Below the pieces are notes generated by a model. That model ran no database searches and was not told where the DNA came from. It saw only the letters and a program-made list of their open reading frames with translations. A DNA stretch of 64,000 bases from an uncultured Prevotellaceae bacterium (GTDB lineage: Bacteria; Bacteroidota; Bacteroidia; Bacteroidales; Bacteroidaceae): positions 1 through 64,000 of the forward strand of contig CADCEQ010000004.1 of NCBI GenBank assembly GCA_902800435.1, given 5' to 3'. Each line of letters begins with the position of its first letter. Positions within the stretch are counted from its first letter, which is position 1. Below, piece after piece: positions 1 to 64,000 of the stretch. Both the position numbers and the translations under genes were made by a program.

Positions 1-99
1 GATAATTTTGTAAGCGACAGTGATAGTGTCACCAGCCTTGAACTCTGGGAACTTCTTGCCGGTTGCAAATGCTTCTTCAGCAACTTTAATTAAATCCAT
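1..99 (-). CDS. rplS: 50S ribosomal protein L19, N-terminal part (cut by window edge)
   Basis: The minus-strand frame reads MDLIKVAEEAFATGKKFPEF and continues with KAGDTITVAYKII to the window edge, giving 33 residues. This is the characteristic start of bacterial L19, a large-subunit protein at the 30S-50S interface. The ATG is at 97-99 and an AT-rich leader precedes it. A Bacteroidetes -7 box lies about 100 bases upstream, so the gene has an untranslated leader of roughly 90 bases. The rest of the gene lies outside the window. Identity is by recognition of the N-terminal sequence. Confidence 0.9.
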   Translation of the reverse strand, partial: MDLIKVAEEAFATGKKFPEFKAGDTITVAYKII

Positions 100-197
100 T
101 TTCGTTATAAATAATTAAACGGTTGTTGTATCGTTCCAACGCAACATAACAGGCAACTCTCCTATCTTCCTGCCAGCGATTACGCGGAAAGCGGCTG

Positions 198-205
198 CAA
201 AGGTA
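198..205 (-). promoter_or_regulatory. -7 box of rplS promoter
   Basis: The minus strand reads TACCTTTG, matching the Bacteroidetes TAnnTTTG -7 element. It leaves a leader of about 90 bases before the rplS start. No clear -33 TTTG is seen. Confidence 0.6.
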
Positions 206-265
206 CTAAAAAGTTGGCAGATAGAGCTTCTTAATCCAGAGTTATCCGCCAACGTTTAACGTTTT

Positions 266-1285
266 TTATAGATTAATGTTCTTTTTAGCCGAGAAAGCGT
301 ATTCCAAATCTTCACTTGTCAGCTCCGTCAGCTGTTCTTTGCTTAGTTCAGTCTGCTTGGCCAGACGGTTGGCTTGCTGCTCAATGGTTTTCTCGAAGAT
401 GTTGCGCACATAGCGGGCGTTACCGAAGTTGCGATCCTTATGAGCGACGGCATATTCCAGCTTCTCGCGAAGCATGGCGTCGGCCTCCTTGCTGAGTGTA
501 TACTCGTTCTTTTTCATATACATATAGAAGATGCGGACCAGCTCTTCTGCCGTGTAGTCGGGGAAGTTGATGTAGCGGGTGAAACGCGACTGCAGGCCAG
601 GGTTGGAGTCGATGAAACGCTGCATCTCGTTGGAGTAGCCAGCGATGATGACTACCAGGCTGTCGCGGTTGTCCTCCATACGTTTCAATAGTGTAGAGAT
701 GGCTTCCTGACCGTAGTCCTGTGTAGAATGCTCGGGCACTAAGGCGTATGCCTCGTCGATGAACAGCACACCGTTCATGGCGGAGTCTACGATTTGGTTG
801 GTTTTGGGTGCCGTTTGTCCGACATATTGCCCTACGAGGCCAGAGCGGTCGGTCTCTACGGTATGTCCTTTCTTCAGAATACCCAGGTCCTTGTAGATGC
901 GTGCCACGATACGGGCCACAGTAGTCTTACCAGTACCAGGGCTACCGGTGAACACAAGGTGATACGACAGTTTGGGGCTCTTGAGTCCTTGGTCCTTGCG
1001 TTGCTTCTGAAGTTTGACGAAGTTGGCCAGCGACCTGACCTCCTTCTTGACTTCATCCAGTCCGATGAGATTGTCCAGCTCTTCGTATGGGTCTGTCTCC
1101 AAGGGTTTGTTGATGACGACGCTGTCTTTTTCGTTGGAGTCTTTCTGCTCTGATTTCTGTTCTGTCTGCGCCGTCTGGTCTTCGGATGTCTCGTCGCCAT
1201 CGATGACCATCGTCATAATGGCCAAGGTGACGAAGACCACGCAGATGATAATGGTTAACTGCTTGTTGGTAAAGAATGATTTCAT
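266..1285 (-). CDS. Membrane-anchored AAA ATPase of the CbbX/SpoVK type
   Basis: 339 residues from the ATG at 1283-1285. The start is placed here because it lies one base after the TAG of the upstream gene, a coupled arrangement; a longer frame would overlap that gene. A hydrophobic segment at about residues 9-27 would anchor the protein in the membrane. A charged Glu/Asp/Lys linker follows, then an AAA module with Walker A GSPGTGKT (about 114-121), Walker B LFIDEA (about 174-179) and a sensor/arginine-finger region around GLQSRF. The C-terminal part resembles the helical lid of CbxX/CfqX-type ATPases, which remodel protein complexes. The substrate is unknown. The membrane anchor is unusual for soluble CbbX. 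It is probably co-transcribed with the membrane protein before it. Confidence 0.8.
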   Translation of the reverse strand: MKSFFTNKQLTIIICVVFVTLAIMTMVIDGDETSEDQTAQTEQKSEQKDSNEKDSVVINKPLETDPYEELDNLIGLDEVKKEVRSLANFVKLQKQRKDQGLKSPKLSYHLVFTGSPGTGKTTVARIVARIYKDLGILKKGHTVETDRSGLVGQYVGQTAPKTNQIVDSAMNGVLFIDEAYALVPEHSTQDYGQEAISTLLKRMEDNRDSLVVIIAGYSNEMQRFIDSNPGLQSRFTRYINFPDYTAEELVRIFYMYMKKNEYTLSKEADAMLREKLEYAVAHKDRNFGNARYVRNIFEKTIEQQANRLAKQTELSKEQLTELTSEDLEYAFSAKKNINL

Positions 1286-1286
1286 A

Positions 1287-1718
1287 CTATACGGTTTTTG
1301 TTTGATAAGCGTAATAAATGATATAGGCAAGGTAGGGTAGGGCGTAGGCTACAATGTCAAGGACGTCGAACGTGCCGCTAAGCATGCCGATAGCCTGCAG
1401 CCATTCAGTAACGGCCCCGGCTACGGGCATGATACCGGCAATGGCCACCTTGTTCCGCGATGGTGTCAGCAGAGCCTCTATTGTCAGTATGTAGGCTGCC
1501 GACCACAGCGCGTTAGGCAGGCTATAGACAACCCACTCAGGCAGCCACGCTCCTGAGTCGGAAGCCCAGGCGCGACAATCGCCCAAGACTGTCATCGCTC
1601 CTAATGCGTCGACGAGTCGGAACATGAGGAGTGTACATGGCCGGAAAAGCAGATAGGTCAGCCCTCCTACGGCCAATAGTCCAACGGCAGTGGTCAGTGC
1701 CTTGACAGTCTTTGCCAT
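1287..1718 (-). CDS. Small integral membrane protein, unknown function
   Basis: 143 residues with four or so hydrophobic segments (a first at about 7-25, others near 60-80, 90-110 and 120-138). I do not recognise a family; the size and topology are loosely VanZ-like but no diagnostic motif is visible. The ATG at 1716-1718 (MAKTVK) is preferred over one five codons upstream, because the -7 box lies only 12 bases upstream and transcription would begin downstream of the earlier ATG. The stop TAG is followed after one base by the ATG of the AAA ATPase, so the two probably form one operon and may act together at the membrane. Confidence 0.65.
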   Translation of the reverse strand: MAKTVKALTTAVGLLAVGGLTYLLFRPCTLLMFRLVDALGAMTVLGDCRAWASDSGAWLPEWVVYSLPNALWSAAYILTIEALLTPSRNKVAIAGIMPVAGAVTEWLQAIGMLSGTFDVLDIVAYALPYLAYIIYYAYQTKTV

Positions 1719-1730
1719 TAATTGCAGCTG

Positions 1731-1738
1731 CAAAGTTA
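1731..1738 (-). promoter_or_regulatory. -7 box for the membrane protein/AAA ATPase operon
   Basis: Minus strand TAACTTTG. Transcription should start only about 6-8 bases before the ATG at 1718, making the message almost leaderless. Confidence 0.65.
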
Positions 1739-1801
1739 CGAAAAACCTGTTAAATCTGAGGGATTACAAAAGATTTTTTTCTTCATATCACTTTTTTTCT
1801 C

Positions 1802-1809
1802 TATCTTTG
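1802..1809 (+). promoter_or_regulatory. -7 box for the 5'-nucleotidase gene pair
   Basis: TATCTTTG on the plus strand, 20 bases before the ATG at 1830. It is divergent from the promoter at 1731-1738. Confidence 0.65.
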
Positions 1810-1829
1810 CAAACAAAAGAGCGTCAATT

Positions 1830-2594
1830 ATGAAGATTAATCTATTTGCGGCAGGAACGTTGCTCGTCGCAGTTGCGATGGTTTCCTGCAAATCGCATTA
1901 CAAGCTAACAAGTGTCGAGCGCACCCGGATAGTCATCGACAGTCGCTACGACCAGCATCCCGACGAGACGGCAGCCAGCTTTATTGCCCCTTTCAAGCGG
2001 GTGAACGACAGTATCATGGGGCCTGTTATGGGGCGCGTGGCACATAACATGCACGCCAAGCGGCCTGAGAGCGACCTGTCGAACCTGCTGGCCGACATCC
2101 TGGTATGGGCGGCTAAGGACTACGGTGAGCAGCCCGTGCTCGGCGTTTATAACATGGGCGGCATACGGGCCGACCTGACGCGGGGTGAGGTGACCTACGG
2201 CGACGTGCTCAGTATTGCGCCGTTCGAGAACAAAATATGTTTCGTCACGCTGACTGGCGTGCAGCTCCTGGAACTGTTCTCACAGATAGCTGCCACGGGT
2301 GGTGAAGGCGTAAGCCGCGGTACGGAACTGGTGATTACCAGCGACGGCAAGCTCGTTTCGGCCCGTCTGCACGGACAGGAAATCAATCCGCAGCAGAAAT
2401 ATCGCGTGACGACCATCAACTACCTGCTGGAAGGCAACGACAAGATGATGGCTTTCCGTAAGGGAACGGATATTGTGGCCCCTGAAGCAGCGAGCAACAA
2501 CACGCGCTTCCTCATTATGAACTATTTCAAGGAGAAACAGGCCCGGGGCGAGACTGTTGATTCACAGGTAGAAGGACGGATAAAAAAGCAGTAA
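1830..2594 (+). CDS. Lipoprotein with 5'-nucleotidase C-terminal domain
   Basis: 254 residues from the ATG at 1830; the start is fixed by the -7 box at 1802-1809, which lies inside the longer frame. A type II signal peptide ends at Cys20 (AMVSC). The mature part matches the substrate-binding C-terminal domain of UshA-type 5'-nucleotidases, including LLADILVWAAKDYG, NMGGIRADLTRGEVTYGDV and PFENKICFVTLTG. The catalytic metallophosphatase half is the next gene, four bases downstream. The usual single protein is therefore split, with the binding half first. Likely role: periplasmic or surface hydrolysis of nucleotides together with its partner. Confidence 0.85.
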   Translation: MKINLFAAGTLLVAVAMVSCKSHYKLTSVERTRIVIDSRYDQHPDETAASFIAPFKRVNDSIMGPVMGRVAHNMHAKRPESDLSNLLADILVWAAKDYGEQPVLGVYNMGGIRADLTRGEVTYGDVLSIAPFENKICFVTLTGVQLLELFSQIAATGGEGVSRGTELVITSDGKLVSARLHGQEINPQQKYRVTTINYLLEGNDKMMAFRKGTDIVAPEAASNNTRFLIMNYFKEKQARGETVDSQVEGRIKKQ

Positions 2595-2598
2595 GACT

Positions 2599-3441
2599 AT
2601 GAGACGATTACACCTTATTATAATAATAGCGCTGCTGTCGGGGCTGACGGCAGCAGCAAAGAAGCAGAAGCAAATCGTGATTCTGCACACCAACGACACT
2701 CACTCGTGTATCATGCCTCTCAGCCCGAACCTTGACAAAACCGATATTGCCGGGCGGGGCGGATTCCTGCGCCGTGTGGCGATGGTCAAGGAGCAGCGCC
2801 AACAACATCCCAACCTGCTTCTGCTCGACAGTGGCGATTTTTCGCAGGGCTCGGGCTACTATACCCTGTTTAAGGGCGAGGTGGAGATAGGGCTGATGAA
2901 CCAGATGGGCTACGATGCTGCCACCATCGGTAACCATGAGTTCGACTTCGGGCTCGATAACATGGCACGCCTCTTCCGGCAGGCTAACTTCCCGATTGTC
3001 TGTTCCAACTACGACTGTACGGGCACCGTGCTCGAAGGGCTGGTAAAGCCCTACATCACCCTGAAGCGTGAGGGTGTGAAGATTGGCATTTTCGCCTTGG
3101 CACCCCAGCTGAAGGGACTGGTGAGCGACCGCAACTGCGAGGGTATCACCTATCTCGACCCTGCTGAGACGGCACAGAAGTATATCGACCTGCTGCGCCG
3201 CCAGGAGAAGTGCGACCTCGTCATCTGTCTGAGCCATTTGGGCTGGGAGGTCAGCGTGTTCCCCGACGAACGATTCCTCAGCCTGACCGAAGGCTGCGAC
3301 CTCGTGCTTGGCGGTCACACCCACACCTACATGCCGACGTTGGAGTATGCGCCCGACAAGAACGGTAAGCGTATTCCCGTCGACCAGAACGGCAAACACG
3401 GCGTATTTGTCGGCAAACTGGTGCTGACGATGGAAAAGTAG
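2599..3441 (+). CDS. Metallophosphatase, catalytic half of split 5'-nucleotidase
   Basis: 280 residues with an N-terminal signal peptide (hydrophobic residues 6-20, ending at AAA). Metal-binding motifs of calcineurin-like phosphoesterases are present in order: LHTNDTHS, DSGDFSQGSG, GNHEFDFG and the C-terminal GGHTHT. The length fits the N-terminal domain of UshA-like enzymes without the substrate-specificity domain, which the preceding gene supplies. The two genes are four bases apart and surely one transcript. Expected activity is hydrolysis of nucleotide monophosphates or related esters outside the cytoplasm. Confidence 0.87.
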   Translation: MRRLHLIIIIALLSGLTAAAKKQKQIVILHTNDTHSCIMPLSPNLDKTDIAGRGGFLRRVAMVKEQRQQHPNLLLLDSGDFSQGSGYYTLFKGEVEIGLMNQMGYDAATIGNHEFDFGLDNMARLFRQANFPIVCSNYDCTGTVLEGLVKPYITLKREGVKIGIFALAPQLKGLVSDRNCEGITYLDPAETAQKYIDLLRRQEKCDLVICLSHLGWEVSVFPDERFLSLTEGCDLVLGGHTHTYMPTLEYAPDKNGKRIPVDQNGKHGVFVGKLVLTMEK

Positions 3442-3462
3442 CAACCCTCAAAAAAGCTGGTC

Positions 3463-4419
3463 GTGGAGCGTCTCGGAATAAGCACCCTGCTGCACTTCCT
3501 CGTCGACGGAATGTGCCTCTGCTGTCTCTACTTGATGGCGGCTTCGTGCAGTACGGCCAGTTTGGTGGGCATATTCTTGCTATACAACGTGCTGGCATTC
3601 CTTACCCAACCGCTCAGCGGTCTTTGTGCCGATCGTTTGCGCGAGCCCCATTGGATGCTGCAGGTGGCAGTCATGCTGCTGACGCTGGCCGTTGGCGTGG
3701 CGTCGGCGGTGGTGTTCGTCGCCAGTCTCCACACTTCGCGCCTGCTGATATTGCTCGTGGCCACGATGCTGGGGCTGGGTAACTCGCTGTTTCACGTATG
3801 GGGAGGCCGCCAAGTGGCACTGACTACGGGCAACGACATGCGCGCCCTGGGATTCTTCGTCTCTACTGGTGCGATGGGACTGGCGGTCGGAGCCGTCTTC
3901 TGTTCGTGGCCGCTGCTCTACATGTTTCTGCTCGCCCTGTGTTTATTAGCGGCTGTCTATGTGCGGCGCGACAGTCGGCCTTCGGCAATGGCTGGCTATA
4001 GTAGGGCCAAGGGCGGTTTTGGCCTTGGCGTGGTTGTGCTGGCTGTGCTGGCGCTGATGGCTTTTGTCATGCTGCGCTCGTTTGTGGGTGAGGCGTTCTC
4101 GGCGGACATTCCCAAGCAGCCCAAGTCTATGCTGCTGCTCATCGGAGCCGTCGCCATGCTGGGCAAGATGGTGGGCGGCTGGGTGGCGAGGCAATTTGGT
4201 ATCATTAAGACGCTGCTGGCGGTAGCTGTTGTTGTCGCCCTCTGTGCCTTGCTGCGAAATGAGAGCGAAACCGTGCTCATGACGGGCCTCTTCGCCGTCA
4301 ACTGTACGATGCCCGTTACGCTCTATCTGGCCAACGTTGTGCTGAAAGGCCGCGAAGGACTGGCCTTCGGCTTGTTGGCAGCGGCACTCATCCCCGGTTA
4401 TCTGTTAGCTTACCTGTAG
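3463..4419 (+). CDS. MFS-like membrane transporter (GTG start)
   Basis: 318 residues, almost entirely hydrophobic, with about ten predicted membrane segments. Loop motifs such as QPLSGLCADRLREPHW and GNSLFHVWGGRQV resemble the cytoplasmic loops of major-facilitator proteins. The substrate cannot be read from sequence. The frame opens with GTG at 3463, 21 bases after the metallophosphatase stop. No ATG in a suitable position is seen, so the GTG start is likely but not certain. It lies in the same direction as the 5'-nucleotidase genes and may import a product such as a nucleoside or phosphate; that is inference from position only. Confidence 0.6.
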   Translation: MERLGISTLLHFLVDGMCLCCLYLMAASCSTASLVGIFLLYNVLAFLTQPLSGLCADRLREPHWMLQVAVMLLTLAVGVASAVVFVASLHTSRLLILLVATMLGLGNSLFHVWGGRQVALTTGNDMRALGFFVSTGAMGLAVGAVFCSWPLLYMFLLALCLLAAVYVRRDSRPSAMAGYSRAKGGFGLGVVVLAVLALMAFVMLRSFVGEAFSADIPKQPKSMLLLIGAVAMLGKMVGGWVARQFGIIKTLLAVAVVVALCALLRNESETVLMTGLFAVNCTMPVTLYLANVVLKGREGLAFGLLAAALIPGYLLAYL

Positions 4420-4422
4420 CCC

Positions 4423-4776
4423 ATGAACAGTCTGACGCTCCTCTTGACGGCACTCGTTGCCACCATTCTCATTGAGTACGGTGTTCTGCTGCTGCTTGGC
4501 GAACGCCGACGGAACGTGCTGCTTGGTTCAGTGGTGGTCAACGTGCTTACCAACGTACCGTTGAACCTCTACGTCATTCATCACGACATCGGCCTGACAG
4601 GCGTAGCTTTGGCCGAAGGGCTGGTTGTCGTAGCTGAGGCACTCTGGTATTTCGCTTTTACGCGGAGCCTCGGGCAGTCCTGCGTCTACAGCCTGCTTTG
4701 CAATGCCGTCAGTTTCCTCACAGGGCTGCTGTTTACCATCTTGTCTTACTACTATTCCAACATCATTAACCTATAA
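4423..4776 (+). CDS. Small multi-pass membrane protein, unknown
   Basis: 117 residues with three or four hydrophobic segments (about 4-26, 32-52, 60-82, 92-112). It starts three bases after the stop of the MFS-like gene, so it is translationally close-coupled. I do not recognise the family. It ends YYYSNIINL and is followed by a proline-rich small protein. Confidence 0.6.
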   Translation: MNSLTLLLTALVATILIEYGVLLLLGERRRNVLLGSVVVNVLTNVPLNLYVIHHDIGLTGVALAEGLVVVAEALWYFAFTRSLGQSCVYSLLCNAVSFLTGLLFTILSYYYSNIINL

Positions 4777-4789
4777 AAACAATTCAGTT

Positions 4790-5095
4790 ATGTATCTGTT
4801 AGACATCATTGTTGATTACCCGCACCGACCTGTACGTCCCGTCAAGCCGGTGATTCCTCCTGACACCGCCAAGGTGCCGGCTGAGGTTCCTGACACAGTT
4901 GTTGCCTCTGACACCATCGTTGCCCAACCAGCAGAAGTGCCCGACACCGCTCACGCCGTTCAGGACTGGCTTGTCGGCGGTACTGGCGACGACTCGTCGA
5001 TGCTCCTTTGGGGCGCACTTATTGTTGTTGCTGCCCTCGCCCTCTGCCTATGGCTGGCTCGCAGCTATCGGCGGCGGCTGAACGCGGTACGCTGA
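4790..5095 (+). CDS. Proline-rich single-pass membrane protein, unknown
   Basis: 101 residues from the ATG at 4790, chosen because it follows the upstream stop by 14 bases. A longer frame exists but overlaps the previous gene. The N-terminal half is rich in Pro, Val and Asp with repeated PAEVPDT and ASDTIVAQ-like units. A single hydrophobic segment at about residues 72-90 is followed by a basic tail (RSYRRRLNAVR). The arrangement suggests an N-out extracytoplasmic proline-rich stalk with a C-terminal anchor. Function unknown. It is the last gene before a strong terminator. Confidence 0.55.
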   Translation: MYLLDIIVDYPHRPVRPVKPVIPPDTAKVPAEVPDTVVASDTIVAQPAEVPDTAHAVQDWLVGGTGDDSSMLLWGALIVVAALALCLWLARSYRRRLNAVR

Positions 5096-5096
5096 C

Positions 5097-5128
5097 AATA
5101 AAAAAGGCCGGAATCACCGGCCTTTTTT
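5097..5128. terminator. Bidirectional intrinsic terminator
   Basis: Stem GGCCGG / CCGGCC (5106-5111 with 5117-5122) around loop AATCA, with an A-tract on the left and six T on the right. It can serve both the plus operon ending at 5095 and the minus gene ending at 5144. Confidence 0.85.
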
Positions 5129-5143
5129 ACTATCTATACATTC

Positions 5144-6592
5144 CTATTTCTTCTCAAACTTCACGTTCTTGAACGACAGCCAGCTGATGTTGTTGTCGGC
5201 TGCTACAATGAACTTGATCTTCAGCACTCCATCGGCACCAACTGTGCCTTTAGCCGTAAAGGTGTCGAGATAGAACTGCGATGTGCCAATCTGCTTACCG
5301 GCAGCAACGTTAACGGCCTCGCCGTCGTTGGCCTGCAGAGTAATGCCATAGGCAGGAGCCTCGTAGTCGTTCTTGGCACGGACGCGCACCCAGGCCGACA
5401 CCTCGTAGTTGCCAGGCTCCAGGCCCGTCATCGTGGCAGTCAGCGTGCGCTCACCTAACGAGTTGGGGTCTTGTGTCCAATACTCGAAGAAGGGCACGCG
5501 GAAGTTAGAACCGTCGTTGTCACCCTCTGTCGACCAGGTGTTGATGTAGTAGGGAGCATCCTGGAAATTGGGGTTAGTGTCCCAGACACTCAGCAGGAAC
5601 TCGTCGCAGCTGATGGCATCGTGCCAGCCAGTCACCTTGTCGGGGTTCTGCAAGGCATTGACGTCGGCTTCGTCCAACGTGCCAGCTTCGAACTTTTCAA
5701 CATACTTTGTATAGTATTCGTTGAGGGCTGCCTCGGAATAGAGGTTCGTGCTTTCCACTAAGGTCTTCATGGCATCGAGTTTCACCTTTACCTCATCATA
5801 TATCAGCGCACCCTCGCGAGCAGCTTTCAGGGCCAGCTTCAGGGCTTCGAGATTCTCCTCGCTCTTCGGCTCAGCAAGGGTAAGTTCTAATAATGTCTTA
5901 ACGTCGGCAGGCATAGCCTTGCCCGATAGCGCGTCAATTTCGGGCTGCAGTTCAGCATAAGCCTCGCTCATCGGACGTGTATTGACAACCTGCAGGGCCA
6001 GTTCCTTAATCTGGATATTATGCCAGTTGGTGCCACCCTTCTCCTTGCCAAGTCCCAATACCAAGATGCCGTCTTCGCCAACCTCGGCTTCGAAGCTATA
6101 GACAGGGTTCTTCGTCGTTGTCGCTGCACGCTTGGCAACAATAAAGATCTTCTTGTCGTTGGCGAACAAGTAAGCCACGTCCTCGGCATTGTCTTCCATG
6201 TCGGAGTTAAAGCCGCGGTCGGGGGTATACATGGCGTTGGCATAAAGATCTACCGTGTACTTACCTGGCTGCAGGCCTTCAATGGTCTGCTGCAGCAGCA
6301 CTCCTGTGGCATTGATGACGGCATCGCCCTCGCCATAGACCTCGGCCATGCCTGAGTGGCGACCGTCCTTGGTGTCAACCTCAGGTGCAGCCCAAGAGCC
6401 TGTGAAGCCAGCCTGGCCCCACTTGTCGACGGCTACCATTGCGGTGACATCCTCATAGGTTATTTCTTCAATCATGGGATCTACCGGCTCTGGCTCCGGA
6501 CCGATAGGGTTGTCCCTCTTGTCGCACGAAACGTAAAGTAAAGCACCGAGTGCGACGGCAAAACTTCTCACAAAGAATGATCTCTTGCTCAT
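5144..6592 (-). CDS. Surface lipoprotein with two carbohydrate-binding-like domains
   Basis: 482 residues. A lipoprotein signal peptide ends at Cys23 (LLYVSC), followed by an Asp/Pro-rich linker. Two beta-sandwich-like segments (about 45-200 and 325-482) share the phrasing of carbohydrate-binding or delta-endotoxin-like modules: GLQPGKYTVDLYANA and GLEPGNYEVSAWVRV at equivalent places, each closing in a strand-rich stretch (WHNIQIKELAL; WLSFKNVKFEKK). A helical, Glu/Ala/Lys-rich region (about 205-320) separates them. No catalytic motif is visible. It is divergent from another binding-module lipoprotein. A glycan-binding surface protein is the best guess; the ligand is unknown. Confidence 0.6.
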   Translation of the reverse strand: MSKRSFFVRSFAVALGALLYVSCDKRDNPIGPEPEPVDPMIEEITYEDVTAMVAVDKWGQAGFTGSWAAPEVDTKDGRHSGMAEVYGEGDAVINATGVLLQQTIEGLQPGKYTVDLYANAMYTPDRGFNSDMEDNAEDVAYLFANDKKIFIVAKRAATTTKNPVYSFEAEVGEDGILVLGLGKEKGGTNWHNIQIKELALQVVNTRPMSEAYAELQPEIDALSGKAMPADVKTLLELTLAEPKSEENLEALKLALKAAREGALIYDEVKVKLDAMKTLVESTNLYSEAALNEYYTKYVEKFEAGTLDEADVNALQNPDKVTGWHDAISCDEFLLSVWDTNPNFQDAPYYINTWSTEGDNDGSNFRVPFFEYWTQDPNSLGERTLTATMTGLEPGNYEVSAWVRVRAKNDYEAPAYGITLQANDGEAVNVAAGKQIGTSQFYLDTFTAKGTVGADGVLKIKFIVAADNNISWLSFKNVKFEKK

Positions 6593-6688
6593 AACTCTAT
6601 TGTAGGCTCAGTTGGTGTTTACCATCGCGGGGCAGAGCCCTTTATCCCTCATGTGGTTTTTAGAATAGTTTGTTTTGTTCTAGCGATG

Positions 6689-6696
6689 CAAAGTTA
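6689..6696 (-). promoter_or_regulatory. -7 box for the 5144-6592 lipoprotein
   Basis: Minus-strand TAACTTTG, leaving a leader of about 90 bases that contains a GC-rich hairpin-like stretch around 6628-6650. Confidence 0.6.
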
Positions 6697-6802
6697 ATAA
6701 AAATTATGGGGAAACAGTGGTTTTAGGCCTTAAAAACGCCTTTGTGAGACAAATTGAAAAGTAAATGTGACAAATACAAAGGTCTGCATTTACTTTTTTT
6801 CA

Positions 6803-6810
6803 TACCTTTG
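6803..6810 (+). promoter_or_regulatory. -7 box for the 6867-7991 lipoprotein
   Basis: Plus-strand TACCTTTG, about 57 bases before the ATG. It shares the roughly 270-base divergent control region with the box at 6689-6696. Confidence 0.65.
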
Positions 6811-6866
6811 TAGGCGAATTACTATTGACAAACAATACTTACCAATAATCATTTAAACTACAACGT

Positions 6867-7991
6867 ATGAAACAGAAAAAGAGCTTAATCATGTTGGCCG
6901 CTTTAACACTGGCCACAACTGGTTTTTATTCGTGTACTCAGACAGACAATCCCGCTCCTTATGTGGCTCCTCCCGTGGTTGATCCGTTCGACGAGGGTAA
7001 CATGGTTTTGAATGGTAGCTGCGAGGGTACCAATGTGGCTAACTTCTTCGCCAACGACTACATTGACGGCGTGAAGGAGGGTACGACTTCTGCAAGAATT
7101 GTAGAAGATCCCGCTGATCCGACGAACCACTGTATCATCGTTACTTCGAACGACAATCCTGCACAGGACTGGGACAGCCAGTTCTTTGTCACTATCGACG
7201 AGCCGTTAGGAGTTGGTGACGAGGTGAAGTTCTCTATGCGAGTCAAGGCCGACAAGGTGGCCGTAGCCTCATCGCAAGCTCACGCCGCCCCTGGTGCCTA
7301 CTTGATTTACTACATGGTGGGCGACGTTAATTTCACTGAGGAGTGGACTACCGTTGAGTGGACGGGCAAGATTGACGGCTCACAGGATGGCATGCGTACC
7401 ATCGCCTTCAACCTCTCTCAGAACCCGAAGGAGGCTACGAATTACTATTTCGACGACATCCGCTTTGAGATGATTAAGAAGGCTCCCATCCCCGTTTGGA
7501 AGAATCTTGTTGTAAACGGTGACTGCGAAGGTACTGACGTGACCTGCCTCGTGGGTAAGGATGGTGACGAAGGCGGTGCCTTCAACACGAAGATTGTTGA
7601 CGGTGCTGGTGTTGACGGTTCACGTGCAGTGGTTGTTACGAGTCATGCTGGTGCTGCTGAAGGTTGGGATACTCAGTTCTTCGTAACTATCGACCATGTA
7701 TTCCAGCAGGGCGAGCAGTTCCTGTTCCGCATGAAGGTTCGTGCTGACGATGCTGCCTCAGCTTCTACACAGGCTCATACCGCTCCTGGCGCCTACAAGC
7801 ATTGGGATATGGTGGGAACCATCAACTTCACCACCGAGTGGCAGACCTTCGAGAAGCGCGGTGCTATCTCTGCCGACCAGGCTGGTTCGAACACTGTTGC
7901 CATCAACCTGAATGACAACAAGGATCTGGCTACCAAGTTCTACTTCGACGACATCGAGTTCTGCATCGAAGAGCTGGTAGATCCTGAGTAA
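6867..7991 (+). CDS. Lipoprotein with two tandem CBM-like repeats
   Basis: 374 residues. The signal peptide ends at Cys23 (FYSC). Two homologous halves (about 45-205 and 212-370) each begin like CBM4/9/22-type domains (MVLNGSCEGTNV; LVVNGDCEGTDV), share WDSQFFVTID / WDTQFFVTID and SSQAHAAPGAY / STQAHTAPGAY, and end in YYFDDIRFE / FYFDDIEFC. No catalytic residues are seen, so this is a pure binding protein, probably on the cell surface and for a beta-glycan. The two repeats are similar enough to be an internal duplication. The gene stands alone; no SusC/SusD is adjacent. Confidence 0.75.
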   Translation: MKQKKSLIMLAALTLATTGFYSCTQTDNPAPYVAPPVVDPFDEGNMVLNGSCEGTNVANFFANDYIDGVKEGTTSARIVEDPADPTNHCIIVTSNDNPAQDWDSQFFVTIDEPLGVGDEVKFSMRVKADKVAVASSQAHAAPGAYLIYYMVGDVNFTEEWTTVEWTGKIDGSQDGMRTIAFNLSQNPKEATNYYFDDIRFEMIKKAPIPVWKNLVVNGDCEGTDVTCLVGKDGDEGGAFNTKIVDGAGVDGSRAVVVTSHAGAAEGWDTQFFVTIDHVFQQGEQFLFRMKVRADDAASASTQAHTAPGAYKHWDMVGTINFTTEWQTFEKRGAISADQAGSNTVAINLNDNKDLATKFYFDDIEFCIEELVDPE

Positions 7992-8059
7992 ATTCTGAAT
8001 TGAATTCTGTTATCGGCAGGCACATCTTAACTGGTGTGTCTGCTTTTATTATGTGCCCT

Positions 8060-8158
8060 AGTTAGTAGTGCTAACTGGCCTAGTTAGCTCAATTAACTTT
8101 ACCTGCCGGTAAACTCATCTTTACCTGGCGGTAAACGAGGCTTTACCCGCCGGGTAAC
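8060..8158. repeat. Array of short palindromes, 22-bp period
   Basis: Three copies of a TTTACC-n4-GGTAAA type palindrome begin at 8098, 8120 and 8142, exactly 22 bases apart. They are preceded by two AGTTAG-n5-(C/T)TAACT palindromes at 8060 and 8082, also 22 apart. The array sits between two convergent genes. A second array of the same design is at 47797-47856. Confidence 0.8.
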
Positions 8159-8198
8159 GGGAAGAAAGGTGGCGGGTAGCGGTGAGGAGGACGGGGCC

Positions 8199-8987
8199 TT
8201 ACTCAAAGAAGAAGCTGAGGGTTATCATCTTGGCGTGACCAGAGGTGACGGAGTTGGTGTAGAGACGGGCGTTGGCGTCTGTCAGTTCGTCAGAGTGGCC
8301 ACTGTCTAGGGCATTGGTAAGACTGTAACTGAACTTCAGTTCAGGTATAAGCTTAAAGAAAGGCAGGTAGAAGTCGCAGCCAAAGCCGATTTCTACCATC
8401 GTGTCGTAACGCTTCAGCTGTATGAAGTCCTGTGACTTGCTCGTGAGGTTGAGCATGGGGTTGATACCTGCAATGAGGTAGGGACGGTAATTGTTGAATC
8501 GCTCGGCTGAGAACTTCACATCGATGGGGAAAGCGATGTAAGTGTTCTTCATGTCCTGTGTGGCTGTGATGATATGTCCTTCGTTGTCTCTACGCGAGAG
8601 GTTGTGGAACGTAAGATGCTTGGCTCCAAAGTGCATGGTTGGCGCCAGACGCACGTTAAAGTGCTTTGACAATCGTTGGTCGGCAAGCACGCCTACGCTG
8701 AAGCCTGGGTTCCAGTTGTCCTGCTCGCAGAGGATGGTCTCGGTGGTCTGTGTGCCGTCGTCGAGCGTAATAATCTGAGGCCCGACGTTCTGTAGCTCGA
8801 TGTCCTGCATGTGGAAGCCCACGCTGATGCCAAAGTGCATGGGGCGCAGGTCGATATAGGGCTTGTTCTGGGGCTTGCGCTCCTGAGCATTGGCCGTTAT
8901 ATGTGAAGAGTGAAGAGTTGCAAGCAGCAACAGCCCTTTCACCCACCACGCAGCGTTCACCTTATTATATATATACAGTCTCTTCAC
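8199..8987 (-). CDS. porT: PorT-like outer-membrane beta-barrel protein
   Basis: 262 residues. A signal peptide (hydrophobic about 17-24, ending near ANAQ) precedes a barrel-like protein of alternating strands that ends in a C-terminal phenylalanine-rich strand (MITLSFFFE). The phrase NYRPYLIAGINPMLNL and the overall length fit the PorT family, needed for type IX secretion in Porphyromonas and relatives. I assign the symbol by family resemblance, not by search. A low-complexity repeat (coding strand around 8903-8920) supplies the LHSSHI residues near the signal cleavage site, an odd feature. The presence of GldH elsewhere in the window supports a type IX/gliding-type machinery. Confidence 0.65.
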   Translation of the reverse strand: MKRLYIYNKVNAAWWVKGLLLLATLHSSHITANAQERKPQNKPYIDLRPMHFGISVGFHMQDIELQNVGPQIITLDDGTQTTETILCEQDNWNPGFSVGVLADQRLSKHFNVRLAPTMHFGAKHLTFHNLSRRDNEGHIITATQDMKNTYIAFPIDVKFSAERFNNYRPYLIAGINPMLNLTSKSQDFIQLKRYDTMVEIGFGCDFYLPFFKLIPELKFSYSLTNALDSGHSDELTDANARLYTNSVTSGHAKMITLSFFFE

Positions 8988-9083
8988 TTAGTATATAACG
9001 CCAAAACTGCCTTAATATTATATTTGCGGCAATTTCGACACCGTATAAATTGCAAAAAAAGATACCAAAAGTTGAGTATAATT

Positions 9084-9091
9084 CAAAAATA
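9084..9091 (-). promoter_or_regulatory. Possible -7 box for porT-like gene
   Basis: Minus-strand TATTTTTG about 95 bases before the start. This is weaker evidence than for other promoters here. Confidence 0.3.
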
Positions 9092-9096
9092 ATACT

Positions 9097-9104
9097 TACC
9101 TTTG
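9097..9104 (+). promoter_or_regulatory. -7 box of ferredoxin promoter
   Basis: Plus-strand TACCTTTG with a TTG-containing -33 region (around 9071-9076) about 20 bases upstream, 50 bases before the ATG. Confidence 0.7.
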
Positions 9105-9153
9105 CATCACTAATTTTGAGTATTAATTAATTCACTAACAATTTAAAAGTATT

Positions 9154-9324
9154 ATGGCTTACGTAATTGGTGATGATTGCATCGCATGTGGAACCTGTAT
9201 AGGTGAGTGCCCCGTAGAGGCTATCTCTGAGGGTGAGAAGTATGTAATTGACGCTGACGCTTGCACGGAGTGCGGTACTTGCGCTTCTGTTTGCCCGTCA
9301 GAGGCAATCTCTCTTCCGGCTTAA
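9154..9324 (+). CDS. 2[4Fe-4S] ferredoxin
   Basis: 56 residues, too short for many gene callers: MAYVIGDDCIACGTCIGECP, then a central acidic loop, then DACTECGTCASVCPSEAISLPA. Two CxxCxxCxxxCP motifs give eight cysteines for two [4Fe-4S] clusters, the layout of clostridial-type bacterial ferredoxins. It is a low-potential electron carrier for pyruvate:ferredoxin oxidoreductase, hydrogenase or similar enzymes; no partner gene is adjacent. It has its own promoter and its own strong terminator, so it is a single-gene transcript and likely highly expressed. Confidence 0.95.
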   Translation: MAYVIGDDCIACGTCIGECPVEAISEGEKYVIDADACTECGTCASVCPSEAISLPA

Positions 9325-9350
9325 TTCGTCTGATTGAGCTTTATAAACCA

Positions 9351-9388
9351 AAAAGGGGGCTTCCTACTCGGAAGCCCCTCTCTTTTTG
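9351..9388 (+). terminator. Intrinsic terminator of the ferredoxin gene
   Basis: Perfect stem GGGGCTTCC / GGAAGCCCC (9356-9364 with 9370-9378), loop TACTC, followed by a T-rich tail. The A-run before it may also let it act on the opposite strand. Confidence 0.85.
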
Positions 9389-9456
9389 ATGTTGCCGGTA
9401 TAAAGAAAAGTGGCACCCGTTGGGATGCCACTTATCGTTTGGTATGTCGTTTTCGC

Positions 9457-10878
9457 TTACTTCAGGTTCAGCACCATCTTTGCAATCTCGTTCTCAGGAT
9501 CGATGTTCTGCAGCTTCTGGGCATAAGTCTTGGCAGTAGCTGTATCGTCCTTGATGTTGATATAGTAGTTGATGAGATAGCGATATCCCTCGATAAGGCG
9601 GTTGGTATCGGTCTTATCCTTCTCGGCCTTGGCCTCGATAACCTCGATGAGCTTCTCGTAGTGGGGCTTAGCCAGTTCCTGCTTCGACTCGGGGTCCATG
9701 TACATGCCGATACGGGCACGCTGGAATGAGATGAAGTCGTCGATGTCGGCATACTTGCTCTGCATGTTGTTGTAGATGTCGTCGGCCTTCTTGAAGGTGT
9801 CGTTCTTGGCGTCACCTTCAAGCGTGTTGGCGTGCTGGACGTGGAGCTGTGCCAGGCTGTGGTAGTCGGAGGCGCTGGCCTTCGATACCTCTGCGAGATA
9901 CTGCTCATAGTACTTGATGGCGTTGGGGTAGTCCTCCATGCCCTTGTAGGCGTTTGCGAGAGTCTGGATGACGCCGGCGCGCTTGTCCTTGTTGTCAAAC
10001 TCCTGGTCGAGTGCCTTCTGGAACATGGCGATGGCCTCGTCGTGGCGCTTAAGGCCGTTGAGGGCGTTGCCGTAGTAGACATAGTCCATGTAGGAGATGT
10101 TGGCAGAGTCGGACTTGTTGAACAGACGGTCAGCGAAGTCGAGAGCCTTGTCGTAGTTGCCCTTCTCCGTGTTGCAGAACATGGCTAGACGGTTCAGCGT
10201 AGAGTTGCGCGGCTCCTTCTGGAGACCGAACTCAGCCATCTCGATACCCTTGTCATACTTCTGGGTGAGGTAGGCCGAGAAGGCGCTCTCGATGATGTCC
10301 ATCTTATCGAGCTTGGCCTGAGGCACCTTGTCATAAGCTGCGATGGCCTCGTCGAAGTTGTTGGAGATGTAGTTGATGTGGCCGATGATGGCATCAACGG
10401 GATAGTCGGGCAGCTGCGTGCGCAAGTCGTTGAGCTTTGCGATAGCGCCACGCGGGTCAATCTTGCGGTAGACGGAAGCATACTTGCGGTAGCCCTCAGG
10501 ATTCTTCGGGTCGAAGTAGATAGCCTGGTCGTAGAGCGAGGCAGCGCCACCACCGTCCTCAGCGAGTGCGCGGAGGTCACCCTTGAGGATGTAGGCAGGA
10601 GCATAGCTCTTGTTAGCCTTCAGAGCCAGTTCAGCGTACTTAGCGGCATTGGCCGTGTCCTTAGCCTCGTAGAAAGCGCGTGCGAACTCTGTGAGGTTCT
10701 CGGCGTTCTTCTTGTTCTTCTTCTCGAAGGGCTTCATCTGGTCGGCCAGATCAGCGGGTTTGCTACTAATGATCTTCTTGACGGCATCAATGTCGGCCTT
10801 AGTGCCGTCCTGAGCCATGACGGTGGTGCTGAAACCTGCCAGCACAACACCCATTACTAAATATTTAATCGTTTTCAT
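9457..10878 (-). CDS. Periplasmic TPR-repeat protein of the Ton operon
   Basis: 473 residues from the ATG at 10876-10878 (MKTIKYLVMG); an earlier in-frame ATG is nine codons upstream but the signal peptide starts best here. The signal peptide ends near VMAQ. The rest is made of tetratricopeptide repeats, seen as recurrent units such as AAKYAELALKANKSYAPAY, GAASLYDQAIYFDPKNPEGY and YPNAIKYYEQYLAEV. TPR proteins act as scaffolds. It is the last gene of the exbB-exbD-exbD-tonB-pstS-like run, a combination recurrent in Bacteroidetes. A role in organising the Ton complex or an outer-membrane receptor is inference. Confidence 0.8.
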   Translation of the reverse strand: MKTIKYLVMGVVLAGFSTTVMAQDGTKADIDAVKKIISSKPADLADQMKPFEKKNKKNAENLTEFARAFYEAKDTANAAKYAELALKANKSYAPAYILKGDLRALAEDGGGAASLYDQAIYFDPKNPEGYRKYASVYRKIDPRGAIAKLNDLRTQLPDYPVDAIIGHINYISNNFDEAIAAYDKVPQAKLDKMDIIESAFSAYLTQKYDKGIEMAEFGLQKEPRNSTLNRLAMFCNTEKGNYDKALDFADRLFNKSDSANISYMDYVYYGNALNGLKRHDEAIAMFQKALDQEFDNKDKRAGVIQTLANAYKGMEDYPNAIKYYEQYLAEVSKASASDYHSLAQLHVQHANTLEGDAKNDTFKKADDIYNNMQSKYADIDDFISFQRARIGMYMDPESKQELAKPHYEKLIEVIEAKAEKDKTDTNRLIEGYRYLINYYINIKDDTATAKTYAQKLQNIDPENEIAKMVLNLK

Positions 10879-10965
10879 ACTTTTTCTTTTTAAAGGGTTA
10901 GACATGTTGTTTTCGTTCTCTCTTTATGATGTTATATCGTTATGACGTTATTTCGAATAAAAGGT

Positions 10966-11925
10966 TTATTCTGTGGTAACATTAACGTTGCGTACCTCCA
11001 TGCCGGCCTGTATGGGGAGCAGTCCTGAGCGGAAGATAATCATCTGGCCCTTGGGCAGGCGGCAGAAGTGGGCAAACCCGGACGGAACGCCTGAACGCGG
11101 CTCGTTGAGCAGGGCGTAGATGGTGCGGATGAGCGGGTAGTTGCCGTTGTATAGGTAGTACTGATAGGGCTTGAAGCTGTTGTATGCCGTAGCAGAGTCC
11201 AGCCTGCTGACCTTCATGACGGTTATGTTCTTCTTAAAGGTGACGTTGGTGGTGTCGCGCTTGTCGTTGAGCCAGTTGGAACCGATGATTCCGATGGCAT
11301 TCTCGTGACGCTCCACCCAGTCGATGACCTCTACGCTCTTCTTGACAGCGCCGATGTTGTCAGAGCCCTGAATGGGCTTGCCGCCGAGAATGGAGTCGAC
11401 GCAGTAGGTCACGGTGCTCGACTTGGGATTGTCGAAGACTACGTCAATAGCACCCAACTTAGAGTTGGGGTAGATTTCTTTCCAGTTGGTGACCTCACCG
11501 CTGAGAATGCGGCGGAAGTCCCTGACTGAGATACACGTGTCGGGATTGGCATTGTTGACGATGATGGCGAGACCATCGTAGGCAATGGGTATCACCCTTG
11601 GCATGAACGAGCGTGCCTTGAGGCTCTCGATCTCCCTTTGCGAGAGCTGGCGCGTGCCAAATGCCAGCCACACCTTATTCTCCATGAGCTGTCGGATGGC
11701 GTCTTCCTGGTCGGTATAGACGGCCTTCAGCTCTCCTTGAGCGTGGAGTGCCTGATAGACTTCGAGCTCCTCGTCAAGGATGGGGTAGAAACTTTCGTCG
11801 GAAGCAAAAGATGCTGCCGCTGCCTCATAGTCGTAAGGCAGTGATTTAGGCTTGTTCCCACATGCGAGGAACAAGCCTAAAATTAGTGTTAATCCAACGA
11901 ATTTGTTGAATGATGTCATTTTCAT
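10966..11925 (-). CDS. PstS-like substrate-binding lipoprotein
   Basis: 319 residues. The lipoprotein signal ends at Cys22 (GLFLAC). The body has the fold signals of phosphate-binding PBP-like proteins: FRRILSGEVTNWKEI, PIAYDGLAIIVN and the late YPLIRTIYALLNEP. In true PstS these motifs surround the phosphate pocket; ligand specificity here is not certain. Its stop-start junction with tonB is direct (TAA then ATG). No Pst permease genes are present, so it probably does not serve an ABC transporter here. It sits in the Ton operon between tonB and the TPR gene. Confidence 0.75.
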   Translation of the reverse strand: MKMTSFNKFVGLTLILGLFLACGNKPKSLPYDYEAAAASFASDESFYPILDEELEVYQALHAQGELKAVYTDQEDAIRQLMENKVWLAFGTRQLSQREIESLKARSFMPRVIPIAYDGLAIIVNNANPDTCISVRDFRRILSGEVTNWKEIYPNSKLGAIDVVFDNPKSSTVTYCVDSILGGKPIQGSDNIGAVKKSVEVIDWVERHENAIGIIGSNWLNDKRDTTNVTFKKNITVMKVSRLDSATAYNSFKPYQYYLYNGNYPLIRTIYALLNEPRSGVPSGFAHFCRLPKGQMIIFRSGLLPIQAGMEVRNVNVTTE

Positions 11926-12759
11926 TTACTGCAATCTGAAGGTTACAGGCACGGTGTACTTCACGCGCACAGCCGAACCGTTCTGCTTACCGGGAATCCA
12001 CTTAGGCATGGATTTCAGCACGCGGATGGCCTCCTTGTCGAGTGAGGGGTCAACAGACTTGATGACCTTTACATCGGTAATAGAACCGTCGCGCTCAACC
12101 ACGAAGGTGGCAACCACACGACCCTGAATACCGTTCTCCTCGGCAACTGCGGGGTACTTGATGTGAGAGTTCAGGAACTTCATCAGCTCGGCGTCGCCAC
12201 CAGGGAATGAAGGCATCTGCTCAACGACGTCGAACACCTTTGTCTCCTCTTCCTTCGGCTTCTCGTCGACCACGACTTCCTTAGCCTTCAGCACCTCACC
12301 TTCTGCCTCGTCGTTACCCTTCACGTCGAAGGTACCGATGGCGGTGTTGGTCTTCGAGAGGTCGTCCTGTGACTTGATTTCGTCCTCGGGCTTCACTTCG
12401 TCGTCCTTCTTGATTTCAGGAGCGGTGAACTTCACAGACGATTTCACTTTCTCAACGACTTTCTGCTCGACTTCCACCTTGACGGGTTCCTTGCGCTCTA
12501 CCTTGGCTTCCTTCTTCTGTGCCAGTTTCGACAGTTCGACGTCAGTATCAATCGTAGCGTTCGACTTCATGGCGTTCTGAATAGCCAGATTAGCGTAAGC
12601 GAGAGCGAAGATGGCAGCAATGCCAATCAGCACCCAAATGAGAGCCTTGACGTTACGCTTTCCAGTTTCCTTACGGAGAACGTATGCGCCGTATTCCTTG
12701 TTCTTTCCTTCAAATACGAGGTCGGTCCAGTTGTTGTCAATAAGATCAATTTTTCCCAT
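11926..12759 (-). CDS. tonB: Energy transducer TonB
   Basis: 277 residues. One N-terminal membrane segment (about 36-56), a long Lys/Glu/Val-rich periplasmic linker (about 75-180) in place of the usual Pro-Lys region, and a C-terminal TonB domain (about 195-277) with FPGGDAELMKFLNSHIKYP, GRVVATFVVERDGSITDVKV and MPKWIPGKQNG. It transmits proton-motive energy from ExbB/ExbD to TonB-dependent outer-membrane receptors. It follows exbD by 19 bases and abuts the PstS-like gene. Confidence 0.93.
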   Translation of the reverse strand: MGKIDLIDNNWTDLVFEGKNKEYGAYVLRKETGKRNVKALIWVLIGIAAIFALAYANLAIQNAMKSNATIDTDVELSKLAQKKEAKVERKEPVKVEVEQKVVEKVKSSVKFTAPEIKKDDEVKPEDEIKSQDDLSKTNTAIGTFDVKGNDEAEGEVLKAKEVVVDEKPKEEETKVFDVVEQMPSFPGGDAELMKFLNSHIKYPAVAEENGIQGRVVATFVVERDGSITDVKVIKSVDPSLDKEAIRVLKSMPKWIPGKQNGSAVRVKYTVPVTFRLQ

Positions 12760-12778
12760 GGTCTTTCCTTTCTTTTAA

Positions 12779-13459
12779 TTAGTCATTAGTAAATTTGATG
12801 CCCTTCAACGTGAGAAGCTTCTCATCGTCTTCGTTCACCTTGTCAATGACATACTTACCAATACTGCAAACCAACATCTCGTCAAGAGCCTGTACCATGT
12901 TGTCGTACGTAGAACAGTCCATAGGCTTGATAATGACCGTCAGGGTCTGCATACCCTGGTCGCCAAACTCAGCAACGAACTCCTCCGACTTACCATTTCG
13001 GATGTCCGACAGCTGTTTGTCGTAGTCTTCCTTGGACATCTTGTCGCCCAACTGGGCCTTCTTTTCGTCGAGCTTCTTCTTGGCCATCATGACACGAGCC
13101 ACAGGGCTGAAGCCATCCTCGGTAACGTGCTCGATGAGCAGTTTGCGGATGCCGTCCTTGCCCCAGGTTGTCTCCTTCAGGCACTCAGCATTGTCGTACT
13201 CGGGAAGTCCCTCGACATAGTACAGTTTATCCTCGCCACCAAGGTAGAGCGTGATGGTGTACGAAGCCTTCGTCACCGACTTGTCTTCCTTGGTCATATT
13301 TTCATCATTACTCGGCATCGTCAGCTGCATAGCCTGCGGCTTGCTCAGCGTCGTACAGAGCATGAAGAACGTAATCAGAAGCATCATCATGTCCACCATC
13401 GGCGTGAAGTTCACGCGGGTGTCCATCTTTTTCTGCTTACTCGCATTCTTTTTTGCCAT
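12779..13459 (-). CDS. exbD: ExbD/TolR family protein (second copy)
   Basis: 226 residues. A single membrane segment (about 16-38, NFTPMVDMMMLLITFFMLCTT) contains the conserved Asp that carries protons, followed by a periplasmic domain longer than in E. coli ExbD (about 141 residues). It lies three bases downstream of the first exbD. Two unequal ExbD paralogues in tandem are common in Bacteroidetes; they may form hetero-dimers in the ExbB pentamer, which is inference. Confidence 0.9.
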   Translation of the reverse strand: MAKKNASKQKKMDTRVNFTPMVDMMMLLITFFMLCTTLSKPQAMQLTMPSNDENMTKEDKSVTKASYTITLYLGGEDKLYYVEGLPEYDNAECLKETTWGKDGIRKLLIEHVTEDGFSPVARVMMAKKKLDEKKAQLGDKMSKEDYDKQLSDIRNGKSEEFVAEFGDQGMQTLTVIIKPMDCSTYDNMVQALDEMLVCSIGKYVIDKVNEDDEKLLTLKGIKFTND

Positions 13460-13462
13460 AGC

Positions 13463-14083
13463 TTAGATCTCCCCCTGTTTTTTAGTGTCAAGGTTAGTAA
13501 TCAGCTGGTAACGGTTCTCGTTCATGTCCTGCAGCTCCGACATCATCTTCTTGATGACGGCATAGGGCGTCTTGGCGTCGGCCTTGATGGCTATGCGGAT
13601 GTCTGCGTTGGACTCACGGGCAGCCGTGACCCACTCTTGGAACTCACTCTTCCCACCGTCGATACTGTCGAGGGGGATGCTCAACTTCTGGATCTCCTCA
13701 CCCATCTTGTCCGTCTCCAGGCTATAGTAGTCTGTGAAGACGTTCATAGGTGCACCGATCATGGCATCCTCGCGGAAATGCTTGAGCTGTGTGCCGTTCA
13801 GCGAGACGCCGAACTTGCCAGTCACGGTCTCCATCATCTCCTGCATCGTGTTCTTGTTCTCGGAGCCCACGTAGATGTTGCCCTCTGGCGAAACCAGGAT
13901 GTTGAGCACATCGTTCTCGGGCACCTTGACCTCGGACACTGAGCTCGGCGTGTTGACCTTGATAGGCTCTGGCGTCAGGAATGTTGATGTCAACATGAAG
14001 AAGCAGAGCAGCAGGGTCATCACGTCCGACATAGGCGTCATGTCGATCCAGATGTCTTTTTTCTGAATTTTTATTTTACCCAT
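13463..14083 (-). CDS. exbD: ExbD/TolR family protein (first copy)
   Basis: 206 residues. The N-terminal segment WIDMTPMSDVMTLLLCFFML (about 12-31) carries the proton-relay Asp, followed by a periplasmic domain. It sits between exbB (31 bases upstream) and the second exbD (three bases downstream). Confidence 0.9.
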   Translation of the reverse strand: MGKIKIQKKDIWIDMTPMSDVMTLLLCFFMLTSTFLTPEPIKVNTPSSVSEVKVPENDVLNILVSPEGNIYVGSENKNTMQEMMETVTGKFGVSLNGTQLKHFREDAMIGAPMNVFTDYYSLETDKMGEEIQKLSIPLDSIDGGKSEFQEWVTAARESNADIRIAIKADAKTPYAVIKKMMSELQDMNENRYQLITNLDTKKQGEI

Positions 14084-14114
14084 AATCGTCTAAGGAATTA
14101 AAAGGTAAAACAGC

Positions 14115-14945
14115 TTATGCCTCGTGGTGGTTAGAATCGTATGTAGCGGCGATAGTGTAACCAACCTCATCGAGAGCGAATGTCAGCTTATCGATCTTGT
14201 TTGAGAAGAAGTTATAGACGACGGTAGCAACCCAAGACGTCAAGATACCCGAAGCCGTGTTCACAAGGGCCTCAGAAATACCTGCAGACAGAGCCATTGA
14301 GTCAGCACCACCACCAGCAGACAGAGCCTGGAATGATCCGATCATACCGAGCACCGTACCGAACAGAGCGGTCAGGGTACCGAGTGATACGATGGTAGCG
14401 ATCATCGGGAGGTTCATGGTCAGGGTCGGCATCTCGAGCTGAGTAGCCTCTTCGTGAGCCTGCTGAATCTTCGAAATCTTCTGTGACTTCTTCAAGGTCT
14501 CGTCCTTCTCAACGGTCTCGTACATGTTGATGGAAGCCATCACCACGTTAGCGACCGAACCCTGCATCTTGTTGCAGAGAGCCTTGGCATCGTCAAACTT
14601 CTGGGCCTTGATGAGCTCCTTGACCTGCGATGTGAACTTGGCCAGGTTGATCTTACCAGAAGCCGACTTGATAGCGAAGTAGCGCTCTACACCGAGCACG
14701 ATAACGGTGAGCAAGAGGGTAAGGATCACACCTACGACGAAACCTCCCTTATACACCGTACCCATGAGGTTAGCGGGATGACCTTCACGGTCGCCACCTA
14801 CGAAGTTGTCGGGATTACCGAGCACGAAGAAATAGAAGCAGTAAGCGATGATACAGCAGATTACCAAGATAATCCATGCGGCCTTAATACCTCCGAAGCC
14901 CTGATTCTTTTTGGCTGGGGCTGCAGCCTTTGTTGATGTTGCCAT
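14115..14945 (-). CDS. exbB: ExbB/TolQ/MotA family proton channel
   Basis: 276 residues. Three membrane segments (about 25-46, a long one near 70-85, and helices near 180-210 and 225-245). The last two carry the family signature: IATIVSLGTLTALFGTVLGM and ALVNTASGILTSW. It forms the proton channel with ExbD that powers TonB. It is the first gene of the operon, with a leader of about 65 bases from the -7 box. Confidence 0.92.
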   Translation of the reverse strand: MATSTKAAAPAKKNQGFGGIKAAWIILVICCIIAYCFYFFVLGNPDNFVGGDREGHPANLMGTVYKGGFVVGVILTLLLTVIVLGVERYFAIKSASGKINLAKFTSQVKELIKAQKFDDAKALCNKMQGSVANVVMASINMYETVEKDETLKKSQKISKIQQAHEEATQLEMPTLTMNLPMIATIVSLGTLTALFGTVLGMIGSFQALSAGGGADSMALSAGISEALVNTASGILTSWVATVVYNFFSNKIDKLTFALDEVGYTIAATYDSNHHEA

Positions 14946-15015
14946 AATTTGAATTTAATTTTTAGTTATTAAATAATTTAAGTTTGTGAAAAATCTATTT
15001 TGCAAAATTACCCCG

Positions 15016-15023
15016 CAAAGATA
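15016..15023 (-). promoter_or_regulatory. -7 box of the exbB-exbD-exbD-tonB operon
   Basis: Minus-strand TATCTTTG. It would drive all six genes down to 9457, since no internal TAnnTTTG or terminator was seen between them. Confidence 0.7.
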
Positions 15024-15080
15024 CTAAATTTTGGCGTACTTCACACCAAATTAATAACTTTTAACCTACAAAAATCAAAA

Positions 15081-16277
15081 CTAACAGAGTTTTGCCAAAA
15101 CTTCCTTGATTCTGTGCATTGCTTTGACTATATTTTCGTCGCTTGTAGCATAGCTCATACGGAAGCAGTCGGGGTCGCCGAAGGCATCGCCGCCGACGGT
15201 TGCCACATGGCCCTCTTCGAGCAGATACATGGCCAGGTCGGTGCTGTTGGCAATGGTCGAGCCGTTGGGTGCAGTCTTGCCATAGAAGCTGCTGCACTTG
15301 GGGAACAGGTAGAAGGCGCCCTCGGGCACGTTGACCTCCAGTCCTGGTATGTCCTTGGCCAGCTTGACGATGAGGTCGCGGCGGCGCTCAAAGGCCAGGC
15401 GCATGTCCTCTACGCACTGCTGGTCGCTGATGTAGGCAAACTCGGCAGCCTTCTGGCTGACTGAGCAGGGGCCGCTCGTATACTGGCCCTGAAGCTTGTT
15501 GCAGCCCTTGACAATCCATTCTGGGGCGGCTATGTAGCCTATGCGCCAGCCCGTCATGGCGTAGGCTTTCGACACGCCGTTGACGATGATGGAACGCTCC
15601 TTCATGCCTGCGAACTGGGCTATCGACTCGTGGTGGCCCACGTAGTTGATGTGCTCGTAGATCTCATCGGCCAGCACGAACAGGTCGTCGTGGCGCAGAA
15701 TGACCTCGGCCAGCGAGCGCAGCTCCTCCTTGCTGTAGACGGAGCCCGTAGGGTTGCTGGGCGAGCAGAGTATGAGCATGCGCGTCTTGGGGGTAATGGC
15801 TGCCTCCAGCTGCTCGGCGGTCATCTTGAAGTTCTGCTCGAAGCCTGCCTCAACGATGACGGGCTCGCCTCCGGCCAGCTTCACCATCTGCGGATAGCTG
15901 ACCCAGTAGGGGGCGGGTATGATGACCTCTTCGCCGTCGTTCACCAGCGCCATGATAGTGTTGCAGACGCTCTGCTTGGCACCGTTCGATACCAGGATTT
16001 CGTTGACCGTATAGTCGAGCTGGTTCTCGTTCTTCAGCTTGTTGACAATGGCCTTGCGCAGTTCAGGGTAGCCCGGCACGGGCGAGTAGCGTGAGTAGTT
16101 ATCGTCGATGGCCTGTTTGGCAGCCTGTTTTATCTGGTCTGGCGTGTTGAAGTCGGGTTCTCCGACGCTCATGTTGATGACGTCAATGCCCTGAGCCTTC
16201 ATCTCAGAGCTTTTCTGCGACATGGCGAGTGTGGCCGATGGTGCAAGCCTTTGCAGGCGGTTAGATAGTTGTGCCAT
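15081..16277 (-). CDS. aspC: Aspartate aminotransferase, PLP class I
   Basis: 398 residues, the normal length for the AspC/AspB type. PLP-binding landmarks: Asn175 in SNPTG, Asp204 in LADEIYE, Schiff-base Lys237 in VNGVSKAYAMTGWRIGY, with Arg245 nearby. It transfers the amino group between aspartate and 2-oxoglutarate in the cytoplasm. Class I aminotransferases overlap in specificity, so prephenate or tyrosine could also be substrates. It has its own promoter. Confidence 0.88.
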   Translation of the reverse strand: MAQLSNRLQRLAPSATLAMSQKSSEMKAQGIDVINMSVGEPDFNTPDQIKQAAKQAIDDNYSRYSPVPGYPELRKAIVNKLKNENQLDYTVNEILVSNGAKQSVCNTIMALVNDGEEVIIPAPYWVSYPQMVKLAGGEPVIVEAGFEQNFKMTAEQLEAAITPKTRMLILCSPSNPTGSVYSKEELRSLAEVILRHDDLFVLADEIYEHINYVGHHESIAQFAGMKERSIIVNGVSKAYAMTGWRIGYIAAPEWIVKGCNKLQGQYTSGPCSVSQKAAEFAYISDQQCVEDMRLAFERRRDLIVKLAKDIPGLEVNVPEGAFYLFPKCSSFYGKTAPNGSTIANSTDLAMYLLEEGHVATVGGDAFGDPDCFRMSYATSDENIVKAMHRIKEVLAKLC

Positions 16278-16302
16278 TTTATCTGTTGTGTAAAATTCCG
16301 TG

Positions 16303-16310
16303 CAAAATTA
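16303..16310 (-). promoter_or_regulatory. -7 box of aspC
   Basis: Minus-strand TAATTTTG, 25 bases before the ATG at 16277. Confidence 0.6.
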
Positions 16311-16385
16311 CTCAAATTCTTCGTCACGAGCAAAGAAAACCTTCACTTTTTCACGATTCATGCCGAAAAACTGACATTGTGACTG

Positions 16386-17597
16386 CTATTTCAGGTGCAG
16401 CGTGTGCCCCATACGCTCCTGTTTGGTCTTCAGGTAGCGGTAGTCATATTCGTTGGGAGTCACTTCGATGGGAACGTTCTCGACGATTTCCAGCCCGTAG
16501 GCTTCGAGTCCCACGCGCTTCGTCGGATTGTTGGTCATCAGGCGCATTTTGTGGACACCCAGGTAGCGCAGCATCTGGGCACCGCAGCCGTAGTCGCGCT
16601 CGTCGGGCTTGAAGCCCAGGTGGACGTTGGCTTCGACCGTATCGAGTCCCTCTTCCTGCAGTTTGTAGGCCGCAATCTTGTTCATCAATCCGATGCCTCG
16701 ACCCTCCTGCTGGATATAGATGACCACACCCTTGCCCTCGCGCTCAATCCTTTCAAGCGACTTGTGCAGCTGTTCGCCGCAGTCGCAGCGCATCGAGCCA
16801 AGTATGTCGCCCGTAGCGCAGCTGGAGTGAACGCGCACCAGCACGGGCTCTTCCTCAGTCCACGTGCCCTTGATGAGCGCCATGTGCTCCAGTCCGTTCG
16901 ACTTCTGGCGGAAGGGAATCAGCTGGAAGTGGCCGTAGCGGGTGGGCATGTCTACGCGGTTGCCCACCTCGATGAGCGACTCCTTGCGCAGCCGGTAGGC
17001 AATGAGGTCCTTGATGGTGATGATTTTCAGGCCGTGCTCATGGGCAAACGTCTGCAGTTCAGGCATGCGGGCCATCGAGCCGTCGTCGTTCATGATTTCC
17101 ATCAGCGCTCCGGCAGGGTAGAGTCCGGCCAGCTTGCACAGGTCGACGGCAGCCTCCGTGTGGCCCGAGCGGCGCAGCACGCCGTTGTCCTGGGCGTAGA
17201 GTGGGTTGATGTGGCCTGGTCGTCCGAAGGTCTGCGGTGTTGAGGCAGGGTCGGCCAGAGCCCGTATGGTGGCAGCGCGGTCGCTTGCCGATACGCCAGT
17301 CGTGCAGCCCTCGAGCTTGTCGACGGTGACGGTGAAGGGCGTTCCCAGCACCGAGGTGTTGTCAGCCACCTGGCGCGGCAGGTCCAATTCCTCGCTGCGG
17401 CTGATGGTGATGGGCGCACAAAGCACACCTCGGGCATATTTCAGCATGAAGTTCACCATCTCGGGCGTTATCATCTCTGCCGCGCAAATCAGGTCGCCCT
17501 CGTTCTCGCGGTCTTCGTCGTCGACCACGATGACGAACTTGCCTTCGCGGAAGTCGCCGATGGCTTCTTCAATCGTGTTTAGCTTAAAGTAGTTCAT
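16386..17597 (-). CDS. ribBA: Bifunctional DHBP synthase / GTP cyclohydrolase II
   Basis: 403 residues. The N-terminal half is 3,4-dihydroxy-2-butanone-4-phosphate synthase with the acidic loop [10 protein letters not shown] (26-35). The C-terminal half, from about residue 205, is GTP cyclohydrolase II with zinc cysteines in SSCATGD and [10 protein letters not shown] and the catalytic stretch QQEGRGIGL. It supplies both precursors of riboflavin. It starts 12 bases after the lptF/G-like gene and is presumably co-transcribed from that promoter. No FMN riboswitch is visible before it. Confidence 0.95.
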
Positions 17598-17609
17598 GTT
17601 ACACCTTAT

Positions 17610-19664
17610 TTATATATAGGAGGGGTCAACAGGGGTTTCAGGCTCCTCTGTCTCGGGCTCCTCAATCTCGGGTTCCTCAATCTCGGGTTCCTCAATCTCA
17701 GGTTCCTCAATCTCAGGCTCCGCAGTCTCAGGCTCCGCAGTCTCGGTCTCAGGCGCAGGAGCCACACCGGCCAGCTCAAGCGCACGCGGGATAATCTTGC
17801 CGCTTACCTGCCTGATGACGTGCAAATCTCTGTACAGGCGCAGGCGGAACCTCCACATACGCAGATAGAAGAACAGTCCGACGGGCAGTATCAGTCCCGT
17901 CACGATGTTCATCCACTTGCGGCTGAACGGCCGCGTGTGGGCGCGCGTCATGATGATAGGGTAGTGGTTCAGCTCGGTCAGGATGAAGCGGTCCCTCGTA
18001 TAGCCCAGGTCGTCGATGGCCTCCTCCAGTTCCTCGTCTATGCGCTCTATCTCGTGGTCGTCGCTGGCCTTGAAGAACACGCTGATGGGGTTCGGCAGGC
18101 GCAGCAGCTTGTGCTCCTCCGAGTATCGGGCAATCTTCTCGTTGACCTCTTCCAGCTTCTGGGCGTCGGCGGCATATTTCGGGTCTTCGATGATTACCTC
18201 CTTGCGCGTGATGTTGCGCTTGATGCGCAGTCCCAGGAACCGCCTGAACAGCTCCTTGTAGATGTCGATGTTGAACACCACCGAGTCGTTGTTGGCCTTG
18301 TAGGTGAAGAACACCGCCAGCGGCGCCAGCACCATCGTCGAGATGAGTTTTCCGAACCAGACCGTCCATTCGTCGGCACGTGCCATTCGGTAGCCTGAGG
18401 CGTCGAAGATGTAGAACACGATGAACACCAGCACCGAGATGATGACCGGCACGCCGAGTCCGCCCTTGCGGATGATGGCTCCAAGGGGCGCGCCGATGAA
18501 GAAGAAGATGATGCACGACAGGGCCACCGTGAATCGGTTGATGGCCTCCATCTTGTGCAGGCGCTCGCGGCGGTTGATGTCGTACGAGTAGTCCTCCTTC
18601 ATGTTCAGGTCGAACGACTCCGACTGGGCCTTTTCCGCAGCCCATCGCAGCACGTTGCGCTTATCGTCGACGTTCAGCTTCTTGTAGAGCGAGTCGAACG
18701 TCACCTTGCCCGCTGCCGCCTGCGTATAGGCTTTCAGCGAGTCTTTCTTGTCAAGCGGGGACAGGTAGAACGTGCGGCGGCGGGCTTCACGCTCGAACAT
18801 CTGGCCTATCGAGTCGTTGAAGACCACAATCGAGTCAAGGTCCTGCAACACCTGTTCCAGACTCTTCGAGCGGGCATCGGCGGCAATACCCGACTCGTCG
18901 GCCAGGTTGAAGTCGCTGTCGAAGTCGAGCACGATGCGCTTCTGCGAGAACGTCTCGCGGCGATAGGGCACGCTGGCCGAGCCGCCCAGCTCCTGCGACT
19001 GCATGTTCTCGAACCATTCGCCGTTGTGGAGCGTCAGCAGCAAGTGTTTCTTCTCGGCCGTCGTCTGCATCATGCCCGAGTCGGCCAGGATGATGGCCTG
19101 GTCCTCGTAGCTGTCAGTTCGGCGGTAAATCATGATACCGTAGAGCATACCTGTCTGCATGTCCTTCTTCTGCACATACAGGTTGGCATTGGGAATGCCG
19201 TCGTAGAACACGCCCTCGGGAATCTCCAGCTCAGGGCTCTTCTGCTTCACCGAGAGCAGCAGCTGGTAGAACGACTTGTTGGCAGCCGGGCCCACCACGT
19301 TCTGGAAATAGAACGAGATGCCCGCTATCAGGACCACAATCACAATCAGCGACCGCGAAGCCTGGAGCAGCGAGATGCCCGCAGCCTTGATGGCCGTCAG
19401 CTCAGAACTCTCACCCAGATTGCCGAACACTATCAGCGACGACAGCAGAATAGCCAGCGGGAAAGCCTGAGGCATCAGCATCAAGCCCATATACCAGAAG
19501 AACTGGGCCATAATCTCAAGCGAGAGGCCCTTACCGATGAGCTCGTTGACGTATCGCCAAAGAAATTGCATCATCAGCACAAACTGGCAGATGAAAAAAG
19601 CGCCCACAAACAGTTGCAGGAACTGCTTGGCCACGAAGATGTCTAATTTCTTGATGCGAAACAT
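17610..19664 (-). CDS. LptF/LptG (YjgP/YjgQ) family permease, extended C-terminus
   Basis: 684 residues, about twice the length of E. coli LptF/G but in the range of Bacteroidetes homologues. The first half has the usual three N-terminal membrane segments (IFVAKQFLQLFVGAFFICQF onward, PQAFPLAILLSSLIVFGNLG), a soluble beta-rich part and further membrane segments around 375-460 (FIGAPLGAIIRKGGLGVPV). A long cytoplasmic region and one more hydrophobic segment (about 585-605) follow. The last 45 residues are a run of EPEIE units encoded by a 15-bp tandem repeat at about 17640-17710. Role: inner-membrane part of the LPS export bridge. Only one copy is in the window. Confidence 0.85.
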   Translation of the reverse strand: MFRIKKLDIFVAKQFLQLFVGAFFICQFVLMMQFLWRYVNELIGKGLSLEIMAQFFWYMGLMLMPQAFPLAILLSSLIVFGNLGESSELTAIKAAGISLLQASRSLIVIVVLIAGISFYFQNVVGPAANKSFYQLLLSVKQKSPELEIPEGVFYDGIPNANLYVQKKDMQTGMLYGIMIYRRTDSYEDQAIILADSGMMQTTAEKKHLLLTLHNGEWFENMQSQELGGSASVPYRRETFSQKRIVLDFDSDFNLADESGIAADARSKSLEQVLQDLDSIVVFNDSIGQMFEREARRRTFYLSPLDKKDSLKAYTQAAAGKVTFDSLYKKLNVDDKRNVLRWAAEKAQSESFDLNMKEDYSYDINRRERLHKMEAINRFTVALSCIIFFFIGAPLGAIIRKGGLGVPVIISVLVFIVFYIFDASGYRMARADEWTVWFGKLISTMVLAPLAVFFTYKANNDSVVFNIDIYKELFRRFLGLRIKRNITRKEVIIEDPKYAADAQKLEEVNEKIARYSEEHKLLRLPNPISVFFKASDDHEIERIDEELEEAIDDLGYTRDRFILTELNHYPIIMTRAHTRPFSRKWMNIVTGLILPVGLFFYLRMWRFRLRLYRDLHVIRQVSGKIIPRALELAGVAPAPETETAEPETAEPEIEEPEIEEPEIEEPEIEEPETEEPETPVDPSYI
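17640..17712 (-). repeat. 15-bp tandem repeat coding for EPEIE units
   Basis: Four to five near-identical 15-bp units (plus-strand phase CCTCAATCTCGGGTT) at the end of the LptF/G-like gene. Copy number may vary between strains. Confidence 0.8.
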
Positions 19665-19675
19665 AATCTGGGCTG

Positions 19676-19683
19676 CAAAGGTA
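19676..19683 (-). promoter_or_regulatory. -7 box of the lptF/G-ribBA operon
   Basis: Minus-strand TACCTTTG, 12 bases before the ATG at 19664; a very short leader. Confidence 0.65.
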
Positions 19684-19689
19684 CAAAAA

Positions 19690-19823
19690 AGATGTGAAAT
19701 GCGAGAAGTGAGAGCTGAAAAGTTGCTCCTACACTACATTAATTAACACAAACTCCTCAACTCCTTCACTTTTCACTTTTCCCTCCTCAACTCCACAACT
19801 CCTTACTCCTCAACTCCTCAATC
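19690..19823. repeat. Low-complexity intergenic repeat (CTCCTCAACTCC / TCACTTTTCACTTTTC)
   Basis: Degenerate repetition of CTCCTCAACTCC and of TTCACTTTTCACTTTTC between the START-like gene and the lptF/G promoter. Related strings occur elsewhere in the window, including inside coding sequences. Confidence 0.75.
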
Positions 19824-20229
19824 AAATTCCACTCGCCTGGTGCAGGCGTTCCATATTATCGTCCCAGAGGTCGTGAAGGTCGTCAATATCCTCGGGCAGC
19901 GCGAAGTCCTCAACATACAGGCACAGCTCGTCAGTAATCTCGCTCTTGCCGATGCGCATCTCCCAGTAGGCGTCGGGGTCGTCCTCGTTCACCCACTGCA
20001 GCCTGATGTGGCTGTTGCGGTTGCGCTCCACGATCTTAGCCTCCAGCGTATGATGGTCAGTCCATATTTCGCCCCAAGTCAGCGAGATGACGTCGTCGCC
20101 CAGGTCCTCAACATGGTCGGCAAGCCATCTTTCCAGGCCGTGCGCCGTGCTTATCTGGTCCCATACGATGTTGTACGACTTAGTCATCAGAGGGTATTCT
20201 AGATACAGCTTTTGCTTCTTTGTATTCAT
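19822..20229 (-). CDS. START-like (SRPBCC-fold) domain protein
   Basis: 135 residues. The pattern (strand KLYLEYPL, helix GLERWLADHVEDL, strands DVISLTWGE, HTLEAKIVERN, HIRLQWV, YWEMRIGKSE, and C-terminal helix DIDDLHDLWDDNMERLHQ) fits the small START-like/AHSA1-like proteins conserved in Bacteroidetes. These bind hydrophobic ligands in other families; no ligand is known here. It is a single gene with its own promoter. Confidence 0.65.
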   Translation of the reverse strand: MNTKKQKLYLEYPLMTKSYNIVWDQISTAHGLERWLADHVEDLGDDVISLTWGEIWTDHHTLEAKIVERNRNSHIRLQWVNEDDPDAYWEMRIGKSEITDELCLYVEDFALPEDIDDLHDLWDDNMERLHQASGI

Positions 20230-20260
20230 GATAATCCAGGTTAGTATTACTATTTTGGGG

Positions 20261-20268
20261 CAAAATTA
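20261..20268 (-). promoter_or_regulatory. -7 box of the START-like gene
   Basis: Minus-strand TAATTTTG, 32 bases before the ATG. Confidence 0.6.
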
Positions 20269-20308
20269 CGATTTTTTTCGTGAATAAGAAAATATTTTCC
20301 GTGGAAAT

Positions 20309-20339
20309 TTTGTTAATTCAAAAAATAAGTGTACCTTTG
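20309..20339 (+). promoter_or_regulatory. Complete promoter of tRNA-Met
   Basis: -33 TTTG at 20309-20312, a 19-base spacer and -7 TACCTTTG at 20332-20339, close to the Bacteroidetes consensus and about 18 bases before the tRNA. Confidence 0.85.
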
Positions 20340-20357
20340 CACCCGCAAAACGATGAT

Positions 20358-20431
20358 GGCGGGATAGCTCAGCTGGTTAGAGCGCATGATTCATAATCAT
20401 GAGGTCGCCGGTTCAATCCCGGCTCCCGCTA
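20358..20431 (+). tRNA. tRNA-Met (anticodon CAT)
   Basis: 74 bases. The acceptor strands GGCGGGA and TCCCGCT pair (G1-U72 wobble). D arm GCTC..GAGC, anticodon stem CATGA/TCATG with loop TTCATAA, T arm GCCGG TTCAATC CCGGC, discriminator A; CCA is not encoded. The acceptor does not have the initiator mismatch, so it is an elongator Met or a tRNA-Ile2 that is modified at C34. Its last 44 bases form the attL side of the integrated element, which restores the gene exactly. Confidence 0.92.
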
Positions 20432-20432
20432 C
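20388..20432 (+). repeat. attL: left 45-bp direct repeat, inside the tRNA 3' end
   Basis: Bases 20388-20432 are identical to 29815-29859. The repeat covers the anticodon loop to the discriminator base plus one. Bases on both sides diverge at once. Confidence 0.95.
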
Positions 20433-20452
20433 AAAAGAAAAGTTCTGAAAAT

Positions 20453-20484
20453 GAGGGACTTACAACAAAGTAAGCCCCTTTTTC
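20453..20484 (+). terminator. Terminator at the element's left end, serving the tRNA
   Basis: Stem GGGACTTAC / GTAAGCCCC (20455-20463 with 20470-20478; one mismatch), loop AACAAA, then a run of T. It lies inside the element just after attL and replaces the original tRNA terminator, which is now at 29869-29903. Confidence 0.7.
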
Positions 20485-20504
20485 TTTGCCCTAAAATTAA
20501 GGCG

Positions 20505-20528
20505 GTGAAAGTTATGTGAAAGTTCACT
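20505..20528. repeat. Left arm-type repeat (GTGAAAG motifs)
   Basis: Two GTGAAAGTT motifs followed by CACT. The 24 bases are identical, and in the same orientation, to 29681-29704 near the other end. Position and repetition suit integrase arm-binding sites. Both copies are followed within about 10 bases by TTTTAACGG. Confidence 0.7.
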
Positions 20529-20735
20529 TTGTCTTTTAACGGCTTTCGCTTTTCCTGCCTTTTGACTCGATTTTCCTGATTTCTCGGCGAAAAGTCGCCC
20601 TCTCACCCGCGCGCGCGTAAGTCATTAAAAGGGTGTTGAGTGAATGGACACCCCCAGCGTGAAAAGCGAAAGAAAGGGGCGGGTATCTCACGACAGCCGT
20701 CCCTCGGGGTATATGCACAAAATATGAAAGAGTGA

Positions 20736-20933
20736 TTACAGTATTATAACTTTTCTGCCCTCGATGCTGATTAGTTCCAAGTCGCGCATTTCGTTTCGTA
20801 TGTCTCTGGCCTGTCTGGGGTGTGTGTGGTGATACCCGCACAAAAAAGTTTCAAAAACGCCCACGTCGGTCTCCTTGCGTCCATGGTGCCGTATGTACCA
20901 CGCGATGCACTCTTGTAATTTATCGTCGGTCAT
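20736..20933 (-). CDS. Small winged-helix-like protein of unknown function
   Basis: 65 residues starting MTDDKLQECIAWYIRHHGRK. The start codon overlaps the TGA of the preceding gene (ATGA at 20930-20933), which decides this start over a longer upstream frame. The helix-helix-helix-strand pattern ending in DLELISIEGRKVIIL looks like a winged helix (the last segment as the wing), but I do not recognise a family. Last gene of the four-gene operon at the left end of the element. Confidence 0.6.
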   Translation of the reverse strand: MTDDKLQECIAWYIRHHGRKETDVGVFETFLCGYHHTHPRQARDIRNEMRDLELISIEGRKVIIL

Positions 20934-21304
20934 TGCTCTGGCTGCTCCTTTGATGGCCTGCCGATTTTGTGGGGCAGGATTTTTGTTCCGATGTAGTACA
21001 GTTCGCTTGTCGCGCTCTTCTTGAGGAGATTCTGGCGAATTGCGCTCGCGAATGCCCAGCGGCTCAATTCGGCGCGCCATTTCTCAGGGAATCCGAAGAA
21101 GGATGGGTGATGCTCAATCAGCTCGCGAAATTCAGTCTCGGGCTTTGGTTCTTCGACGTGAAGGCGCAATAACCTGTCGTTTCCCTTCCAATAGAAAAGT
21201 GCGACGGTGTCCTTCAAAATCCGTCGGACATCTGACTGACCAAATGACACTTGCAGCGAGATCTCGTCGCTGTCGATGCTAATTTGCTTGTTCCGTAATA
21301 TCAT
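20930..21304 (-). CDS. Element cargo protein, unknown
   Basis: 124 residues, MILRNKQISIDSDEISLQVS onward, with a basic C-terminal tail (KILPHKIGRPSKEQPEQ) that looks able to bind DNA. No catalytic motif seen. It overlaps the previous gene by ATGA (21301-21304) and the next by ATGA, so all three are translationally coupled. Function unknown. Confidence 0.6.
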   Translation of the reverse strand: MILRNKQISIDSDEISLQVSFGQSDVRRILKDTVALFYWKGNDRLLRLHVEEPKPETEFRELIEHHPSFFGFPEKWRAELSRWAFASAIRQNLLKKSATSELYYIGTKILPHKIGRPSKEQPEQ

Positions 21305-21573
21305 GCCTCTCGCGATTTTAAAATTATTTCGACTAAATGCTGGACGTGTTCAAGCTGTTCGTGCAAGGTGTGGCGAACTGCCGCCGCCTCGGACTTCGTG
21401 TAATACTTCTCGGCGTATTTCTGCTGGCATTGGCACTGTTCTTTATAGGACTCCAGCCATGCGGGAGTGACCTGATTGATGTTCGTCAGGGCCACGTTGG
21501 GAACCATCCGCAGCTGCTCAAACGTTAGAAGCCCGTCGAGTTTCGAGATAGTTCGTGTGTCTTGTTTAATCAT
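21301..21573 (-). CDS. Element cargo protein, small helical, unknown
   Basis: 90 residues, mostly helical. The C-terminal half (about 43-90) has heptad-like spacing compatible with a coiled coil. No family recognised. It is 12 bases downstream of the 125-residue gene and coupled to the next. Confidence 0.55.
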   Translation of the reverse strand: MIKQDTRTISKLDGLLTFEQLRMVPNVALTNINQVTPAWLESYKEQCQCQQKYAEKYYTKSEAAAVRHTLHEQLEHVQHLVEIILKSREA

Positions 21574-21585
21574 TGTCGCAAATCT

Positions 21586-21963
21586 TTAGACGTTTCCCTT
21601 AAATACAAGTCGCTCGATGTTCTTTGAATACAGGCGGTCGGCGGCCTCGATTCTCGCGCGCTCCTGCGCCCAATCCTGAATCATGTCGACTGCGCTGGCG
21701 GGTGCTGCCTTCCCTGCTCTCTTGCAGACTGATTTCAGTTCTTCTTCCAGCCGTGTCGTCACGTCGCTCAGGGTGTCACCGTCGCCGACTTCGATGTGAC
21801 GCTGGGCTGACTCCAACAGCAGTTCATAATCGTCGGACAGTCGGTATTTGTCGCTAATACGCTGTGCGGCCTGCTCTTTCAGGTTGTCATACTTCGCGGC
21901 CTTCATGGCTGCAATCTCGTTCTCAAGTGCGCTAATACGCGAAAGCATTTCTTGTTCTAACAT
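21586..21963 (-). CDS. Element cargo protein with N-terminal coiled coil, unknown
   Basis: 125 residues from the ATG at 21961-21963 (MLEQEMLSRISALENEIAAM). A longer frame exists but the promoter at 22003-22010 lies inside it. Residues 1-25 form a likely coiled coil; the rest is helical and charged. First gene of a four-gene operon running to 20736. The size and coiled coil are also compatible with a small phage-type DNA-packaging or scaffold protein, but nothing identifies it as such. Confidence 0.6.
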   Translation of the reverse strand: MLEQEMLSRISALENEIAAMKAAKYDNLKEQAAQRISDKYRLSDDYELLLESAQRHIEVGDGDTLSDVTTRLEEELKSVCKRAGKAAPASAVDMIQDWAQERARIEAADRLYSKNIERLVFKGNV

Positions 21964-22002
21964 TTTACACAAATTTAAGTGAATAATTATTTGAATTTGA
22001 TG

Positions 22003-22010
22003 CAAAGTTA
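22003..22010 (-). promoter_or_regulatory. -7 box of the left-end operon of the element
   Basis: Minus-strand TAACTTTG, about 40 bases before the ATG at 21963. Confidence 0.65.
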
Positions 22011-22141
22011 GTGCTGATGAGACTGGGATGCAAGGGATTCTTTCGGAAAATGCAGAAAAAACCGAAAACATATTGCAGGAGTCAGCAGGAGGGTGGGGTT
22101 TCTTGCGAAAAATTGAAAAATCTCGGCGCAAGGTCAGTATG

Positions 22142-22176
22142 CCCCTGGCTTTTTGCAAGGGGGGGTGTAGGGGTGT
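22142..22176. other. Hairpin beside G-rich tract, possible oriT
   Basis: Inverted repeat CCCCTGGC / GCAAGGGG around TTTTT (22142-22162, one mismatch), running into seven G, TGTA and four G. A hairpin followed by a G-rich stretch is reminiscent of transfer origins of Bacteroidetes mobilisable elements. This is a suggestion only, because no relaxase gene is present. Confidence 0.3.
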
Positions 22177-22219
22177 TACTTTATTAATTCAAAACATTGT
22201 TAAATAATCGGCTAATTGT

Positions 22220-22250
22220 TTTGAGTTACCGATAATTATTCCTACCTTTG
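22220..22250 (+). promoter_or_regulatory. Complete promoter of the 49-residue gene
   Basis: -33 TTTG (22220-22223), a 19-base spacer and -7 TACCTTTG (22243-22250): the best promoter in the element and the only plus-strand one. Transcript leader about 110 bases. Confidence 0.8.
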
Positions 22251-22307
22251 CGCTCGTTAGGCCGCAAACGCGTAAGTCCAGTATAGTATCGTTCTGAAAA
22301 GTAAAGT

Positions 22308-22336
22308 GAGGTGAAGTGAAGTGAGGTGAAGTTCAG
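22308..22336 (+). repeat. GTGAAG/GTGAGG repeats in leader
   Basis: GTGAGGTGAAGTGAAGTGAG followed by GTGAAGTTC in the leader of the 49-residue gene. It is purine-only, and could be a ribosome-binding or protein-binding tract. Confidence 0.55.
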
Positions 22337-22367
22337 TTCTATTGTATAACTTAAAAAACAAAAGAAT

Positions 22368-22517
22368 ATGAATTATTTAAATATTGAAAACAAAGAATAT
22401 CGTGAACACCTCGCAAATGTGTATCTCACAAGTGTAATAAAAGACGAAATTGAGTTCTCTAAAATGAACTTGCGTCTGATTAAGGATGCTGCAAGCATCT
22501 TACTTCGTGAAGATTAA
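22368..22517 (+). CDS. 49-residue protein of the element, unknown
   Basis: MNYLNIENKEYREHLANVYL, then TSVIKDEIEFSKMNLRLIKD and AASILLRED. No family recognised; helical and charged. Supported as a real gene by a consensus promoter upstream and an intrinsic terminator just downstream. It is the only gene of the element on the plus strand, divergent from the left-end operon, where regulators (repressor or anti-repressor) are often placed. Alternatively the transcript acts as an RNA. Confidence 0.55.
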   Translation: MNYLNIENKEYREHLANVYLTSVIKDEIEFSKMNLRLIKDAASILLRED

Positions 22518-22534
22518 TTAGTATGGATAAAGAA

Positions 22535-22568
22535 AAAGCCCCATCTTTTATTAGGTGGGGCTATTTTG
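22535..22568 (+). terminator. Intrinsic terminator of the 49-residue gene
   Basis: Stem AGCCCCAT / GTGGGGCT with loop CTTTTATTAG, then ATTTT. Confidence 0.75.
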
Positions 22569-22766
22569 GTAGTTGTCTTAGACTCTGGTGTAATTACGAA
22601 AAATCCTGAAACGCTCATTTTCTTTGTCTCTGAGCGTTAGTTTGTTACAGGTGTGTACATTGTCAAGGAATTAAACAAAACGCGCTCAGAAGGGCAGGAA
22701 GCGGCCAAAAATCAAAAATAAAGCCCCACCGATGAGGCAGGGCTGGGAGTGTTGGCGGGTAGTTGG

Positions 22767-23498
22767 CTATTTGGCGTACCTTTCAAGGAGTCTTTTTACC
22801 TGCATGGGTTCGAACTGCTTGCCCTTGCTGGTCGTGAAGCCGTTGGAGTTCAGGAATGCCGCGAGTGCCCTGAGTGTCGCTTTCTCGCCCTTACTGTTTA
22901 GGTAGGCGATGTGGCCTTGCACTGCTGCGTAGGCTCGGCGGTTAACGTCGCTGTTGTCAGCCTTCATCCGATGGACTGCTGCGGCATTCTCTGCGCCCCT
23001 GGCTCTCATGCTGCTGGCCTTCTGCCTTGCTTCCTCTGTGTCGGCGGTGAAGGTCGGGTTTCCTAACTGCTTGCCCTGCTTCTTGGCTTCTGCCAGTGCC
23101 TGCTTCGTGCGGATGCTCGTAATAAGACGCTCGCGCTCATGGATAGCGAAAAACAATGTCAGCGTGAATCTGTCACTTGCGGGCAAATCACAAAAAATGA
23201 CGTTACCCTCGCCCATCTCGTCCAATATCTGTAGAGCCTGTTGGCAGTTTCGGAGTCGGTCAGTTTTAGCAATAATTAGAGTGGCCTTTTTCTCCTTTGC
23301 CTCCTTCATGGCTTCGTGGAGTTTCGGGCACTTGTCGAGGTCTTTGCCGCTGTGTGCCTCGCAGTAGTCACTTACGATTGTTCCCCCATCCATAGCAACA
23401 AAATAGTCGATGATGGTTTTCTGGGCTGCAAGACCTAAGCCTGACTGACCCTGACGCTGTGTTGAAACTCGCCTGTAAGAAATGAATGTCTTTGCCAT
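22767..23498 (-). CDS. Serine recombinase (resolvase/invertase family)
   Basis: 243 residues from MAKTFISYRRVSTQRQG (ATG at 23496-23498; the upstream part of the frame contains the promoter). The catalytic Ser lies in YRRVSTQRQG. The downstream motifs AKTDRLRN and FFAIHERERLITSIRTKQAL fit the resolvase N-terminal domain with its E-helix, followed by a C-terminal helix-turn-helix region (RALAAFLNSNGFTTSKGKQF). Such small serine recombinases resolve cointegrates or invert segments. No paired inversion sites were found nearby. It is a second recombinase in addition to the tyrosine integrase. Confidence 0.88.
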   Translation of the reverse strand: MAKTFISYRRVSTQRQGQSGLGLAAQKTIIDYFVAMDGGTIVSDYCEAHSGKDLDKCPKLHEAMKEAKEKKATLIIAKTDRLRNCQQALQILDEMGEGNVIFCDLPASDRFTLTLFFAIHERERLITSIRTKQALAEAKKQGKQLGNPTFTADTEEARQKASSMRARGAENAAAVHRMKADNSDVNRRAYAAVQGHIAYLNSKGEKATLRALAAFLNSNGFTTSKGKQFEPMQVKRLLERYAK

Positions 23499-23525
23499 AA
23501 CTCTAAGTGTTTTAGTTTTACGTTG

Positions 23526-23533
23526 CAAAGATA
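23526..23533 (-). promoter_or_regulatory. -7 box of the serine recombinase
   Basis: Minus-strand TATCTTTG, with a TTTTG about 16 bases further upstream. Confidence 0.65.
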
Positions 23534-23657
23534 CAAAATAATTCTGTAACAAAACGTATTTGTTCGTTTACTATTTGTTATTTTATATTATCTTAACGCA
23601 AAGTAAAGGGATATTTAGGTTTGTTTACTAAATACCCCCTTTTGATGGCGAAGGTGT

Positions 23658-23786
23658 TCACGGCTTCTTCTTCCGTTGTTCTTCGATGTATTTGAGTACT
23701 GCGCCCGCCGCTCCCCTAAATTGGGGGTCTTTCAGTTTTTTCTTTGCGTCGGCCTCAACCTTACTAAAGGCATCTTTCTTTTTCAT
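23658..23786 (-). CDS. 42-residue basic protein, unknown
   Basis: MKKKDAFSKVEADAKKKLKD, then PQFRGAAGAVLKYIEEQRKKKP. A longer frame exists, but the -7 box at 23808-23815 lies within it and fixes this start. Very lysine-rich, likely nucleic-acid binding or structural. Function unknown. Confidence 0.5.
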   Translation of the reverse strand: MKKKDAFSKVEADAKKKLKDPQFRGAAGAVLKYIEEQRKKKP

Positions 23787-23807
23787 AATCAATTCCTTTT
23801 GATGGTG

Positions 23808-23815
23808 CAAAGATA
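23808..23815 (-). promoter_or_regulatory. -7 box of the 42-residue gene
   Basis: Minus-strand TATCTTTG, 22 bases before the ATG. Confidence 0.6.
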
Positions 23816-23823
23816 GTAAAAAT

Positions 23824-24039
23824 TCAGGTAATAACCAAAAGTCGGTTTCTTGATGGCTTTCTCCTGGGCTTCCCAAAAGACACCACGCCCAGCTGTTTGC
23901 GCTTGATTCCTTCGCAGATAATTTTGGAAATTTCCCGCTGTGAGAAACCGCATTGCGTGAGTATGGCGTCCAGTTCGTGGACAGCATAAACTTGACGCTC
24001 ATACTCATTGCGGATGGCTTCAAGAATCTCGTCGGGCAT
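23824..24039 (-). CDS. 71-residue protein, unknown
   Basis: MPDEILEAIRNEYERQVYAV onward, ending in a basic tail (GKPRRKPSRNRLLVIT). The internal FSQREISKIICEGIKR looks like a helix-turn-helix. The ATG at 24037-24039 is chosen over an in-frame TTG at 24043-24045. It begins two bases after the stop of the upstream 73-residue gene. Confidence 0.55.
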   Translation of the reverse strand: MPDEILEAIRNEYERQVYAVHELDAILTQCGFSQREISKIICEGIKRKQLGVVSFGKPRRKPSRNRLLVIT

Positions 24040-24041
24040 AC

Positions 24042-24263
24042 TCAAAAAGGGGCTGTTAAACTTTCGACTACTTCTCGCGCCTTGCTCAGGTGTCGGGACG
24101 CAAGTACAAGCTCGTCGATGGCTTCCTGCATAGCGTCGCGGGTGTCTTTGGAGTCATGCTGCTTGCGGCAAATTTCAAGTGCGCTGATTGCCTGATAAAT
24201 AGGTCTTTCAACCGATTCAAAGTCAATCGTCGGAATTGTGGTAACTAATTCTTTCTTTTTCAT
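24042..24263 (-). CDS. 73-residue helical protein, unknown
   Basis: Begins MKKKELVTTIPTIDFESVER; the rest is two long helices with acidic and basic faces. No family recognised. It follows the VirE-N gene by 38 bases and is coupled to the 71-residue gene. In related mobilisable elements this is where a mobC/relaxase pair is often found. Confidence 0.55.
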   Translation of the reverse strand: MKKKELVTTIPTIDFESVERPIYQAISALEICRKQHDSKDTRDAMQEAIDELVLASRHLSKAREVVESLTAPF

Positions 24264-24301
24264 AATCTTTTTTGTTTAAATTGTTAATACTATTGTTTAT
24301 G

Positions 24302-25522
24302 CTAAAATGGTGCGGCGGGGTGCTGTGCCTGCCATTCTGCGACTGCTTTAGGGCTGAGAAACTCGTCGAACTCCTGGGCGGTCAGCGAGTCGATGATGCT
24401 GCAGGGGTCGGGCAGTAATGGGCGGTAGACTATCCGCTGGGGTACAGCCTTAACCGTTGCCGATGCTGCTGCCGATGGTGGCGGCGGTGCGGTGGGTGTC
24501 GGCGGTGCGGGAGTGAAGGTGTCGGAATCCTTGTACCTTATACCGTTGTCGCTGCAAATTTTAAAGAATGTGCCGATGTTCACGTTTGGGCGGTTCTTGT
24601 TCTTTTGCCACTTATACTCCGTTTCCCTTTGATTGAACTTTGAGTTAAAACGGCTCAGGCGCATATAATACTCTTTTCCAGCGTCGCCAAGGCCGTTGAA
24701 AAGTGCGGCGGCAATATCTACCCATTCTCCGTAATCTGACGTTATATCGAGCATTCTGCGCTCAATTTCTTCGACGCACTTCTGCACTGCAGCCTCGGTG
24801 TCGGTTGCTGGGCGGTGGTGGGCGTAGTTCCTTTGGGGTGTCGTTGTGGTAGGGCGTTTCCTTACTCTGAACACTTCGGCGGTCTCGTTGACATACGGCT
24901 GCGGGTCGAAGCTGACGAATCGGGGGCGTGTCAAGTCTTTCGTCGCTGGGTCGATTGTGAGTTTCAGATGCTCCCTAAAAAGGTAGTCCAGATAGGCCCA
25001 TGCCTCTGCGTGTCGGCGGCAGTCCTCTATCTCTATTATAACGAAAAGTCCATGATTCCCGACTGAGCGCGCAATATAACTCACAAAAGGCAGTTGGCTG
25101 AGTTTCCGCTTAATGGCCTCCCAGTCAGTCACCCATTCGTTGGGTACTTCCTTTCCTGCCGCTCTCACTTGTGCGGCTCGGCTGGGCTTTGTCGCGTCAA
25201 TGTCGAGTGTTAGCAGGTTGGTTGGCTGCTGCAGGTCGGCTAATAGTCCACCATTCGCAAACGTGCCACCGATGGCCGCAAGTGGTAGCTCCCTTTTCCC
25301 CTGCTTATATATTTCCTCATATCTCGCACTCGCGGCGGGGTCGCTGTCGAATGTCTGCAGCATGGAGTCGTACACCTGCCGCAGGTAGTTGATGGTTGGC
25401 AGATAGTCTTTGCCAGCGTCAAGGAACTGCCGCAGGGGTACTTCTATCTTGTTGTTTGCAGTGCGGGTGGTGGTGCTCCAGACGCTTAGTTGTCGGTCAA
25501 ATACATTTTCCATACTATCCAT
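24302..25522 (-). CDS. VirE-N (BT4734-like)/primase-type replication protein
   Basis: 406 residues. The N-terminal half matches the BT4734/VirE N-terminal domain common in Bacteroidetes mobile elements: LPLAAIGGTFANGGLLADL, LLTLDID, SVGNHGLFVIIEIED and RPRFVSFDPQPYVN, which is also the pattern of archaeo-eukaryotic primase-like folds (acidic LDID). The C-terminal part contains a primase-C-terminal-like segment (DYGEWVDIAAALFNGLGDAG) and a Pro/Ala-rich tail. It probably primes replication of the excised element with the adjacent RepA-like ATPase. Confidence 0.78.
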   Translation of the reverse strand: MDSMENVFDRQLSVWSTTTRTANNKIEVPLRQFLDAGKDYLPTINYLRQVYDSMLQTFDSDPAASARYEEIYKQGKRELPLAAIGGTFANGGLLADLQQPTNLLTLDIDATKPSRAAQVRAAGKEVPNEWVTDWEAIKRKLSQLPFVSYIARSVGNHGLFVIIEIEDCRRHAEAWAYLDYLFREHLKLTIDPATKDLTRPRFVSFDPQPYVNETAEVFRVRKRPTTTTPQRNYAHHRPATDTEAAVQKCVEEIERRMLDITSDYGEWVDIAAALFNGLGDAGKEYYMRLSRFNSKFNQRETEYKWQKNKNRPNVNIGTFFKICSDNGIRYKDSDTFTPAPPTPTAPPPPSAAASATVKAVPQRIVYRPLLPDPCSIIDSLTAQEFDEFLSPKAVAEWQAQHPAAPF

Positions 25523-25525
25523 TTA

Positions 25526-25660
25526 GTGAAATTGTCAGTTGTCTTGAAACTTAGTCTTTAGTTGGTGGTGAAAATGGGGAATATATTATATATATATTCA
25601 CCCCCATGTTTCACCTTTTCCAACATGGTGAAATTTCACTTGTTTTCACCATTTCACTAA
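25526..25660. other. Repeat-rich AT region, candidate replication origin
   Basis: It contains a long imperfect inverted repeat (25567-25615; GGTGAAA... arms around an AT-rich centre) and at least six GTGAAA/TTTCAC motifs in about 130 bases. It lies between the RepA-like ATPase and the primase-like gene and extends slightly into the former's 3' end. Iteron-like repeats by an AT-rich stretch between replication genes suggest an origin. Confidence 0.5.
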
Positions 25661-26791
25661 CTTGTAATCTTTTCCGTTTTTCAGAAGTATTTTGTCGGTG
25701 TCAGTTGCTATCTTTATCCAGCTCTTTGCCGTGCGGTCAGTGACTTTGCACTTGCTAACTATTTGGGAAACTATATCGGTGTACCGTAGTATCTTATCCC
25801 CCATAATTTCCTCAAAAAGTTCCCTTCTGCAATCTCCTGTTTTTCCTCCCGCTTCACTTAGCAGCTCGAACGGAACTCGATTACCTGTTGCCGTGAACGT
25901 GAAAGAGTCGGTGTTCATACGCAATTCGATGCTCTCGGACTTGAAGTCACTGCCAAGGTAGTTTCCCTTCACGCAACAAAGATGGCGGATGTCGGGATCT
26001 GATTTGTCTTTCAGGAATAAGAAGCAGGCTCTTGCAATAGCCTCCAGACTCTGACTGCCGACAAGGGCGTTTTTCGTCGGCGTGTTGTTCTCCTGTCCCT
26101 TGCCGATATGGTGAAGGAACACCACGCAACACTGATTCTTTCTCGCCAGCTCGTTGAAGGGCTTCACGAAGGCTCTCACCTGTGCTGAATTATTCATATC
26201 TTTTCCACTGAAAAACTCAGCGAAAGAGTCTATAATGATTAAGTCTGCTGGTGTGGTAGAGAGTCGGTCGGCCAGCCGTTCGATTAGGTTTTCAGACTCA
26301 AATACAAACTGCAGTCCCCTCCAAGATTCTGAAGCGTCCCTGTAAAAGAGATTGTGTCGTTTCAGTAGGTAGTTCGTAGCCGTTTTGTCGTCCTCGCCCG
26401 ATGCGTATAGTACTGACCTGAATCTTCCCCCAAAAGGATAGCCAAGGAAGTTTCGCCCAGTTGCCACATGGATAGCAAGGTTTCGGAGGAACATTGATTT
26501 TCCTGCATCACTCTCACCACCGAATACGACGACACCGACCTGGGGAAGTATGGGGTCGTAGAGCGTCGGCAACTTCGTGTCGGGCATTGCTAATAAGTCT
26601 GCAGCACTTACCCACGCCGATTCCTCCTGACTCTCCCGATATTCTCCCAGCAGATTCTTGATGTCTGCATCTTTTTCGTCAAAATCCTTGCGAGATTCAG
26701 ATTTTTGTCGTAAATTTGCGCTCGGTAAATCAGGTGTGAACACTTCAGGGGCGGCGGCGAAGGACGGTGCTGCCTTTTCTTTTTGTGTCAT
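25646..26791 (-). CDS. RepA-like AAA ATPase / replicative helicase-type protein
   Basis: 381 residues. Walker A in VVFGGESDAGKSMFLRNLAI (about 82-101), a Walker B-like LIIIDSFAEFF, and a CVVFLHHIGKG sensor, in the arrangement of RepA/RecA-type AAA_25 ATPases. A C-terminal winged-helix-like part follows (about 320-381, KVTDRTAKSWIK). In plasmids and mobile elements these hexameric proteins unwind DNA at the origin. The gene starts two bases downstream of the helix-turn-helix gene and precedes the primase-like gene. Confidence 0.82.
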   Translation of the reverse strand: MTQKEKAAPSFAAAPEVFTPDLPSANLRQKSESRKDFDEKDADIKNLLGEYRESQEESAWVSAADLLAMPDTKLPTLYDPILPQVGVVVFGGESDAGKSMFLRNLAIHVATGRNFLGYPFGGRFRSVLYASGEDDKTATNYLLKRHNLFYRDASESWRGLQFVFESENLIERLADRLSTTPADLIIIDSFAEFFSGKDMNNSAQVRAFVKPFNELARKNQCCVVFLHHIGKGQENNTPTKNALVGSQSLEAIARACFLFLKDKSDPDIRHLCCVKGNYLGSDFKSESIELRMNTDSFTFTATGNRVPFELLSEAGGKTGDCRRELFEEIMGDKILRYTDIVSQIVSKCKVTDRTAKSWIKIATDTDKILLKNGKDYKLVKW

Positions 26792-26793
26792 AG

Positions 26794-27075
26794 TCAGCCC
26801 TCCTTTCTTATTTTTAAGTCGCTGTCTTTGTAGAAGATTTTTCCACCGATTACGGTCTTCTTCAGGAGGCCGTCACGATTCCACCTCCAGAGTGTACTTT
26901 TGTCGACTCGATGACGCTTCGCAAATTCGGCTGGCGTGTACGTCGGTTCTTCTTGCTTCTGCAGTTTTGCAGATGCTTCCACAATCAATGTAGCCGCAAA
27001 TTCCTGCAGCATGGTTGGCGTTACCATTAAAAGGGTGTTGCCGTTGTCATTGTTGAGCAATTCTTTAATCGCCAT
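26794..27075 (-). CDS. Excisionase-like helix-turn-helix protein
   Basis: 93 residues. The C-terminal half (about 45-90) reads YTPAEFAKRHRVDKSTLWRW and GLLKKTVIGGKIFYKDSDLK, the helix-turn-helix plus wing of MerR/excisionase-type proteins. It likely acts as a recombination directionality factor or as a regulator of the replication genes, with which it forms an operon. Confidence 0.78.
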   Translation of the reverse strand: MAIKELLNNDNGNTLLMVTPTMLQEFAATLIVEASAKLQKQEEPTYTPAEFAKRHRVDKSTLWRWNRDGLLKKTVIGGKIFYKDSDLKIRKEG

Positions 27076-27165
27076 TTTTCTTGTCCCCTGCAGCTTTATC
27101 CCTTAACGCTCCGGGTCACTCAGGGGCGGTCGTACAGTCGGCGCGTTAACCGCTGTTTAACGGTG

Positions 27166-27173
27166 CAAAGATA
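27166..27173 (-). promoter_or_regulatory. -7 box of the HTH-ATPase replication operon
   Basis: Minus-strand TATCTTTG with a TTG about 20 bases upstream. The leader of about 90 bases includes the inverted repeat CGTTAA.CGCTG / CGTTAACCG around 27140-27165, a possible operator. Confidence 0.6.
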
Positions 27174-27260
27174 CAACTGCTTTCGTCTGGGTGCAAGAAA
27201 ACAAATGCGGACAAATGCGACCTTCCGCAAATGTCCGTACTTTTCTGCCTCTCGGTAGTG

Positions 27261-27902
27261 CTATTTTATTGCATTTTTCTGAATTTGGGTTAAGGGTTCA
27301 AACTCTTTTCTTACCCGATGGAAATCTGATTTCCTAATAACATCTGGGAACTTCTCATTAAAATCATTGTATGTTGGTGGCGGTAGAGTTGGGTCGTAAA
27401 CCATCCTAAGAATTGCCCTGACTACTGCCGTACCACACTGCCCTCTGAATATCTCCTGTGCTTCTTCCAGCTTCCCATCCTTCCACCATTTTGAAACCGA
27501 TTCCTTTGTGCCAGGAATGTGCTTTTTCGCTATCTCTATTACATCCGTAATCTCTTGCCATGTATCTTCGAAGGCTCTCTTCAGATTCCTCATTGCATCG
27601 AGGGCCATACCGTCGGGTACGCGAAGAGGCTCAAAAAGCATTTCGTCGATAACGTCCAAATGATACTGAAACTTATATTCTGAATTGAGAATGTCCAATT
27701 TCATTTTTATGCTCTGGCTATCCGAACAAATCTCGCTCAGAATTACTTTCGCGTCTATCTTCCATAGGAGTTTGGTTGTTGCGTAGTCTATCAGCGACGC
27801 AAGACGTTCCTCTTCAAGTCCCCCTGCACCATCCTTCTGCACAGCGCGCCAAACCGTAATGGCCGTACCCATCATTCCTATATATTCTATTGTTTTTGTC
27901 AT
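27261..27902 (-). CDS. Element protein of unknown function
   Basis: 213 residues, soluble and mixed alpha/beta with many acidic and aromatic residues (VDEP-like stretches; WWKDGKLEEAQEIF). I do not recognise a family. It starts three bases after the small helix-turn-helix gene and is the last gene of the integrase transcript. In this position other elements carry accessory replication or cargo genes. Confidence 0.55.
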   Translation of the reverse strand: MTKTIEYIGMMGTAITVWRAVQKDGAGGLEEERLASLIDYATTKLLWKIDAKVILSEICSDSQSIKMKLDILNSEYKFQYHLDVIDEMLFEPLRVPDGMALDAMRNLKRAFEDTWQEITDVIEIAKKHIPGTKESVSKWWKDGKLEEAQEIFRGQCGTAVVRAILRMVYDPTLPPPTYNDFNEKFPDVIRKSDFHRVRKEFEPLTQIQKNAIK

Positions 27903-27905
27903 ACT

Positions 27906-28160
27906 TCATTCTCCTTTCTTAACCCAATTAACTAAATCTCTCTCAAAAAATAACAATCGTTTCCCGATTTTCCTGTGAGGAATCTGCCGAGAAAACTGAT
28001 ACAAAGAATTGTGCGGAATCCGCAGAAACTCCGCTGCCTCCGCTGAGTCCATCAGTCGGGATGGAAATAACCTGTCAAGAAGCTCGTCGTCCTTCTTTAT
28101 CTGCTGAATGATGTTCCTTGCCACCAAATCGGCCAGCCGCTCAAGTTCGTTATTTGTCAT
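27906..28160 (-). CDS. Excisionase-family helix-turn-helix protein
   Basis: 84 residues from MTNNELERLADLVARNIIQQ; its ATG overlaps the integrase TGA (ATGA at 28157-28160), which decides the start. Residues 37-80 read MDSAEAAEFLRIPHNSLYQF followed by IPHRKIGKRLLFFERDLVNW, the standard DNA-binding domain of Bacteroidetes excisionases. Co-translated with the integrase. Confidence 0.8.
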   Translation of the reverse strand: MTNNELERLADLVARNIIQQIKKDDELLDRLFPSRLMDSAEAAEFLRIPHNSLYQFSRQIPHRKIGKRLLFFERDLVNWVKKGE

Positions 28161-29572
28161 ACCTTCTTCTTTGTTAGCATCAATATAAGTTGCGCCCGTT
28201 CCTCGTCGTTCAGATTGCAAACGAAGCTGCTGAGCTTGTCACCGTCGCCGTCGTTTAAGTTCAGCAGTTTCGAGTTATACTCCAGCTGTTTCTTTATCGG
28301 GTAGTCGTTTATATAGAGCATCGTTGTGCCGCCAGCTGTAGAGTGTCCCATCGCGTCGCTGATATACTTCAACGGGACTCCCTGCTGCTGCAGGTTGGTG
28401 GCAAAGCTATGCCTGCACCATGTCGGCGACGGTTGCTCCGACCATCCCAGCGAGTTTGTCAGTTTGCGGACGTGCTTCTTCGTGTTTTGGTTCACCTGCT
28501 GAACACGACGTGCTTTTTCTTTGTCCGTGGTGGCATCTTTCAGGATGAAGGGGAACAATAGCCCATCGGGTTCGTACTCTGCCGCCAGAGCGTCGATAAT
28601 GGCCTGCAGGGGGGACGTTATTGGTATTATGACTTCTGAGTCATTGTCGGTGCGGTCTTTTGTTTTCAGCCGATTGAACTGCAGGGACTTCCGACCACTG
28701 AGGACGTACTGCTTGTTATACGTCAGTCGCGCCATGTCGGCCATGTTGAGGCCATTTGCAAGGTACATGAAAAGGAACATTCCAAGATATGTATGAGTGT
28801 CCTCCTTATACTCGTCCGTCCATTCGTCAGGATAGGACTTGTTTGTGAAGATGTCATATAACTGCGTCCACTGCTCCACGTTGAGACATTCCTGCTTCCT
28901 GCTCTTGCCTCTTGGTATTGATACTTTGTCGGCATCTTTTTCAGAAAACGGATAGTTCGCGCGCAATATGAAACCACGCCGAATACATTCGTTCACCACG
29001 ACACGGGAACTCCTTAGATAAATGCCGATGGTGGCTTTTGCCTTGCCCTCGTCCGTCATCCCCTGCACCCACCGATGGATGGTGTCCTTCGTGACGTTGA
29101 ATCCGTCTGACTCGCTGAAGCCAGCCAGACGAATGAAACTCTTTAGGGCTATCCCGTAGCTCGCTGCAGTGCCGTGTTTCTTGCTTTCAATAACTTCCCG
29201 CCATACCGTCAGGAAATTGGCGGTAGCACTTCTTCCCGTCAGGCTTGCGCGAATTGCGTCAAGGCTTAACGTTGTGGCCTGTGCAAGTTCTTCCAGACGC
29301 TGCCGATATGCCTCAAATGTGCCCTGCCATTCCTTGTTGAGGCTGGCGTCTGACGCTTTCTCCTTCGACATCTTGCCGCGTGTTGTGCTTGTCTCGCTGA
29401 TTCTCTCAAACTCTTCGTCGGTGGCCCTCCAGCTCAACGGATAATAGAGCGTTCTTCCACCGATTACATACTTCATGCTTACCCGATACCCGTCTAGGTA
29501 CATCTTGCGCCTGTCCAGCCCCAAACTGACCGAACAGCTGCCGACTCTCGCTGTGAATTTACTTTGTGCCAT
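28157..29572 (-). CDS. Tyrosine recombinase (integrase) of the element
   Basis: 471 residues. N-terminal arm-binding and SAM-like core-binding regions (about 1-220), catalytic domain (about 235-430). Visible active-site blocks: RHSFATNLQQQG (Arg, His), DAMGHSTAGGTTMLYIN (His and the nucleophilic Tyr). The block that normally carries the first Arg reads YLANGLNMADMARL and lacks it, as in IntDOT-type enzymes. It sits 240 bases from attR with arm-type repeats in between. The start is the ATG at 29570-29572. Confidence 0.9.
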   Translation of the reverse strand: MAQSKFTARVGSCSVSLGLDRRKMYLDGYRVSMKYVIGGRTLYYPLSWRATDEEFERISETSTTRGKMSKEKASDASLNKEWQGTFEAYRQRLEELAQATTLSLDAIRASLTGRSATANFLTVWREVIESKKHGTAASYGIALKSFIRLAGFSESDGFNVTKDTIHRWVQGMTDEGKAKATIGIYLRSSRVVVNECIRRGFILRANYPFSEKDADKVSIPRGKSRKQECLNVEQWTQLYDIFTNKSYPDEWTDEYKEDTHTYLGMFLFMYLANGLNMADMARLTYNKQYVLSGRKSLQFNRLKTKDRTDNDSEVIIPITSPLQAIIDALAAEYEPDGLLFPFILKDATTDKEKARRVQQVNQNTKKHVRKLTNSLGWSEQPSPTWCRHSFATNLQQQGVPLKYISDAMGHSTAGGTTMLYINDYPIKKQLEYNSKLLNLNDGDGDKLSSFVCNLNDEERAQLILMLTKKKV

Positions 29573-29604
29573 AATCTGATATTTTAGTATATTTCTCCTA
29601 TTTC

Positions 29605-29704
29605 GTGAAAGTTGGTGAAAGTTATCGCCTATTTACGTCCTCGGAAATCCCCTGTTTATCGGCTTTTCAGAGTGAAAGTAGTGAAAGTTATGTGAAAGTT
29701 CACT
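29605..29704. repeat. Right arm-type repeats (GTGAAAG motifs)
   Basis: Five GTGAAAG motifs: two at 29605-29623, one at 29672, two at 29681-29699. Bases 29681-29704 are identical to 20505-20528. Located between the integrase start and attR. Confidence 0.7.
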
Positions 29705-29814
29705 ACCGATTTTAACGGGTTTTATCCGATTTTGTTTGATTGCGCAAAATTACTAAATATCTGATAATCAGCCAAATTTAATTGCGACTAATTTTGTATT
29801 TTTGCATTATTTAA

Positions 29815-29859
29815 GATTCATAATCATGAGGTCGCCGGTTCAATCCCGGCTCCCGCTAC
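29815..29859 (+). repeat. attR: right 45-bp direct repeat
   Basis: Exact copy of the last 44 bases of the tRNA-Met gene plus one. Upstream bases are unrelated to a tRNA, so it is not a functional tRNA. Confidence 0.95.
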
Positions 29860-29868
29860 CCACGAATT

Positions 29869-29903
29869 CAGCAGGTTGTGACCATTCACAGCTTGCTGTT
29901 TTT
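29869..29903 (+). terminator. Original tRNA-Met terminator, displaced by the element
   Basis: Stem CAGCAGGTTGTGA / TCACAGCTTGCTG with loop CCAT and a following T-run, 10 bases after attR. Before integration this would directly follow the tRNA gene. Confidence 0.7.
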
Positions 29904-29968
29904 CGTTTTCAGGCTTTGCTCAGCGAAGCAATTTGCGCTCCGCAAACAGGTCGTCCAAAGTGACAAAA

Positions 29969-30478
29969 CGATGACACCGATGACGATGACACCGATGACA
30001 GTGGGCATATTTATTCTAACCAACAAACCGAAAAGGTAGTCATTATTTATATTATTATATATAATAATATAAATAATGCTCTGTAAAAAGCAGCCGACAG
30101 CCGCGAACAGAGAAAAATAAATACCCCCGCTGTCATCGGTGTCATCGGTGTCATCGCTTCCGAGAGGGAACGCGCCACACGCACTTAGAAATATAAATGC
30201 CCACGCTGTCATCGCTGTCATCGTCATCGCTGTCATCGTTTCCGAGGGGCCGCCAACCACACAGAAATATAAACGCCCCCCGCTGTCAGCGGTGTCATCG
30301 GTGTCATCGTTTGTGTTCTGTGTATGTATATGCCTGTGTTTTAATATGTTACGCCTCAAACCGCGCCAATCGATGACGATGACACCGATGACAGCGGGGC
30401 ATATTTATCCTTTTCCCAGCCATCGCTCCGTCCAATCGATGACGATGACACCGATTACAGTATGGGTATATTTATTCC
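29969..30478. repeat. Six-copy family of GATGACACCGATGAC repeats
   Basis: A unit of CGATGAC/ACCGATGAC 9-mers followed by (C/A)AG.GGGC-ATATTTAT occurs forward at about 29969-30014, 30371-30409 and 30437-30478, and inverted at about 30115-30156, 30188-30238 and 30264-30309. Inverted copies end in TTTCCGAGGGG-like strings. The 727 bases between attR and gph contain no convincing gene; the ORFs there are by-products of the repeat. Confidence 0.85.
30041..30078. repeat. Perfect 38-bp AT palindrome
   Basis: Arms of 19 bases each (30041-30059 and 30060-30078) with no spacer; all A/T except the outer C/G pair. It lies between repeat copies of the surrounding family. Confidence 0.9.
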
Positions 30479-30586
30479 TATAGCAGCCCCGCCCGGCCCG
30501 AACCAGGCGGGTTAGCGCGGCCAAGTGTGCCTGATAGTGCGGCTTAGTGTATGGCTTAGTCGGCGCAATCTGGCGGCTTGCTACGG

Positions 30587-31234
30587 CTAAAACGAAAGCA
30601 GCTCTACGGGGTGGGTGATGAGCTGGGTGGCTCCGTGCTGGAGCAGGAAGGGACGGTCGCGGAAACCCCAGAGGACGCTGATGCAGGGGAGGCCGGCATT
30701 GCGGGCGGTGAGGATGTCGACATCGCTGTCGCCGACGTAGACGGCGGTGCGGCGTTCGGCTGCCAAGCGGCGGAGAGCCTCGTTGACGGTGTCGGGGGCG
30801 GGCTTGCGACTGATGCCTTCGGCCTCGTTCTCGCCGATGGCTACGGGGATTTCGGGGAAGAAGTGGGCCACGAGCTCTTGGGTGGCTGCCATCATTTTGT
30901 TGCTGACGACGGCCATGGGGCAGCCTCGGCGGCTGAGTTCACGCAGGGTTTCGGTTATTCCAGGGTAGGGACGCGTGGTGTCGAGGGCGTGGTGCATGTA
31001 GTGCTGGCGGAAGGTGGCGAGCACTTCCTCAAACTGGGCTGGGCCCAGTCCTGAGGGAACGGCCCGCTCCATCAGTCGGCGCACGCCGTTGCCCACGAAG
31101 CGGCGGACATCGTCGATTGAGTGCTCGGGGAATCCGAACTGGCGCAGGGCGTAGTTTGCTGATGCCGCGAGGTCGCCGAGGGTGTCGAGCAGGGTGCCGT
31201 CGAGGTCGAAGATATAGGTTGTATATTTGCTCAT
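30587..31234 (-). CDS. gph: Phosphoglycolate phosphatase-like HAD hydrolase
   Basis: 215 residues. HAD motif I FDLDGTLLDT (about 9-18), motif II VVSNK, motif III/IV KPAPDTV and VGDSDVDILTARNAG; a helical cap (about 20-90) makes it the Gph/PGP class. It hydrolyses 2-phosphoglycolate or similar small phosphates. The ATG at 31232-31234 is used because the -7 box ends seven bases upstream, so the mRNA is almost leaderless and the longer frame (TTG start) overlaps the promoter. Confidence 0.82.
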   Translation of the reverse strand: MSKYTTYIFDLDGTLLDTLGDLAASANYALRQFGFPEHSIDDVRRFVGNGVRRLMERAVPSGLGPAQFEEVLATFRQHYMHHALDTTRPYPGITETLRELSRRGCPMAVVSNKMMAATQELVAHFFPEIPVAIGENEAEGISRKPAPDTVNEALRRLAAERRTAVYVGDSDVDILTARNAGLPCISVLWGFRDRPFLLQHGATQLITHPVELLSF

Positions 31235-31240
31235 GGGCGG

Positions 31241-31248
31241 CAAAGGTA
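31241..31248 (-). promoter_or_regulatory. -7 box of gph
   Basis: Minus-strand TACCTTTG, only six bases before the ATG. Confidence 0.7.
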
Positions 31249-31343
31249 CGAAAAAAAAGTGAGAGTTTCTTGACTTCCGACAATTTAAATGGCAAAAATG
31301 AAAAAAAGTAAGGTTTGGGATGCTGAAAGTCGTTACTTTTTAT

Positions 31344-31351
31344 TATCTTTG
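31344..31351 (+). promoter_or_regulatory. -7 box of purH (and perhaps the mre operon)
   Basis: Plus-strand TATCTTTG, 40 bases before the ATG at 31392. Confidence 0.65.
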
Positions 31352-31391
31352 CACCCTATTTTCTAATATGTACATATAACGTTATACTGAA

Positions 31392-31988
31392 ATGGCAGAA
31401 ACAAAGAAAATCAAGACCGCATTGGTGTCGGTATTCCACAAGGACGGACTCGACGAGCTGCTGAAGAAGCTGAACGAGGAGGGTGTCAAGTTTCTGAGTA
31501 CGGGAGGTACTCAGAGTTTTATCGAGTCGTTAGGCTATGAGTGTCAGAAAGTTGAGGAGCTGACGACCTATCCCTCTATTCTGGGCGGCCGCGTGAAGAC
31601 GCTCCATCCGAAGGTGTTCGGAGGCATTCTGGGCCGTCGCGACAATGAGGGCGACCGCGAGCAGATGGCTCAGTACGAGATTCCCGAGATTGACCTTGTG
31701 GTGGTCGACCTCTACCCGTTTGAGCAGACTGTGGCCAGCGGAGCCTCTGAGGCCGACATCATCGAGAAGATTGACATAGGCGGCATCTCGCTCATCCGCG
31801 CAGCAGCCAAGAACTTCAACGACGTGGTCATCGTCCCCTCGAAGGCTGAGTACGGCGTGCTGCTCGATATTCTGAAGGCTCAGGGTGCCGAGACTACTCT
31901 TGAGCAGCGCAAGACCTTCGCTGAGAAGGCGTTCGGCGTCAGTTCGCACTATGATACTGCCATTCATGCCTGGTTTGTTAAGGATTGA
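31392..31988 (+). CDS. purH: IMP cyclohydrolase, PurH N-terminal domain only
   Basis: 198 residues equal to the MGS-type IMP cyclohydrolase domain that forms the first ~200 residues of bifunctional PurH: KTALVSVFHKDGLDELLKKL, FLSTGGT, VKTLHPKVFGGIL, IDLVVVDLYPFEQTV and IDIGGISLIRAAAKNF. The usual C-terminal AICAR transformylase domain (about 310 residues) is absent. The frame ends HAWFVKD and a low-complexity repeat follows directly. It closes the purine ring to IMP; the formylation step must be encoded elsewhere. Located just before the mre operon. Confidence 0.88.
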   Translation: MAETKKIKTALVSVFHKDGLDELLKKLNEEGVKFLSTGGTQSFIESLGYECQKVEELTTYPSILGGRVKTLHPKVFGGILGRRDNEGDREQMAQYEIPEIDLVVVDLYPFEQTVASGASEADIIEKIDIGGISLIRAAAKNFNDVVIVPSKAEYGVLLDILKAQGAETTLEQRKTFAEKAFGVSSHYDTAIHAWFVKD

Positions 31989-32046
31989 AGGATTCAAGAA
32001 TTGAAGAATTGAAAGATTGAAGAGTTGAAAGATTGAAGAATTGTAG
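31984..32046 (+). repeat. GAAGAATTGAAAGATTGAAGAG low-complexity tract
   Basis: Repeated ATTGAA/GATTGAAGA units fill the interval between the purH stop and mreB. It is part of the simple-repeat family seen elsewhere in the window. Confidence 0.8.
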
Positions 32047-32060
32047 TTTTTTGAAGTATT

Positions 32061-33083
32061 ATGGGATTTTTTAGTTTTGTCCAGGAGATAGCCATGGACC
32101 TTGGCACTGCCAACACGATTATTATCAGTGATGACAAGATCGTTGTAGACGAGCCTTCAGTAGTAGCCCTCGACCGCCGTACCGACAAGATGATTGCCGT
32201 TGGCGAGAAGGCGAAGATGATGTATGAGAAGACTCACGACAACATTCGCACTATTCGCCCGCTGAGGGACGGTGTGATAGCCGACTTCTCTGCTTGCGAG
32301 CAGATGATGCGCGGCCTTATTAAGATGGTTCACACGGGCACACGCCTGTTCTCGCCCTCGCTCCGCATGGTCATCGGCGTTCCGTCGGGCTCGACTGAGG
32401 TTGAGCTGCGTGCCGTTCGCGACTCTGCCGAGCATGCCGACGGCCGCGACGTCTACCTGATTTTCGAGCCGATGGCTGCTGCCATTGGTATCGGCATCGA
32501 CGTTGAGGCCCCTGAGGGTAATATGATTGTCGACATCGGCGGCGGTACGACCGAGATTGCCGTTATCTCGCTGGGTGGCATCGTTGCCAACAACTCCATC
32601 AAGGTGGCCGGCGACGACCTGACGGCTGACATTCAGGAGTATATGTCGCGCCAGCACAATGTGAAGGTGTCGGAGCGCATGGCTGAGCGCATCAAGATTA
32701 ACGTTGGCTCGGCACTGACTGACCTTGGCGACGAGGCTCCTGAGGACTACGTCGTTCACGGCCCGAACCGCATCACGGCCCTGCCTATGGAGGTGCCCGT
32801 GTGCTATCAGGAGATTGCCCATTGTCTTGACAAGACGGTGGCCCGCATTGAGACTGCCGTGCTCTCGGCTTTGGAGAACACGCCGCCCGAGCTCTATGCC
32901 GACATCGTGAAGAACGGTATCTACCTGACCGGCGGCGGTGCGCTGCTTCGCGGACTTGCCAAGCGTCTGACCGACAAGATCAATATTCCGTTCATTGTCG
33001 CTGAAGACCCGCTGCATTGCGTTGCCCGCGGTGCTGGTATCGCCCTGAAGAACGTCGACCGCTTCTCCTTCCTGATGAGATAA
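32061..33083 (+). CDS. mreB: Rod shape-determining protein MreB
   Basis: 340 residues, normal length. Actin-fold motifs: AMDLGTANTIII (phosphate 1), MIVDIGGGTTEIAVISLGG (phosphate 2) and LTGGGALLRGL (adenosine). It polymerises under the membrane to guide lateral wall synthesis with the next four genes. No promoter was seen directly upstream; transcription probably comes through from purH. Confidence 0.95.
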   Translation: MGFFSFVQEIAMDLGTANTIIISDDKIVVDEPSVVALDRRTDKMIAVGEKAKMMYEKTHDNIRTIRPLRDGVIADFSACEQMMRGLIKMVHTGTRLFSPSLRMVIGVPSGSTEVELRAVRDSAEHADGRDVYLIFEPMAAAIGIGIDVEAPEGNMIVDIGGGTTEIAVISLGGIVANNSIKVAGDDLTADIQEYMSRQHNVKVSERMAERIKINVGSALTDLGDEAPEDYVVHGPNRITALPMEVPVCYQEIAHCLDKTVARIETAVLSALENTPPELYADIVKNGIYLTGGGALLRGLAKRLTDKINIPFIVAEDPLHCVARGAGIALKNVDRFSFLMR

Positions 33084-33090
33084 AGGGACT

Positions 33091-33960
33091 GTGAAGAACC
33101 TCATAGCGTTCCTGACAAAGTATCACCACTGGTTTCTGCTGGTATTGCTCGAAGTGGCCAGTGGTGTGTTGCTATTCCAGAAAAATAGCTACCAGAGCAG
33201 TGTGCTGTTTACGTCGGCCAATGCTGTGGCGGGAAAGGTCTATGAGTGGGACTCGGCCGTCCGTTCCTTCTTCTCGCTGAAGCGCGTCAACGAGGAACTC
33301 ACGCTGCGCAACTTCTATCTGGAGCGCCAGGTAAGCCAGCTGAGGCGGCTCTACGGCGACCTGACGAAGGACACGACGCAGGCTGAGCTCGAGCAGCTGA
33401 AGTTTCTCAGCCAGTACAAGCTGATTCCTGCCAAGGTCGTTTCAAACACCATCGACAAGGCCGACAACCTGATGACCATCGACCGCGGGCGGTTGGACGG
33501 AGTAGAGCGCGATATGGGTGTGGCCTGTGGCAGCGGCGTCGTCGGCGTGGTCTATCTGGTCTCCGACCACTATGCGGCTGTGATTCCAGTCTTGAACGTC
33601 ACTTCGTCGCGCATCAGCTGTGCCATTCGCGGACGCGGCTATTTCGGCTATCTGCAGTGGTATGGCGGCGACGCGTCAGTAGCCTACGTCGAGGATATCC
33701 CACGACATGCCCGCTTCAAGCGCGGCGACTGGGTTGAGACCAGCGGCTACTCATCCATCTTCCCTCCAGGCGTGCTGGTCGGAAAGATTGAGAAAATCTA
33801 TAATTCGACCGACGGACTGTCGTATCGTCTGAAGGTGCGCCTGTCGACAGACTTCGGCTGCCTGCGCGATGTGATGGTCATCAGCGACAAGAGCATCGGC
33901 GAGCGCCTCCGTCTGCAAGAGCAAGTGAAGGACTCGATCACGATGGCGCCGAAGCAATAA
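33091..33960 (+). CDS. mreC: Rod shape-determining protein MreC (GTG start)
   Basis: 289 residues starting with GTG at 33091. One N-terminal membrane segment (about 11-28), a coiled coil (about 60-95), then the beta-rich periplasmic MreC domain (SRISCAIRGRGYFGYLQW, VETSGYSSIFPPGVLVG). It bridges MreB and the wall enzymes. Seven bases after mreB. Confidence 0.92.
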   Translation: MKNLIAFLTKYHHWFLLVLLEVASGVLLFQKNSYQSSVLFTSANAVAGKVYEWDSAVRSFFSLKRVNEELTLRNFYLERQVSQLRRLYGDLTKDTTQAELEQLKFLSQYKLIPAKVVSNTIDKADNLMTIDRGRLDGVERDMGVACGSGVVGVVYLVSDHYAAVIPVLNVTSSRISCAIRGRGYFGYLQWYGGDASVAYVEDIPRHARFKRGDWVETSGYSSIFPPGVLVGKIEKIYNSTDGLSYRLKVRLSTDFGCLRDVMVISDKSIGERLRLQEQVKDSITMAPKQ

Positions 33961-33998
33961 ATCGAAAATCGAAAATCAGTAAATCGTAAATAACATAG
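33961..33998 (+). repeat. AATCGAAAATCGAAAATCAG simple repeat
   Basis: Short A-rich AAATCG repetition in the mreC-mreD gap, of the same type as other intergenic simple repeats here. Confidence 0.55.
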
Positions 33999-34496
33999 AT
34001 GGCATTAGATACACTTAGAAGAGCCCTGCATTTCGTGGCGTTGTGTCTGGCACAGGCGTTGGTTTTCAACCATGTCCACCTGTTCGGATACGCTACGGTG
34101 CTGCTCTATGTCTATTTCGTTGTCATCTTCCCGCGCAGCTATCCGCGCTGGGCTATCCTGCTGTGGAGCTTTGCTCTGGGTCTGAGTGTTGACATGTTCT
34201 CGAACACGCCCGGCATGGCTGCCGCCTCGCTGACGCTGGTCGGATTTCTGCAGCCTTATCTGCTCGAGCTGTTCCTGCCGCGCGACGCTGCCGAGAATAT
34301 CAAGTCGTCGATGGCGGCGCTGGGCTACTCAAAGTTCCTGATGCTGGCCTCGATACTGGTCTTCGTCCATTGTCTGGTGTTCTTCACCATCGAGTCGTTT
34401 GGCTTCTTCAATTGGCAGGAGTGGGCCCTGACCGTAGCCGGTACCACCGTCCTGACGCTCGTTTTACTGGTAACAATTGAGACTATCCGTAAATAG
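33999..34496 (+). CDS. mreD: Rod shape-determining protein MreD
   Basis: 165 residues, five or six membrane segments. Weakly conserved family identified mainly by position between mreC and mrdA, by size, and by the YVYFVVIFPRSYPRWAILLW region typical of Bacteroidetes MreD. Confidence 0.85.
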   Translation: MALDTLRRALHFVALCLAQALVFNHVHLFGYATVLLYVYFVVIFPRSYPRWAILLWSFALGLSVDMFSNTPGMAAASLTLVGFLQPYLLELFLPRDAAENIKSSMAALGYSKFLMLASILVFVHCLVFFTIESFGFFNWQEWALTVAGTTVLTLVLLVTIETIRK

Positions 34497-34499
34497 CCG

Positions 34500-36353
34500 A
34501 TGAAGGACCATTCGCTTGAGAGTCGTCGCTTAGTAATAGGTGGGGTGGCTATATTGATTGTAGTCGTCTACATCATCCGTCTGTTCATGCTCCAGATTTC
34601 GAGCGACGACTATAAGAAGAGTGCCGACTCGAACGCCTTCCTCAAGAAAATCGATTTTCCCTCGCGTGGCGTCATTACCGACCGCAACGGCAAGCTGCTG
34701 GTGTTCAACCAGCCGGCCTACGACATCATGGTGGTGATGAACGAGGCTCGCGGCAGGCTCGATACGGCTGAGTTCTGCAATGCCCTCAACATTACCAAGG
34801 AGGAGTTCGACCGGCGCATGAGCACCATCACTGACCGCAACCTGAACCCAGGCTACTCGCGCTTCACCCAGCAGATATTCATGAGTCAGCTCTCCGACAA
34901 GGAGTTCTCCGTGTTCCAGGAGAAGATGTACCGATTCCCAGGCTTCTACGTCCAGCGCCGCAGCATCAGGCAGTATCAGTACCCCTATGCCGCCCATGTG
35001 CTGGGCGACGTGGCTGAGGTGTCGCCTGCCGACATCGAGAACGACGACTACTATCAGCCAGGCGACTATATCGGCAAGAGCGGCGTTGAGCGCAGCTATG
35101 AGAAGGAGCTGCGTGGCGAGAAGGGCGTCAAGATTCTACTTCGCGATGCTCACGGCCGCATTCAGGGCAGCTACATGAACGGTGCCCTCGACAGCCGGCC
35201 CAAGCCAGGCAAGAATCTCACACTCAGTATCGACTTCGAACTGCAGGCCCTTGGCGAGCGGCTGATGCAGAACAAGATTGGCTCCATCGTGGCCATCGAA
35301 CCCTCGACGGGCGAAGTGCTCTGCATGGTCTCGTCGCCCACCTACGACCCTCGTCTGATGGTAGGCCGCCAGCGCTCGAAGAAGCACATCGAACTGAGTC
35401 AGAACGTATGGAAGCCGCTCTACAACCGCTCCATCATGGGCCTCTATCCCCCAGGTTCGACGTTCAAGACGTCGCAGGGACTGACCTTCCTCAGCGAGGG
35501 CATCATCACGCCGCAGACCGCCTACGGCTGTCATCGCGGCTTCTACTTCAAGGGCCTGCACGTCGGCTGTCACGGTCACGGCTCGCCCCTGCCTCTGGTG
35601 CCGGCGCTGTCAACATCGTGCAACGGCTTCTTCTGCTGGGGACTCTACCACATGATCAACACCAACACTTCGAAATACGGCTCCGTACAGAACGCCATGA
35701 ACACGTGGCGCGACTACATGGTCTCCATGGGCTTCGGCTACAAGCTCGGCGTCGACCTGCCTGGCGAGAAGCGCGGCCTTATACCTAATGCCCAGTTCTA
35801 CGACAAGGCCTACAAGGGCTCGTGGAGCGGACTGACCGTCATCTCAATCTCAATCGGTCAGGGCGAAGTATTGCTTACGCCGCTGCAGATAGCCAACCTC
35901 GGAGCCACCATTGCCAATCGCGGCTACTATTACAAGCCTCATGTCGTGCGCAAGGTGCAGGGTGAGCCGCTCGACACGCTCTATACGAAGAAACGCTACA
36001 CCAAGGCAGCCTCATGGACCTACGACTACGTGGTCAAGGGCATGCGCTCGTCGGCTCTCGGCGGCACGTGTAAGGCTCTGGGACGATTCGACTTTGCTCC
36101 ATGCGGCAAGACGGGTACGGCTCAGAACAAGGGCCACGACCACTCCGTCTTCATGGGCTTCGCGCCGATGGACAATCCGAAGATTGCCGTTGCCGTCTAT
36201 GTAGAGAACGGCGGATGGGGCGCCACCTATGGCGTGCCCATCGGCGGACTCATCATGGAGAAGTATATTCATGGAAAGCTCTCTGAGGCTTCAGAGCGTC
36301 AGGCAACCACTATTCAGCACAAAGCCATCAGCTATGGAACAACCGAAAGATAA
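34500..36353 (+). CDS. mrdA: Penicillin-binding protein 2, elongation transpeptidase
   Basis: 617 residues. One membrane segment (about 11-31), PBP dimerisation domain (FPSRGVITDRNGKLL, GKSGVERSYEKELRG), then the transpeptidase with SxxK (Ser320-Thr-Phe-Lys323), SxN (Ser373-Cys-Asn375) and KTG in CGKTGTAQ. It cross-links peptidoglycan for cell elongation together with RodA. It starts three bases after mreD and its end overlaps rodA by 20 bases. Confidence 0.95.
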   Translation: MKDHSLESRRLVIGGVAILIVVVYIIRLFMLQISSDDYKKSADSNAFLKKIDFPSRGVITDRNGKLLVFNQPAYDIMVVMNEARGRLDTAEFCNALNITKEEFDRRMSTITDRNLNPGYSRFTQQIFMSQLSDKEFSVFQEKMYRFPGFYVQRRSIRQYQYPYAAHVLGDVAEVSPADIENDDYYQPGDYIGKSGVERSYEKELRGEKGVKILLRDAHGRIQGSYMNGALDSRPKPGKNLTLSIDFELQALGERLMQNKIGSIVAIEPSTGEVLCMVSSPTYDPRLMVGRQRSKKHIELSQNVWKPLYNRSIMGLYPPGSTFKTSQGLTFLSEGIITPQTAYGCHRGFYFKGLHVGCHGHGSPLPLVPALSTSCNGFFCWGLYHMINTNTSKYGSVQNAMNTWRDYMVSMGFGYKLGVDLPGEKRGLIPNAQFYDKAYKGSWSGLTVISISIGQGEVLLTPLQIANLGATIANRGYYYKPHVVRKVQGEPLDTLYTKKRYTKAASWTYDYVVKGMRSSALGGTCKALGRFDFAPCGKTGTAQNKGHDHSVFMGFAPMDNPKIAVAVYVENGGWGATYGVPIGGLIMEKYIHGKLSEASERQATTIQHKAISYGTTER

Positions 36354-37803
36354 GCATCCCAGCGTACTCCGCTCACTCGACTGGGTGACGATTGTCATCT
36401 ACCTGCTGCTGCTTGCGGCTGGCTGGATGAGCGTCTGCGGTGCCAGCTACGACTATGGCGATACCGACCTGCTCTCGCTCTCTACGCGCTCTGGCATGCA
36501 GATTGTCTGGATAGGTGCGAGTATCGTCATTGCCTTCGTCCTGCTGCTGCTCGACGACCGCTATTATGATACGTTCGCGTACATTATTTATATAATCCTG
36601 CTCCTGCTCCTATTCGGCACCATCTTCAATCCGCATAGCATCAAGGGCTCTCATTCGTGGCTCGTGCTTGGCCCTGTCCGAATACAGCCGGCCGAGTTTG
36701 CCAAGTTTGCTACGGCGCTCGCTCTGGCCAAGTTCATGAGTGTCTACGGCTACGATATCCACAAGTGGAAGTATTTCGGCCCCACGCTCGCCATCATCTT
36801 CCTGCCGATGGTCTGCATCGTTCTGCAGCGCGAGACGGGCTCAGCCCTTGTCTACCTGGCCTTCTTCCTCATGTTCTATCGTGAGGGCATGCCGGGCAGC
36901 ATTCTGTTTACGGCCGTGGCTATGGTGGTCTATTTCGTTGTGGGTATCCGCTATGCCGACAATATGCTGTCAATCACGCCTACTTCCGTTGGCAAGTACG
37001 CCGTTCTGCTGATGATACAGATATTCTCGTCGGCTATGGTATGGGTGTATTGCCGCGACAAGCGCGACGCCTTGCGGCTCCTGGCCTTCTGCCTGGGCAT
37101 CACACTCGTGGCAACGCTCTTCTCGCTCTACGTCATACCCTTCGACGTTGTCTGGGTGCAGTTGGTGGTTGCCGCCCTGCTCATTGGCTATCTGCTGTGG
37201 CAGGGACTTGCCACGCGCATCCGAAACTACTACTGGATAGCCCTCTTTGCCTTGGGCTCGATGCTGTTCTTCAATCTGGCCGACTACGGTCTGAACCACG
37301 TGCTCCAGCCCCACCAGCGCACGCGCATCAACGTGCTCCTCGGACTTGAAGAGGACCTCAAGGGCGCGGGTTATAACGTTCATCAGTCGGAGATTGCCAT
37401 CGGCTCGGGCGGTCTCGAGGGCAAGGGTTTTCTTAATGGTACGCAGACCAAGCTGAAGTACGTGCCCGAGCAGGATACTGACTTCATCTTCTGCACCGTC
37501 GGCGAGGAGGAGGGCTTTGTCGGCTCTGCAGGCGTATTGCTGCTATTCCTGGCACTTATCCTGCGTCTTATCCACTTGTCCGAGCGACAACCCTACCGCT
37601 TCGGGCGTGTCTATGGCTACTGCGTGGTCAGCATCTTCCTCTTCCATGTCTTCATCAATGTCGGCATGGTGCTCGGTCTGACGCCCGTCATCGGCATTCC
37701 CCTTCCATTCTTCAGCTACGGCGGCTCCTCGCTCTGGGGCTTCACCTTCCTCCTCTTTATCTTCCTCGCCCTCGATGCGCGTAGGAATCTGGTGAGGTCG
37801 TAG
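36334..37803 (+). CDS. rodA: RodA, SEDS peptidoglycan glycosyltransferase
   Basis: 489 residues from the ATG at 36334, inside the end of mrdA. About ten to twelve membrane segments. SEDS motifs RIQPAEFAKFATALALAKFM, VLQRETGSALVYLAFF and the C-terminal PLPFFSYGGSSLWGF. A longer-than-usual middle region (about 190-290) is present. It polymerises glycan strands during elongation. Last gene of mreB-mreC-mreD-mrdA-rodA. Confidence 0.93.
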   Translation: MEQPKDKHPSVLRSLDWVTIVIYLLLLAAGWMSVCGASYDYGDTDLLSLSTRSGMQIVWIGASIVIAFVLLLLDDRYYDTFAYIIYIILLLLLFGTIFNPHSIKGSHSWLVLGPVRIQPAEFAKFATALALAKFMSVYGYDIHKWKYFGPTLAIIFLPMVCIVLQRETGSALVYLAFFLMFYREGMPGSILFTAVAMVVYFVVGIRYADNMLSITPTSVGKYAVLLMIQIFSSAMVWVYCRDKRDALRLLAFCLGITLVATLFSLYVIPFDVVWVQLVVAALLIGYLLWQGLATRIRNYYWIALFALGSMLFFNLADYGLNHVLQPHQRTRINVLLGLEEDLKGAGYNVHQSEIAIGSGGLEGKGFLNGTQTKLKYVPEQDTDFIFCTVGEEEGFVGSAGVLLLFLALILRLIHLSERQPYRFGRVYGYCVVSIFLFHVFINVGMVLGLTPVIGIPLPFFSYGGSSLWGFTFLLFIFLALDARRNLVRS

Positions 37804-37809
37804 CCATAC

Positions 37810-38277
37810 TTAGTACGCTGTAAGACGGATGCCGACGTCGGCGATGCCGGGCAGAATCTCGCGTTTCATGTTGTGGCGGATGCAGATTTGCAGCGAGTCG
37901 CCCTCGTTGAGGCTGATGTCCGACATGTGGAAGCGGTACTGATAAAGGCTGACACCATTGCCCTCGATGTTGCCCTCGGGGTCGATGAGGTGGCAGTTCA
38001 GCGTGTCGCGCCGCCTGATGTTCGAGGGGAATGTGGTCTGCTCGACAATCAGGTAGAGGCGCTGGAAGGGAAATCCGCCCGAAATGCGCATCTCGACGTC
38101 GCGCTGCACCACAGCCCGCGTCTTCGATGCCGGAAGCGTGAAGACGAGCGTGTCGTTCTTCTCCCATCCGGCCATCGGCGTGTGCTCGTAGTGGTGGTAA
38201 ATGGTTTTACGGTTGCAGCTGGCAGCGACCAGTGCAACCGTAAAGAACAGTAAGAGCCATCGGCTATTTCTTCTCAT
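37810..38277 (-). CDS. gldH: Gliding-motility-type lipoprotein GldH
   Basis: 155 residues from the ATG at 38275-38277. The lipoprotein signal ends at Cys21 (ALVAASC). A beta-rich body follows with GWEKNDTLVFTLPA and YLIVEQTTFPSNIRRRDTLN, as in GldH. GldH is found in gliding and non-gliding Bacteroidetes and is tied to type IX secretion or motility. The first 14 bases overlap the end of ricT. Convergent with rodA, seven bases apart. Confidence 0.8.
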   Translation of the reverse strand: MRRNSRWLLLFFTVALVAASCNRKTIYHHYEHTPMAGWEKNDTLVFTLPASKTRAVVQRDVEMRISGGFPFQRLYLIVEQTTFPSNIRRRDTLNCHLIDPEGNIEGNGVSLYQYRFHMSDISLNEGDSLQICIRHNMKREILPGIADVGIRLTAY

Positions 38278-39382
38278 CCTTATTGGGCTGCTGCGGCTTT
38301 TTCTTCTTTTTCTTCTTCTTGGCCTTGTCGAAGCGGCTGATGTCGCCCTGAGCCAGGTCGACGTGCATCTTCTGGGGCTTCGCCTTGCCACCCTCCTGCA
38401 GCGACTCGGGCTTCTCGCCGCGACGGTTCATATCGATTATCTCGCGGGCACGCTCGGCGGTGATGGTCTCGACGTTGGCGGCCATATTCTTGTCGGTGGA
38501 GTAGGTTACCATGCCTGAGAGGATGTCGCTCTTGAAGAGGTAGTAGTCGGCGTCAAGCGTCTGCAGCACGACGTCGCGGCCAGGCAGACGGCGGCCAGCC
38601 TCGATGTAGTCGTCGACCTCGTAGTTCAGGCAGCACTTCAGCTTGGCACACATGCCGGCCAGCTTCTGCGGATTGAGCGAGATGTCCTGGAATCGGGCGG
38701 CGTTGGTCGACACCGATACGAAGTTCTTCATCCACGTGGCGCAGCACAGCTCACGGCCACAGGGGCCTGTGCCACCAATGCGTCCGGCCTCCTGGCGCGC
38801 GCCAATCTGCTTCATCTCGATGCGCACGTGGAAGGCAGCAGCCAGGTCCTTGATGAGCTGGCGGAAGTCTACGCGCTCGTCGGCGATGTAGTAGAAGATG
38901 GCCTTCTGACCGTCGCCCTGATACTCCACGTCGCCAATCTTCATGTCGAGTCCGAGGCCCTTGGCTATCTGGCGGCTCTCAATCATCGTCTCGTGCTCGC
39001 GGGCCTTGGCCTCGCGGAACTTGTCCATATCCAACTGGCGGGCTATGCGGTAGATGCGCCTGATGTCGTCGGCCGACTTCAGGTTAGCCTTCTTCAGCTG
39101 CAGCTTCACAAGGCGGCCTGTCAGCGTCACCACGCCGATGTCGTGGCCGGGGTTGGCCTCGACTGCCACGATGTCGCCCTTCTTCAGCGGCAGGTTGTTC
39201 ACGTTGTGGTAGTACCCCTTGCGGGTGTGCTTGAACTGCACCTCCACGAGGTCGGTCGATTCCTGGTTGCCCGGCACGTCGGCCAGCCAGTCGTAGGTAT
39301 TGAGCTGGCGGTCCTGTCGGCCTACTGCCTGATGGCAGAGTCCGCGGTCGCAGCCGGTCCGTATTTCATATTCTTTCTCCAT
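38264..39382 (-). CDS. ricT: PSP1-domain protein RicT (YaaT-like)
   Basis: 372 residues. The PSP1 domain occupies about residues 45-240 with the cysteine motifs GTGPCGRELCC and AGMCAKLKCCLNYE that bind iron-sulfur clusters in Bacillus RicT. The C-terminus has a poly-lysine tract (about 355-365). In Bacillus RicT is part of the RicAFT complex acting on mRNA maturation; in Bacteroidetes it is found alone beside holB, as here. Three bases after holB. Confidence 0.85.
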   Translation of the reverse strand: MEKEYEIRTGCDRGLCHQAVGRQDRQLNTYDWLADVPGNQESTDLVEVQFKHTRKGYYHNVNNLPLKKGDIVAVEANPGHDIGVVTLTGRLVKLQLKKANLKSADDIRRIYRIARQLDMDKFREAKAREHETMIESRQIAKGLGLDMKIGDVEYQGDGQKAIFYYIADERVDFRQLIKDLAAAFHVRIEMKQIGARQEAGRIGGTGPCGRELCCATWMKNFVSVSTNAARFQDISLNPQKLAGMCAKLKCCLNYEVDDYIEAGRRLPGRDVVLQTLDADYYLFKSDILSGMVTYSTDKNMAANVETITAERAREIIDMNRRGEKPESLQEGGKAKPQKMHVDLAQGDISRFDKAKKKKKKKKPQQPNKDEKK

Positions 39383-39385
39383 ATT

Positions 39386-40486
39386 CTATTTTTGTAGTAA
39401 AAGCACAATAGTCTGTAACGCGAAGTCGAAGAAGACAATCTTGGCGTTGGCATTCTGGCCGATGTCGCGTATGGCGCGGTTGGCCAGGTCGTAGATAGCC
39501 AGAATGTTAGCCTCGTTGACGAAGCGGGCGAAGTTGCGGGCGAAGTCCTCCTCCTGCTGTGTCATGTAGACAAGGTCGGCCTGCTTGAAGTTATACATGA
39601 AGCACTCGCGCGTCATGCGAAGGAAGTACTGCAGGAACCGCTTCTGCTTCTCACGCCCGAAGCTGGCCATCACCTCGCTCCATTTGCGCAGGTCGCGTAT
39701 CTTGCGCTGGTAGGCCAGTCGCATGAGCGAGATGTAGAGGTCGAGAAACTGCTCGTTCTCCGTGCCTACCTGCAGCTCTTGAAGGGCCTTCAGCCACGAG
39801 CCGTTGGCCAGTCGGCTAATGCGGTGGGCCGCCTCTTCGCTGATGCCGCGCCGCTCGATGAGTGCCTGGCAGATGGTCTCCGTCGGCAGCTGCTTGACAT
39901 CTATGCGCTGCACGCGGCTGCGGATGGTCTCCAGCAGTTTGTCGGGCTCCTCTGACACCATGATGAACACCGTCTGACTGGGTGGCTCCTCAATGAGCTT
40001 CAGCAGCTTGTTGGCGCAGGCAATGTTCATGCGCTCGGGCAGCCAGACGACGCTCACCTTGTAGCCGCCCTGACTCGACTTGAGGCTCAGCTTGCGCACC
40101 AGTTCGTCGCTCTCGCCGGCGGTGATGATGGCCTGCTGGTTCTCACCGCCCATAGCCGTCATCCACTCGTCCATCGTGAAGTAAGGCCCCTGCATCAGCA
40201 GCTCGTGCCACTCCTTGGCAAAGTCGTCGCTCACGGGCATGTGGTCACTGCTCATCGACGGCAGCTTGATGGTGGGGTAGGTGAAGTGCAGGTCGGGATG
40301 CTCCAGCTTCTTGACCATCGGGTTGTCCTCGCCCAGCAGATAGCTGGCGAAGCCGACAGCCAGCGCCTTCTTGCCCACACCCTGCGGTCCGCAGAGCATG
40401 ATGGCGTGAGGCAGGCGGCCTTCGCGGGTCATCTGCAGCAGGCGCTCCTTGCACTCTTCCTGGCCTATCACTTCATCGAATCTCAT
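39386..40486 (-). CDS. holB: DNA polymerase III delta' subunit
   Basis: 366 residues. Clamp-loader AAA fold: Walker-A-like GPQGVGKKALAV (about 34-45), later LLKLIEEPPSQTVFIMVSEE and the SRVQRIDV arginine region. The zinc-binding cysteines usually found between Walker A and HPDLHF are missing; that interval reads GEDNPMVKKLEHPDLHF. It overlaps metF by four bases (ATGA). Confidence 0.88.
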   Translation of the reverse strand: MRFDEVIGQEECKERLLQMTREGRLPHAIMLCGPQGVGKKALAVGFASYLLGEDNPMVKKLEHPDLHFTYPTIKLPSMSSDHMPVSDDFAKEWHELLMQGPYFTMDEWMTAMGGENQQAIITAGESDELVRKLSLKSSQGGYKVSVVWLPERMNIACANKLLKLIEEPPSQTVFIMVSEEPDKLLETIRSRVQRIDVKQLPTETICQALIERRGISEEAAHRISRLANGSWLKALQELQVGTENEQFLDLYISLMRLAYQRKIRDLRKWSEVMASFGREKQKRFLQYFLRMTRECFMYNFKQADLVYMTQQEEDFARNFARFVNEANILAIYDLANRAIRDIGQNANAKIVFFDFALQTIVLLLQK

Positions 40487-41439
40487 AGAAGTCGTTTGGT
40501 TACCTCAACCACCGAATCAACGGCTGAGACGGTGTAGAAATGTATGTTGTTAACGCCGTGGGCATACAGTTCGCGGCATTGCTCGGTAGTCCACTCGATG
40601 CCCAGTTGGCGGGCGTCCTCGTCGGTCTTGCACTTCACGATTTCGCGGGTCAGCGCCTCAGGGATGTCGCAGTGAAACGTCTTGGGGACGACGGTCAGCT
40701 GCGATAGCTTCGCCATCGGCTTGATGCCGGGAATGATGGGCATGGTGATACCCATCTCGCGGGCACGCTCGACGAACTCGAAGTATTTCCGGTTATCGAA
40801 GAACAACTGCGTCACGGCATATTGTGCACCGAGGTCCTGCTTCTCCTTCAGGTACTGCATGTCACGCTCCAGGTTGGGCGCCTCCTCGTGCTTCTCGGGG
40901 TAGCAGGCCACGCCGATGTCGAACTTCTGGCCAGGCTGCTTGATGGGTGTGCCGTCGGCAAAGAAACCCTCGTTAAACCGCACCACCTGGCGTATCAGGT
41001 CGGTGGTGTGGGCATGGCCGCCGGGTGTCGGCGTGAATCGGCTGTCCTCCTTGGCCTTGTCGCCGCGCAGCAGCAGCAGGTCGCGGATGCCGAGAAACTG
41101 CAGGTCGATCAGTTCGTACTCGATGTCCTCGATGGTGGCACCGCTGCAGATGACGTGCGGCTGCACGGGTATGTGGTAGCGCTGCTGGATGGCGGCAGCG
41201 ATGGCGATGGTGCCTGGGCGGCGGCGCACGCGGCTGCGCTCAAAGCGTCCGTCGGGCAGCTCACGGTAGACGTACTCCGAGTGGTGCGTCGTGATGTTGA
41301 TGAAGGCGGGCTCCAGTTCAGCCAGCTTGTCGATGTCGGCAAACAGACGGTCGGTGCCCGTCCCTTTCAGCGGCGGCAGCACCTCGAACGAGAACTGCCG
41401 TTCGCGCTTATGTTGGTTGATAATCTCAGAAACACTCAT
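40483..41439 (-). CDS. metF: Methylenetetrahydrofolate reductase
   Basis: 318 residues from MSVSEIINQHKRE (ATG at 41437-41439). A longer frame begins upstream of the -7 box and is rejected. Motifs of the flavin barrel: FSFEVLPPLKG, ITTHHSEYV and IPGIKPMAKLSQL. It makes 5-methyl-THF for methionine synthesis. First gene of metF-holB-ricT-gldH. Confidence 0.93.
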   Translation of the reverse strand: MSVSEIINQHKRERQFSFEVLPPLKGTGTDRLFADIDKLAELEPAFINITTHHSEYVYRELPDGRFERSRVRRRPGTIAIAAAIQQRYHIPVQPHVICSGATIEDIEYELIDLQFLGIRDLLLLRGDKAKEDSRFTPTPGGHAHTTDLIRQVVRFNEGFFADGTPIKQPGQKFDIGVACYPEKHEEAPNLERDMQYLKEKQDLGAQYAVTQLFFDNRKYFEFVERAREMGITMPIIPGIKPMAKLSQLTVVPKTFHCDIPEALTREIVKCKTDEDARQLGIEWTTEQCRELYAHGVNNIHFYTVSAVDSVVEVTKRLL

Positions 41440-41458
41440 AAAAAGTGGAATTTGGTTG

Positions 41459-41466
41459 CAAAGGTA
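41459..41466 (-). promoter_or_regulatory. -7 box of the metF-holB-ricT-gldH operon
   Basis: Minus-strand TACCTTTG, 20 bases before the metF ATG. Confidence 0.7.
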
Positions 41467-41508
41467 CAACTTTTCATTGACAATTTACAACCAAACTCCG
41501 CTTTTTTG

Positions 41509-44500
41509 CTATTTCGTCACGACTTTCTTTCCTTTGCTGATGACAATTCCCTTGTAGCTGCTGCTAACGCGCTGGCCACTCAGGTTGAATTTCGGCTGGT
41601 GGGCAGACGTCTCTCGGCTGATGCCGGTCAGTCCGTCGGTGCCACCGACCTCGACCGAGACGGAAGGCTCACTCAGTCCACCCATCTCGTTGGCGGCGCG
41701 TATGCTGTAGGTGCCGATCTCTGTGGCGGTATAGGTCGGTGCGGTCGTGAAGTCCACCACCTGGCCGTTGCGGCAGACGGCCCAGAGCAGGGCGTAGTCG
41801 CTGTCGTCCCAGGTCAGTGTGGTGCCCGTAGCCGTCAGGTTCGTAGGCACAGGAGCCTGCTCGGTGAGCAGCGTGGGCTGCCAGTCGCCGAACATCTTGG
41901 CCATGTTGCTATAGTCGGCAGCCTCCTCGGCAGTCAGTCGGGGATTGTTCTCGTGGCCGTCGCCGAAGGTCTTCTTGCGCCCGCTCAGGTCGATGGCATT
42001 GCCGTTGGCGCTCATCGAGTTCCACTCGGCAAAGCGCTTCGGCCAGCCGTTGCTCATCTCGTTCCAGCCGATGGCCGACGGCACGACGTTCATCTTCGTG
42101 TCAATAAACACGGCGACTGGTGTGCCGCTGCCCCACGGACGGCCGAGGGTGTAGTTGCCGTTAACGCCGCTTTCGTCGCCGCTGATGATGCAGTCCTTGA
42201 ACACCCAGCCCACCTTGGCGGGCGTGGAGGGTACGGCAGCGTAGCCGCCCTTCAGCTGGCGCAGTTCGACACCGTTGAAGTAGGCATCGCCCTTGCCGCA
42301 GAGGTAGTCGGTACGTCCGCGCACCTGTCCGCCCTCGAAGTAGTACAGGCCATTGTTGTTGTTCGATGTCCACGTGTCCTGATAGCCGTAGAGCACGGTG
42401 TTCTTATAGATGTTCCGCGTGCCCTTGTCCTGAACGGCCAGGTTGCGACCGCGAGCATCATTCATGCCGCTCTTCACGGTGATGTCCTGGAAGTAGTAGT
42501 CGCTGCCCGTCAGCTGCAGCACGTCGCTGTTGCCGATACCGTCGAAGACGTTGGTGGTGCCGAACTGTCCTGCAAACTCCAGCTTGTTGTCTAAGGTCTG
42601 CGTGATGATGGTGCCGTCGCGGTCCTCGCCGATGAACGAGATGTTGCCGCCCGAGACGTAGGTGATGGGATCGGGATGGTCGGCATCGTGGAGCACGTCG
42701 CCGGTGTTGCTGTTTGTGTGCTTATAGTGCTTGTTGGCACCAGTAGGCAGTTTGTGGGTGCCCTTCTTCACGAAGATGCGGAAGCGCACGTTCTTGTTGG
42801 AGCGGGCCTGGGCGGCATGGATGGCCTCCTTGATGCTGCCCATGTCGGGCACGATGAAGTCGTAGGCACCCTTGGCCACCTTCGGGCGCTGGATGGTGGT
42901 GAACACAATGGTCATCGCCTCTGCATATTTGTTGCCCGAGCGGTCCTGCACGTAGTTGGCGGGCATGGTGAAGGTGTACTGCGTGCCGTAGTCCAGATTG
43001 CGATAGTCGAAGCTGACTGAGCGGCTGCTCCAGGTCGGCGTCAGCTCTTGTCCGTTCAGTGTGGCCTTGTCGGTACTCCCGGCGGCCTCGATGCGCTCAT
43101 TGAACGAGACGGTGATGCGGCCCGTGGCGCTGATGCCCGAAGCGTCGTTGGCAGGTACTGTGCCCGTCACCTCGGGAGCCTTCCCGTCGGCAACCACCAC
43201 GGCGTCGCCAAGCACGTAGGCATTGCCCACGCCGCTCTCCGAGTGGTCGCAGTAGGCCAGTCCGTCGAAGTTCTTGTCGAAGGCGTAAGAGGTGTTGTAG
43301 GTCTCAGTGCCGTCGCCCGTAATGCGGATGACGACGCGCTCTTTCTCCATAGCGCTGGCCGGCAGTTCCAGTTCAATCGGGTTGACGACGTTGGCCGTCA
43401 CTTCCCAGGCTGCCTTCAGCTCCGTGAAGTCGCCGCCGTCAATGGCAATGAGGGCCTTGTACTTCTTCGTGGCGGCGTTCTTGGCACACATGTCGGCCAC
43501 GAAGCGTGCCGACGTGAAGCCCTTGGTCGAGAACTCATACTGCCAGGCAATGTCTGTCGTGCGGTAGCCGTTTTGGTAGAGGCCGTTGATAGCTGAGATG
43601 ACGACGCCCTCGCGATTGCGCACCACGGGCGTGCCGCCGTCCTTCGTGTAGCAGAGCGAACCGTCGCTCACCTTCACGATGCTGGCCTTGGCATGGCGCT
43701 CGCTGTCCCAGGCCTCGTCGGCTGCAAAGGGGTAGCCGTCGGTGGTCGGATAGGCATAGCTCTGCGTCTTGCTGGCATCGAACACGGCAATGAAGTCCTG
43801 CAGTTCGTAGTTGGCTACCAGCTCCATATCGCCATTGACGGTGAAGTCGCGTGTAGTCCCGGCACCGGCATTCTCGCCGCCGTCGGTCCAGCTGAGGAAC
43901 TTCAGTATCTTACTCTCGTTGGCCGTAGCCGTTACCTGCGTACCTGCCTCGTACTTGCCGTCGTGGTCGTTGGGGGTCAGCGTGATGCTGCCCATGCCGT
44001 CGCGGTCGGCATCGTTGGTGACGCCAGTTTTGACGCTGTAGACGGGAACGGCCTCAAACACGGCCTTCATCGTCTTCGCGGCATCCATCGTGACGGTTGT
44101 CTGAGCCTTGGTGCCGACGGTGGCTCCCGTGCCGTCCTGCCACTCTTTGAAGCGGTAGCCGAAGTTCTTTTCAGCGGTCAGCGTGACGGTAGCGCCCTCC
44201 TTGTATTGCTCCAGGTCGGGGTCGCGGCTGATGCTGCCGGCCTCGGCTGAAGGCAGTACGTCGGTGACAAGCGCATACTTCGTCACCTGGACGGCGGCTC
44301 CGACGAGCGTGCCCTCGATGACAACGTTCGACAGGCCCATCGCCTTGGTGTTGCCCAACCCCAAGAAGGCAAAGTTCAGTTTCAGCGGGTTGTCGGCTGT
44401 GGCGGTGATGCCGCTCACCTCCTCGCTGAACGACTTGATGGTCAGCCCCTTTGCACCACGGTTGACGCCAGCGTTAGTCACCAGCTCTGCGGTGTTCTCG

Positions 44501-46581
44501 CCGGCTTCTACAGATGCGCTGATGGTACCGCCGTCGGTGCCGTAGCGGGCAGCCTTAAAGCTCACTTTCGAGGGCACAAACGTAAAGCCGTCCTCAGGGG
44601 TGAGGGTCAGCGTGAGGGTGTTGTCGGCTGTGGCAGAAGAGGGAAACGAACTGCCCGTACCGTTATAGATGCGCGTCTGAGTGATATTGGCTTCGCCATC
44701 GGCTCCCTGATAGCTCAGCGTGCCGTCGACAGTCAGAGCCTGACCTGCGCTCCACTTCTTGGCTGCAAAGCCGGCACTCAGTTCGTTAGGTGTCATCACG
44801 GCGTCATCACCCTGACCGACTCCACCCTTGTCGAGGCTGTAGCTGATGGTTCCACTGATGTTCACGCCGGCACCATCCTTCGTCTGGCCGCTGATGGTTA
44901 CATCGCTGATGCAGAGCCACTTGCCCGTAGCATCGCCTGTGTACCAGGGGTAGACGCGGATTTGCAGCTGGTCGCCGTCGGCCAGACTGACCACTGGCGT
45001 GGCCGTCACCTCGTTCATCACCTTGTTCTCCATCTTCGTGGGCGAATAGATGGTGGTACGCGTGACGAAGCCGTCGGTTGAATAGTAGACGTGGCACAGC
45101 AGCCCGTTGCCGCCTCGTCCGCCCACCTTCATGGCGATGTTGCTGATGTCGAGCTTCTTGTCGTCTGGAGCGGTGACGGTGAACTGCACGTACTGGTTGG
45201 GCGAGTCGTCCTCGGCTTTCACCCATGCGCCGCCGTCGCTGGTGCTCACCATCAGTCCGCTCTCAGCATTGTTGCCATACTTCACCATGCCCGTCACTTT
45301 AGCGTCGGCAGCTGCAGCAAGGCCGCTGATAACGGGAGCGTCAGTAGCTGTCAGCGCCCATTTCACGGTGAAGGGGGCGCCGCCGCCAAGTTCAATGGCG
45401 TTGACCGTCAAGGGCACGTTGACCGTCTTGTCGCCAATGCTGGCAGTGACGGTGCCGTTGAAGGTGCCAGCCGCCGTAACGGATACTTTGGCATAGATGG
45501 TCTTGATGAGCGTGCCGTTGGTGTAGTTGGCGGTGAGCGTGGTCTGCCAGTTCTGCTTGTCGGTAGAAAGCAGGATGCCCTCGGTGGCGCTGATGGTGGC
45601 GGTGCCAGCTGCGGGTGCCAGTCCTAAGCCGCTCAGCGTCAGCTCCTTGATGCCCGACTGCCCTACGTAGACGTCGCCGAGGTCGGCGGCAGCAGGAGTA
45701 AACGCCAGATCGGTGGGTATCACGATGTCGTCGGCCAGGATGCCCTGTTCCTTCATAAGCTGTGCGCAGAGGCGGGCAGCCGTTAGGGCTCCCGTCAGAT
45801 TGTAGTGGGTGTTGTCTGCTTCACCGCCTTTGTCAAACAGGGCGGCGTAGCACTTGTCGTAGGTGCCGTAGCTCTCGTAGAGATTCTTGGTGGCCGTCGT
45901 CATGTCGATGAAGGCGACGCCTTCCTCGGTGGCCAGCTGCTTCATGTGGTAGCTATAGTCCATCGTGTGGTCGCTGGCAGCCACCTTCTGGCCAGTCTTG
46001 TACTCGCCGTTAATCAGAGCGTCGTACTTATCGCCCAGGTCGTGGTGGCCTGTGCGGGTAATAGTGCTGCCGCTGAAGTAGCAACGGCAGACGGCCGACA
46101 CCAGAACGGGGATGGCACCCTTGGTCTTCACTTCGTCTATGATCTGCTTCAGACACGCTTTATAGGTTGTCGAGGGTACGGTGCCGCGACCGTCTTTCTT
46201 CACTGTGGCGGCATTGGTGGCATCGCCCTTGGCGGTGTAGTACTGCTGCAGTTCCAGATTGTCAACGCCGTTGTACTTCTCGTCGTTGTGGGCGAACTGT
46301 ATCAGTACGTAGTCGCCTGCGGCCACGCTGTTCTTGGCATTCTTCCACAGCTCGTTGTAGCCGCCCCGGCTGTCGCGTCCGCCTATGGCGTAGTTCACCG
46401 AAGTCCAGCCGTTGGTGAGGAAGTTGCCGAAGTACATACCCCAGCCGCGCGTGTTGGTGGTGTTCTCGTTGTAGAAAGCCATGGTGGAGTCACCCAGCGT
46501 GTGTACCTTCTTGGCGTTCGTTGTCAGGCTAATGCCGAAAATCGTGGCTATCAGCAATGACCAAAGCGTAAGTTTTCTCAT
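41509..46581 (-). CDS. Giant secreted pectin esterase: SGNH (CE12-like) + CE8 fusion
   Basis: 1,690 residues. Signal peptide (1-23). Residues about 25-280 are an SGNH hydrolase like rhamnogalacturonan acetylesterase: GDST (30-33, Ser32), GGRDSRGG, IQFAHND and a late D-x-x-H (DNTHYN). A long middle follows with beta-sandwich and Ig-like units, including two copies of AGSISRDPDL / GSITLTPNDH-type bacterial repeats. A pectin methylesterase occupies about 1300-1560: GRNLAVQ, LYGYQDTW, RTDYLCGKGDAYF and LGRPWG, with the two catalytic Asp and the Arg. The C-terminal tail NLSGQRV...KGIVISKGKKVV is a Prevotella-type sorting domain. Likely removes acetyl and methyl esters from pectin outside the cell. 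Confidence 0.85.
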   Translation of the reverse strand: MRKLTLWSLLIATIFGISLTTNAKKVHTLGDSTMAFYNENTTNTRGWGMYFGNFLTNGWTSVNYAIGGRDSRGGYNELWKNAKNSVAAGDYVLIQFAHNDEKYNGVDNLELQQYYTAKGDATNAATVKKDGRGTVPSTTYKACLKQIIDEVKTKGAIPVLVSAVCRCYFSGSTITRTGHHDLGDKYDALINGEYKTGQKVAASDHTMDYSYHMKQLATEEGVAFIDMTTATKNLYESYGTYDKCYAALFDKGGEADNTHYNLTGALTAARLCAQLMKEQGILADDIVIPTDLAFTPAAADLGDVYVGQSGIKELTLSGLGLAPAAGTATISATEGILLSTDKQNWQTTLTANYTNGTLIKTIYAKVSVTAAGTFNGTVTASIGDKTVNVPLTVNAIELGGGAPFTVKWALTATDAPVISGLAAAADAKVTGMVKYGNNAESGLMVSTSDGGAWVKAEDDSPNQYVQFTVTAPDDKKLDISNIAMKVGGRGGNGLLCHVYYSTDGFVTRTTIYSPTKMENKVMNEVTATPVVSLADGDQLQIRVYPWYTGDATGKWLCISDVTISGQTKDGAGVNISGTISYSLDKGGVGQGDDAVMTPNELSAGFAAKKWSAGQALTVDGTLSYQGADGEANITQTRIYNGTGSSFPSSATADNTLTLTLTPEDGFTFVPSKVSFKAARYGTDGGTISASVEAGENTAELVTNAGVNRGAKGLTIKSFSEEVSGITATADNPLKLNFAFLGLGNTKAMGLSNVVIEGTLVGAAVQVTKYALVTDVLPSAEAGSISRDPDLEQYKEGATVTLTAEKNFGYRFKEWQDGTGATVGTKAQTTVTMDAAKTMKAVFEAVPVYSVKTGVTNDADRDGMGSITLTPNDHDGKYEAGTQVTATANESKILKFLSWTDGGENAGAGTTRDFTVNGDMELVANYELQDFIAVFDASKTQSYAYPTTDGYPFAADEAWDSERHAKASIVKVSDGSLCYTKDGGTPVVRNREGVVISAINGLYQNGYRTTDIAWQYEFSTKGFTSARFVADMCAKNAATKKYKALIAIDGGDFTELKAAWEVTANVVNPIELELPASAMEKERVVIRITGDGTETYNTSYAFDKNFDGLAYCDHSESGVGNAYVLGDAVVVADGKAPEVTGTVPANDASGISATGRITVSFNERIEAAGSTDKATLNGQELTPTWSSRSVSFDYRNLDYGTQYTFTMPANYVQDRSGNKYAEAMTIVFTTIQRPKVAKGAYDFIVPDMGSIKEAIHAAQARSNKNVRFRIFVKKGTHKLPTGANKHYKHTNSNTGDVLHDADHPDPITYVSGGNISFIGEDRDGTIITQTLDNKLEFAGQFGTTNVFDGIGNSDVLQLTGSDYYFQDITVKSGMNDARGRNLAVQDKGTRNIYKNTVLYGYQDTWTSNNNNGLYYFEGGQVRGRTDYLCGKGDAYFNGVELRQLKGGYAAVPSTPAKVGWVFKDCIISGDESGVNGNYTLGRPWGSGTPVAVFIDTKMNVVPSAIGWNEMSNGWPKRFAEWNSMSANGNAIDLSGRKKTFGDGHENNPRLTAEEAADYSNMAKMFGDWQPTLLTEQAPVPTNLTATGTTLTWDDSDYALLWAVCRNGQVVDFTTAPTYTATEIGTYSIRAANEMGGLSEPSVSVEVGGTDGLTGISRETSAHQPKFNLSGQRVSSSYKGIVISKGKKVVTK

Positions 46582-46613
46582 ATTAGTAGTCCTTAATTAG
46601 TTTGTTTCGATTG

Positions 46614-46621
46614 CAAAATTA
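46614..46621 (-). promoter_or_regulatory. -7 box of the esterase gene
   Basis: Minus-strand TAATTTTG, 33 bases before the ATG. Confidence 0.6.
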
Positions 46622-46695
46622 TTGCTTTTTGCGCACTTATCGAAATAAAAGGAGTTAAAGGGAGTTAAAGCCCTTTTGTTTTGCTGCGAATTTGT

Positions 46696-46703
46696 TATTT
46701 TTG
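46696..46703 (+). promoter_or_regulatory. -7 box of the AI-2E-type transporter
   Basis: Plus-strand TATTTTTG with TTTG at 46675-46678, eight bases before the ATG: a near-leaderless arrangement. Confidence 0.6.
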
Positions 46704-46711
46704 CAGTCGAA

Positions 46712-47788
46712 ATGGAGAGAAAGCAGATAACATTCGATACGTTCGTGCGCGGATTCCTCGGCGTGGTAGTGGTGGTGGGCATCGTCATGCTGCTCAACAG
46801 GCTAAGCAGTGTGCTGGTGCCGTTCTTCCTGGCGTGGCTGCTGTCCTACCTGTTGTTCCCGATGGTGAAGTTCTTCCAGTACCGCTGTCGGCTGAAGTTC
46901 CGCATTGCAGCCATCCTGCTGTCGTTTGTTGTTGCGGGCGGCGTGGCCACTGGTGTCTTTTGGCTGATGATTCCGCCGATGATTGAGGAGGGCGGGCGTG
47001 TGACGCAGCTTATCCTCCAGTACGTGCAGACCGACGAGACGATGAGCAACATACCGCGGATGATTCAGCAGTATATCCATGAGAACATCGACATCAACCA
47101 GCTGAAGAAACTCGTGACTCAGGACGGCTTCATTGAAACGGTTAAGTCGGCCATCCCCAAGGTGTGGGCCGTTATATCGCAGAGCATCAGCATCGTCTCG
47201 AGCGTCTTCTCCCTGACGATGGTAGTCCTCTACACCCTATTCATATTGTTAGACTATGAGGAGATTTCCAAGGGTTGGTCGCAACTGCTGCCCCGCCGCT
47301 ACCGTCCGTTTGCCAAGCGCCTGGTGGCCGACGTCGAGGAGGGTATGAACAAGTACTTCCGCGGGCAGGCTCTGGTAGCACTCTGCGTGGGCATCCTTTT
47401 CAGTATCGGCTTCACTATCATCGACTTCCCGCTGGCTGTCGCCCTTGGTATGTTCATCGGCCTGCTCAACATGGTGCCCTACCTCCAGCTCCTTGGCTTT
47501 ATTCCAACCATCATCCTGGCCATTGTCAAGGCAGCCGATACGGGACAGAACTTCTGGCTCATCATGCTCATGGCCTTGGTGGTCTTCGCCGTGGTGCAGA
47601 TTATCCAGGATACCGTCCTTGTTCCGAAGATTATGGGTCACGTCACGGGACTCAACTCCGCCATCATTCTGCTGTCGCTCAGTATCTGGGGCTCGCTTCT
47701 CGGTATCCTCGGCATGATTATCGCCCTGCCGATGACAACACTGCTCATCAACTACTATCAGAAGTACATTATTAAACAGAGTAAATGA
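46712..47788 (+). CDS. AI-2E family (YdiK/PerM-type) transporter
   Basis: 358 residues from MERKQITFDTFVRGFLG; the -7 box excludes the longer frame. About eight membrane segments in the family layout: two pairs at the N-terminus (GVVVVVGIVMLLNRLSSVLV, VPFFLAWLLSYLLFPMV), an extracytoplasmic helical part (about 90-150) and a C-terminal bundle with GLLNMVPYLQLLGFIPTIIL and LNSAIILLSLSIWGSLLGI. The name comes from an E. coli homologue linked to autoinducer-2 export; other members are cation antiporters, so the substrate is open. Confidence 0.82.
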   Translation: MERKQITFDTFVRGFLGVVVVVGIVMLLNRLSSVLVPFFLAWLLSYLLFPMVKFFQYRCRLKFRIAAILLSFVVAGGVATGVFWLMIPPMIEEGGRVTQLILQYVQTDETMSNIPRMIQQYIHENIDINQLKKLVTQDGFIETVKSAIPKVWAVISQSISIVSSVFSLTMVVLYTLFILLDYEEISKGWSQLLPRRYRPFAKRLVADVEEGMNKYFRGQALVALCVGILFSIGFTIIDFPLAVALGMFIGLLNMVPYLQLLGFIPTIILAIVKAADTGQNFWLIMLMALVVFAVVQIIQDTVLVPKIMGHVTGLNSAIILLSLSIWGSLLGILGMIIALPMTTLLINYYQKYIIKQSK

Positions 47789-47796
47789 GCCTGAAA

Positions 47797-47856
47797 GTTT
47801 GCTCCGGGCAAACGCTGCGTTTACCCGGAGCAAAGAGGGCGTTTACCCGGAGTAAC
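47797..47856. repeat. Second array of short palindromes, 22-bp period
   Basis: Three units start at 47797, 47819 and 47841 (GTTTGCTCCGGGCAAAC; GTTTACCCGGAGCAAAG; GTTTACCCGGAGTAAC), each about 17 bases with five-base spacers. Same design as 8060-8158, again between two convergent genes. Confidence 0.8.
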
Positions 47857-47873
47857 ACCGGAATGTATCCCGA

Positions 47874-50800
47874 CTATCTTATTATTGTCTTTTTCCCGTT
47901 GTTGATGTATAGTCCTTGACGGGTGGGATTTGTCTTGACGCCGCTGAGGGTGTAGTAGCCGTCGTGCGACTGAATGGCAGGATTCAAATGGCTGATGCCA
48001 GTGGTCAGCGTCACATACTGCTCCACATCCTCAACGAACTGGATATCGAGGATGTCGCTCTTGCCCGTTGTGGAGGTCAGGCCGAAGATGGTCTGGCCCA
48101 TGCATACCGAGGGGCGGTCGCCGCTGAAGTTGTCGTAGAGGTTGCTCTTCGTCAGGTCCCAGGCGATGACCTGCTGTTTCTGGCCGTCGATGGTGACCTC
48201 GCTGACGGTGGTGGGAGCCACCTGCGAACCCTTGTTCGTGCCGTTGAGCCACCAGAGGTAGCTGGCGCCGGTGGTTGTCTTGAGGTTCGTGCCGCGTACG
48301 ACGAGATACTTCTGCGCACTGGCGATGGTATAGTCAAGGTTGCCGTAATTCAGCGTCAGCGCCACATTGTTGGCACCCGTCCCGGCATTGACGTGGATGA
48401 TGTTCTGCTTCGTGTCGTAGGTGATGTTCGAGGCACTGACACGGTTTCCGTCGCCCGTCGTCCACTGGTTACAAACGAACTTGTAGCGGTCGGGGTTCTC
48501 CTCGTAGCCGCTCATCAGGCGCATGTAGTAGAGGCCGGGAATGAGCGTTGACGACGAGGCCGTCAGGCGCACGACGAACTTCTCCTTGGCGTTGCCGTCG
48601 TTGTCGACAGCCAAGGCGGTAGGGATGGCGTACTCCACGTTATAAAAACCGTTCTCGGCATCCTTCACCGACGAGGCCACGGTGATGTCGGCAATCTTCT
48701 TGCCGTCAACGGAGAGCGTGCCCTTGCGGCCTTTGTCGGCCGTGGTGAAGCGAAGCATGACGGCGAGGCTGTCCTTCACACCTTTCTTATTATAGAGCGT
48801 ATACTGGATGTAGCCGTTGGCGCGGGCGTCGCGGTAGGCTTCGCCGTTGTAGTTGCCCGTGGTCGACTCGCTGGAGTACTTGACCTCGTGGCCGGCCTCG
48901 CTCTGCTGTTCGCCGGGAGCCACGAAGTCGAGCGTGCGCTCGGCCAGTGCGGCGGCGGCATTCTCGTCGGCTGCCATCGAGCTCTTCTTGAAGTTCTCCT
49001 CGGTCTGCTGGTACCAGTAGCAGGCGTAGCGGGCGTGGTGGATCTTGTAGAAGGGTACAAGCTTGAGCGTCGACCACTTGTAGCTGTCGATGCCGGGACG
49101 GCTGACATCGATTGTGAACGTCAGCTCAGGCGTGCGCAGACGCTCGATGCGGCTCAGCACGTCGGCGCGGTTGCCGATGAGCATCGGAGCCGTCGTCAGC
49201 TTCTTCGACGAGGCCATCGAGCCAGGGGCGTGGTCCATACGACCGGCACCGGCATACTCGTTCTGCAGCTTCTCGCCGTCGGAAGTCTGGGCAGCCAAGA
49301 GGATGGGACCGTACTTGAAGGCGATATAGTCGGTGTAATTGGGGCACGTCTCGTAGCGCAGCTCCATGGGCAGGCTGACCTCTATCTTGTCGCCCTCGGC
49401 CCAGTCGCGGCTGACGGTGGCATAGCTGGCGGTGCCCTGCTTGACGGTGATGTCAACGGGCTGACCGTTGACCGCAATGGCAAAGCCCTCGCCCACCCAC
49501 TGCGGGTGACGGATGGCCACGGTGTAGTGGCCGGCCTTGCCGATGGTGAGGGTCGTCGCCTGCTGGTCGGGGAAGGCGGTCTCCTGGGTGACGACAAAGT
49601 CGTCGCTCACGAGCGAAGAGGGGGTGAAGAGGTTGACGTAGAGCGTCTCCTTGCCGTCGTGGCTGTAGATGAAGTGACCGTACTTGGAGTGGTTCTCCAT
49701 GCCCGTGCCCACGCAGCACCACATGCCCTGGTTCACCTTTGAGTAGATGCGGTAGCCCTGTGGGCGCAGGGTGGTGAAGTAGACGTAGCCGCCGGTCTCA
49801 GGGTCCTGGGTCGAGAGAATGTGGTTCCACGTGGCCTGCTCGTAGAAGTCGACGTACTTGGCATCGCCGGTGCGGTCGGCCAGCATCTCACTGAGCTTCA
49901 GCATGTTGTTCGTGTTGCACGACTCGGGTCCGTCGAGCTGGTCGATGTAGCGGTTGGAGTTGCTCTTCGACAGGAAGTGCTCGCCAACAGAGTTGCCGCC
50001 GATGCAGACGGTGCGGTTCTTGGCCACGTCGGTCCAGAAGTTCTCGGCGGCCTTGCGGTAGGTCGTTGCCGTCTGGTCAAGCTCGTAGATGCGCTCAAAG
50101 CCGATGTACTTCGGCACCTGCGTGTTGGCGTGCTTGCCGTCGAGGAACGTGGTGTTGAGCGTCTGCATGTTGTTGATCATGTCCTTGTGCGAGTATTTCT
50201 TGGCCGCCGTCAGGTACTTCTTGTCGCCAAAGAGCTGGTAGGCGTCGAGCAGCGTCTCGTTCATGCCGCCGTGCTCACAGCCGAGGAAGCCCTGGAAGGC
50301 GCTCTCCGACACCTTCGCCACGAGGTTGACGCTCCAGTCGGCCATCTTGTGGAACAGCTCCTTGGCCACGTCGCTATGGGCGTAGACGTAGGCATCGCGC
50401 AGACCGGCCAGCACCTTGTGCTGACAGTAGAACGGCACCCAGCCCCAGTTGCCCTGAATCTTCGACAGGTCGCCCTTGTAGAGGGCCTTCCACGAGTCGT
50501 TGATGGGCTGGCCGCCGATGAAGCCGTAAAGCCCCTCGGTGTTCTGGTCGTACTGGTCCTGGCAGTCCTTCAGTACCTCGAGCATATAGTCCAAGCGCTC
50601 CTTCAGCTTCGTGCGCTGCGCCTCGTCGTGCGAGGCGGCGTAGGCCATGGCCAGTGCCGACACATAGTGGCCGCCGACGTGGCCGCTCAGGTCGAAGCCC
50701 GCGTCGCCGCCCCAGTTGGGGAAGTTGGGGTGCTTCGTCAGCCAGTTATAGTACTTGCTGGTCTTGTCGGTGGTCGATGCCAGTCCGGCCTGGCGCACGA

Positions 50801-50993
50801 AGGGCGTCAGCAGGCGGTTGACGTCGTACTTCATCAGCAGTTCGATGTTCTTGTCCAAGGCGGTTTTCATTGGCCCGTCGAGCAGGGTGACCTCCTGCAG
50901 GTCGAAGTGCTTCGGGTAGAGTAGGCTCTGGGCCTGGGCGCTAATGCATAATATGGTGGCCAGACCTATGGTTAGCAATCTCTGTCGTTTCAT
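47874..50993 (-). CDS. Beta-L-arabinofuranosidase, GH127/GH146
   Basis: 1,039 residues. Signal peptide (1-22). The catalytic (alpha/alpha)6 part has the zinc/thiolate site seen in Bifidobacterium HypBA1: Glu357 and Cys359 in PESCNTNN, Cys426-Cys427 in MWCCVGTG. The spacing E-x-C and CC match, with one CC cysteine as nucleophile in characterised enzymes. Beta-rich domains follow (about 440-1000). The C-terminal YTLSGVKTNPTRQGLYINNGKK is a Prevotella-type tail. It removes terminal beta-L-arabinofuranose, found in pectic and hydroxyproline-linked glycans. It is separated from the CE fusion by the AI-2E transporter. Confidence 0.87.
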   Translation of the reverse strand: MKRQRLLTIGLATILCISAQAQSLLYPKHFDLQEVTLLDGPMKTALDKNIELLMKYDVNRLLTPFVRQAGLASTTDKTSKYYNWLTKHPNFPNWGGDAGFDLSGHVGGHYVSALAMAYAASHDEAQRTKLKERLDYMLEVLKDCQDQYDQNTEGLYGFIGGQPINDSWKALYKGDLSKIQGNWGWVPFYCQHKVLAGLRDAYVYAHSDVAKELFHKMADWSVNLVAKVSESAFQGFLGCEHGGMNETLLDAYQLFGDKKYLTAAKKYSHKDMINNMQTLNTTFLDGKHANTQVPKYIGFERIYELDQTATTYRKAAENFWTDVAKNRTVCIGGNSVGEHFLSKSNSNRYIDQLDGPESCNTNNMLKLSEMLADRTGDAKYVDFYEQATWNHILSTQDPETGGYVYFTTLRPQGYRIYSKVNQGMWCCVGTGMENHSKYGHFIYSHDGKETLYVNLFTPSSLVSDDFVVTQETAFPDQQATTLTIGKAGHYTVAIRHPQWVGEGFAIAVNGQPVDITVKQGTASYATVSRDWAEGDKIEVSLPMELRYETCPNYTDYIAFKYGPILLAAQTSDGEKLQNEYAGAGRMDHAPGSMASSKKLTTAPMLIGNRADVLSRIERLRTPELTFTIDVSRPGIDSYKWSTLKLVPFYKIHHARYACYWYQQTEENFKKSSMAADENAAAALAERTLDFVAPGEQQSEAGHEVKYSSESTTGNYNGEAYRDARANGYIQYTLYNKKGVKDSLAVMLRFTTADKGRKGTLSVDGKKIADITVASSVKDAENGFYNVEYAIPTALAVDNDGNAKEKFVVRLTASSSTLIPGLYYMRLMSGYEENPDRYKFVCNQWTTGDGNRVSASNITYDTKQNIIHVNAGTGANNVALTLNYGNLDYTIASAQKYLVVRGTNLKTTTGASYLWWLNGTNKGSQVAPTTVSEVTIDGQKQQVIAWDLTKSNLYDNFSGDRPSVCMGQTIFGLTSTTGKSDILDIQFVEDVEQYVTLTTGISHLNPAIQSHDGYYTLSGVKTNPTRQGLYINNGKKTIIR

Positions 50994-51026
50994 CTGTTTT
51001 TCGCTTTTAGTTACTTGTTTTGGCTA

Positions 51027-51034
51027 CAAAAGTA
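51027..51034 (-). promoter_or_regulatory. -7 box of the GH127/146 gene
   Basis: Minus-strand TACTTTTG, 34 bases before the ATG. Confidence 0.6.
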
Positions 51035-51074
51035 CGCATTTTCCGCGAAAAAGCAAACAATAAGAGGGAAACAT

Positions 51075-51106
51075 TTTGGCGGTTAGCGCGAAAAACAGTA
51101 ATTTTG
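51075..51106 (+). promoter_or_regulatory. Promoter of the 206-residue lipoprotein
   Basis: -33 TTTG (51075-51078), 20-base spacer, -7 TAATTTTG (51099-51106), 53 bases before the ATG. Confidence 0.7.
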
Positions 51107-51158
51107 CAGCCTGAAACGACAACGAGAGACTTCTTTGAGACAAATAAAACATTAGAAA

Positions 51159-51779
51159 ATGAAGAAAGACAAGCTGAGAATGATGGCAATAGCCGCAAGT
51201 GCTTTGCTGTTGACGACGGGTTTTACGGCCTGTGGTGGTGACGATGACGACGACCCCATTCAGGAGACTGAGGAGCAGAAGTCGTACTTCGACCGCGAAC
51301 TGGAAACTGCCGATGTGACCTACGAGGTGAGACTGGGCAAGGACGAACTGAGCCTTTATGATGTGGAAGTGGAATACCGTGGCGATGACAAGAAGGACAA
51401 CACCATCACGATGACCAATGCCACGTGGAGCAAAACATACCATCTGACCAAGGCTTCGCTGCCCGGTGACTTCGTGCTGCGTGCTAGACCGAAACTGAAG
51501 GAAGGTCTGCAGTTGGATAAGGATGCTAAGTTCGAAGTGGGCTGCATCACGAAAATTATCGTGAAGGTGAAAAACAAGTATGGCCGTCTCATCTGCGATG
51601 TCGACGGTATGGGATTGGTGCAGACCGATTTCGTGACGATGACCACAGAGCAGATCGTGAATCCGTGGAGCTCGTGGGCCTCAGATTTGATGGGCTCGCT
51701 GTTCAGCCAGGATAAGAAAACAGTCGAGGTGTACGATAATAAGATAGTCTACAACGACATGACACAGCGCTACTGGTAA
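51159..51779 (+). CDS. Lipoprotein, unknown function
   Basis: 206 residues. The signal peptide ends at Cys25 (GFTAC), followed by GGDDDDD, the acidic spacer typical of Bacteroidetes surface lipoproteins. The rest is beta-rich with no recognised family. It lies between two arabinose-releasing enzymes and is convergent with GH51. Its stop codon is part of the 74-bp palindrome. Confidence 0.65.
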   Translation: MKKDKLRMMAIAASALLLTTGFTACGGDDDDDPIQETEEQKSYFDRELETADVTYEVRLGKDELSLYDVEVEYRGDDKKDNTITMTNATWSKTYHLTKASLPGDFVLRARPKLKEGLQLDKDAKFEVGCITKIIVKVKNKYGRLICDVDGMGLVQTDFVTMTTEQIVNPWSSWASDLMGSLFSQDKKTVEVYDNKIVYNDMTQRYW

Positions 51780-51850
51780 TGCCGCAGAGGTAAGACGAAG
51801 GGGAGGGAACCGGCCGGTTCCCTCCCCTTCGTCTTACCTCTGCGGCATTA
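51777..51850. terminator. Perfect 74-bp palindrome, bidirectional terminator
   Basis: Arms of 37 bases (51777-51813 and 51814-51850) match perfectly with no spacer. The left arm begins with the TAA of the lipoprotein gene; the right arm ends with the complement of the TAA of the GH51 gene. It is GC-rich at the centre (GGAACCGG/CCGGTTCC). There is no T-tract, so termination would depend on the hairpin itself. Confidence 0.75.
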
Positions 51851-53863
51851 TTTCTTGACCTTGTAGATGCGGAACGACATGGCGGGCACGTCGTCAAGCA
51901 GCAGGGTGGCCTTCTTGCCGGCGTCGAGCTTCAGGCTGCCGGTCTTCGGCGTGATCTTCTCAGGCTGGTCGAGTGTGTTCTCGTCGTCCATCGAACCGTT
52001 GTGGCTCAGGGTGATGGTCTCGGCCGTGCGCTCGCCCTTCATGCCGGTGAGCTGGATGCTGACGGGCTGAGCCTGCTTCGACGTGTTGACCACCTTGACG
52101 ATGACCTCGTTGGTGCTTTTCTCAAAGACAGCCGAGGCGAACAGACCGTCCTGACCGTCCTGTCCAGCCACGGGCTTCTTGTCCATCGTCAGCGACAGCA
52201 CGTTGCTGCCCTTGTTCATGGCAAAGAGTTGCTGCACGTAGTAGCTGACCGATTTGAACGAGCGCAGGTTGTCGTACCAGATGGCATCGGGACGCCACTG
52301 CCAGCCCTCGACGTGGGCGAAGAGCGGGGCGTAGGTGGCCATGTGGACGATGTCGGCATTGCGCTCGATGCCCGTCATGTGGGCAGCCTCATAGAGCGAC
52401 GTCTCGAAGTGGTTCCACTTCTTACCGGCTCCGTGGCAGGCATACTCGCCGGCAAACACGCGGGGGCCCTTGCGGTCATACGTGTCGTAGCGCAGGCCGT
52501 GGCTGAGGAACCACTTCTCGTTGCGGTAGTAGTGCTCGTCGTAGAGATCGACTTTCAGCTCCTTCATGCGGGGCTGCAGCAGGTCGAAGTCCCAGCCCTC
52601 GCTGTTCGGACCGGTGGTGCCGATGAGCTTCAGCGTGGGGTATTTGGCGCGCAGGGCGGCATTGAACTTCTTCAAGCGCTCGGTGAAGACGGGGCCGTAG
52701 CCGCCGTGCTTCTCGTCGTAGTCCCACTGCTCGTTGCCGACGCCGAGGTACTTCAGGTTGAACGGTGCGGGATGGCCCATGTCAGCGCGCACCTTACCCC
52801 ACTTCGTCGTGACGTCGCCATTGGCAAACTCCACGAGGTCGAGGGCATCCTGGATGTAGTCGTCGAGCTGGTCGACGGGCACGTGTACGCCGGGCTTCGT
52901 CGGATCAGGGTTCTGGAACTGGCACGACAGTCCGCATGAGATGACGGGCAGGGGCTCGCATCCGAAGTCCTCGCAGAGCTGGAAGAACTCAAAGAAGCCG
53001 AGGCCGTACGACTGGTAGTAGTCGGGGAAGTAGCGCTGGGTGAAGGTGTAGTGCCAGCGGTTCTCGTTGAGCGGACGGTTCTCGACGGGGCCGACCGAGT
53101 TCTTCCACTGGTAGCGGGTCTCGAGGTCGGTACCCTCGACAATGCAGCCACCGGGGAAGCGGAACACGCCGGGCTTCATGTCGAAGAGGGCCTGTGCCAG
53201 GTCCTGGCGCATGCCGTTCTCACGGCCTTTCCACGTCTTGACGGGGAACAGGCTGACGTGCTCAACGTCGGTGGTCACCTTGGAGTCGCCCCACACGCGG
53301 AGGTGAGCCTTGTCGAAGGTGCGACGGGGCTTCAGGATGGCGGTGTATTTCTTCCACTCCTTGCCGCTGACGTCCACGCCGGCGTTGCCGAGTTTCTGGT
53401 CGTCGTTCATCGTGGCGTTGTCGACGATGTCGACATACAGCTTGGCCTTGCCGCCGTCGGGCACGCGGGCCCAGACGGAGAAGCGGTACTCCTCGCCGCC
53501 CTTCACGCCCATGCCGAAGAAGCCGCGGTTCTCAATCATCGTATGCTTGTCGCTATGGCCCGACGGAGCCAAGCGCACGTAGTGGGGGTTGCGCTCGAAG
53601 GGACCGTCGTCCTTCAGCGTCACCTTGCCCGAGATGTCCCAGCCGGCAAAGTGGTTGGGGAACTCGAACGAGCGGTTCATCACCAGTTCGGCATAGAGGC
53701 CGCCGTCGGCAGCGTAATTGATGTCCTCGAAGAAGATGCCGTACATCGTCGACTGCACGGGGGCACCGAGCTTCTTGGTGTTGACATCCATCACATGGGT
53801 CTGTGCCGAAGCACAGAGTGTCGCCGAAAGAGCTACGGCGCAGGTAAAGAGTCTTAGTTTCAT
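51848..53863 (-). CDS. Alpha-L-arabinofuranosidase, GH51
   Basis: 671 residues with signal peptide (1-21). A CBM-like insert (about 75-205, SFEFPNHFAGWDISGKVTLK) precedes the barrel. Catalytic acid/base Glu378 in LGVGNEQWD and nucleophile Glu473 in VFAGEYACHG; a C-terminal beta domain follows. It releases alpha-L-arabinofuranose from arabinan or arabinoxylan. Third in the same direction after the hybrid regulator and the nuclease. Confidence 0.92.
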   Translation of the reverse strand: MKLRLFTCAVALSATLCASAQTHVMDVNTKKLGAPVQSTMYGIFFEDINYAADGGLYAELVMNRSFEFPNHFAGWDISGKVTLKDDGPFERNPHYVRLAPSGHSDKHTMIENRGFFGMGVKGGEEYRFSVWARVPDGGKAKLYVDIVDNATMNDDQKLGNAGVDVSGKEWKKYTAILKPRRTFDKAHLRVWGDSKVTTDVEHVSLFPVKTWKGRENGMRQDLAQALFDMKPGVFRFPGGCIVEGTDLETRYQWKNSVGPVENRPLNENRWHYTFTQRYFPDYYQSYGLGFFEFFQLCEDFGCEPLPVISCGLSCQFQNPDPTKPGVHVPVDQLDDYIQDALDLVEFANGDVTTKWGKVRADMGHPAPFNLKYLGVGNEQWDYDEKHGGYGPVFTERLKKFNAALRAKYPTLKLIGTTGPNSEGWDFDLLQPRMKELKVDLYDEHYYRNEKWFLSHGLRYDTYDRKGPRVFAGEYACHGAGKKWNHFETSLYEAAHMTGIERNADIVHMATYAPLFAHVEGWQWRPDAIWYDNLRSFKSVSYYVQQLFAMNKGSNVLSLTMDKKPVAGQDGQDGLFASAVFEKSTNEVIVKVVNTSKQAQPVSIQLTGMKGERTAETITLSHNGSMDDENTLDQPEKITPKTGSLKLDAGKKATLLLDDVPAMSFRIYKVKK

Positions 53864-53893
53864 TTGTAGTATGTTTGAAATGTTAATGATTTA

Positions 53894-54808
53894 TCATAGG
53901 TTCCAGAGCCACTTGATGTTCTCGACACTGGTGTTCTCCACATCCTCCTCAATGGCGTCGGGCAGGTTGCAGAAGAAGTCGATGCCCGTGCGCCGCTCCA
54001 GTTCGCGGATGTTGATGACGTAGTTGCCGAGCGGGTCGTTAGATCGGTCTTCGCTCAGGTGCTCCGCCCAGAAGGCAAGGGCCTTATAGCCGTTGCCCGA
54101 TTTACGGAGCAGGGCCATAAAAAAGTATTTCGGCACAACCAGCCCGTTCCTTAGCTTCGTCATGATAGGGTCTTTCACGCCGCCGTCGCTGTTGACCACA
54201 TCGATGGTTCCACCCTTGCAGACGTAGAGTGTGTCCTCTGCCTTCGAACCGGTGCTGATCCAGGAGCGCAGCTTCTTCTCCATCTCCTCCCACAGACCAG
54301 CATTGAAGGCACTATGCTGGGGTTGCATATTGGTGAGGTAGAACGTCTGGATATTGGCAGCGCTGTTGTAGAGCCGGTCGGCCGACGGGCAGATATGGCC
54401 ATGGTCGAAGCCGCTGCCCCAGAAGGGGTCGTAGTCAAAATAGCTGCCTGCGGGCATGTCGGGGTCAAAGGGGTATTGATTGGAGTCGGAATAGTAGCGC
54501 TTGGTCTTCTGCACGCGGTTGGCAGCGTACATCTGGTAGCACGACCATCGCTGCGACCGCTTGTCGCAGTCCCACTCCACACTGTAGTTGATGCCGTACT
54601 CATCGTTGGTGGTATGGATGATGACGATGCTGTTGCCGCCCTTCACCTTCGGAAACTCCAGCCGCTGCAGGGCAGGCTCCCGGCTGGCATCGTTGCGGTT
54701 GGCATTGTATTCCACGGGTACGTCGACGCCATCGTCGTCATCGCCGCAGGAAACCATAAGGAAGGCTGCGACGACGAGCGGCAAGTATAATCTAATTAGA
54801 TACTTCAT
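53894..54808 (-). CDS. DNA/RNA non-specific endonuclease, lipoprotein
   Basis: 304 residues. Lipoprotein signal ending at Cys21 (FLMVSC) and acidic spacer GDDDDG. The beta-beta-alpha-metal nuclease motif appears as FDHGHICPSADR, in place of DRGHxxP, followed by TFYLTNMQPQHSAFNAGLWEE with the metal-binding Asn. It degrades extracellular nucleic acids. It is unusual inside a pectin/arabinan locus: it lies between the hybrid regulator (34 bases) and GH51 (30 bases) and may be co-transcribed with them. Confidence 0.85.
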   Translation of the reverse strand: MKYLIRLYLPLVVAAFLMVSCGDDDDGVDVPVEYNANRNDASREPALQRLEFPKVKGGNSIVIIHTTNDEYGINYSVEWDCDKRSQRWSCYQMYAANRVQKTKRYYSDSNQYPFDPDMPAGSYFDYDPFWGSGFDHGHICPSADRLYNSAANIQTFYLTNMQPQHSAFNAGLWEEMEKKLRSWISTGSKAEDTLYVCKGGTIDVVNSDGGVKDPIMTKLRNGLVVPKYFFMALLRKSGNGYKALAFWAEHLSEDRSNDPLGNYVINIRELERRTGIDFFCNLPDAIEEDVENTSVENIKWLWNL

Positions 54809-54842
54809 GTTGGACTGTTATTATAGGTTGTGAAGTTACGTT

Positions 54843-57800
54843 TCAGCCTTGCTCGGCATACTCGGAGGGAGCGACGCCGAAGTGCTTGCGGAATATGGTA
54901 GAGAAGTGGGCGAGGTTTGAGAAACCTACGGTGTAGGCCACCTGGGTGACATTAATCTTCTGCTCCTTCAGCAGACGGGCAGCCTGCTCGAGGCGTATGT
55001 TACGGATAAACTCGCTGGTCGAAATGCCCGTCAGTTCCTTCATCTTGCGGTGCAGCTGGGCACGGCTGATGCCTACTTCCTGAGTGAGCATGTCGACGTT
55101 GAAGTCGCTGTTCGACAGGTTCTTGTTGACCACCTTCATGATTCGCTCCATCAACAGCTCATCGTTGCCCTTTACCTCTGGCTGCTCTACGCGGTCAGCC
55201 TGCTGTTGGGCACCGCTGAACTTGCCTTTCAGGCGCTGGCGATTGTGGATGAGGTTCTCGATGTTCATGCGCAGCTCCTCAAGGTCGAAGGGCTTGGCGA
55301 GGAAGGCATCGGCACCGCGCTCGAGACCTTCGAGACGGTTGGAGACATCGGCCTTCGACGTCAGCATGATGACTGGAATATGCGAGATATTGATGTTGGT
55401 CTTGATCATGCGGAGCATGGTGAAGCCGTCCATCTCGGGCATCATGACATCACTGATAACAAGGTCGTACTCGTTGGTAAGCAGTTCGCGCAGGCCTTCC
55501 TTGCCGTTAGTGCAGGTGCCGAACTTGTAGAAACGACCCAGTTCAGTGGAGATGTAGCGGCCTATCTCAAGGTCGTCGTCGACGATGAGCACACGGTATT
55601 TGCCACCCTTTTTCGTTTCGTTGGTGGCGGCGCTCTCGGTGGGTTCTGGTATTTCAGGTATTGTGTCAATCTCCTCAGGAGCCAAGTGAGCGTTGCCTAA
55701 GGGCAGGGTGACGGTGAAGACGGAGCCTCGCTCGTCGGTGCGGTTGGCGGCCTCGATGGTGCCGTGGTGCATGTCGACAATCATCTTGCAGAGGTTCAGC
55801 CCGATACCAGTGCCGTCAATGTGCATGCGACGTGAGTTGCCACCCTGGTAGAAGCGCTCGAAGATGTGCTTCTGTCCGTCGTTGTCGAGTCCGACACCGG
55901 TGTCAACCACCTTTACTACAGCCTGTTTGTCATCGTGTGAGAGGACCACATCAACGGTGCCGCCGTCGAACGAGTATTTGAAGGCGTTGGAGAGCAGGTT
56001 CGTGATGACCTTATCGAACTGGCCTGGGTCAATCCATGCTTCAAGCTTGTCAAAGCCCTCGTGGTTGAAGTTGAACTTGATGTCGCGCTCCTCGGCGTTG
56101 TACTCGAACATCTTGCAGACACCCTGGATGAAGCTGACGAGGTCGGTCTTCTGACAGTGCAGGTGCATCTGCTGCTTGTCAATCTTACGGACATCGAGAA
56201 TCTGGTTGACGAGGTTCAGTATACGTGTGGCGTTGTGCTCGATGGTGTCCACATCGCGCTGTGCCTCCTTCTGATCGTTGGTAAGCCGACGGCGCAGGTT
56301 GGAGAGCGGTGCCATGATGAGTGTCAGCGGCGAGCGGATGTCGTGGGTGGCATTGATGAGAAACTTCATTTTCTCCTCGTTCATCTGCTGGTTGGCCCTG
56401 CGGCGGTAGGTCATGAACACGTAAGTGGCAAGTCCTGCCAATACCAGCAGGTAGAGCAGATAGGCGAGACGGGTGCGATACCAGGGGGCACGGATGGTAA
56501 CGGTGATGGTCTTCTCGGGCGAATAGACATTTGCCGCGAGGGCGCGAACCTTCACCTTGTAGTCGCCGGGTTGCAAGTGGCTTAGGGTAATTTCGTTGAC
56601 TCCCTCTGCCTGTCGCATCCACTGCCCGCCATTGACGCTGTACTCAAACGAGACATTTGCGGGGTTGTCGAAATTGAGTTGCGAGAAGGCGAGGGTGATG
56701 GTGTGGTCGAGGTAGGAGAGGGTGAAATGGTCGCTTTCGGCCACGGGGCGCTCGGTTACGTGGACGCCGTTGATGACGCTATTGGCGTTGACATAGGTGT
56801 TGCCTAAGAGGAATGCCGTCAGTACCACTTCGTCGGCAGGGCGGCTGACGCTCTTGACGTTTTGTGGTCTGAAGACCGTCAGACCGTCGTTGTTGCCGAA
56901 ATAGACGTCGTCGTCGTCGGTGTGCATGCCTACACCATAGAGATACTCCTTCTTGAAGAGTCCGTTGCCATTGACATGGCCCACGAACTGCTTCTTGCGG
57001 GCGTCATACTGCCAGATGCCCATGGACGTGGCACACCAGATGTCGCCGTCGTTCGACTGTACGATGTAGTTCACCGTTTTGTCGCTGAGCTGCTCACTGC
57101 CGGGGAAGAGGGTTGTCTGTTTCTTGTCGTGGATATAAAGGTAAAGTCCACGGTCGGTACCGATGGCAATGTTGCCGTCCTTCAGTTCGCAGATGGAGTA
57201 GCACATGACACCGTCGAGCTGCTGGTTCCAGCCGTGGGAGAGGAAGCTGCCCGTCTTGGGGTCGAAGCAGGAAACGCCCGAGGCAGTACCCATCCAGATG
57301 ATGCCGTCGCGGTCGGGCGTCATGCACATGACCCAGTCGTTGCAAAGGTGCCCCAATTTGGTGGTGTCGTTCTCGGTGTTCTTGTAGTTCTTCAAAGTTC
57401 CCGACTGCATGTTATAGACACAGAAACCGCGCGAGAAGGTCGAGATGTAGATGTTGCCCTCGTCGTCGCTGGTCATGTCGTTGAACTTGTCACAGTCGAA
57501 AGTAACCTTCTGGCTGTAAGCACCTGTCAGCGGGTCGTAGGCAAACAGACCGTCGTCGGTACCTATCCAATAGCGGCGCTGGCGGTCGCGGAAGATGAAC
57601 TCAACGGCATCGGGAGCTGCAGGATGGGCCACGACGCGTCCCTTGTTGTTGAAGCCGTAGACGCCAACGCCTTGGACGGTACACCAAACGATGCCGCCGT
57701 CGCCCTCACAGACAGAGGAGATGGACGAGCCGACATTGATGTTCTGAGCCTCGAAACTCCAGTTCTTGAAGGTGATGGGACGCTGGGGAATAAGAACCAG

Positions 57801-58736
57801 TCCCTTGCGCTGCAGGCCAAGCCACATGTTGCCACGACGGTCGCAGAGGATACTCCACACTTTGGCGGTGTTGAGATTGACGCCGAAGATATTAACGTCG
57901 TACCGCTCCAACTGCCGACTGCCGCGTAGGATGCGGAACAAGCCCTGGCCTCGCGAACCTATATAAATATTACCATTGGCATCTTTTCCTGCAGAACTGA
58001 ATAATACGTCCTTGCCGGCCAGGTGGCTCATGTCGATGTCGGCCTCCGACATCTTGCCGTTGTGGTAGGACATGATGCCGTGTACACCGACGATCCATAG
58101 TTCGTCGCCACGCTCCACGATCCCTATCGGTTCGCCTTTCGACTGGAATAGCTCTATTTTTTTGCCAGACTTCATGACCACGGTGTTGTCATAGCCTGTT
58201 TTCCAGATACGCCCATGAGAGTCTAAGTAAACTTCGCCAAAATACTGGTTGTTATTCTTGTCGGCAAAGTCGTTCGTTTGTTTCGGCTGTCCGTCCTCGC
58301 CGACCAGAAACGCGCCATAACCGGATGTCGCCACGAGGATTTGGCCGTCGGGGAGCTGGAGCATACTACTGACACGCGGGAGAATACCATTCGGGAAAGG
58401 ATAATGCACGAAACCGTCGATGGCTTCGTCATAACGGTCGAGGCCGCGGTTGGTACCCACCCAGAGCCTGCCTTCTTTATCCAGGAGCAGGCTTACAACG
58501 ACGCTGTTGCAGATTGAGGTAGGTGACTCTTCGTTATGTAGGAACGTTTCAAAGTGATAACCGTCGTAGCGGTTCAATCCATAGTCGGTCGCAATCCAGA
58601 TGTAACCGTATTTATCTTGACAAAGGTCGGCAATGAGACTGCTCGAAAATCGGTCTGACGGAAAGAAGTTTCCCATCTGAGCTGAGACATGGGAAAAAAC
58701 GATGAGACAAAATAGCAGTGTAGCAATTTTCTTCAT
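54843..58736 (-). CDS. Hybrid two-component system regulator (HTCS)
   Basis: 1,297 residues in the single-protein HTCS layout: signal peptide, a periplasmic double beta-propeller (about 25-690, many DxxGxxW(I/V)GT/A blades such as GYIWIATDYGLNRYDG), a Y_Y_Y domain (about 695-755), one membrane segment (about 762-782), HisKA with HDIRSPLTLI, HATPase (about 900-1020, DTGVGLDNDG and GTGIGLNLCK), receiver with DVMMPEMDGF (about 1060-1175) and AraC-type DNA-binding domain (about 1200-1297). It senses an oligosaccharide in the periplasm and activates glycan-degradation genes, here probably the adjacent arabinan/pectin enzymes. Confidence 0.93.
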   Translation of the reverse strand: MKKIATLLFCLIVFSHVSAQMGNFFPSDRFSSSLIADLCQDKYGYIWIATDYGLNRYDGYHFETFLHNEESPTSICNSVVVSLLLDKEGRLWVGTNRGLDRYDEAIDGFVHYPFPNGILPRVSSMLQLPDGQILVATSGYGAFLVGEDGQPKQTNDFADKNNNQYFGEVYLDSHGRIWKTGYDNTVVMKSGKKIELFQSKGEPIGIVERGDELWIVGVHGIMSYHNGKMSEADIDMSHLAGKDVLFSSAGKDANGNIYIGSRGQGLFRILRGSRQLERYDVNIFGVNLNTAKVWSILCDRRGNMWLGLQRKGLVLIPQRPITFKNWSFEAQNINVGSSISSVCEGDGGIVWCTVQGVGVYGFNNKGRVVAHPAAPDAVEFIFRDRQRRYWIGTDDGLFAYDPLTGAYSQKVTFDCDKFNDMTSDDEGNIYISTFSRGFCVYNMQSGTLKNYKNTENDTTKLGHLCNDWVMCMTPDRDGIIWMGTASGVSCFDPKTGSFLSHGWNQQLDGVMCYSICELKDGNIAIGTDRGLYLYIHDKKQTTLFPGSEQLSDKTVNYIVQSNDGDIWCATSMGIWQYDARKKQFVGHVNGNGLFKKEYLYGVGMHTDDDDVYFGNNDGLTVFRPQNVKSVSRPADEVVLTAFLLGNTYVNANSVINGVHVTERPVAESDHFTLSYLDHTITLAFSQLNFDNPANVSFEYSVNGGQWMRQAEGVNEITLSHLQPGDYKVKVRALAANVYSPEKTITVTIRAPWYRTRLAYLLYLLVLAGLATYVFMTYRRRANQQMNEEKMKFLINATHDIRSPLTLIMAPLSNLRRRLTNDQKEAQRDVDTIEHNATRILNLVNQILDVRKIDKQQMHLHCQKTDLVSFIQGVCKMFEYNAEERDIKFNFNHEGFDKLEAWIDPGQFDKVITNLLSNAFKYSFDGGTVDVVLSHDDKQAVVKVVDTGVGLDNDGQKHIFERFYQGGNSRRMHIDGTGIGLNLCKMIVDMHHGTIEAANRTDERGSVFTVTLPLGNAHLAPEEIDTIPEIPEPTESAATNETKKGGKYRVLIVDDDLEIGRYISTELGRFYKFGTCTNGKEGLRELLTNEYDLVISDVMMPEMDGFTMLRMIKTNINISHIPVIMLTSKADVSNRLEGLERGADAFLAKPFDLEELRMNIENLIHNRQRLKGKFSGAQQQADRVEQPEVKGNDELLMERIMKVVNKNLSNSDFNVDMLTQEVGISRAQLHRKMKELTGISTSEFIRNIRLEQAARLLKEQKINVTQVAYTVGFSNLAHFSTIFRKHFGVAPSEYAEQG

Positions 58737-58765
58737 AGTTATGGTAAATTGTCTATTTCAGTGTG

Positions 58766-58773
58766 CAAAGATA
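58766..58773 (-). promoter_or_regulatory. -7 box of the HTCS gene
   Basis: Minus-strand TATCTTTG, 30 bases before the ATG. Confidence 0.65.
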
Positions 58774-58864
58774 GTAATAATTTACAAAGATTGTGTTTTT
58801 ATTACGTATCATTTAATTTTTTTTATGTCTCATCGTCTCAAGGCGGTACTTCCAGCGAGACGGA

Positions 58865-59016
58865 TAAAAGAAAAGTGGCTACCGGTATTCACATACGGGC
58901 AACCACTGTGATTAGTTTTACCATAACTAATTCTTTCTACAAAAACTAACTACTAACTATAACTAATAACCTTATGTATGAGATTTCTTCTTGATAATCT
59001 ATCTGTTTTTCTTTCA
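58865..59016 (-). ncRNA. Candidate small RNA, about 150 nt
   Basis: Its own -7 box (59022-59029, TAACTTTG) and a terminator hairpin at the other end (58874-58888 paired with 58893-58907, followed on the minus strand by TTTTCTTTT) bracket a stretch with no plausible ORF. It is similar in layout and in scattered sequence to the unit at 62141-62366, for example a GTTTTTCTTT/GTTTTCTTTT block before the -7 box complement and an AATAACCTTATGT / AATACCTTTTATGT block. Confidence 0.5.
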
Positions 59017-59021
59017 CGGTG

Positions 59022-59029
59022 CAAAGTTA
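59022..59029 (-). promoter_or_regulatory. -7 box of candidate small RNA
   Basis: Minus-strand TAACTTTG, with no coding sequence before the terminator at 58874-58907. Confidence 0.55.
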
Positions 59030-59118
59030 AGCATTTTTTCGCTAACACATTATTTCGTATGTTTCGCATCGTTTCTTATTCGTAAACAAGTTCGTTTTCC
59101 CTACAAAAACTTACAGAT

Positions 59119-60621
59119 TTAACGGCCTAAGTATACTTTTCGGGAAGAACCGTCAGCCGATTTTTCGATGCACAGCCCCTTTGGCGTGTCGAGGCGCCGG
59201 CCGTGAATATCGTAGTAAACCTTCGTGTCATCAGTGTCCACAGCACGCTCTTCAATGGCAGTACTACCCTTGTCGATCATGAAGATGTAGGTGTTCAGAC
59301 TGCGGGCAGGCATGGGGACGATCACTTCCTTTGTCGGTTCATCGATGGCGATGGGGCTCTCCTGGCAGAGATTTTCGGGCTCGTTGCCGGTAGACAGCAG
59401 GTGGGTGCCGCTCTTCACCTGGTAGGGCAGCAGAATTTTCAGGTCAACGCCATTCTTGGTGGTATCGATGGCCATGACGATGAGCGAGTCGCCCTTGATA
59501 TAGGCCGAATACTCATGGGTAGCTCCTTCGCCAGAAGTCATGTCGCGCGAGGTGACCAGACGGGTGGAGCCGGTGACATGCTTTGAGAAGTGAGACATAA
59601 CGTAAGCACGGGGCAGCAGCTTGTTCTTGGTATTCTTCATGTCGCCGATGTTATATTTCGTCTCGCCTGTGCCGACAAAAGCCCAATGCGCGCGCATATA
59701 CCAATATATATAACCAGTACAGCCAGCCAACATACACTCGTTGAGCTCCTCGGCAAAAATCAGCTGCTCGTGCCAATTGGGCAGGTGGTCAATATTATCG
59801 GTCACTGAATGCTCAGTCATCCAGACTTCCTTGCCGTATTTGGCGGCAAGCACGGCCGACTGCTTCATGTAAGTGAGTGGTGCATGTCCATAGAGGTGGC
59901 CTGCCACAATGTCGATTTGCTCGCGGCACGTCGGGTCATTCATCAGCGGGTCAGTATAGTTCTGGGTGAATCCCAAGCTCTCGCCACTGATCAGCTTCAC
60001 GCCAGAATAGGTCTCGCGGTCAAGCATGTAAGCATAGTTCTTCACCAACTTAACCAAATCGGCAGGGTCGTAGAGACATCCTGAGTAGTCAACCCACCAG
60101 TCAGGCTCGTTCTGGATGGACACGGCATCGACAGTAACGCCCTTTGACTTCATCCACTTGAGGAAAGTGTTCAGCCAGGGGAAGAACTTATCGTAGCAGT
60201 CCTCGCGCAGCTTGCCTCGCTTTTTTCCTTGCGAGTCTGAGTTGCCGCCTTGAGCCGTACCGTTGGTCTTGTATTCACCGGGGGGCGACCATGGGGTACC
60301 AAACACGATACCGCCGCGCTGCTTCACAATTCTGGCCGAAGGCAGCGAGCCGTTCCAGTCGTAGTCGCCCCAGTTGTCGCCTGTGAAACTGGGCGAAATC
60401 TCCATACGCATGATGTTCAGTCCGATTTTGGATTCATCACCATAGAGTAATCTCGCGGGTTGGGTGTCAGTACCAAAGGGTTTCATGGCTCCGTCACAGC
60501 TGGCAGCGCCGAAGCCTGTGATGGTCTGTTTGCGGGTGTCTTTCACCGCGAGTGAAATCGATGCAGCCTGGATAGCCGTGACGGTAGCCAGTGCAAGCAT
60601 TGTGGTAAAAATCTTTTTCAT
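59119..60621 (-). CDS. GH30 family glycosidase
   Basis: 500 residues from MKKIFTTMLA (ATG at 60619-60621; a second in-frame ATG lies two codons upstream). Signal peptide (1-19). GH30 landmarks: TITGFGAASCDGA, catalytic acid/base Glu172 in SIQNEPDWW and nucleophile Glu270 in VWMTEHSV. A beta side-domain follows and the tail ends DIHGRRLDTPKGLCIEKS. Subfamilies include glucuronoxylanases and beta-glucanases; the loop after the acid/base (WWVDYSGCLYD) fits the xylanase branch, but this is not certain. Single gene with own promoter. Confidence 0.83.
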   Translation of the reverse strand: MKKIFTTMLALATVTAIQAASISLAVKDTRKQTITGFGAASCDGAMKPFGTDTQPARLLYGDESKIGLNIMRMEISPSFTGDNWGDYDWNGSLPSARIVKQRGGIVFGTPWSPPGEYKTNGTAQGGNSDSQGKKRGKLREDCYDKFFPWLNTFLKWMKSKGVTVDAVSIQNEPDWWVDYSGCLYDPADLVKLVKNYAYMLDRETYSGVKLISGESLGFTQNYTDPLMNDPTCREQIDIVAGHLYGHAPLTYMKQSAVLAAKYGKEVWMTEHSVTDNIDHLPNWHEQLIFAEELNECMLAGCTGYIYWYMRAHWAFVGTGETKYNIGDMKNTKNKLLPRAYVMSHFSKHVTGSTRLVTSRDMTSGEGATHEYSAYIKGDSLIVMAIDTTKNGVDLKILLPYQVKSGTHLLSTGNEPENLCQESPIAIDEPTKEVIVPMPARSLNTYIFMIDKGSTAIEERAVDTDDTKVYYDIHGRRLDTPKGLCIEKSADGSSRKVYLGR

Positions 60622-60655
60622 TGGCAAGGTATTTGTAATTATTCTGATTGCGGTG

Positions 60656-60663
60656 CAAAGGTA
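60656..60663 (-). promoter_or_regulatory. -7 box of the GH30 gene
   Basis: Minus-strand TACCTTTG, 35 bases before the ATG. Confidence 0.65.
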
Positions 60664-60734
60664 CGAAATAATCGTTGAGAGAAATATAAATAATGTTTCG
60701 CGGCTTTTCGCTTTTGTATCATATATTTTTTTCG

Positions 60735-60742
60735 TACCTTTG
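60735..60742 (+). promoter_or_regulatory. -7 box of the MATE transporter
   Basis: Plus-strand TACCTTTG, 20 bases before the ATG, divergent from the GH30 promoter. Confidence 0.65.
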
Positions 60743-60762
60743 CAACGTCTAAACCATCATCG

Positions 60763-62139
60763 ATGAAAAGAAACAGCGAAGAACTACTGTCGTACATCCG
60801 GGAAGGACGGACAATGACCCGTTCTGAGAAGATGAGGCTGATTGTCAGCCTCAGTATTCCCAGCATCCTGGCGCAGATTTCGGCTACGGTGATGTTCTTT
60901 ATCGATGCGTCAATGGTTGGTCACCTCGGGGCCAAGGCATCGGCTTCTATTGGACTGGTGGAGACTACCGGCTGGCTGATGGGCGGACTGGCTTCGGCAG
61001 TCAACATGGGATTCTCCGTGCAGGTAGCCCACTTCATCGGTGCCAACGACTTCGAGGCGGCGCGCCGAGTGTTGCGCCAGTCACTCGTCTGTGCCCTGTC
61101 ATGGGCTGTCTTTATCTCACTGATGTCTGTTATTATTGCGCCATTTCTGCCCTATTGGATGGGTGGTGGCGAAGAAGTGGCTCACGATGCCTCGCTTTAT
61201 TTTGCCATCTTCGGCGTTTTTGGCATCTTCTTCCAGATGGAGGGATTGGCCGGCTCAATGCTGAAATGCTCCGGCAATATGAAGATTCCCAGCGTTCTGA
61301 ATATTGGCATGTGCGTGATGGACGTTCTGTTCAACTACTTATTTATATATATACTCAATATGGGCGTGGTAGGTGCTGCAGTGGGTACTGGCGTAGCTAT
61401 GCTCATTACAGCCGGGCTTATGCTGTGGTTCCTGCTGGTTAAGTCGCCCATGCTGGCGCTGAAAGGTCGGCCCGGATCATTCCGTCCTAAGGAAGACACT
61501 GTGAAGACGGCCTTCAAAATCGGGGCTCCGATGGGATTGCAACATATGCTGATGGGCGGTGCTCAGGTTGTGAGCACCATCATTGTCGCTCCCTTGGGAA
61601 CTGTTGCTATTGCAGCACATTCTCTGGCCATTACCGTTGAGAGTCTGTGCTACATGCCGGGCTTCGGCATAGCCGAGGCTGCTACGACGCTTGTCGGTCA
61701 GGGCATCGGCGCCGGACAGCGGCTGCTCACCCGCTCGTTTGCCTACATGTCGGTAGGGCTGGGCATTGCTGTGATGACCATTATGGGCGTGTTCATGTGG
61801 ATTTTCGCCCCTGAACTGATGGGCATTATGTCGCCTGTTGAGGAAATCATTACCTTGGGAGCTGACGCTCTGCGCATTGAGGCCTGGGCAGAGCCGATGT
61901 TTGCTGCTGCTATTGTCTGTAATGGCGTGTTCATTGGTGCTGCCGACACTATTAAGCCAGCCATTATGAGTCTTACTTCGATGTGGGCTGTTCGTCTGAC
62001 ACTTGCAGCTACGCTTGCCCCCCGTTACGGTCTGCGTGGCGTCTGGACGGCAATGGCTATCGAGCTGACGTTCCGTGGCGTCATCTTCCTCATCAGGCTG
62101 TTTAGAGGCAACTGGCAGAAAAAGAAGAATAATGAATAG
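60763..62139 (+). CDS. MATE family efflux transporter
   Basis: 458 residues, twelve membrane segments in two pseudo-symmetric halves. Family phrases: SIPSILAQISATVMFFIDASMVGHLG at the first segment (shown only in part here by its role) and GAPMGLQHMLMGGAQVVSTI at the second half, both with the conserved Gly/Pro and polar pattern. It exports drugs or metabolites in exchange for Na+ or H+. Divergent from GH30; no partner gene. Confidence 0.9.
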   Translation: MKRNSEELLSYIREGRTMTRSEKMRLIVSLSIPSILAQISATVMFFIDASMVGHLGAKASASIGLVETTGWLMGGLASAVNMGFSVQVAHFIGANDFEAARRVLRQSLVCALSWAVFISLMSVIIAPFLPYWMGGGEEVAHDASLYFAIFGVFGIFFQMEGLAGSMLKCSGNMKIPSVLNIGMCVMDVLFNYLFIYILNMGVVGAAVGTGVAMLITAGLMLWFLLVKSPMLALKGRPGSFRPKEDTVKTAFKIGAPMGLQHMLMGGAQVVSTIIVAPLGTVAIAAHSLAITVESLCYMPGFGIAEAATTLVGQGIGAGQRLLTRSFAYMSVGLGIAVMTIMGVFMWIFAPELMGIMSPVEEIITLGADALRIEAWAEPMFAAAIVCNGVFIGAADTIKPAIMSLTSMWAVRLTLAATLAPRYGLRGVWTAMAIELTFRGVIFLIRLFRGNWQKKKNNE

Positions 62140-62140
62140 A

Positions 62141-62366
62141 ATAAAAAAGTGCGGTTACTGAACATCTCGTCCACAAACCGCACTTACAATATTAATAACC
62201 AAAAAACCTTTTTCTGAAAAAGTGATGTACGTCTCACGACGTGATCACATTATCCTTTCTAACTAATCTTTACCTTAACAATAATACCTATGAAGCAATC
62301 TAATTTACCTTTTACTACTAATACCTTTTATGTCTTTTACTATTGAAGATGTCTTGTTTTCTTTTG
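62141..62366 (-). ncRNA. Candidate small RNA, about 225 nt
   Basis: A minus-strand -7 box (62373-62380, TACCTTTG) and a strong terminator (10-bp stem AAGTGCGGTT/AACCGCACTT, 62147-62156 with 62176-62185, followed by TTTTTT on the minus strand) bracket about 225 bases without an ORF; the only ATG is followed at once by TGA. Internal palindromes GTGATCAC and TCACGTCGTGA (about 62225-62250) would fold. It lies between convergent MATE and ksgA. Alternatively it could be a regulated tail of the ksgA transcript. Confidence 0.5.
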
Positions 62367-62372
62367 ACGATG

Positions 62373-62380
62373 CAAAGGTA
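62373..62380 (-). promoter_or_regulatory. -7 box of candidate small RNA
   Basis: Minus-strand TACCTTTG, downstream of the ksgA stop. Confidence 0.55.
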
Positions 62381-62451
62381 CGACGTTTTCTCAATATAAC
62401 AATGGCCTTTGGCCACTTTTTGCATAAAAGGAGTATTTCTTTTGACGTAAA

Positions 62452-63249
62452 TCAATCGTTTGTGTGCGAACACACTTCCGAAACGAGGTTTGTTAGTTCC
62501 ACGAACTGCGGGATGGTGAGCTGCTCGGGGCGGAGGGAAAGAAGTGAAGCGTGAGAAGTGAAAAGTGAAGAGTCTTTCGGCAGCAGCTGGCGCAGTGATA
62601 CGCGGAGCATTTTCCTTCTCTGGTTGAAGGTGGTCTTGACCACGCGGCGGAAGAGTTGCCAGTCGCAGCCGAGGTCGGTCGTCTGGTTGCGGGTCATACG
62701 TATGACGGCACTTTGCACCTTAGGAGGCGGGTTGAAGACATCGGGCTCGACGGTGAAGAGGTATTCTACATTGTACCATGCCTGAATGAGTACCGAGAGA
62801 ATGCCATACTGCTTGTTGCCTGGAGCGGCTGCCATGCGGACAGCCACCTCATGCTGAATCATACCAGTACAGCAGGGAATAAGGTCCTTGTTGTCGAGCA
62901 TCTTGAAGAAAATCTGCGACGAGATGTCGTAGGGATAGTTGCCGGTAAGCACAAACTGCTGGCCTCCGAAAACCTCGTTGAGATCCATGCGCAGGAAGTC
63001 GCCTGAGATGATGTCGAGGGAGGGAAGTGTGTTCTTTAGATATGCCACACTTTCGCGGTCAATCTCTACCACTTTCAGCGGACGGGGCTTTTCGACGAGG
63101 AACTGCGTCATGACACCCATACCAGGACCAACCTCCAAGACAGGCAGGGTGGGGTAGGGCTCGTCGACAGTGTCGGCGATGCGCTTGGCAATGTTCAGGT
63201 CAACGAGGAAATGCTGGCCGAGGTTCTTCTTGGGGCGGACTTGTTTCAT
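62452..63249 (-). CDS. ksgA: 16S rRNA dimethyladenosine transferase
   Basis: 265 residues from MKQVRPKKNLGQHFL (ATG at 63247-63249). SAM-binding motif LEVGPGMGVMTQFL, then VEIDRE, NYPYDISSQIFFK (NxPY active site) and the FNPPPKVQSAVIRM loop. It methylates two adenines near the 3' end of 16S rRNA. The stretch SLFTSHASLLSL near residue 235 is encoded by a low-complexity repeat (62541-62574) that looks inserted in frame. It begins four bases after mtnN. Confidence 0.95.
   Translation of the reverse strand: MKQVRPKKNLGQHFLVDLNIAKRIADTVDEPYPTLPVLEVGPGMGVMTQFLVEKPRPLKVVEIDRESVAYLKNTLPSLDIISGDFLRMDLNEVFGGQQFVLTGNYPYDISSQIFFKMLDNKDLIPCCTGMIQHEVAVRMAAAPGNKQYGILSVLIQAWYNVEYLFTVEPDVFNPPPKVQSAVIRMTRNQTTDLGCDWQLFRRVVKTTFNQRRKMLRVSLRQLLPKDSSLFTSHASLLSLRPEQLTIPQFVELTNLVSEVCSHTND
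62541..62574. repeat. GTGAAAAGTGAAGAGT-like repeat inside ksgA
   Basis: Purine-rich GAAGTGAAGCGTGAGAAGTG plus AAAAGTGAAGAGTC in the coding region; same family as intergenic tracts around 19690-19790. Confidence 0.7.
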
Positions 63250-63253
63250 GCGA

Positions 63254-63913
63254 CTACATTTGGAGTGATTCAACGAAGGTGCGTGTCATCTGGAACGAGT
63301 TGTCGGCAATGGTTTCCCAGAAGTTATGGTACTGCGAGGCGTTGGTGTCGCGCAAGGGTACATCGCTGATGACGCGGAACGTGATGAACGGTACCTTATT
63401 TATATAACAGGTCTGTGCGATGGCACACGACTCCATATCGACGGCCTTGGCCTCGGGGAAGTGACCAATAATCTCGCGCATCTTCTCGCGTGAGTCCACA
63501 AACCAGTCACCAGTGACAATGAGGCCCTGATGGATGGCAAGTGTTTGCCCACTTTTCACTTTCAGCTCATCACTCTTTCGAAGCAAGTAAGGGTCGGCAT
63601 CAAAGCGTGCTGGCAGGCCTTGCACCTGACCGTACTGGGTAGAACCGTCGACAGCTGTGCCACAGTAGACATCGTGATAGGCCAGTTGCGTGCTGACTAC
63701 GATGTCCTGCACATTGACATCGTCGCCGTTGCCGCCTGCACAACCACTTGAAATGATGGCGTCGGGGTGGAATTCGTTGATCATCCGTTGGGCTCCGAGG
63801 GCCGCGTTTACTTTACCAATACCACACTTCTGCACAACGACACTGCCGTCGGTAAAAAGTGACTGGAGCTGGTGCAATTCCTTGTCCATAGCCACGATAA
63901 TTCCTATCTTCAT
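63254..63913 (-). CDS. mtnN: 5'-methylthioadenosine/S-adenosylhomocysteine nucleosidase
   Basis: 219 residues from MKIGIIVAMDKELHQLQSLF (an alternative ATG is three codons earlier). Nucleosidase motifs: GIGKVNAALGAQRMI, SSGCAGG and the C-terminal KAVDMESCAIAQTCY with the catalytic Glu and later DVPLRDTN. It splits MTA and SAH, recycling methionine and feeding autoinducer-2 synthesis. A repeat tract (about 63550-63575) encodes the SDELKVKSGQ insert. First gene of mtnN-ksgA. Confidence 0.92.
   Translation of the reverse strand: MKIGIIVAMDKELHQLQSLFTDGSVVVQKCGIGKVNAALGAQRMINEFHPDAIISSGCAGGNGDDVNVQDIVVSTQLAYHDVYCGTAVDGSTQYGQVQGLPARFDADPYLLRKSDELKVKSGQTLAIHQGLIVTGDWFVDSREKMREIIGHFPEAKAVDMESCAIAQTCYINKVPFITFRVISDVPLRDTNASQYHNFWETIADNSFQMTRTFVESLQM
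63550..63575. repeat. CACTTTTCACTTT-like repeat inside mtnN
   Basis: The plus-strand string CACTTTTCACTTTCAGCTCA lies in the coding region and belongs to the same simple-repeat family as the ksgA and porT tracts. Confidence 0.65.
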
Positions 63914-63938
63914 ATTCGTCATTTTTGTTTTACCTGTG

Positions 63939-63946
63939 CAAAATTA
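63939..63946 (-). promoter_or_regulatory. -7 box of mtnN-ksgA
   Basis: Minus-strand TAATTTTG, 26 bases before the ATG at 63913. Nothing else is recognisable up to the window end. Confidence 0.6.
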
Positions 63947-64000
63947 CGAAATAATTCTTAATTCTTTGCAAGTTAGTGCCAATAAAAAGCTTTTTCTTTG

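Follow-up and report, generated by a model that had tools for sequence, protein, structure and literature searches.

The window analysed here, a 64-kb stretch of DNA from an uncultured Prevotellaceae bacterium, contains a 9,427-bp unit bounded by two exact 45-bp copies at 20388-20432 and 29815-29859 (spacing 9,427). The left copy, the attL core, forms the 3′ part of an intact tRNA-Met (CAT) gene on the forward strand (20358-20432 by ARAGORN; 20358-20431 by Rfam RF00005), and the right copy, the attR core, is the displaced 3′ part of the same gene in the same orientation. Between these cores lies a near-terminal repeat pair (20505-20546 and 29681-29722, 86% identity), and all seven GTGAAAGT words of the window, counted on both strands, are confined to the two ends of the unit, with starts at 20505, 20516, 29605, 29615, 29672, 29681 and 29692. 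Two putative integrase arm-type regions on the forward strand may be delimited from these words and the repeat pair, one at the left (20499-20546, two words), which the left ends of G649 and of G247 resemble, and one at the right (29605-29722, five words). Additionally, the GC content of the unit is 47.6%, versus 53.0% and 56.4% in the flanks (1-20357 and 30600-64000).

The genes of the unit run on the reverse strand in the order integrase, HTH, unknown, HTH, ATPase, primase, small genes, serine recombinase and small genes. The tyrosine integrase (28157-29572; PF00589, E=2.3e-10; phrog_1, E=3.7e-29) adjoins the right core, and its stop is overlapped, by eye, by the ATG of HTH1 (27906-28160, start read by eye), an HTH_17 protein and candidate excisionase/AlpA-like factor (PF12728, E=1.6e-07). 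It is followed by p213 (27261-27902), which has no significant family match, 22 homologues, a conserved C-terminal domain and an all-helical structure model (pLDDT 80, pTM 0.55), and by the HTH_17/MerR-like HTH2 (26794-27075; PF12728, E=8.6e-06, just below Pfam's cut-off; phrog_66; 63% in G247). An AAA_25 RepA/DnaB-like ATPase, likely the replicative helicase (25646-26791; PF13481, E=1.1e-27; 49% in L001), precedes a primase of the BT4734-like_N plus PriCT-2 type with a conserved C-terminal tail (24302-25522; PF08707, E=4e-12; PF08800, E=4.7e-11). The primase also matched the PADLOC profiles RTasVirE-PriCT2 (3.5e-24) and PrimPol (2.5e-15), which would suggest a DRT- or CRISPR-associated protein; however, the element gave no match to a reverse transcriptase or Cas family, and the protein was therefore taken as an ordinary element primase.

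The part after the primase, on the same strand, begins with two small ORFs of no significant match, s73a (24042-24263) and s73b (23824-24045), and with the small protein s42 (23658-23786), conserved in L207 (68%). The small serine recombinase of the invertase/resolvase type (22767-23498, start read by eye; PF00239, E=1.4e-16) has homologues in L024 (35%), L185 (34%), L207 (56%) and L211 (42%). On the opposite, forward strand, 22270-22517 holds the leader GCGTAARTCCAGTWTAGTA (22270-22288) and a 49-aa ORF (22368-22517); the leader recurs in the G247 element end (L172, 2842-2860), and its pattern gave six IMG/VR matches. The distal group, again on the reverse strand, comprises, from its first gene, p125 (21586-21963) and p90 (21301-21573), both ORFs of no significant family match, p124 (20930-21304), a recurring protein modelled as winged-helix-like with a GRP(S/K) tail and with homologues in L001, L172, L185 and other loci, and the small p65 (20736-20933), whose ATG, placed by eye within a 114-aa ORF, overlaps the p124 stop.

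Direct repeats, an integrase at one end and an intact tRNA, as expected of an integrative element, are all present. The terminal 45-bp repeat, the unit of about 9.4 kb, the adjoining integrase, the near-terminal arm repeats and the gene order had all been described in the sequence-only reading, and the repeat search, the ORFs and the profile matches bear them out. The same holds for the absence of a mobC/relaxase pair after the primase: relaxase and capsid profiles gave no match among the scanned element ORFs (for relaxases, 64 hand-assembled ORFs and six larger proteins), and terminase profiles gave nothing beyond a match at E 0.02 through an HTH. Taken together, the findings support a discrete element at tRNA-Met that has a replication module and lacks a recognisable relaxase.

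That reading had also asked for the empty site in relatives, and this was seen. Among 267 genomes matching the host locus, 12 relatives were fetched, of unsure same-species status; all have an intact tRNA-Met (12/12), and blastn at E<=1e-8 found the element body in none. L119 retains a 195-bp left-end piece at 85.6% identity. The flank right of attR aligns just past the intact tRNA-Met of two genomes, at 84% over 95 bp in G427 and at 89% over 63 bp in G633, with the identical 45-bp core in both aligned spans. In G247, a 72% identical integrase lies at the same tRNA-Met core, and a separate contig holds a left end that has tRNA-Met together with a homologue of p124; the two presumably belong to the same element.

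Judged by sequence, the window element belongs to a family whose similar layout occurs in related species. In one genus, 16 of 398 genomes (~4%) match the p124 profile, at 19 places in all, of which 13 newly fetched places and those of G247 C39, G247 C26 and G001 were covered, G494 (two) and G771 being left out. Six relatives carry direct repeats 6.7-9.5 kb apart: L185 (17 bp, spacing 9,481) at tRNA-Arg, L208 (17 bp, 9,182) at tRNA-Lys, L209 (22 bp, 9,200) at tRNA-Val, L207 (19 bp, 7,647) and L213 (29 bp, 7,200) at one and the same core, and L215 (21 bp, 6,686) at a tmRNA 5′ end. Repeats of 15-16 bp arise without an att site, and the real support for the 17-bp repeats of L208 and L185 is therefore that they match the 3′ end of a tRNA; no att site was assigned to the repeat of L216 (16 bp, spacing 8,101), to a further one in L208 (16 bp, promoter-like sequence) or to the 15-bp repeats of L209. 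In the window element and all six repeat-bounded relatives, p124 lies at the end opposite the integrase, and p217 is its frequent partner. The layout stays constant while the primase, the ATPase and their neighbours are exchanged, as where a DUF6371 protein replaces the primase. The serine recombinase is not universal, with no panel match in L210 and L212-L218, including the repeat-bounded L213 and L215, and only a 72-bp stretch in L208.

None of the 54 scanned proteins of the six relatives matched relaxase, terminase, capsid or type IV secretion families; 45 were scanned at E<=0.001, setting aside two nested ORFs (L208:6143-6409, L213:5661-5891), opposite-strand ORFs and any shorter than 75 aa, and nine element proteins at E<=0.05. 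On the contigs with a p124 locus, neither PF03432 nor PF01076 was found in the 16 genomes. L217 and L218 are weak p124 matches with little further support, and L212 and L214 are misfits, whose p124 loci have a different gene set, which includes a G2P-like protein (Phage_CRI). G2P is a HUH-type nicking enzyme, and hence a relaxase-like action may be allowed for at these two loci.

The primase points to a second set of relatives, at 18 places in 17 of 399 genomes. At five of the 18, a relaxase lies 0.5-1.8 kb downstream (PF03432 in G362; PF01076 in G003, G061, G118 and G167), which serves as a positive comparison for the relaxase search of the element; in G183 and G270 (second place) it lies 11-14 kb away and was not counted as adjacent, and several of the other places without a relaxase are near contig ends. 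The match to Bacteroidetes mobilisable elements proposed in the sequence-only reading thus holds only for some of the primase relatives. Most MTn types of Prevotella intermedia, as the accounts present them, have relaxase, primase-family and integrase genes (PMC5704250, PMC4755523), and NBU1, NBU2 and MTnPi4 share with the window element a tyrosine integrase and tRNA gene targets, whereas they have the relaxase gene that it lacks (PMC5704250, PMC4755523).

Based on these findings, we propose that the window element is likely a helper-dependent integrative and replicating element that belongs to a family of small elements of this kind. It can probably excise and replicate itself: the integrase and the HTH_17 protein as directionality factor would excise a 9.4-kb circle, whose replication would fall to the AAA_25 helicase together with the BT4734-like primase, and the small serine recombinase could resolve multimers, while the distal genes with p124 might regulate the element or exploit a helper. 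Transfer would then proceed through foreign machinery, and such borrowed travel is probable because related species harbour similarly arranged relatives of the element.

That machinery could be a phage, in that a helper phage would induce excision and package the replicated element, with the p124 genes as the helper interface, a reading that we hold to be quite possible, if somewhat short of even. The gene economy of integrase, AlpA-type HTH, primase and few unknown genes with no capsid gene resembles that of the PICMI satellites of Vibrionaceae, whose search model accepts PF12728, in the parts of the account that describe it (PMC10803314); the window element has the integrase and the AlpA-type HTH (PF00589, PF12728), and its relative L185 carries PF00589, PF12728 and PF13148 (DUF3987), all of which figure in that model. 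Unlike PICMI as described there, however, it occurs in another host phylum, measures 9.4 kb versus 6.1 kb, lies at tRNA-Met and not beside fis, has no known helper, and carries a primase of another family (PF08800/PF08707 with AAA_25), the DUF3987/DUF5906 type being represented by PF13148 in L185 only (PMC10803314). The draft genome of G247, with three p124 loci and no PF03432 or PF01076 match, also speaks for packaging, whereas the element has no terminase or capsid gene that was found, family members range in size between 6.7 and 9.5 kb, so that a constant size was dropped as a packaging argument, and no record of the family appeared among the phage or IMG/VR sequences searched. Specifically, one p124 query (L207) gave no tblastn match among 50,697 phage records or among 72,556 plasmid records, one p217 query (L185) gave none among the phage records, and five protein-based IMG/VR scans (serine recombinase, primase twice, ATPase, p124) found no family member, the one distant partial primase match being L002 (29%). 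That p124 and p217 mark minimal Prevotellaceae phage satellites of ~7-9.5 kb, which swap primases and keep a phage-interface module opposite the integrase, is a more doubtful extension.

Alternatively, and with only slightly lower probability, the element might carry a cis-acting oriT on which a conjugative element in the same cell acts with its relaxase and pore, as in the recognised class of iOriT elements, which are likewise integrative and relaxase-free in the portion of the account describing them and whose borrowing of transfer proteins the window element would share (PMC11389934). The relaxase just downstream of five primase relatives agrees with this, as does the PF03432 or PF01076 match at E<=0.001 in 12 of the 15 genomes searched; however, the other three, all drafts (G247, G771 and G776), have neither. 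Unlike the iOriT elements (PMC11389934), the window element has no oriT that was recognised in a limited DNA comparison, in which the matches of at least 100 bp across 15 genomes fell in related elements (G247 C6/C26, G547 C3), integrase-end regions (G633, G644) or the left-end piece of G649. A short match to 20674-20705 in G586 was rejected as oriT sharing, its neighbours looking chromosomal by eye with no mobilisation region.

Other fates, namely natural transformation or mainly vertical spread, are somewhat less likely than these two. Less probable still is a once mobilisable element, now decaying after the loss of its mobC/relaxase segment: the stretch after the primase does correspond to the relaxase position at the five primase places, but the main window genes are open, and the relaxase-free layout seems to be maintained because six repeat-bounded relatives, whose genes have diverged and whose insertion sites differ, share it. 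That the element encodes an unrecognised relaxase, the third option of the sequence-only reading, is now very improbable: several of its proteins lack a family, but these unknowns are all <=213 aa, no relaxase profile matched the scanned ORFs, and p213, which has no match in the loci compared and is dissimilar to its positional counterpart in L024, and is therefore no fixed part of the family, is predicted to be all-helical, unlike the usual fold of HUH relaxases, which need a beta sheet.

Among known systems, the helper-dependent element proposed here is best placed in an already published class, the cryptic integrated elements that carry primases, and has a PICMI-like economy, as far as the accounts describe them (PMC5862659, PMC10803314). 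Class iii of the former comprises cryptic integrated mobile elements with archaeo-eukaryotic primases, and the window element resembles its description in being integrated and att-bounded, often at tRNA genes in that class, with a primase and without conjugation or phage structural genes (PMC5862659). That analysis covers PrimPol-PV1 primases and places the BT4734-like family, to which the window primase belongs, outside its clades, and the class description given there has neither the recurring distal protein nor the swap of the primase for DUF6371 seen in the p124 family (PMC5862659). In a literature search judged from titles and abstract openings, no description of the p124 family or of Prevotella satellites was recognised. 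The question of how integrated elements move without a relaxase and without packaging genes becomes testable here because the element belongs to a family with sharp ends and a marker protein in ~4% of the sampled genomes (16/398, one genus).

Two 'Bacteriophage sp.' fecal records with distant primases, L021 (32%) and L022 (25%), were rejected as proof of packaging; by eye, L021 has chromosome-like genes next to an integrated element, and L022 has int-HTH-primase without structural genes. The window integrase matches two more such records at 27%. The longest contig falls within 9.3-10.9 kb, a bin chosen post hoc and without a null, in 6 of 22 p213 clusters (1/22 longer), 2 of 8 p124 clusters (1/8 longer) but 2 of 16 primase clusters (5/16 longer); this pile-up at element size may reflect a circle or assembly breaks at strain variation, and we give it little weight.

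The element belongs to a distinct family, which has the winged-helix-like protein p124 at the end away from the integrase, the primase type swapped before a conserved C-terminal tail, and varied insertion sites. It is also a member of the known kind of cryptic integrated elements with primases, as class iii is characterised in parts of PMC5862659, and the p124 family itself is not recognised in the titles, abstract openings and selected passages of the literature considered. The second complete element, L185 in genome G247, lies between 17-bp repeats spaced 9,481 bp apart at a tRNA-Arg 3′ end, and reads integrase, p257, a homologue of the second HTH_17 protein of the window (HTH2; 53%), DUF3987, a DUF6371/Zn-ribbon protein, p139, a serine recombinase (34%), p217 and p124 (30%), wherein the DUF6371/Zn-ribbon protein retains the window primase's C-terminal tail (34% over 131 aa). 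Searching 398 genomes of the genus of G247 (which also contains G001, the source of L001) with a p124 profile gave 19 places, spread over 16 genomes, and 13 such regions, weak hits among them, were fetched. Besides L185, five have element-like direct repeats, namely at tRNA-Lys (L208), tRNA-Val (L209), the tmRNA 5′ end (L215) and one target core common to L207 and L213; three are truncated by contig ends (L206, L211, L214), and L210, L212, L216, L217 and L218 gave no accepted direct repeat. Proteins like p217, whose scanned members had no significant family match, separate p124 from the replication genes in L185, L207, L209, L210, L211, L213, L215 and L001; different proteins take this position in L208, and in the window it is held by p125 and p90, not detectably related to p217.

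The window element is bounded by a 45-bp core, identical at 20388-20432 and 29815-29859 with identity stopping there on both sides, which is the tRNA-Met 3′ part from the anticodon region to its end. Seven copies of the octamer GTGAAAGT are present in the 64-kb window, all on a single strand and confined to the left (two) and right (five) element ends, and they are read as predicted integrase arm sites. From right to left, the genes encode the integrase, an HTH_17 protein (its gene overlapping the integrase stop), p213, HTH2, an AAA_25 ATPase and the BT4734-like_N/PriCT-2 primase, followed by three small ORFs, a small serine recombinase, a stretch of about 0.8 kb in which the gene-bearing strand has no likely gene, and the tightly packed or overlapping p125-p90-p124-p65 genes. 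The exact end repeat, the near-terminal arm repeats and this order, with small unknown proteins and a serine recombinase after the primase, had all been proposed by the sequence-only reading, and the repeat, ORF and family searches agree with it. GC content is 47.6% in the element versus 53.0% and 56.4% in the flanks. Right of attR, GATGACACC-type repeats cluster at 29964-30480; similar copies occur at many places in genome G541 and some in G649, so they are a dispersed chromosomal repeat outside the element. A 19-base leader motif at 22270-22288, 5′ of a small opposite-strand ORF, also occurs at a G247 element end (L172:2842-2860), with a chance expectation in the window of 0.03 at ≤3 mismatches for a motif defined from those same two sites.

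The element proteins matched no relaxase, capsid or type IV secretion family in Pfam, PHROGs, NCBIfam and PADLOC, and the 64 ORFs scanned against Pfam and PHROGs at E≤0.05 matched none of these either. The earlier claim that a relaxase is missing thus withstood the profile searches, and terminase appeared only as weak PHROGs matches of HTH2 to small subunits, via its HTH (E 0.017 and 0.022). The search tools do detect the canonical arrangement, as a relaxase lies 0.5-1.8 kb downstream at 5 of 18 primase places; at another two, the distance to a relaxase is 11-14 kb. The 45 proteins of the five repeat-bounded relatives gave no relaxase match; their families were integrases, HTH_17, resolvases, AAA_25, primase domains, DUF6371 and DUF6291, with single matches to RusA, Kinase-PolyVal, DUF4468 and ABC_tran. 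Genome-wide, where the search comprised PF03432 and PF01076, neither matched on contigs bearing a p124 locus, several of which end near the locus. That p213 is a typical relaxase is unlikely, since the usual fold requires a beta sheet and the p213 model (pLDDT 80, pTM 0.55) is essentially all-helical, without a structural match. The p124 model (pLDDT 79; helices and a C-terminal beta hairpin) appears closest to winged-helix domains, a resemblance that is not decisive. The p213 homologues (window 27261-27902; P0043-P0046) keep the C-terminal ~70 residues and have the N-terminal part replaced, which suggests domain exchange. In another element type, p124 homologues lie near Phage_CRI (G2P-like) replication proteins (L212:2506-4223; L214:9508-10870); such proteins nick DNA by HUH chemistry, and "relaxase-free" would be too strong for these two loci.

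The proposed empty site was borne out in relatives. In all 12 fetched, the START_2 gene adjoins an intact tRNA-Met and the element body has no blastn match at E≤1e-8, a search that a strongly diverged element could escape. Sequence after the tRNA resembles the right-of-attR flank in G427 (84% over 95 bp) and G633 (89% over 63 bp), both spans including the 45-bp core. In G649, the nearest relative found (START_2 protein 98%, flank DNA 89-92%), a 195-bp alignment (85.6%) starts inside the core and covers a related left end, arm words included, before similarity stops; this piece is a scar or remnant. In G247, one contig carries a 72% identical integrase adjoining the same tRNA-Met core; a left end that comprises tRNA-Met, DNA similar at 82% and a homologue of p124 lies on another contig, and there is no overlap between the ends of these contigs.

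Insertion site, ends, gene content and family membership of the window element are shown by the sequence. We propose that the integrase, aided by an HTH_17 protein, would excise the element, the AAA_25 ATPase and primase would replicate it, the serine recombinase would resolve multimers, p124 may regulate, and transfer would depend on a helper. Few genes are enough for a satellite, as exemplified in the part of PMC10803314 describing PICMI115, wherein int, alpA, one more small gene and a primase perform excision and replication and the phage supplies the remainder. Conjugation in trans could serve equally, as a lone oriT would be enough for it according to the part of PMC11389934 consulted. 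We lean slightly to a phage rather than a conjugative element as helper.

The primase has 14 public relatives at 45-72% identity (P0002-P0015) plus the near-identical P0001, and P0016 has only the C-terminal tail in common with it. This tail, ending ...PF, is common to BT4734-like/PriCT-2 and DUF6371 proteins whose catalytic part differs (window 24302-24530; P0016; L185:7608-8843), and we take it to recall an SSB tail. L001 (Prevotellaceae MAG RUG12178) carries int, two HTH genes, AAA_25 (49%) and primase (41%), and its far end holds a homologue of p124 (33%, E=5e-16). A 55% identical integrase with a tRNA-Met-like core occurs in L069 (G644), where AlbA-like, ParA-like and DnaG-like genes, assigned by eye, stand in place of the window replication module. 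NZ_OY725764.1, labelled a Parabacteroides plasmid (L023:6086-14873), contains housekeeping genes and resembles a stretch of chromosome that carries an integrated element; this putative element has no annotated relaxase, and its genes are int-HTH-DUF3987-BT4734-like and a Fic gene.
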